Under the pieces are notes generated by a model. The model was not told the origin of the DNA. It did not search any database and worked only from the letters and a program-made list of their open reading frames with translations. A program made the translations under genes and the position numbers. A stretch of DNA of 20,326 bases from a virus, in the IMG/VR virus record IMGVR_UViG_3300046318_000005, positions 1 through 20,326 of that record; one strand, 5' to 3'. Below, piece by piece: positions 1-20,326 of this stretch (within the stretch, counting starts at the first letter, position 1; every line of letters begins with the position of its first letter).

Positions 1-1173
1 AGCAGGAACTAATACACCATTGATAGCACCTCCAACAACTCCACCTCTAAGTGTAGCGTCGTTTAAGTATTTCCAGTCAGTTTTGTAGAAATCGTAACCT
101 CTACGGAATCCTGTAAATCCTAAGTTCAATGCCATTTCTTTATCGTTGTCAAACAAACCATAAGAAGTACCACCAGCACCGTAAGAGTTTTGAGCAGCCA
201 ACATATCGTCGATATCGAAAGAGAATTGACGGTTGATGAACAATACGTTTTCTTCGATAGCTCCTTGCTTGTCTAAACGTTGGATGATAGCATCAAAATC
301 AGCTAACGCAGTTGGGTTACCACCTGACCATACGTTACCTCTTTGTCCTACAGCGTAGAATAAACCTTCTGAACCTTTGTTTCCAAAAGCAGTATTAGCT
401 ACAGCTCCAGAGTTAGCCTCAGCAGGAACAGCTTCGATCATAGACATCTCTAAGTAATCTTCGAAACGCAAACGAGTTTCGTGCTCAGATTTAATGTACC
501 ATAAGTATCCAGTAGCTCCATTTTCAGTAGTTACTTCAACCCATCCGATTTGAGCCATGTCAGAACCAGAAACAGCGTACTTCTCTTTGATGATGATTGG
601 GCTGTTTTCGAAGATATCGTCTTGAGCCTCTAAAGATTCAGTTTGACCTTCAGTTCCTTTTTTGAATTCAGAACCATAAACGAAAGCAGTAACAGTTGCA
701 GTAGCAGCGAAAGACTGTCCAGCAGCTTCGTAGTAAGCTACGTCAAAAGTACCAGCAGCGTAATCAACAGAAGTAATGATAGCTTTGTTCGAGTTAGCAG
801 CAGCAGCGTTATCTGACAAGAAAACTGTTTGCCCTGGTTTGAAAGCGATAGATCCTGTTAAGGTATCATCAACTGTAATTGTAGCAGTATCTCCACCTAC
901 AGCTGCGTCAGAAGCACAGTCAATGTATTTAGTGTGAAGACGACCTTGTTCTGCCCATTTGATAAGGTCTGAGTTAGACGGCATTTCAGCTCCTACTGCT
1001 CTTAAGAAAGATGCAACAGAACGATTTCCGTAACGCTCGAATTCTTTTTCATAAGTATCAGGAAGATACTGATTCAAGAAGTCAAAATTTGTAATGTAGT
1101 TAGTGCTTAATGTTTGTCTTGTAGCACTAGGTTGTAATGCGAACCCTGGGGTTGCTTGTACTGATCCAGCCAT
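1..1173 (-). CDS. Major capsid protein (partial, C-terminus outside window)
   Basis: I read this frame directly from the sequence. It starts with ATG at 1173 (MAGSVQATPGFALQPSAT) and stays open for 391 codons to the window edge, so the C-terminus is missing. Features that suggest a capsid subunit are the Ala/Gly-rich composition, the E-loop-like charged stretch FERYGNRSVASFLRAVG near residues 45-62, a beta-rich middle, and the segment YDFYKTDWKYLNDATLRGG near the visible end, which resembles capsid proteins of crAss-like phages as I remember them. The gene lies just downstream of a scaffold-like protein and the portal, the usual place for an HK97-fold MCP. Codon use differs from the neighbours: Ile is mainly ATC with no ATA noticed, and Phe and Tyr favour TTC and TAC, as expected for a very highly expressed protein. 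No domain search was run, so the family assignment is inference. Confidence 0.85.
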   Translation of the reverse strand, partial: MAGSVQATPGFALQPSATRQTLSTNYITNFDFLNQYLPDTYEKEFERYGNRSVASFLRAVGAEMPSNSDLIKWAEQGRLHTKYIDCASDAAVGGDTATITVDDTLTGSIAFKPGQTVFLSDNAAAANSNKAIITSVDYAAGTFDVAYYEAAGQSFAATATVTAFVYGSEFKKGTEGQTESLEAQDDIFENSPIIIKEKYAVSGSDMAQIGWVEVTTENGATGYLWYIKSEHETRLRFEDYLEMSMIEAVPAEANSGAVANTAFGNKGSEGLFYAVGQRGNVWSGGNPTALADFDAIIQRLDKQGAIEENVLFINRQFSFDIDDMLAAQNSYGAGGTSYGLFDNDKEMALNLGFTGFRRGYDFYKTDWKYLNDATLRGGVVGGAINGVLVPA

Positions 1174-1186
1174 TTTGTTTTAATTT

Positions 1187-2290
1187 TTAATTGTTTCTAT
1201 TACTTTTTATTTTTAGTCCTCTTCCACTATCTCCATCAGTTGCAACAACTTTGAATCCAGACTGAGCAATTGACTGAGGAGCATTTCTCATCTCCATATC
1301 AATATTCTTAATTCTTTTGGTGTTATCTAATAACGCCTCTGCTCTACCTTGTTCGTAAAAGAACTTAGCAACTTTTTCTGGGTTCATAGCAGCAGCTAAT
1401 GAACGATGATAGCCAACGTGATCTGAAATCAGTCCATTCTCATCTAAATACTTAGATATAAAATTTGTAACGTCCGATTGTGCCTTCTTAACTTCTGCAA
1501 CATCTCCTGGTAAAAACTTAATTGTCTTATCTCCTACATTGAAATCAAAACCTTTGAATTCATCAGAGAAAAGTTCTTCAGTCTTCTTTTGAAAGTATTG
1601 AGACTTTTTAAGATTCTCCTCTTGTTGACTAGTGGAATCTTGAACATATTTCTTGTAAGCATTGTAAGTTTCTTTTTCGTCATCCGAAACCAATCCACCT
1701 TTTGACTCAAGAGGCGTCTTATAAGTTTCTTTGTACTCATCAAAAAACTTCTTAGCTTTAGCAAGCTCTTTTTTCTTAGCGATTTCCTTTTTCTTGATAT
1801 CTTTTGGATCATCAAACTCTTCATCGTAAGCAAACTTATCCTCGATCATATATTGAATATCATCTCTGTCCAAGTCCTCTTCCGTTTGAGAGTAGTACTC
1901 AACTAATAAATCATCTGGATCCATATCGTCAAAGTTTCTGTTTAATTTAACAAAATCTTCAATTCCACGTCCAGTTTCTTTTTTGTATTTAAAATACGCA
2001 GCTACGTCTTCTGGTAAGTCCTCTTTCTTTTCTTCTCTTTCCGCAAAAAGATCATTGATAGAGTTTACTTCCTTTCCGTATCTATTCTTAATATATGAAA
2101 GAACGTCATTATCTTCTAGCTCTGCCTTTGCTGGCTCTGCCGGTAATTCTGCTTCAGGTTCTTGTTGAACTTCTACATGTTCTGGTTCAGCAATACTCTC
2201 CTCATGCTTATCCAATAACTCTTGTTCAACTTCCTGTACTGATTTTTGTTCGGCGACACCTAGGTCCCTTACAGTAAAAGTGTTTTCCAT
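1187..2290 (-). CDS. Capsid scaffolding-like protein
   Basis: This 367-residue, highly charged protein lies between the portal block and the major capsid protein, where tailed phages usually encode the scaffold that directs procapsid assembly. The N-terminus (about 1-65) is acidic and rich in Glu and Pro. The middle (about 75-240) is rich in Lys, Glu and Asp and looks helical, with coiled-coil-like runs such as IKKKEIAKKKELAKAKKFF. The C-terminal part has a more ordered stretch (FNVGDKTIKFLPGDVAEVKK) and ends with a basic tail (GRGLKIKSNRNN). No protease motif, membrane segment or signal peptide is visible. A TAnnTTTG promoter element lies just upstream, so this gene and the MCP may have their own transcript. 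I do not recognise the exact family; scaffold is inferred from position and composition. Confidence 0.6.
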   Translation of the reverse strand: MENTFTVRDLGVAEQKSVQEVEQELLDKHEESIAEPEHVEVQQEPEAELPAEPAKAELEDNDVLSYIKNRYGKEVNSINDLFAEREEKKEDLPEDVAAYFKYKKETGRGIEDFVKLNRNFDDMDPDDLLVEYYSQTEEDLDRDDIQYMIEDKFAYDEEFDDPKDIKKKEIAKKKELAKAKKFFDEYKETYKTPLESKGGLVSDDEKETYNAYKKYVQDSTSQQEENLKKSQYFQKKTEELFSDEFKGFDFNVGDKTIKFLPGDVAEVKKAQSDVTNFISKYLDENGLISDHVGYHRSLAAAMNPEKVAKFFYEQGRAEALLDNTKRIKNIDMEMRNAPQSIAQSGFKVVATDGDSGRGLKIKSNRNN

Positions 2291-2306
2291 TTGATTTAAT
2301 TTTTTG

Positions 2307-2314
2307 CAAAGTTA
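2307..2314 (-). promoter_or_regulatory. Candidate Bacteroidota promoter (-7 element) for scaffold and capsid genes
   Basis: The minus strand reads TAACTTTG here, matching the Bacteroidota -7 consensus TAnnTTTG. It lies 17 bases upstream of the scaffold-like gene's ATG at 2290. I see no clear TTTG -33 element at the expected distance, so support is moderate. A promoter here would give the scaffold and MCP expression independent of the upstream packaging genes. Confidence 0.45.
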
Positions 2315-2320
2315 CTTAAT

Positions 2321-2341
2321 TATAATTTTATACTATCTAGG
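2321..2341. repeat. Imperfect direct repeat, copy at the 3' end of the endonuclease gene
   Basis: This 21-base stretch matches 3055-3075 at 18 of 21 positions in the same orientation without gaps. It contains the stop codon of the homing endonuclease (2337-2339). The partner copy contains the stop codon of the portal gene. The endonuclease gene therefore lies between two copies of one sequence. Confidence 0.6.
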
Positions 2342-3035
2342 CATAAATCATGCTTGTTTTATTAGGTCTATGCCCTGTTAAATAATTATTAAGGGTAGAC
2401 CTAATCATGTTGTGAGCTTTAGCTGCATCAGCTATGCATCCATAGTATATTCCGGTTTGTGTGTTTAAAATTATTTTAGCTTTATAGTTTTTTTCTCCAG
2501 AAATGCTTTTGCTTCTCTTTAATAAACACTCCTTAGATAATTTTCTTCCAGTTAAAGCTTTTGATATTTTATCTCTTCTTTCTTTAGAAAACACAGTTCC
2601 TTTATTACTTTCTGATATTTTAAGTCTTGTCTGTATTGATACAGGCCTACCTATCAATCCTTTCTTTATTTTTTGTATAGCCTCTTCAGTATGCTTAAAT
2701 CCTTTTACTGAATTAGAAATTCTAGCCTTCATTTCGTCAGATATAACTTTTCTTGAATCGTTTGAGTTTGTTAAAAGACAATTCAATCCCTTTTTACCTA
2801 TACATTCATATCTATCTTGCCAATATCTTTCCTTTTGGTTTAATTGATCTTTATCGCATTCTTCTATAACTTCAAAAACATGGTTATCCCATCCGTATTT
2901 TTTAATAGAACTATATAACCTTACTTGTAATTTACAACTACAACTTGCGTATTTTTTAATTCTATTTTCTATATTAACACTCTGTCCGACATATACCTTA
3001 CCTGAAGGAGATGTTATTTTGTATATACCTATCAT
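2337..3035 (-). CDS. GIY-YIG homing endonuclease with NUMOD repeats
   Basis: This 232-residue protein begins with a GIY-YIG nuclease domain (about 1-90): GIY at 3-5, YVG at 15-17, the conserved Arg at 25, and the catalytic Glu at about 69 in KERYW. The middle has repeated NUMOD3-type DNA-binding motifs (HTEEAIQKIKKG, SIQTRLKISESNKG, SKERRDKISKALTGRKLS). The C-terminus (about 185-232) resembles a NUMOD1 helix-turn-helix module ending in NKTSMIYA. Such enzymes cut allelic sites and spread by recombination; they are not needed for the virion. The gene is free-standing between portal and scaffold genes. Its 31- and 46-base flanks leave no room for a group I intron. It has its own candidate promoter. 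The closest relative in this window is the endonuclease at 9694-10284. Confidence 0.9.
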   Translation of the reverse strand: MIGIYKITSPSGKVYVGQSVNIENRIKKYASCSCKLQVRLYSSIKKYGWDNHVFEVIEECDKDQLNQKERYWQDRYECIGKKGLNCLLTNSNDSRKVISDEMKARISNSVKGFKHTEEAIQKIKKGLIGRPVSIQTRLKISESNKGTVFSKERRDKISKALTGRKLSKECLLKRSKSISGEKNYKAKIILNTQTGIYYGCIADAAKAHNMIRSTLNNYLTGHRPNKTSMIYA

Positions 3036-3050
3036 AAATTATATTTTGTA

Positions 3051-3081
3051 CAAATATAATGTTTTATTATCTAGGTTCAAA
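3051..3081 (-). promoter_or_regulatory. Candidate Bacteroidota promoter for the homing endonuclease
   Basis: Reading the minus strand, TTTG (3078-3081) is followed by exactly 19 bases and then TATATTTG (3051-3058). This fits the Bacteroidota arrangement of a TTTG -33 element and a TAnnTTTG -7 element. The -33 element lies inside the last codons of the portal gene. The endonuclease ATG is at 3035, leaving a short leader. This is the best-formed promoter candidate in the window. Confidence 0.6.
3055..3075. repeat. Imperfect direct repeat, copy at the 3' end of the portal gene
   Basis: Partner of 2321-2341, with 18 of 21 identical bases in the same orientation. It covers the last two sense codons and the stop codon of the portal gene plus the AT-rich spacer, and it overlaps the endonuclease promoter. 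The portal copy is probably the original. Confidence 0.6.
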
Positions 3082-5502
3082 CTCAGCAAAATCGAACGAA
3101 TCCAAACTATCATTTGTAGATTCGAAATTCATAGGAGGCAGGTTGTTTTTACGTTGATCAATTAGTTTAGACTGCTGTGTGTTTTGTAGGCTTATACGCT
3201 TATCCTTAGCTTCTTCTTTTAACTGCTCTTTTGTTTTGACAGTTTCAAATTCGGCTCCTTTAAGTTGCATCTGCATTTGGAATTCCATCTGCATAAGCTC
3301 CATTTTTAATTGAGCCTCACTCTTCATCTTCTCAATTTCGTATGCAACCTCTGCTTGCTTAATCTGCATTTTAGACTGAGTCTCAGCTTGTATATTTTGC
3401 ATTGCTGTCTGAGCTGCCATTTGCTGTGACTGCATTTGGATCTGACCTTGCATTTGTTGCTTAGCCTGCTCGTTCTTTTGTAGCTGCTCTTCTTTTTTCT
3501 TTCTCTTAAGTTTAAGCAACTGATTAGCTAGCTTAAGGTTTCTCATCTCTCTAATATCAATAGCATCCTCTAAGTAAATAGAGTCGCGAGATAAAGCCAG
3601 GCTAATGTTTTGTTCTAACTGAGCCTTTTCTTCTTCGTCAGGTGAAACCTCTATAAATATACCGAAGTCATAAAGATATAAATCTTTTATTTCATCAAGT
3701 ATGCCAACATTGTACTTTCCAATCTGATTAATGAACTCTTCTTTAAAATCAGAGTACTCTAGTATATCAGCTACCCTGTATGATATAGCCTCTGCTAATG
3801 ATTTAGTTACAAATAAACTAGACTCAAGGATGTGTCTTGTAGCTGTATTTGAATTAAGAGCGGCCAACTTCTGAACACCTACCAAAGAGTTAGGGTCTGG
3901 ATTAGATCCATCTCTAGCCTCATTCAATCCTGTTACATCCCTAATCATACTTAGGTAGTGGTTATAACTAGCTACTAAGCTAGATATTTTACCTTGTCCG
4001 CTGTTAGAGTTAAGTTCTTGAATTGGAACTCTGGCGTTATTGAATTCACCATCTCCAGTATAACTTCTACCGATAACACTACCCGTTTGGAAGTATAATC
4101 TAAGAGCGTCCTCTGGATTGTAAGCTGCACCGTTACCTAAGTCTACTTCATTAAGTCCATCAGCATCAATAAATACGCCATCAGGAACTACCTTAGCAAT
4201 AACCTGTTGTAGCTTTAAGTGTGTCATTTGAATTAAGTCAGCAAAAGGAATCATTCTCTTAACAAGAGACTCTATGCTTCCTTTGTACATTCTAGGAGCC
4301 ACAGCTATGTAGTTAGGTATTGCGTGTTGAGAAGCTGATTTAGGACGCACCATGTTTCGAGATAACTCCCACTTAAGCATGATGTTAGTACCCATAACCA
4401 TTACACCATCGTACCAAACGTCGATAGTCTTTTCTATTTTTTCGAATCTACCTTCATCCATCATTTCTTGTGGAGGATTGAAAGTGTCGTCCTTTTCTAT
4501 TATCTTATAAGTTCCGTCTTCTAGATTCTTTTTCTTGTAGACGATTTTTTTAGTAGTCTTGTAGTTAACATACAATAACGTAGCGGTATCGTTGCTAAAT
4601 AAACTATTATTGTAGAACTGTGCTGAATTATAATAATCGTACCATGACTGGCTGTACTTTGAAATTTCAGCTAAATCCTCGTTAGTAAGGGTAGGATCAA
4701 TTTTAACTAGCTCTGTAATTGGAACAGTTTTAATTTCACCCCAATAGAAACAATCCTTAAAGTAAGGATCCTCTGTGTAACTATAAACAACGTTAGCAGG
4801 ATCTACGTACTCAATTCTTACACCGTCTCCAGGAAGGAACATGTGCTTAGCCATGCCCACACCAATTGTAGCGATGTCGTAGTCTACTCTTTTTCTAGTT
4901 TCATTATATTTGTTTTCGTCAAATACAGTATTAATAGCCTCTTCTTCAGCTATCTCAATTGCAGGCTTGTACTTAAGCTGCATGTATAATGAAAGTTCTT
5001 CGTCATTCTCAGGAAGATCATCTGGATTAGTATCAAACGCGTTAACACCGAACTGATCCTTAACCTGAAGTAACAAGTCCTTTGATACCATGTCAGCCTG
5101 AATCATATCCTGATACTTAGATCTTTTATCAGCAGACATAGCGTCCTGAGCATATGCTTTAGGCTTGAATAATCTGTCGTTCATTCCATTAACAACAATA
5201 TCAACAAACTTAGGTATAATAGGAACCGGAGTAAAGTCAAGATTAGTATGAGATAAGTCGCCGTCAACAGCTATTTGATCTTTGTACTTGCCTATTGACT
5301 GTTCGCCTCTTGCATACAATCTTAATTTATGGAAGTTACCCCACTGATCATAGAATCTTGAATTGTTTCCATCCTTTCTAAACCATTCGTACTGAATACT
5401 TTGAGAGATCTGTAGACCATACTCAAATGTTTCCTTCTCTTTATCTGAAGCAAACTGGTTTGGAAAAGCAGTTGCAGGTATATTTATTTTTACGTCTTTC
5501 AT
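3067..5502 (-). CDS. Portal protein
   Basis: This 811-residue protein is encoded directly after the large terminase (TAA next to ATG at 5502/5503), the classic place for the portal, the dodecameric ring at the capsid vertex through which DNA is pumped. The N-terminal two thirds have portal-like features: an early region on the DNA path (FTPVPIIPKFVDIVVNGMND), a beta segment with DGVRIEYVDPANVVYSYTED, and a helical stem/crown region with SMIRDVTGLNEARDGSNPDPNSLVG. From about residue 655 to 780 there is a very long coiled coil rich in Gln, Met, Lys and Glu. The C-terminus is acidic (SLDSFDFAEFEPR). Length and the Gln/Met-rich tail resemble portals of crAss-like phages; this comparison is from memory. 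Confidence 0.85.
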   Translation of the reverse strand: MKDVKINIPATAFPNQFASDKEKETFEYGLQISQSIQYEWFRKDGNNSRFYDQWGNFHKLRLYARGEQSIGKYKDQIAVDGDLSHTNLDFTPVPIIPKFVDIVVNGMNDRLFKPKAYAQDAMSADKRSKYQDMIQADMVSKDLLLQVKDQFGVNAFDTNPDDLPENDEELSLYMQLKYKPAIEIAEEEAINTVFDENKYNETRKRVDYDIATIGVGMAKHMFLPGDGVRIEYVDPANVVYSYTEDPYFKDCFYWGEIKTVPITELVKIDPTLTNEDLAEISKYSQSWYDYYNSAQFYNNSLFSNDTATLLYVNYKTTKKIVYKKKNLEDGTYKIIEKDDTFNPPQEMMDEGRFEKIEKTIDVWYDGVMVMGTNIMLKWELSRNMVRPKSASQHAIPNYIAVAPRMYKGSIESLVKRMIPFADLIQMTHLKLQQVIAKVVPDGVFIDADGLNEVDLGNGAAYNPEDALRLYFQTGSVIGRSYTGDGEFNNARVPIQELNSNSGQGKISSLVASYNHYLSMIRDVTGLNEARDGSNPDPNSLVGVQKLAALNSNTATRHILESSLFVTKSLAEAISYRVADILEYSDFKEEFINQIGKYNVGILDEIKDLYLYDFGIFIEVSPDEEEKAQLEQNISLALSRDSIYLEDAIDIREMRNLKLANQLLKLKRKKKEEQLQKNEQAKQQMQGQIQMQSQQMAAQTAMQNIQAETQSKMQIKQAEVAYEIEKMKSEAQLKMELMQMEFQMQMQLKGAEFETVKTKEQLKEEAKDKRISLQNTQQSKLIDQRKNNLPPMNFESTNDSLDSFDFAEFEPR

Positions 5503-7749
5503 TTATCTAATAAGTTCACTTCTAGTTCCTGAGTTATTATACTTTGCAAAATTAATACTTATTTTCGACTCTTTCTTTGCCGCCAAGTATATGTTCTTCT
5601 GATTAGCCATTATAGCTAGTCCTGAACTAATTGCAGCATCAAATTTGGTTCTGTTATTTATGTCAAATTTAGCCCACTCCTCTATTGTCCTAGTAAAGTA
5701 CATGTCTCCCATTTCATCTGAATCTCTATACGTACCTTCAGTATCCATTCCGACATATTTTTCAATATACGACTGAATAGCGGCCGCGTGAGATTGCTTA
5801 ACATCTTCAGACGAGTTAGGTATTCCTCCAAGCTCCTTCTCTGTCTTTGACAGATTAGTGAAGTGCTTATCTGGCCTGTTCATTGAGAATCCTCTGTATC
5901 CCCTGTTTTTAAAGTGATACAATAACCTAGGCTTATTATTCTCCACAAGGATAGGCATTCCATAGAATACACACGCCATTAGAACCTCTTCAAAAAATAT
6001 CTCCGCTGTCTGAGGACGAGCTATATACTCAAGGAAGAAGTGGTTACTAGGAGCATTATCCATATTAAACTTAGTAAGTCCGTGTAGAGATCCGTTTGAT
6101 CCTCCGCCTCCGACAGTTCCGGATATATCGTAAGGGTCACAACCAAAAGCACCAATGTGCTCATTACCAGGGTACTTGTTTCCATTTTTATAAACTACTT
6201 GGTTCTGCATTGCTGAATTAGGAATCCACGAAACTAGGAATCTCCCCCTTGGATCCGGAGTCCAAATAACTTGAGTATCCTTTTCTCCGTTCTTCCAGTG
6301 AAACGATCCTCTTGTTAGTATCTGATCTCTAATTAGAGAGTCATTATAGTCTATCTGTTGATAGATCTTTGTTAAGTTAAACAAAGACGCCTTACTCTCA
6401 TCTCTAAACGCGTGAGACTCTGTTCTGGAGAACTGTCTGTAGAACTCATTCAATGCATCCGCATCATTCTTCAAGGACGCAACCTCATTCTCCCAGTAGT
6501 CTATAGCTCCGTTTGTTATTAGTCTTCCGTCTATTCCAGTTATTGGAGTTTCTGGTTTTCTAAACACAGGCATTCCGTATCTATCTATGTATCCTTCGAA
6601 GTTCCACTCCATTGGGATATATAGTGAGTACATACCAGACTTAGTCTGACCATTCTCGTTACGAGTCTTTATGTTAGAGTCCTCGTATAGTTTCTTAAAA
6701 TTAGATCCACCTTTAGCAAGCGCATTAGGAGTTGATCCCATCATACACTTACCGATAATTCTACTACCTAAACGAAGACACGTCTTTCTAACTCGCCATC
6801 CATTAAGTATATTATTAGGAGCCTCTAACTTACCAGACTCATCCTCAACAAGGTAGACTAGCTTTTCCCCATCGTAACTGTTGTCAGCTGTATTCTTCCA
6901 GTCGATGGACGTGTCCAATCCTTCTAGCTCAGCCTCTGAACTATCATACATATTCTTCTTTGTAATCTTAGAAGCAGGTACCCTAAACGCTAGTTCTGTT
7001 TTAGGTTTATCCATACCGTCCATGATTGGCTTGAAAAAGAACGGAAGGTTACTTGATATTGGTACAACCTTATTAGTAAACATAGTCTTAGCATCACCCC
7101 CTGTCTTAGACTGAATACCTATTCTAGCGTCCTTAGCTAATGTAGCTATATTTACAGCTTCAGACGAGGCCATAAAGGAGAATCCAGAACGTCTAATCTT
7201 TAAGTAGACCATACCGAAGCATCTATCATCTGCGCGACATGCTTCCCAGTAAATAAAGAATATTCTGTTAGCCTCTCGAAAGTCTGGAAGTCCGACGTCA
7301 ATCTTTGTCCATTGACAGTACATGTAGTGAGATCCTGTCATGTACGTCTCTACTCCATTATTCATGAAGAAGAATCCGTTCTCTCTTCTATCGAACTCAG
7401 TCTCTATATAGTCAACCCATTTAGACTTGAAATCATTAGGCATGTCATGCCAGTGAAATATAGACTTAATTTTATCTAATTCCTTTGGATACTCAAATGG
7501 CTCCCAGTACTGTAGTTCCTTCTTCTTGTCCCTTGAGTATATTGAGTCAGGAGTCTTTGGTAGCGCTATAAATAGTCCGTTTACATTATAGACTTCACCA
7601 ATAGTTCCGTTCTTAGATATAACAATCATGTCATACTTCTCGTCGTATCCGTACTGCCAAGACTTTTTATTGTTCTTATTGGCTAGTACAGTTGGCGGAA
7701 TATGATTCTTTACAACTGAGTATAAACTATTTTGATCGTTTTTCTGCAA
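5503..7749 (-). CDS. terL: Terminase large subunit (packaging ATPase and nuclease)
   Basis: This 748-residue protein has the two-domain layout of a phage packaging motor. In the ATPase part, a degenerate Walker A-like loop KIRRSGFS lies at about 184-191, Walker B (LVYLVEDES) at about 298-306 with the acidic pair ED/DE, and a coupling motif GSTPNA at about 338-343. The RNase H-like nuclease part has acidic candidates Asp538 (GCDPYD), Glu603 (LVENNK) and Asp704 (KFDAAIS). Conserved terminase landmarks such as FYRQFSRTESHAFRD precede the nuclease. It translocates DNA into the prohead and cuts concatemers. The start at 7749 overlaps the preceding small gene by 23 bases, and the portal follows immediately, consistent with one operon. 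The Walker A differs from the usual GKT/S form but resembles other phage terminases that keep Arg and Ser there. Confidence 0.93.
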   Translation of the reverse strand: MQKNDQNSLYSVVKNHIPPTVLANKNNKKSWQYGYDEKYDMIVISKNGTIGEVYNVNGLFIALPKTPDSIYSRDKKKELQYWEPFEYPKELDKIKSIFHWHDMPNDFKSKWVDYIETEFDRRENGFFFMNNGVETYMTGSHYMYCQWTKIDVGLPDFREANRIFFIYWEACRADDRCFGMVYLKIRRSGFSFMASSEAVNIATLAKDARIGIQSKTGGDAKTMFTNKVVPISSNLPFFFKPIMDGMDKPKTELAFRVPASKITKKNMYDSSEAELEGLDTSIDWKNTADNSYDGEKLVYLVEDESGKLEAPNNILNGWRVRKTCLRLGSRIIGKCMMGSTPNALAKGGSNFKKLYEDSNIKTRNENGQTKSGMYSLYIPMEWNFEGYIDRYGMPVFRKPETPITGIDGRLITNGAIDYWENEVASLKNDADALNEFYRQFSRTESHAFRDESKASLFNLTKIYQQIDYNDSLIRDQILTRGSFHWKNGEKDTQVIWTPDPRGRFLVSWIPNSAMQNQVVYKNGNKYPGNEHIGAFGCDPYDISGTVGGGGSNGSLHGLTKFNMDNAPSNHFFLEYIARPQTAEIFFEEVLMACVFYGMPILVENNKPRLLYHFKNRGYRGFSMNRPDKHFTNLSKTEKELGGIPNSSEDVKQSHAAAIQSYIEKYVGMDTEGTYRDSDEMGDMYFTRTIEEWAKFDINNRTKFDAAISSGLAIMANQKNIYLAAKKESKISINFAKYNNSGTRSELIR

Positions 7750-8008
7750 ATCCCTGTATTTTAGGTTCTGGCTTAGCTACTTCTTTTGGATCCTCATTGA
7801 GTTTTTCAGACTCTGATTCTATTCTATTAAGAATACTAAACGCATCTTCTATAGCTAAACGTTTGGTTGCCGCGGCGTTTTTTAGTTTGTCAGATGACAA
7901 GTCATCGTCTCCACCTCTTATAATTGTATCTTCAGCAACTTTAATGAGTTCTTCAACTGCTTTGTAACCAGCCGCTATGATACGCTCTTTTATGTCTTTT
8001 AATTCCAT
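7727..8008 (-). CDS. Small helical protein, possible terminase small subunit
   Basis: This 93-residue protein overlaps the start of the large terminase by 23 bases, the usual place for a small terminase subunit, which recognises packaging sites. It is predicted by eye to be mostly helical, with an N-terminal helix (MELKDIKERIIAAGYKAVEELIKVAED), a Gly-Asp turn, a central helix (SSDKLKNAAATKRLAIEDAFSILNRIES) and a charged Pro-containing tail. No clear helix-turn-helix is visible. Proteins of this look are, as I recall, common just upstream of TerL in phages of Flavobacteria. The TerS role is inferred from position only. Confidence 0.45.
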   Translation of the reverse strand: MELKDIKERIIAAGYKAVEELIKVAEDTIIRGGDDDLSSDKLKNAAATKRLAIEDAFSILNRIESESEKLNEDPKEVAKPEPKIQGFAEKRSK

Positions 8009-8565
8009 TTAATTGTGATGTTATTAGTAAACATCCTGTATAGTTTTTGAGCATCTATAGTAAAAGGATATTCACTATCTGGTTCAAATGCTATTTCATC
8101 TCCTACATTTAGCCCTAGAGCTAGTAGTTCATTGTTTATGTATGCAATAGTTCCTGCTAGAGGCTCCTCCTTACAGTTCTTTTTAATTACAGAGTCCTTA
8201 GATTCTATAGGCTTAATAAAGCAGTACTTTGAGTGTGCCTTCCATACATCGTTATGGTTATACATAAAAAACTGCTCCTGATCAACAAAGAATAAGTCGT
8301 CCTTAAAGTAGCTTGCGCCGCTCTTCTGTCTACCCTTCATGTCGTAGTAAAACTTAAACACGTTGTGGTGAACAAGTAAAATATCTCCAGGAGTAATCTC
8401 TCCGTCATAACCTATTGGAGTCTCGACAACCTCAGCGTACCTATTAGATACTGTATGGTCTTCCTGAGACACGCTTGTTATAATGTCAAGTCCACCTACC
8501 TCTTTAATATTATCGTATCGCCTACCGTTTAACGGTCTAACAATAAATAGACTTGGAGATTTCAT
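7999..8565 (-). CDS. Protein with two GroES-like segments (co-chaperonin-like)
   Basis: This 188-residue protein resembles the GroES/Hsp10 co-chaperonin fold twice. The first half (about 7-105) has VRPLNGRRYDN followed by GGLDIITS, a charged loop where GroES has its mobile loop, then RYAEVVETP, a GEITPGDILLVHHNV strand pair and FFVDQEQFFMY. These match in order the GroES RPLxDRV, GEVLAVG, VGDIVIF and E(V/I)LIM blocks. The second half (about 113-188) has FIKPI, AGTIAYI, LNVGDEIAFEPDSEYPFTIDAQKLYRMF. It overlaps the next gene by 10 bases and the previous gene by one. A role in folding virion proteins, or a structural barrel unrelated to chaperonins, are both possible. The similarity is from pattern reading only; no lipobox or membrane segment is seen. 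Confidence 0.5.
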   Translation of the reverse strand: MKSPSLFIVRPLNGRRYDNIKEVGGLDIITSVSQEDHTVSNRYAEVVETPIGYDGEITPGDILLVHHNVFKFYYDMKGRQKSGASYFKDDLFFVDQEQFFMYNHNDVWKAHSKYCFIKPIESKDSVIKKNCKEEPLAGTIAYINNELLALGLNVGDEIAFEPDSEYPFTIDAQKLYRMFTNNITIKWN

Positions 8566-8792
8566 TAGAAGTTGATGTTATACTCTATAGATATTGGCAT
8601 GTTAGAATTAAACTCCTTCCAAAGAAATACTTCGTCTTCCTTCTCTATCCAGATCTTTATTCCTCCTGTGCTATCGTCTAGTCGTATGTGATGTATTGTG
8701 TGGGAATTATTCAATACAAGCTGACCTACAATGTAATGCATACCATTACTCTTGTAGTCAGCCCCTATTGTTATTTTTCTAATGTCGAACAT
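8565..8792 (-). CDS. Small conserved-looking protein of unknown function
   Basis: A 75-residue protein that I do not recognise by function. It is rich in predicted beta strands, with repeated alternating hydrophobic segments (MHYIVGQLVLN, IHHIRLDD, GIKIWIEKEDEVFLWKEF, ISIEYNINF). It is translationally coupled on both sides: TAATG overlaps join it to the upstream coiled-coil gene and to the downstream GroES-like gene. Its position inside the packaging operon suggests a head or packaging accessory role, but nothing in the sequence shows this directly. Confidence 0.7.
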   Translation of the reverse strand: MFDIRKITIGADYKSNGMHYIVGQLVLNNSHTIHHIRLDDSTGGIKIWIEKEDEVFLWKEFNSNMPISIEYNINF

Positions 8793-9055
8793 TATGCCTG
8801 AGCTTCACCTTCAGAGATCTCCCCTGTGTTAATGTTTATAGAGATATTTTCTCCGTAGATCCCAGCTAGTTCCTTCTTAAGTTCATCTTGTTTGATTAAC
8901 TTTTCGTTAACCTGTCTCAAAACGTCAGACTTCTTGAATTCGTACTCTGTTGTTAGTTGACCCAATGCCTCATTAGCACTTTTAAAGAATGACTCAAGTT
9001 CTTGTAACTTCTTTAATTCTTTTTCTTCGATTGATTTTACTTCTACTTTTTTCAT
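8792..9055 (-). CDS. Small coiled-coil protein, first gene of the packaging operon
   Basis: This 87-residue protein is almost entirely a charged helix up to about residue 68, with heptad-like spacing (KSIEEKELKKLQELESFFKS and later VNEKLIKQDELKKELAGIYG), followed by a short beta-like and acidic tail (ISININTGEISEGEAQA). It probably oligomerises. It is the first gene after a candidate promoter at 9074-9081 and is joined by a TAATG overlap to the next gene. I do not recognise a specific family and assign no function. Confidence 0.7.
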   Translation of the reverse strand: MKKVEVKSIEEKELKKLQELESFFKSANEALGQLTTEYEFKKSDVLRQVNEKLIKQDELKKELAGIYGENISININTGEISEGEAQA

Positions 9056-9073
9056 TTTGATTTAATTTATTGG

Positions 9074-9081
9074 CAAATATA
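9074..9081 (-). promoter_or_regulatory. Candidate Bacteroidota promoter for the packaging operon
   Basis: The minus strand reads TATATTTG here, a full match to the -7 consensus TAnnTTTG, 18 bases upstream of the ATG at 9055. At the -33 distance I see ATCG rather than TTTG, so only the -7 element is well supported. It would drive the chain of overlapping genes from the coiled-coil protein to TerL and the portal. Confidence 0.5.
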
Positions 9082-9092
9082 CAAATTATTTA

Positions 9093-9356
9093 TTAATGTA
9101 CGATTTTTAGAGCGTCTCCGGTTCTATAAACCTTACCAACTGCTAACCCTGCTGCTACTGCTGCTGAATTATTAGCGTACTCTACTACTCCTGTGAATGA
9201 AGGTGTATTCATTATAAGTAAGTTCTGCTGTAAGAAGCTTATAACATCTGCGAACGTAAAGTTCTTTGTCTCTAAGCTATTCTCCGCATCTGTTCCTACT
9301 AACTTGTCGTCAACTGTTATTTCAGTATCGTCTGGATATTGGCTAATCTTTGTCAT
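9093..9356 (-). CDS. Small fibre-type protein with MTKIS N-terminal module
   Basis: This 87-residue protein starts with MTKISQYPDDTEITVDDKLVGTDA and TKNFTFADVISFL. The same module opens the much larger protein at 16829-17542 (MTKIS-Y, IT, DK, G-DA, TKNFT), so these two are N-terminal paralogues. The end (AAVAAGLAVGKVYRTGDALKIVH) is a motif I associate with small tail or appendage proteins of Bacteroidota phages, where it is often the end of a fibre. No signal peptide or membrane segment is seen. It is probably a short fibre or a virion attachment adaptor, separated by two bases from the 107-residue gene upstream. Confidence 0.65.
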   Translation of the reverse strand: MTKISQYPDDTEITVDDKLVGTDAENSLETKNFTFADVISFLQQNLLIMNTPSFTGVVEYANNSAAVAAGLAVGKVYRTGDALKIVH

Positions 9357-9358
9357 AA

Positions 9359-9682
9359 TTATTCAGCTATTACTTCTTCTACAATAGGTGTTGGTTCTGG
9401 TGTTGGTTCTGGTGGAACAGGTGGAACGTATTCTCCTGTAATAACAAGATTAAGTTGTTCAGCAACCCAATCGTAAGCGTATTCATTTGTTTGCCATCCT
9501 TGATATGCTTCGTCCGACATTGTTAAATTTCCTTGAGCAAGTTGTTGTTGAGCGTCACTCAAAATAGAATAATAAAATGTACCTGAATTGATTAAATTGT
9601 CATTAATACAATAAGAATTTAAAATACTTCCTTTGTCTTGAGTTCCATTTACCCAAATAAAAATAGGTTCAATTGTTTTCAT
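9359..9682 (-). CDS. Small phage protein with MKTIE N-terminus and Pro-rich tail
   Basis: This 107-residue protein lies between a homing endonuclease gene and the short fibre-type gene. It begins MKTIEPIFIWVNGTQDKG, followed by a beta-rich segment (GTFYYSILSDAQQQLAQGNLTM), a Trp-containing motif (YQGWQTNEYAYDWVAEQLNL) and a Pro/Glu/Thr-rich C-terminus (VPPVPPEPTPEPTPIVEE). I associate this type with small virion-associated proteins near fibre genes in Flavobacterium phages; the function is unknown. The first 15 bases of coding sequence are repeated exactly at 10326-10340, where a 19-codon fragment of the same kind of gene lies upstream of the endonuclease. The gene therefore appears either duplicated or rebuilt when the endonuclease inserted. 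Confidence 0.7.
   Translation of the reverse strand: MKTIEPIFIWVNGTQDKGSILNSYCINDNLINSGTFYYSILSDAQQQLAQGNLTMSDEAYQGWQTNEYAYDWVAEQLNLVITGEYVPPVPPEPTPEPTPIVEEVIAE
9387..9428. repeat. Short tandem repeats encoding a Pro-Glu-Thr hinge
   Basis: On the plus strand there are two perfect copies of the 12-base unit GGTGTTGGTTCT (9387-9398 and 9399-9410), followed by two near-identical 9-base units GGTGGAACA/G (9411-9428). All units are multiples of three, so copy-number changes would lengthen or shorten the Pro-rich tail of the 107-residue protein without a frameshift. Confidence 0.75.
9668..9682. repeat. Direct repeat (15 bp), copy at start of the 107-residue gene
   Basis: An exact 15-base match, in the same orientation, to 10326-10340. 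On the minus strand both copies are ATGAAAACAATTGAA, encoding MKTIE. The two copies bracket the homing endonuclease gene at 9694-10284. Confidence 0.7.
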
Positions 9683-9693
9683 AGTTGTTTTTT

Positions 9694-10284
9694 TTAAGCG
9701 TAAATATAAATAGTTTTATTTTTTCTTGTTCCAGACAAATATCTTGCCATATTTCTGTGATTTAAATTGTATAAATCAGTTAATTCTTTTAAGCAGTTGT
9801 AAAAAACTCCTGTTTGAGTATCTAATACAATTTTAGCTTTTTTTGATTTATCTCCTTTTTGAGCTTCAGACATTTTTTTTCTTGATTCAATAGATGCTTT
9901 TCTTCCGTAATTTGGATGATCCTTACCTTTTTTGTAACTAGAAGCTCTTAATATTTTAATTCTTTCAATTGTCTCTTTAGAATATTTATATCCTTTTGAA
10001 CTTACTGCGTTTTTATTGAGATTACAACATTTTTCATCATCAAAAAATAAATCTAAATAATGTTGTTCTCTAGAATCCAAATCTTCGTACGAACATTCTT
10101 CTAATATTTCAAATAACGGCATACCATGCTTATTATATACATTTTGAATAAATCCGCTTTTATTTTTATTTTTAAGCATTAAGTACTTGTGTCTATTAAA
10201 ACGATTTTGAATGTCAATAGACTGACCTATATAAAAATATCCAGATTCTTCCCATTTCAATTTGTATATACCTAACTTTTTCAT
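9694..10284 (-). CDS. GIY-YIG homing endonuclease inside the fibre block
   Basis: This 196-residue protein has a GIY-YIG nuclease domain (about 1-95): GIY at 5-7, YIG at 18-20, the conserved Arg at 28, and the catalytic Glu at about 73 (SREQHYLDLF). It is followed by a NUMOD3-like DNA-binding segment (GRKASIESRKKMSEAQKG) and a C-terminal NUMOD1-like module ending in KNKTIYIYA. It is a paralogue of the protein at 2337-3035, sharing the KAKI-L-TQTG segment and the C-terminal ending. Its ATG overlaps the stop of a 19-codon open frame upstream (ATGA), so it may be translated by coupling to that remnant. It is free-standing with no room for an intron. It is selfish and not part of the virion. Confidence 0.88.
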   Translation of the reverse strand: MKKLGIYKLKWEESGYFYIGQSIDIQNRFNRHKYLMLKNKNKSGFIQNVYNKHGMPLFEILEECSYEDLDSREQHYLDLFFDDEKCCNLNKNAVSSKGYKYSKETIERIKILRASSYKKGKDHPNYGRKASIESRKKMSEAQKGDKSKKAKIVLDTQTGVFYNCLKELTDLYNLNHRNMARYLSGTRKNKTIYIYA

Positions 10285-10340
10285 ACTGCTTCTTGTACTG
10301 TTCCGTTATCCCAAATGGATACTGCTTCAATTGTTTTCAT
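10281..10340 (-). pseudogene. 5' remnant of an MKTIE-type gene cut short at the endonuclease
   Basis: A 19-codon frame, MKTIEAVSIWDNGTVQEAV then TGA, aligns with the start of the 107-residue protein downstream (MKTIE, then IW, then NGT at the same spacing). Normal members of this type continue for about 80-110 residues, so this is a fragment. Its stop overlaps the endonuclease ATG. It is either the broken end of a gene that the endonuclease invaded or a reduced copy kept as a leader for coupled translation. Confidence 0.65.
10326..10340. repeat. Direct repeat (15 bp), copy upstream of the endonuclease
   Basis: Exact partner of 9668-9682, covering the first five codons of the truncated MKTIE frame. 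With its partner it brackets the endonuclease gene and the remnant. Confidence 0.7.
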
Positions 10341-10373
10341 GTTTATTTATTTATTTGTTGTTTATTATTTGTT

Positions 10374-11750
10374 TTAGAATAACAGGTTATTTGATATTAC
10401 TTGTATGTGTGCAGCCCAGTTTGTATTACCTGCTATATGAAGTATTCCATTAACTTGTGAAAATGATATTCCGGAGGCAGTATTACTAACTGATATTTGA
10501 GTTGCTTCAAAATTATTTCCATTATACCCACATCTAATCATCCATAACGCAGCTCCCGTGCCATTACCTGCGTCAAATTGTGTTGATATTAAAAGTAGAT
10601 AAGCACCACCGCCACTATAAGCATTTATTGGTAATCCTAATGATTGCGGGGTAGTTTGTAGTGTTATGTCTTTTCTTCTGAAATTTTGACTTTCCATTCT
10701 ACCTGCAACTTGTAATTTCGATCCGCTATCTGTTTGTGTCCCTATTAGCATATTTCCATTTGAAGCAATAGTTACCGTTTCATCGCTGCCCTGTACAAAG
10801 GCTATAGGCGCTGCTGCATTATTACTTAAAACCCTGCTATATATTTTTGTACCTGAACCTGTTGATCCGAAAATTGATCTATATCCATTACCTGTATTGT
10901 CAACGCAAATATAAGTAGACGAACCATCTTGCACATGCAACTTAAATGCCGGTGTAGCCGTTCCAATACCAACAGATCCGCCATTGAAAAAGCTATTACC
11001 AGCAGTGTCTAAAGCTACTTTAGCTGTCCCGGTATCACTTAATTGAAAATATCCCTTTTCATCATCTGGATAACTAGAACCTCTTCCAGATATTAACGCG
11101 AGTCTATTTCCTGTCGGAGTTTGAATTTCCATGCCTTGATTGCTTTGGCCTGATATGCCCTTAATAGTCAACAATCTAGGTGGACTAGACACTCCAATAC
11201 CAACAGCTCCGTTAGCATCAATCCTCATTACCTCTGTATTGCCATTAATGCCAATCCATCTATGCGTGCCTCCTGCCGAAACCCCGTAACCAATGCTTGA
11301 CGCAGAATAAAATCCAGGGCCCGTATAAGCGGCGGCTTGCACGGATTGCAATATTCTAAATACATTAGATCCACCGCTGCTTAAAGATATATTTCCCGCT
11401 ACATCTAATTTGTTTAGTGGCGATATAGTTCCTATACCAATGTCTCCGGAACTTAATATCTCCATTGCAGCAGTAGATGTACCCATTGCTCTAAGAGAAA
11501 GTCCAGACGAATTTATTACTAACTTTTTATCACCGTAAGTACTATCACTTGAAGACGCAACTAAGTATACTTGTGGAGAATCAGGTTGTAATGATATATT
11601 ACTTCCGTTAACTGCATACTTTGATCTAACACTTCCAACAACATCAAGCTTGTATTGAGAACCAGGAGCGGGTGTTAATCCCATTCCAATAAGTCCGCTT
11701 CCTTCCTTTATAACCTCTGTTAGATTCCCTAAATTTCTATTTAGTCCCAT
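10374..11750 (-). CDS. Tail fibre protein with GIGT-type repeats
   Basis: This 458-residue protein has several copies of the turn motif of trimeric phage fibres: YKLDVVGSV, IGIGTISPLNKLDVAGN, IGVSSPPRLLTIKG, IGTATPAFKLHVQDG, LIGTQTDSGSKLQVAGR. The N-terminus (MGLNRNLGNLTEVIKEGS) is shared in form with the next fibre upstream (MGLTKDLGALPRAITVSS), suggesting a common attachment module. The C-terminal 110 residues are different, beta-rich, with LLLISTQFDAGNGTGAALW and a final AAHIQVISNNLLF, and could form the distal receptor-binding or trimer-cap domain. It lacks the S74 self-cleaving domain of its neighbour. It is probably a host-recognition appendage at the tail or capsid. The start is preceded by AAATAATATG rather than a Shine-Dalgarno site. 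Confidence 0.82.
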   Translation of the reverse strand: MGLNRNLGNLTEVIKEGSGLIGMGLTPAPGSQYKLDVVGSVRSKYAVNGSNISLQPDSPQVYLVASSSDSTYGDKKLVINSSGLSLRAMGTSTAAMEILSSGDIGIGTISPLNKLDVAGNISLSSGGSNVFRILQSVQAAAYTGPGFYSASSIGYGVSAGGTHRWIGINGNTEVMRIDANGAVGIGVSSPPRLLTIKGISGQSNQGMEIQTPTGNRLALISGRGSSYPDDEKGYFQLSDTGTAKVALDTAGNSFFNGGSVGIGTATPAFKLHVQDGSSTYICVDNTGNGYRSIFGSTGSGTKIYSRVLSNNAAAPIAFVQGSDETVTIASNGNMLIGTQTDSGSKLQVAGRMESQNFRRKDITLQTTPQSLGLPINAYSGGGAYLLLISTQFDAGNGTGAALWMIRCGYNGNNFEATQISVSNTASGISFSQVNGILHIAGNTNWAAHIQVISNNLLF

Positions 11751-11757
11751 ATTATTT
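11748..11757 (-). promoter_or_regulatory. A-rich translation start context AAATAATATG
   Basis: The minus strand reads AAATAATATG, with the start codon of the 458-residue fibre as its last three bases. The same ten bases precede the starts at 12795 and 19471. No Shine-Dalgarno site is present, in line with Bacteroidota translation starts. Confidence 0.5.
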
Positions 11758-12795
11758 GTTTTCTAAAGTTTCTAATCTAGCAGTTAACTCTTGTATTGCT
11801 TGAACTAAAATAGGCACTAATTTTGAGTAATCTACACCTTGCATTTGTTCAGCATCTTTTTCACCTGTTACCGCATAAGGCACTACCTCTTGCAATTCGT
11901 GGGCAATTACCCCATACATTCTATCTTCACAAGATTTCCATTTATAGTCATAAGTTTTAATTTTAGATACTAAATCTAACCCTGAGTAATCTTTAAAATC
12001 TTCTTTAAGTCTATAATCAGATGTTGTGTTATAAGTTACACCTGTTGTGCCTGATTGACCAATTGAACCAATAACAGAACTATTTACGTAGAAATTTACA
12101 AAACCTGATCCATTTACATTTGAGGTACTATGATATAACTCTACCACCCCGTTAAAAGAACCAACCCCGGGACTCGCGTAGTTAAATTTACCTGTATTGT
12201 TTGTTGTTGTATCTCCAATAGTTACATTACCACCTGAAGTGATACGCATACGTTCGGTATTGTTGTTTTTAAATAGTATATTGTGAGATGATACAGTTTC
12301 AAAACTTGTATTTCCTGTATTAGAGTCATAACTCAATTTTAAACCTTCATTTGTAGCATCTGGCCTACCTATTAAAATATATGGAATATATCCGTTTGGC
12401 GCTGAAAATCTAGAAACTTCTCCAGAATCTGTCCTTGCCACATGTAGTCTTGCTTGCGGATTAGATTCGCCAATTCCTACGTTGCCAGAAGTATTAATTC
12501 TCATCCATTCACCTGATACAGTACCGTCAACTAACCCGTATCCAAATAAAATACCACCAGCTGATGGCGTGCCTATTCCAGCATTTGCCGCACCATTATG
12601 ATTCATAATGTATCTTAACTGAGATACGCCACTACTGTACCCTCCTAAGTAGGCTATTGAATTAGTAGCCCCAGCACCACCTCCTGTACCAATTTGCAAA
12701 AGAGTACTTGGTCCAGCCGCACCTATTCCAACATTATTAGCACTAGATACTGTTATCGCTCTTGGTAAAGCGCCTAAGTCTTTAGTTAATCCCAT
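11752..12795 (-). CDS. Tail fibre with C-terminal S74 self-cleaving chaperone domain
   Basis: This 347-residue protein has an N-terminal MGL module, fibre repeats (NVGIGAAGPSTLLQIG, NVGIGESNPQARLHVARTD, MRITSGGNVTIGDTTTN), and a C-terminal peptidase S74 / intramolecular chaperone domain. The S74 hallmark SDYRLKED starts at Ser259, with Lys264 as the partner residue, followed by GLDLVSKIKTYDYKW, MYGVIAHELQEVVPYAV and VDYSKLVPILVQAIQEL. In this family the chaperone helps three chains fold into a fibre and then cuts itself off just before the Ser, here leaving a fibre of about 258 residues and releasing about 89. The terminal helix is coiled-coil-like (TARLETLENK). It follows an 88-residue gene in the fibre cluster. 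Confidence 0.92.
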   Translation of the reverse strand: MGLTKDLGALPRAITVSSANNVGIGAAGPSTLLQIGTGGGAGATNSIAYLGGYSSGVSQLRYIMNHNGAANAGIGTPSAGGILFGYGLVDGTVSGEWMRINTSGNVGIGESNPQARLHVARTDSGEVSRFSAPNGYIPYILIGRPDATNEGLKLSYDSNTGNTSFETVSSHNILFKNNNTERMRITSGGNVTIGDTTTNNTGKFNYASPGVGSFNGVVELYHSTSNVNGSGFVNFYVNSSVIGSIGQSGTTGVTYNTTSDYRLKEDFKDYSGLDLVSKIKTYDYKWKSCEDRMYGVIAHELQEVVPYAVTGEKDAEQMQGVDYSKLVPILVQAIQELTARLETLENK

Positions 12796-12802
12796 ATTAT
12801 TT
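12793..12802 (-). promoter_or_regulatory. A-rich translation start context AAATAATATG
   Basis: Same ten-base start context as at 11748-11757, here at the start of the S74 fibre. It is followed by the shared GGG-initial second codon of the MGL module, so sequence identity between the two fibres extends upstream of the coding start. Confidence 0.5.
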
Positions 12803-12811
12803 ATTTTTTAT

Positions 12812-13078
12812 TTATAGAATACTACTAGGCGCGTTATCGGTTTTATGCTTTAACGTTTGTATCCAATTATTTGCGTAAGCGGCATTTACTATTTCTTCTC
12901 TAGACCCAGGTATTGAATGACCCAATTCTAAAATTTTTTCTACTGATAACTTTACAATCTCTTCAATAGCTAGTCTTGCTCTTTCCTTCATTGAATTTTC
13001 AATCCAATCTTTTGGGTTATACGCAATATATTCCATTGCTAATTTTTCAGTATCTGTAAGTGTTACTATATATTCCAT
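12812..13078 (-). CDS. Small helical protein between fibre genes
   Basis: An 88-residue, mainly helical protein: MEYIVTLTDTEKLAMEYIA, then PKDWIENSMKERARLAIEEIVKLSVEKILELG, then a PGSREEIVNAAYANNWIQT segment. I have the impression that this pattern (a short start strand, a WIEN helix, a long EEIV helix) recurs among small proteins near tail-fibre genes of Bacteroidota phages, but I know of no established function. Given its position between two fibre genes, a fibre-assembly factor is one possibility. No signal peptide, metal site or membrane segment is seen. Confidence 0.7.
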   Translation of the reverse strand: MEYIVTLTDTEKLAMEYIAYNPKDWIENSMKERARLAIEEIVKLSVEKILELGHSIPGSREEIVNAAYANNWIQTLKHKTDNAPSSIL

Positions 13079-13096
13079 ATTTTTTATATTTATTTT

Positions 13097-15490
13097 TTAC
13101 CCTACTAAATATCCGCTAAATGAACTCCAGTCTTTTCCATGAAAATCAACAGAGAATCCGCTTGAGTTAATCATATATACATAGTCTCCTGGGTTTAAAT
13201 ACATTGAAGTAGTGTATACTACATTACTCCATGCGTTAACTACTGAAGGGCTAAAGTGCATGTTATATCCAGATGTTGCAGCTCCTCCATTCTTCATAAT
13301 ACTAATTGCTGCATTTGTATAATTTCCATTAACTATTGTATAAAAATTAAATTGATAAACTCCAGCAACTGGAGCGGTAAATCTACCATTAGATATATTG
13401 TAACAGCTTCCAATATTATATTCGGTTGTATTGAAAACAAATGTTGCATTAGATGTTAAAGTCCAAGTTGCATTTGTACCATAATAAGCTCTAAATGATG
13501 GCTGTTGAGGAGTTGTAACACGTCCGCTAGTATCAATTTTTAAAGCCTCTCCTCCGTTTGAAAATAGCTTAATTCCATATCCAGTGCTAGCTTGCATATT
13601 AAAATACCCAGATTCAGAATATAAAGCCCCTGTAGAAACACCATTTATTGAACATATAACACCTCCACTATAAACACTTCCTTCCAAAGTTAACCATTTA
13701 GCAGCACCGCCACCGTTCAATGGGGTAGCTGTTCCAATTGCTACGTTTGAATTAAAATATACTTTTGAACCCCCGAATTCTATTGGATGAGCATTTGAGT
13801 TTGTATTTAATAACATTCCTCCCCCTGCTCTACCATATATATTTCCTTCTGCGCTTGCTGTTGTAGAATATAAAGTAATTTGCCCTTGAGTTGATGCCGA
13901 TATACCTGAACTTATAACCCCGTTTACTTGTAATTTATTTCCGTTATCTGTTGTAGTATTTATTAAAACATTATTAGACTGAGTAATGCGCATTTTACTA
14001 ATGCCTGCGGATTGAAAATCAAATCCATTACCATTTCTATTGTCTAATGCAAAATAAGTGCCAGCGTCATATAGATGCGTTGCTACCAGATTATCAGATC
14101 TATTAAATTTAATAGCTCCAGCTGATCTTAACAACATATTTCCATCTAAGTTTAATTTCTCAGATAATATTGCTGTTGCAATACCTACACTTGTTCCATT
14201 GTCTGTTATCTGACTATCCCCTAATGATGCAGCCCCGGTGAACTTAGCTATTTTATTAGCAGTACCGACAGCTCCGCTAACCTGATTAACATAACTATCG
14301 ATTACAACACTTTCCCCAGCAGCACAAGCAAACCCTAACACAACAGATGTTCCGTTAGTTGCTGTAAACTCAGCTGGACTTAATTTAGATCCATTATAGA
14401 ACACATCAACTTGACCAATAGCATAGTTTACACTAAATGTAGTTTGACCTCCTGTTGTCGTGAATACTGTTTCGGTTCTAATCGATGTTGTATTAAATGA
14501 AGATACAAACTTAACAATACTTATCTGTGCATTTAATGTAGCAGGAGTAACTAATACAATAGTTGTACCATTAGTTGCTACAAATTCATCTGGATATAAT
14601 TTAGAACCATTGTAATAAACCTCAACCTGCCCAACCTCATAAGGTGTTGTAAATGTTGTTTGACCAGATGTAGCTATAAAGTTTACTTCTACCCTAGAGT
14701 TCATTGCTGTGGATACTGATCCATCAGCTTTTAAGTATTGATCTACTGTACCTCCGGCCTTTATAAAAGAATTGGCTGTTACATTACTCGTAAATGTTTT
14801 AGTTCCGGTTATAGTTTCAGTTCCAGCTTTATGGACAACTAAAGCGTCGTCAGCTGGTGCGTACCCTAACCATTCTGCAATTGTCTTATTAACCCACAAT
14901 GTTCCATCATATCCTAATACATCACCATTAATTGGAACGTTAGTTTTAATGTCTACATCGTGAATCTCGTTTAATTCAAAACCGTTTTGTACATTTATGA
15001 ATATCTCTCCGTTGTTGGAATTTACTCTAGTAACAACTCCTATAAAAACTAAGTGAGCAGGAGCATAAGGTTTATTAGCTAATCCATAAATAAGATTTCC
15101 ATTTGTTCCTAACCATACCGGGTCCCCTACCGTAGCAGTTGAGGTATTAAGCCCTGCTAATCTACCTATTTGCACAACGTCAGCAAACCCGTTAATTGTA
15201 ACAGTAGCGTTAAGTAACCCTAGTGTTTTTGAAGATGTAGCTTCTGTAGCATTTGACGCTAACCCTACAATTATATTTGTTCCATCAGCACCAGTTACAT
15301 ATACAGCCTGTCCTTTATTTATAGCAACACCTGCCTTGACCTCGTTCTGAACACCACTAGCAACACCTCCGCCAGAATTAATCCAACTAACAGTACTACC
15401 ATTAGATGATAATACTTGTCCAGACGAACCAATTGCTCCAGAAGAATCCTTCAGACCGGCTTGGACCTCTATATCACTTTTAAATTTCAT
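13097..15490 (-). CDS. Large modular tail fibre with C1q/TNF-like tip
   Basis: The 797-residue protein has recognisable modules in order. Residues 1-45: short N-terminal attachment segment (GQVLSSNGSTVSWINSGGG). About 48-190: a domain with KAGVAINKGQAVYVTGADGTN, VGLASNATEATSSKTLGLL and VGDPVWLG. About 268-400: two tandem copies of a ~75-residue unit (FIATSGQTTF, GQVEVYYNGSKLYPDEF, ATNGTTIVL; then VFTTTGGQTTF, GQVDVFYNGSKLSPAEF, ATNGTSVVL). About 405-660: GIGT-type fibre repeats. About 664-797: a C1q/TNF-like jelly roll (FTAPVAGVYQFNF, PGDYVYMINSSG, final SFSGYLVG). The tip probably forms a trimer and binds the host. It is the longest protein in the fibre block and lies between a second large fibre and the 88-residue protein. 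Confidence 0.88.
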   Translation of the reverse strand: MKFKSDIEVQAGLKDSSGAIGSSGQVLSSNGSTVSWINSGGGVASGVQNEVKAGVAINKGQAVYVTGADGTNIIVGLASNATEATSSKTLGLLNATVTINGFADVVQIGRLAGLNTSTATVGDPVWLGTNGNLIYGLANKPYAPAHLVFIGVVTRVNSNNGEIFINVQNGFELNEIHDVDIKTNVPINGDVLGYDGTLWVNKTIAEWLGYAPADDALVVHKAGTETITGTKTFTSNVTANSFIKAGGTVDQYLKADGSVSTAMNSRVEVNFIATSGQTTFTTPYEVGQVEVYYNGSKLYPDEFVATNGTTIVLVTPATLNAQISIVKFVSSFNTTSIRTETVFTTTGGQTTFSVNYAIGQVDVFYNGSKLSPAEFTATNGTSVVLGFACAAGESVVIDSYVNQVSGAVGTANKIAKFTGAASLGDSQITDNGTSVGIATAILSEKLNLDGNMLLRSAGAIKFNRSDNLVATHLYDAGTYFALDNRNGNGFDFQSAGISKMRITQSNNVLINTTTDNGNKLQVNGVISSGISASTQGQITLYSTTASAEGNIYGRAGGGMLLNTNSNAHPIEFGGSKVYFNSNVAIGTATPLNGGGAAKWLTLEGSVYSGGVICSINGVSTGALYSESGYFNMQASTGYGIKLFSNGGEALKIDTSGRVTTPQQPSFRAYYGTNATWTLTSNATFVFNTTEYNIGSCYNISNGRFTAPVAGVYQFNFYTIVNGNYTNAAISIMKNGGAATSGYNMHFSPSVVNAWSNVVYTTSMYLNPGDYVYMINSSGFSVDFHGKDWSSFSGYLVG

Positions 15491-15500
15491 ATACTATGTT

Positions 15501-16826
15501 TTATTTTTGTACCAATACTCTAATTGGATTTGTTGGAACAGCAGAGAATGTAACAGTAATCGTATTCACACTAGCTCTAGTAATGTCTGCATACACAGTA
15601 TCATTAGTAACCGTATCGTATAATTGTACCATAACATCTAATGTATTCAAGTTATGAGTAACTGTTGCAGTTGCAGATATTGTTGTTGCATAAGATATTG
15701 TTGGAGGCGTATATGTTGATGCTATTGTTACCGTATCGGTTGTAGCGTTTGTTGTAATTTCAATTGCATTACCAGCTACCAATGTTAGAGTATCGTCATT
15801 CCCGTCAGCAACCACTGTAGACTGCCCAGATACTGCAATATTTTTAAATATACTCTGAGAAGAACCTTTATCAGTATTTGTTACTGTAGCAGTACCGGCA
15901 GAATAAGCAACACCAATTCCAGATCCAGCATTAACATTGCCTAAACCTACAGTTGTAAGCGTAGCTAAATCAATATTACTCTGAACCGTTGTCCAATCTG
16001 CTAAAGTAGTAGGTGTGTCTTTGTTAGCTATTAATGAATCACCAACTCTAACTTGTTCGGTAAAGAATGATCCATCAACTGTAACAGTCCACATAAATCC
16101 TTTCTTAATTGTACCTGTTGGAGGTGAATCTAAGTTTGGAGTATTGGTAGCAGCATCATATCCGCCTTGGAATACTAAAGCTCCGGTTACGGCATTATCA
16201 ACGTAAGCTTTACTTGCTGCGTCAGTACTTGCAATCGGTACTGCTGGAATTGTAACTTGTCCGGCAAAACTAGATTGACCAGTTCCTTGAACAGTTAATG
16301 TTCCAACTAAAGTAACGCTATCTTGCAATCCTATAGTTATTGAGCCATTATTACCAGTAGACTCAGTGATTTTTACGCCATTTGTTGTACCGTTAAAAGT
16401 TACATCAGACACAACTTGTGTTGAAAGCGTTTGCTCGGTTAAACTTATTACAGCGGAATTTGATCCTCCAGCAGCAACCGGCAAAGTATACAATGCTCCA
16501 ATTGGAGTACCCCAAGTATTATCGCCTCTAAGGAATGTTGTACTGCTTGCAGTTCCTGTAGCTGATAGACTAGCTTCTATGCTTATTACATTGCTCCCAG
16601 ACGCGCTTAAATTAGTTAAGCTAACAAATGTGCTATTATTTAGATTTACTTGCTTTAAACCTATCCATTGTGATCCGTCATGGTATTTCAATGTATTTAC
16701 ATTGGTTGTACTATCAAGATATATTTGTCCTTTAGCAGCAGTTGGCGCTGTAGATGCAACTTGAACCTTTGCATTAAGCAGTTGGTTGTCGTTGATGTTT
16801 AAATTATTTAAAAACTGTATTGCCAT
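15501..16826 (-). CDS. Tail fibre / appendage protein with repeat and beta-sandwich modules
   Basis: This 441-residue protein starts MAIQFLNNLNINDNQLLNAKVQ, followed by GQIYLDSTTNVNTLKYHDGSQWIGL, a module frequent at the start of phage fibres. The middle has ASTDAASKAYVDNAVTGAL (a collar-like trimer motif) and a domain with GGYDAATNTPNLDSPPTGTI, GFMWTVTVDGSFF and VRVGDSLIANKD. The end (about 385-441) is a beta module with ATVTHNLNTLDVMVQLYD, DITRASVNTITVTFSA and IRVLVQK, related in pattern to the C-terminus of the next protein upstream (NHNL, followed by a VT/TITFS strand). The abundant Thr, Ser, Asn and Val fit a trimeric beta fibre. No chaperone domain is visible. It is probably a proximal fibre or adaptor. 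Confidence 0.82.
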   Translation of the reverse strand: MAIQFLNNLNINDNQLLNAKVQVASTAPTAAKGQIYLDSTTNVNTLKYHDGSQWIGLKQVNLNNSTFVSLTNLSASGSNVISIEASLSATGTASSTTFLRGDNTWGTPIGALYTLPVAAGGSNSAVISLTEQTLSTQVVSDVTFNGTTNGVKITESTGNNGSITIGLQDSVTLVGTLTVQGTGQSSFAGQVTIPAVPIASTDAASKAYVDNAVTGALVFQGGYDAATNTPNLDSPPTGTIKKGFMWTVTVDGSFFTEQVRVGDSLIANKDTPTTLADWTTVQSNIDLATLTTVGLGNVNAGSGIGVAYSAGTATVTNTDKGSSQSIFKNIAVSGQSTVVADGNDDTLTLVAGNAIEITTNATTDTVTIASTYTPPTISYATTISATATVTHNLNTLDVMVQLYDTVTNDTVYADITRASVNTITVTFSAVPTNPIRVLVQK

Positions 16827-16828
16827 AG

Positions 16829-17542
16829 TTAGTTCATATATGCTTTTCCAGATTCATCTCCAGAAAAAGTTATTGTTAAGTTATTCTCGTCTATATATAC
16901 TACATCTGCAATACCTACTTGACCAGTAGACAAAACCATTGTAGCAGAAGGAAATTTGTTTAAGTTGTGATTAATTATCCATGGATTAGCAGGCGTATCC
17001 TGTGTAAATACAAACGTCTTGTCTGCTACAGCATCTAAACTTACTAAAGATATCATGTAGTTCTCATCCTCTTCCATGAAGCCGTGACCTGTTTTATAGT
17101 CTACGGTTACTGTAAAGAAGTTAGGATCCTCATCGTATATTTCGATATCTAATATCTTGTAAAATCCAAACGAATTGATATCACTAGACTTAAACATAAG
17201 AACCTCACACTTGTCTAAGAAATTTAAGAAGTCAGAAACTATGTTCTGCTTCATAGTGTACTTACTAAGTATGAATGTATTGATAGAAGAGAAGTTAACC
17301 TCAGGCCCTCTCTCAGGGACAAATGTTAACGTTCCATTAGGTCTCTGCTCTAGCGGATCCAACGTGTAGTACTTATACTGAAGTGGAACTCCAATATTTA
17401 TTATCTGATTCTCGTTAAAGTATTCAGCAAGCTTTTTCGGTGTAAAGTTTTTTGTTCTGTTCTGCATATTAGCATCAGAACCGATCCACTTATCAAGAGC
17501 CGTGATCTTTTCGTCTACAACGTATGTACTTATTTTTGTCAT
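16829..17542 (-). CDS. Fibre-type structural protein with MTKIS module and NHNL end module
   Basis: A 237-residue protein. The first 50 residues (MTKISTYVVDEKITALDKWIGSDA, then TKNFTPKKLAEYF) match the start of the 87-residue protein at 9093-9356. The middle (about 55-175) is unfamiliar, rich in aromatic and acidic residues (NTFILSKYTMKQNIVSDFL, FGFYKILDIEIYDEDPNFF). The last 60 residues (NPWIINHNLNKFPSATMVL, GIADVVYIDENNLTITFSG, GKAYMN) form a beta module common at the ends of phage fibre proteins and similar in layout to the end of the 441-residue protein. It may be an adaptor that docks fibres on the tail or head. No enzyme motif is seen. Confidence 0.75.
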   Translation of the reverse strand: MTKISTYVVDEKITALDKWIGSDANMQNRTKNFTPKKLAEYFNENQIINIGVPLQYKYYTLDPLEQRPNGTLTFVPERGPEVNFSSINTFILSKYTMKQNIVSDFLNFLDKCEVLMFKSSDINSFGFYKILDIEIYDEDPNFFTVTVDYKTGHGFMEEDENYMISLVSLDAVADKTFVFTQDTPANPWIINHNLNKFPSATMVLSTGQVGIADVVYIDENNLTITFSGDESGKAYMN

Positions 17543-17543
17543 A

Positions 17544-17678
17544 TTACTTTCCTTGACCTACGTTCTTTTTAACGTAGTTCTTGCTAGATTTTAATTTAGA
17601 AGTCTTGCTTTTACTATGAACGCCTGGACGCTTAATGCTTTTAGATTCCTTCTTGTTTGATTCTGTCTGCTTAGCCAT
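17544..17678 (-). CDS. Tiny basic phage protein
   Basis: A 44-residue, Lys/Ser-rich protein (MAKQTESNKKESKSIK, RPGVHSKSKTSK, then SKNYVKKNVGQGK). The RPGVHSK-K-SK pattern with a KNY and GQG ending is, as I recall, shared by small proteins of Flavobacterium phages, so I accept it although it is short. Its start overlaps the spanin-like gene's stop by one base (TAATG), which supports translation. The strong positive charge suggests contact with nucleic acid or acidic proteins. The function is unknown. Confidence 0.72.
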   Translation of the reverse strand: MAKQTESNKKESKSIKRPGVHSKSKTSKLKSSKNYVKKNVGQGK

Positions 17679-18142
17679 TATAAGAATATTTTTTTCTTTA
17701 CTTGTCTATAAATGTACATTCCGATAGGAATAAGAAGCAGCCATAAATAAACAAAGTTGTTTGCTTTTTTGTCTACCTTCTTTACAAAAGTTTTCTTGAT
17801 ACCTTCTCTTTTTACATTTAATTTTTTTACAGAAGATACTTTTATATTCTCTTTTGTTTTATCTACAGTAGCCCTGTTTACTTTTTTGCTTTTTATGACT
17901 ACGTTTTTAAAAATCTTACCGTCAATTTCCATTGGCCTTGACGTGTCCTTTGCCGTGTACTCTACCTCGTCTGTAGACTCTAGTATCGTTACATTATTGT
18001 CCTTAACATAGGTTCCGTCTATCTTAACTTCAGACACACTATCAACCTTAGTTTCTATTACTACCTTAGACACATCTACCTTTCTAGATGCGCAGGAGTG
18101 TAGTAGTACTATACTAATAAATAGTATAAGTAGTCTTGCCAT
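17678..18142 (-). CDS. Probable unimolecular spanin (lipoprotein with C-terminal membrane anchor)
   Basis: I start this gene at ATG 18142 rather than the first ATG of the frame at 18232, because the protein then begins MARLLILFISIVLLHSC, a classic lipoprotein signal with a lipobox ending at Cys17. The 154-residue product then has a long Lys/Asp/Val-rich periplasmic region with beta-like repeats (VVIETKVDSVSEVKIDG, EVEYTAKDTSRPMEIDG, KTKENIKVSSVKKLNVKREG), and a C-terminal membrane segment (about 130-145, FVYLWLLLIPIGMYIY) followed by a basic end. An outer-membrane lipid anchor plus an inner-membrane anchor in one chain is the design of u-spanins such as T1 gp11, which fuse the two membranes at the end of lysis. 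It overlaps the peptidase gene by 29 bases in another frame, fitting a lysis cassette. Confidence 0.7.
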   Translation of the reverse strand: MARLLILFISIVLLHSCASRKVDVSKVVIETKVDSVSEVKIDGTYVKDNNVTILESTDEVEYTAKDTSRPMEIDGKIFKNVVIKSKKVNRATVDKTKENIKVSSVKKLNVKREGIKKTFVKKVDKKANNFVYLWLLLIPIGMYIYRQVKKKIFL

Positions 18143-18572
18143 TTTTCTTCGTTGCTTTAAGAACTTGTTTTCTTTGCTTTCCATTAGACTCAAAAGATAC
18201 GTGTACCCAGTCAGGGTTTTTATCTGTTCCAAATTCCCATATTAACTGATCAAATGATAGATTATTCTTTATCCAATTAAAAATCTGAGCGTTTGTAATT
18301 CCTGTATTATCCATGTCTATATCTATAGCCTCTCCAGAACAGTGCTGGCTAGATAAAGATCCTTTTATAGCCTTATTAAGCGCTAAACTTCTGTATCCGG
18401 AACTTATATGTATTGGAGTATTAAAGTGATCTCTAATAGGCTGAAATACATTTACAGCTAGCTTCTTCATGTTATTTAAGTGTTCTGCTGTAGGATCGTT
18501 TTTTATTCCGCTCCTTTTAGCCAAATCACTTCTAGTCATTTCAGCTAAGGATAAGTTCTTAGATAGATTCAT
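18114..18572 (-). CDS. Peptidase M15-type endolysin (zinc peptidoglycan peptidase)
   Basis: This 152-residue protein carries the M15A pattern: ISSGYRSLALNKAIKGS, SSQHCSGEAIDIDM (His77 and Asp84 as zinc ligands), DQLIWEF (Glu113, probable catalytic acid) and DWVHVSF (His124, third zinc ligand). Length matches single-domain phage and bacterial members that cut peptide cross-bridges or D-Ala ends of peptidoglycan. There is no signal peptide, so export needs a holin, and two small membrane proteins are encoded just upstream (18569-18865 and 18858-19049). It overlaps the upstream gene by four bases and the spanin-like gene by 29. It is probably the phage endolysin; a structural wall-opening role is less likely given the lysis-type neighbours. 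Confidence 0.9.
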   Translation of the reverse strand: MNLSKNLSLAEMTRSDLAKRSGIKNDPTAEHLNNMKKLAVNVFQPIRDHFNTPIHISSGYRSLALNKAIKGSLSSQHCSGEAIDIDMDNTGITNAQIFNWIKNNLSFDQLIWEFGTDKNPDWVHVSFESNGKQRKQVLKATKKNGKTTYTIY

Positions 18573-18865
18573 GGCTTTGAAAATATTTTAATTAATATTG
18601 TAGCTAGAGACCCTAGTATGATGACTATTACAACCTTGAACTGATTTACGTATACCGAAACCTCATTTTTAAATGTTTCAAGGTCCTCTACACGGTCCTC
18701 TATTTCATTTATTTTGAATAGCATTCCGTGATTATTGTTTAGCTCATTGCCAACAATAGCATTCTTAATATCGCGGATATTTTCTCCGACAATAGCTAAG
18801 TCTTCAACAAGTTCTTGTTGTTTTTTTTCAAGTCTGTCCAATCTTTCTATCTCTAAATTACTCAT
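18569..18865 (-). CDS. Coiled-coil protein with C-terminal membrane segment (holin or holin-associated)
   Basis: The 98-residue protein starts with a charged coiled coil (IERLDRLEKKQQELVEDLAI), a second helix with heptad spacing (INEIEDRVEDLETFKNEVSV) and ends with one hydrophobic segment (about 77-95, FKVVIVIILGSLATILIKIFS) and a short basic tail. This XhlA-like layout (cytoplasmic coil, one membrane anchor) is found next to endolysins. It overlaps the endolysin start by four bases and the 63-residue membrane protein by eight. It may form the holin, regulate it, or work as a pair with the neighbour. Which of the two makes the lethal hole is unknown. Confidence 0.65.
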   Translation of the reverse strand: MSNLEIERLDRLEKKQQELVEDLAIVGENIRDIKNAIVGNELNNNHGMLFKINEIEDRVEDLETFKNEVSVYVNQFKVVIVIILGSLATILIKIFSKP

Positions 18866-19049
18866 TTTTTCTTATGGATAATTTTTCGACAATATCTGTA
18901 ACTCCCTGAATACTAATATACGCTGTTGCTATTATAACCCAGTCAGAAGATGTTAGTGTTCCTGAGAATAGCCCAGCACAACCTATAAGGAAAACAAAAA
19001 GTTTTCTACTTATCCATCTGTTTATTATTGTATCAAGGTTCTTACGCAT
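18858..19049 (-). CDS. Small two-helix membrane protein (holin candidate)
   Basis: A 63-residue protein with a basic N-terminus (MRKNLDTIINRWISRK), a first hydrophobic helix (about 17-31, LFVFLIGCAGLFSGT), a Ser/Asp turn and a second hydrophobic helix (about 37-53, WVIIATAYISIQGVTDI), then a charged tail. Two-helix membrane proteins of this size just upstream of a cytoplasmic endolysin are typically holins. It overlaps the coiled-coil membrane protein gene by eight bases. Confident as a membrane protein; moderate as the holin. Confidence 0.65.
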   Translation of the reverse strand: MRKNLDTIINRWISRKLFVFLIGCAGLFSGTLTSSDWVIIATAYISIQGVTDIVEKLSIRKNE

Positions 19050-19050
19050 A

Positions 19051-19311
19051 CTACCAAAGAGCTACTATTCCTGTAGCAGTCGTTGTTGTTGAAAATACAC
19101 GAACTACTTGGATAGGTAATACCACTCCTGCTGGAACGGCATTTAAAGTGATGTCATCACCTCCTGCTGTAAGTACTCTAATTATTCCTCCTGATCCTGT
19201 GTATAAAACACAAGGTTCAGCCTGAGCAGCTCCGTTAACTGAAGGAATATTTTGCGTGTCTGATTTAACTACTGCTAAGCCTCTACTTTGTTGTAACTTT
19301 TGATATGCCAT
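19051..19311 (-). CDS. Small spike-base-like structural protein
   Basis: An 86-residue protein. The C-terminal half (VLYTGSGGIIRVLTAGGDDITLNAVP, then VLPIQVVRVFSTTTTATGIVAL) closely follows the pattern of the spike base protein family described in Rhodobacter-type phages and gene transfer agents (GG-D and the V-V-R-V ending, with TTA and IVAL). It probably forms a small beta-barrel in the virion. The start MAYQKLQQSRG overlaps the 62-residue gene by 29 bases. No membrane segment is visible. The link is from remembered family pattern. Confidence 0.7.
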   Translation of the reverse strand: MAYQKLQQSRGLAVVKSDTQNIPSVNGAAQAEPCVLYTGSGGIIRVLTAGGDDITLNAVPAGVVLPIQVVRVFSTTTTATGIVALW

Positions 19312-19471
19312 CTTTATTTAATATTTTATTTATTAGTAAATCTGGGTTGTTTAGCTTTTCTTTTCTAGCTCCACATCCACAGTCTGTTCCTGTTTTTTCT
19401 GATATTGCATCTACTACCTTTTTTATTCCAGTAGCTGTCGTAATTGACTCAATAGCGTTTCCTAGTAACAT
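19283..19471 (-). CDS. Small Cys-motif phage protein
   Basis: A 62-residue protein with TGIKKVVDAISEKTG followed by DCGCGARKEKLN and an Ile/Lys-rich end. The C-G-C-G-x-R-K-x-x-L-N block after a VVDAI helix is, as I recall, common among small proteins of Bacteroidota phages, but I know of no function. Two Cys two residues apart could bind metal only together with another chain. It starts in an AAATAATATG context and overlaps the next gene (spike-base-like) by 29 bases in another frame. Confidence 0.75.
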   Translation of the reverse strand: MLLGNAIESITTATGIKKVVDAISEKTGTDCGCGARKEKLNNPDLLINKILNKDGISKVTTK

Positions 19472-19478
19472 ATTATTT
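19469..19478 (-). promoter_or_regulatory. A-rich translation start context AAATAATATG
   Basis: Third occurrence of the ten-base context also present at two fibre genes (11748-11757 and 12793-12802), here at the start of the 62-residue Cys-motif gene. Confidence 0.45.
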
Positions 19479-19748
19479 AGTTTTTTTGCCTCTTGCTCTT
19501 TTATCTCCAGGCATGTCGTTAGTATCTCCTCTATTCTCTGACGCCTTCTTCATTACATATCCACGCTTAGTATGCGCTAGATCCATTCCGTTCTTGTCAC
19601 CGTACGTTCCTCTTTTACGATTCTCACGGTTAAGTTCTACTCGCTTAGCTACTTGCTTATCAGACTTATTATATTCCTTCTGATATTCGTTGCGTTTTTT
19701 ACGAGCCTCTGGATTCTCTTTGTAATATTTAGCGGTTTTTCCTAGCAT
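19473..19748 (-). CDS. Small basic protein with ENRKRGTYG and SHTK-like motifs
   Basis: A 91-residue, strongly basic protein. The N-terminus is a Lys/Arg-rich helix (AKYYKENPEARKKRNEYQKEY), followed by VELNRENRKRGTYGDKNGMDLAHTKRGYVMKKASENRG and an MPGDKRARG end. This motif order is, as I recall, widespread among small phage proteins of unknown function; the H-x-K and NRG part recalls nuclease-like or DNA-contacting modules, but no complete HNH site is present. It belongs to a run of very small basic genes and overlaps the upstream gene by 20 bases. It possibly contacts DNA. Confidence 0.75.
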   Translation of the reverse strand: MLGKTAKYYKENPEARKKRNEYQKEYNKSDKQVAKRVELNRENRKRGTYGDKNGMDLAHTKRGYVMKKASENRGDTNDMPGDKRARGKKTK

Positions 19749-19878
19749 TATTTTTTATCTTTTTTTCTTGCTTGAGCATTTCTTTTGTAGGAGCCTTTCC
19801 GCTTCCAGCATTGGCTCTAATGTTGTCCCATAGACCTCTCTTAGATACTGATCCGTCTTTTCTTTTCATCATCTTCAT
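19729..19878 (-). CDS. Tiny basic phage protein (GLWDNI motif)
   Basis: A 49-residue protein starting at ATG 19878 (MKMMKRKDGSVSKRGLWDNI, then RANAGSGKAPTKEMLKQEKK). The frame is open further upstream to 19914, but those residues overlap the 88-residue gene, and the ATG at 19878 lies one base after that gene's stop, so the shorter form is preferred; starts at 19872 or 19869 are also possible. The GLWDNI and GSGKAPT pieces are, as I recall, shared by many phage proteins of unknown function. Highly basic; no known role. Confidence 0.65.
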   Translation of the reverse strand: MKMMKRKDGSVSKRGLWDNIRANAGSGKAPTKEMLKQEKKIKNNARKNR

Positions 19879-19879
19879 C

Positions 19880-20146
19880 CTACCACTTAATTTTATCCGA
19901 CCAAAAGGCCGCACTTGATTTACCTTTAGCTATATTCTTTCCATGTCTTGCCTTGAATGACGCCCTCTTCGCTTTCATTGCATCGCTCTCTCCCGCTTTA
20001 GGCTTCCCTGCTGTCTTAGCTCCTTGCTCTCCGAATCGAATTATCTTTTCCTTTCCATTAGTACACGCCTTCACGACATGAGACTTTGTCGGGTGACTAG
20101 GTGTTCTTTTAGGAACGTTGCACTTCATTGACTTCTTATCAATCAT
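19880..20146 (-). CDS. Small basic phage protein (HVVKAC/KIIRFGEQG family)
   Basis: An 88-residue protein with PKRTPSHPTKSHVVKAC, then GKEKIIRFGEQGAKTAGKPK, KAKRASFKARHGKNIAKGK and the ending AAFWSDKIKW. I recognise this pattern as a widespread small phage protein family of unknown function. The composition is strongly basic. The Cys and His residues are few and do not form an evident metal site. It starts three bases after the stop of the 43-residue gene upstream and ends one base before the probable start of the next. Confidence 0.8.
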   Translation of the reverse strand: MIDKKSMKCNVPKRTPSHPTKSHVVKACTNGKEKIIRFGEQGAKTAGKPKAGESDAMKAKRASFKARHGKNIAKGKSSAAFWSDKIKW

Positions 20147-20149
20147 AAC

Positions 20150-20281
20150 TTACTTCTTTTTAGACTTTCCAGCCTTTGATAATGCAATAGCAATAGCCTG
20201 CTTTTGAGGCTTTCCGTGCTTTATTTCTGTTCTTATGTTGGCACTAATTGTTTTAGCGCTCTTTCCTGACTTTAACGGCAT
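20150..20281 (-). CDS. Tiny basic phage protein ([19 protein letters not shown])
   Basis: A 43-residue protein. It starts [20 protein letters not shown] and ends [19 protein letters not shown] plus a Lys tail. This layout (a short Ser/Lys start, a helix, then PQKQA-AIAL-KAG) is, as I recall, a frequent small protein of tailed phages with no established role. The good match to the remembered pattern and the tight spacing to its neighbour support it as a gene despite its length. Confidence 0.75.
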
Positions 20282-20284
20282 AAT

Positions 20285-20326
20285 TTATTTCTTTACGTTA
20301 CCCTTTAAGTAGCTCATTTTGTTATT
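20285..20326 (-). CDS. Possible C-terminal end of a gene truncated at the window edge
   Basis: An open frame from the window edge ends at TAA (20285-20287), three bases before the next gene's ATG. It reads NNKMSYLKGNVKK, a basic end similar in style to the neighbouring small basic genes. It could be the end of another such protein, or a ten-residue frame starting at the internal ATG. Only thirteen codons are visible. Confidence 0.35.
   Translation of the reverse strand, partial: NNKMSYLKGNVKK

Follow-up and report, generated by a model that had tools for sequence, protein, structure and literature searches.

The window analysed here, the whole 20,326-nucleotide stretch of viral DNA (IMG/VR record IMGVR_UViG_3300046318_000005), carries on its minus strand, after a tail-fibre-like gene (11750-10374), a 19-codon leader ORF (MKTIEAVSIWDNGTVQEAV) with its ATG at 10340. 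The TGA stop of this leader overlaps the ATG of a GIY-YIG homing endonuclease gene (HEG) as ATGA, and after an 11-nt spacer the HEG is followed by a complete 107-codon gene starting MKTIEPIFIWVNGT. The features of the locus, named according to the assignments reached below, are as follows:

10281-10340, minus strand: leader ORF (19 codons plus TGA), the severed 5' end of the recipient's native gene; 56 nt (10285-10340) are native, and the last base of codon 19 and the stop come from the HEG start (ATGA overlap)
10284-10285, minus strand: insertion point, between nt 56 and 57 of the native gene (codon 19, phase 2)
9694-10284, minus strand: GIY-YIG/NUMOD3 homing endonuclease gene, 196 aa
9683-9693, minus strand: 11-nt spacer between the HEG stop and the restored gene start
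9629-9682, minus strand: replacement 5' end (codons 1-18, "R" type MKTIEPIFIWVNGTQDKG)
9482-9628, minus strand: further donor-derived (co-converted) part of the gene body, to about gene nt 200
9359-9481, minus strand: recipient-lineage 3' part of the target gene, whose full frame is 9682-9359

Identification of the endonuclease rests on Pfam matches to GIY-YIG (2e-07) and NUMOD3 (3.6e-09), both above curated cut-offs, on PHROG matches, and on conservation of the catalytic-domain residues in its relatives. A second GIY-YIG/NUMOD3 endonuclease gene (2337-3035, minus strand, 232 aa) lies between the portal gene and the next gene of the window, but the 31-nt gap before it shows no sign of a severed leader. 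The 107-aa target protein, which the sequence-only reading had called a virion protein, lies among tail-fibre, terminase and portal genes but has no Pfam or PHROG match, and a native version of it gave no tblastn match in INPHARED. Although its AlphaFold model is good (pLDDT 91.4), Foldseek found only uncharacterised phage proteins among the significant viral matches and nothing significant in the PDB. We noted that in loci L039/L040 (from 5355) the gene after the target contains a stretch (CIDPEVRLQGKNGYIRAGDLKIGDEV) that looks like a Hint/intein-type segment.

The first 15 bases of the leader and of the downstream gene are identical and the 16th differs. Over the first 56 bases the two agree at 38/56, a value reached by 0 of 20000 shuffles, establishing homology rather than chance similarity. 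The direct repeats noted in the sequence-only reading are two homologous gene starts and not a target-site duplication. That reading had preferred an insertion near the 5' end of the gene in which the element supplied a new 5' end, and had proposed comparison with relatives lacking the endonuclease. We made this comparison by searching IMG/VR with the gene and with native versions of it, which gave 125 distinct gene starts (loci are designated L followed by a number, the window being L001). One of these is a leader (L052). Of the 124 typed genes, 94 are native (N; W-D/N/K-NG), 16 are R (WVNGTQD, as in the window), 7 are F (PLNLG) and 7 are other. Native alleles such as L101/L019, L035/L078 and L448, the last in a Sphingobacteriales MAG contig, begin MKTIEAVSIWDNGTVQQA-TILN(A/S)YAVNV and are uninterrupted. 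The HEG-free relatives L101/L019 and L448 carry one uninterrupted gene starting MKTIEAVSIWDNGT that continues into the body, in L101 as MKTIEAVSIWDNGTVQQAT-ILNAY. The leader of the window matches the 5' end of this gene in L101 and in L448 at 53/56 bases, while codon-shuffled leaders reached at most 34/56. All sequences but L448 are metagenomic viral contigs, and L448 is itself a contig of a metagenome-assembled genome.

L101, a 23.7-kb contig with no HEG upstream of its gene, provides a near-isogenic comparison, since it matches the window from 9697 to 5368 at 97.9% identity over 4346 nt. Within the gene, nt 1-200 are only about 67% identical and nt 201-300 about 89%, and from nt 301 identity is 98-100% for more than 600 nt. 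At 90 informative sites the window resembles the donor-type allele L008 on the left (46 of 59) and L101 on the right (28 of 31), with the switch between gene nt 199 and 204 (0 of 10000 permutations). Thus the window reads as recipient leader, HEG, donor 5' tract and recipient 3' end, that is, as a homing conversion tract. The left flank is the weak point of this comparison, since the tail genes upstream of the leader differ between the two phages and only about 69 nt around the leader align. These results strongly support the insertion favoured by the sequence-only reading, with two refinements: the new 5' end is a divergent allele and not a copy, and donor DNA extends about 200 nt into the gene before recipient sequence resumes.

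Five full leaders (L001, L002, L004/L026/L050, L052 and L053) are joined to the HEG ATG after exactly nt 56, whereas L047 and L051 keep only the last bases of a leader, and some HEG loci (L049, L054, L055) have none, showing that the leader is not essential for persistence or was lost. Each full leader except that of L004, which matches its best native allele at only 46/56, matches some native allele at 53-55/56, and every leader matches a native allele better than any other leader. The HEGs have diverged much more (dS up to about 1.1), so leaders belong to the local genome and not to the travelling element. Repeated insertion, or repeated exchange of the upstream region, explains this.

We next examined the right boundary of the replacement. 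Pairs of R and N alleles whose nt 55-108 are at least 90% identical are on average only 59.5% identical over nt 1-54, compared with 88.7% for N-N pairs with the same body identity. Max-chi2 breakpoints fall at nt 57 (L051 versus L111/L112) and at nt 53 (L015 versus four R alleles), with 0 of 5000 permutations in each case. That the donor tract runs on to about nt 200 in the window itself is as expected if co-conversion length varies. However, all R alleles carry the CINDNL body type, so part of that body may also be donor-derived, and the direction of exchange in L015 and L111/L112 cannot be fixed.

The HEG (85-100% identical) sits next to 11 of 16 R alleles and 0 of 84 N alleles with enough upstream sequence (Fisher 3e-11, although related contigs are not fully independent). 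Its dN/dS among relatives is 0.07-0.28, indicating purifying selection and hence that it is maintained as a protein. Two bases, nt 32 (A; codon 11) and nt 53 (C; Ala18), are fixed in all 94 N alleles and changed in all 16 R alleles. Nt 53 lies three bases from the insertion point. We regard the two differences as candidate immunity changes, an inference that rests on sequence difference alone. Of interest, loci sharing one tail-gene 3' end (..GNYV) include native empty alleles (L190, L202), an occupied allele (L054), R alleles without the HEG (L005, L008, L009), and L007, an R allele which keeps "CGCTTAAACAAAATAACG" from the HEG 3' end without the HEG. This scar includes, in related form, the spacer sequence, and the motif was found in no other HEG-free locus among those searched for it. 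The replacement 5' end therefore outlives the HEG.

To look for other instances, we screened further GIY-YIG loci automatically for a short upstream ORF resembling the downstream gene start, which revealed one new case (L384) besides those already known. Here a 44%-identical HEG is preceded by MKTIEPVVFPLNLGTKI, an F-type start (up to 44/50 to F alleles) cut at the homologous nucleotide, with an ATGA overlap, and is followed by MKTIENVTFPLNLGVAS-LLNAYC. The breakpoint test on L384 was not significant, probably for lack of a close empty relative. A related HEG (48% over its best segment) in L059 shows the same architecture in a different, terminase-small-like gene (DUF5681-like, just below the Pfam cut-off) directly upstream of a large terminase. 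Its leader MSKEHIKEHEFKKGQSGNPKG.. is followed by ATGA, the HEG and then MAREDNLKKFTSEYQPKNNG-RPKGSKNRS, whereas the empty relative L208 reads MSKEHIKEHEFKKGQSGNPNG-RPKGSKNRS. L208 is collinear with L059 at 94% (862 nt) to the left and 92% (2210 nt) to the right, its body is almost identical in protein sequence, and the breakpoint is at nt 54 (0 of 5000 permutations). The replacement start of L059 and about 45 nt before it resemble a separate HEG-free allele group lacking KGQSGNPKG (L270, L241). Since leader/R similarity alone is weak in L059, which was recognised through its empty relative, a screen of this kind underestimates prevalence. In addition, HEGs 71% identical to that of the window stand, without a leader, upstream of another allele type (MKTIEGIQTWISGQSVLATIF) in L381 (2826-3416) and L382 (3001-3591), and that start differs from those of the HEG-free relatives L123 and L121. 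In L036 (1107-1571) an ORF that reads like an HNH-type endonuclease, judged by eye only, sits at the same place directly upstream of the same target gene. In the isolate or named phages PH15, Entf1, cr112_1 and AB1I1T, HEGs lie in or beside terminase or other genes and no 5' replacement is annotated. The related HEGs of PH15 (L364, 1671-2300) and Entf1 (L365, 1710-2312) lie inside the large terminase gene, annotated as joined exons in PH15 and as separate N- and C-terminal ORFs in Entf1.

Taken together, the best explanation, in which we have considerable confidence, is that a free-standing GIY-YIG HEG inserted inside a phage gene after nt 56 and restored that gene by bringing a divergent copy of the severed 5' end. 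In the mechanism we propose, the endonuclease is inferred to cut the native allele near codons 18-19 in a co-infecting phage, and the break is repaired from the HEG-bearing donor, copying the HEG, the spacer, the donor 5' end and sometimes part of the body, before the exchange ends in recipient sequence. The conversion tract is evident from the sequences, whereas cleavage as its cause, and copying from a co-infecting donor, are inferred in the absence of cleavage, homing or expression data. The left end keeps the recipient's own first 56 nt as the leader, which may then act as left homology arm for further homing and, as the sequence-only reading also supposed, as a translated leader that passes ribosomes to the HEG. 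The ATGA overlap in all full leaders, in L384 and in L059 fits such translational coupling, as proposed for T4 mobE (PMC2988022). The gene downstream has a complete reading frame from its own start but lacks target bases, so the occupied allele is probably immune. The HEG can later be lost while the altered 5' end stays, as in L007.

We considered whether the leader could instead be a by-product of tail-module exchange, with the HEG standing between the tail gene and the target gene and the remnants created by recombination of upstream modules carrying native gene starts. The differing tail genes upstream of the leaders, the ATGAAAA shared by the gene start and the HEG start, and the existence of leaderless HEG loci are consistent with this possibility. 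However, all five full leaders end at nt 56 and not at the shared ATGAAAA, both flanks are collinear between L059 and L208, and in the window the 3' end of the gene returns to the lineage of L101, whose 5' end is also the best match of the leader. We therefore consider this explanation unlikely. The alternative offered by the sequence-only reading, a tandem gene pair whose upstream copy decayed, with the HEG entering later, could account for two homologous gene starts in tandem, but none of the loci with this gene has two full-length copies, empty relatives have a single uninterrupted gene, and every remnant stops at the same nucleotide. Equally improbable is an intron with a HEG whose splicing would join leader and body at codon 19. 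Although related GIY-YIG endonucleases are intron-encoded in other phages, such as I-TevI in td, we found no Rfam match at E<=1 in 9300-10800, nor at the gathering threshold in the window, L059, L052 and L001. Moreover, a complete homologous 5' end lies directly downstream, so splicing is not needed, and only 11 nt separate the HEG stop from that start.

The closest known arrangement is found in mobile endonuclease ORFs of fungal mitochondria that carry a replacement C-terminus (Allomyces macrogynus atp6; Glomus sp. atp6, atp9, cox2 and nad3; PMC3630166). There too an endonuclease ORF is inserted in a coding gene together with a divergent copy of the severed part, so that the host gene becomes a working hybrid while the native severed end remains as a remnant, and close relatives have the uninterrupted gene. 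Those elements, mostly with LAGLIDADG enzymes, replace the 3' end of mitochondrial genes, whereas here the 5' end (the N-terminal 18 codons) is replaced in phages with GIY-YIG enzymes, and the remnant lies upstream where it can act as a translated leader. The free-standing seg/mob homing endonucleases of T4-like phages include in-gene insertions, such as mobE in Aeh1 nrdA and mobA in T4 gene 60, and in mobE/nrdA translation is proposed to be coupled to the upstream frame through overlapping stop and start (PMC2988022), but these insertions split the gene into two polypeptides while here the gene is restored as one. Phage HEGs have also been described at the boundaries of genetic exchange, where asymmetric homing between diverged phages is discussed (PMC10448857), although no in-gene insertion with a restored N-terminus is described in the passages of that work we consulted. 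We found no phage report of 5'-end replacement in the open-access library to which our search was confined.

It is possible, and in our view slightly more likely than not, that phages harbour a recurrent class of homing element of this type, in which a free-standing GIY-YIG HEG lands inside coding sequence near the gene start, supplies a target-altered 5' end that keeps the gene whole and immune, and turns the severed start into its own translated leader and left homology arm. Successive HEG lineages would then hit each other's escape alleles, so that HEGs drive allele turnover in ordinary phage genes, as the R and F alleles and the invasion of an F-type allele by the L384 HEG may illustrate.

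Free-standing HEGs are usually found between genes, and those inside phage genes are known to split them. The locus described here shows another outcome, insertion into coding sequence that leaves the host gene with a full reading frame without splicing. This offers HEGs a route into conserved coding sites and is a source of N-terminal allele diversity. It also supplies empty, occupied and lost states of one site at near single-nucleotide resolution, so that cleavage, immunity and loss become directly testable. As the phage, 5'-end counterpart of a fungal mitochondrial arrangement, it suggests a general solution.
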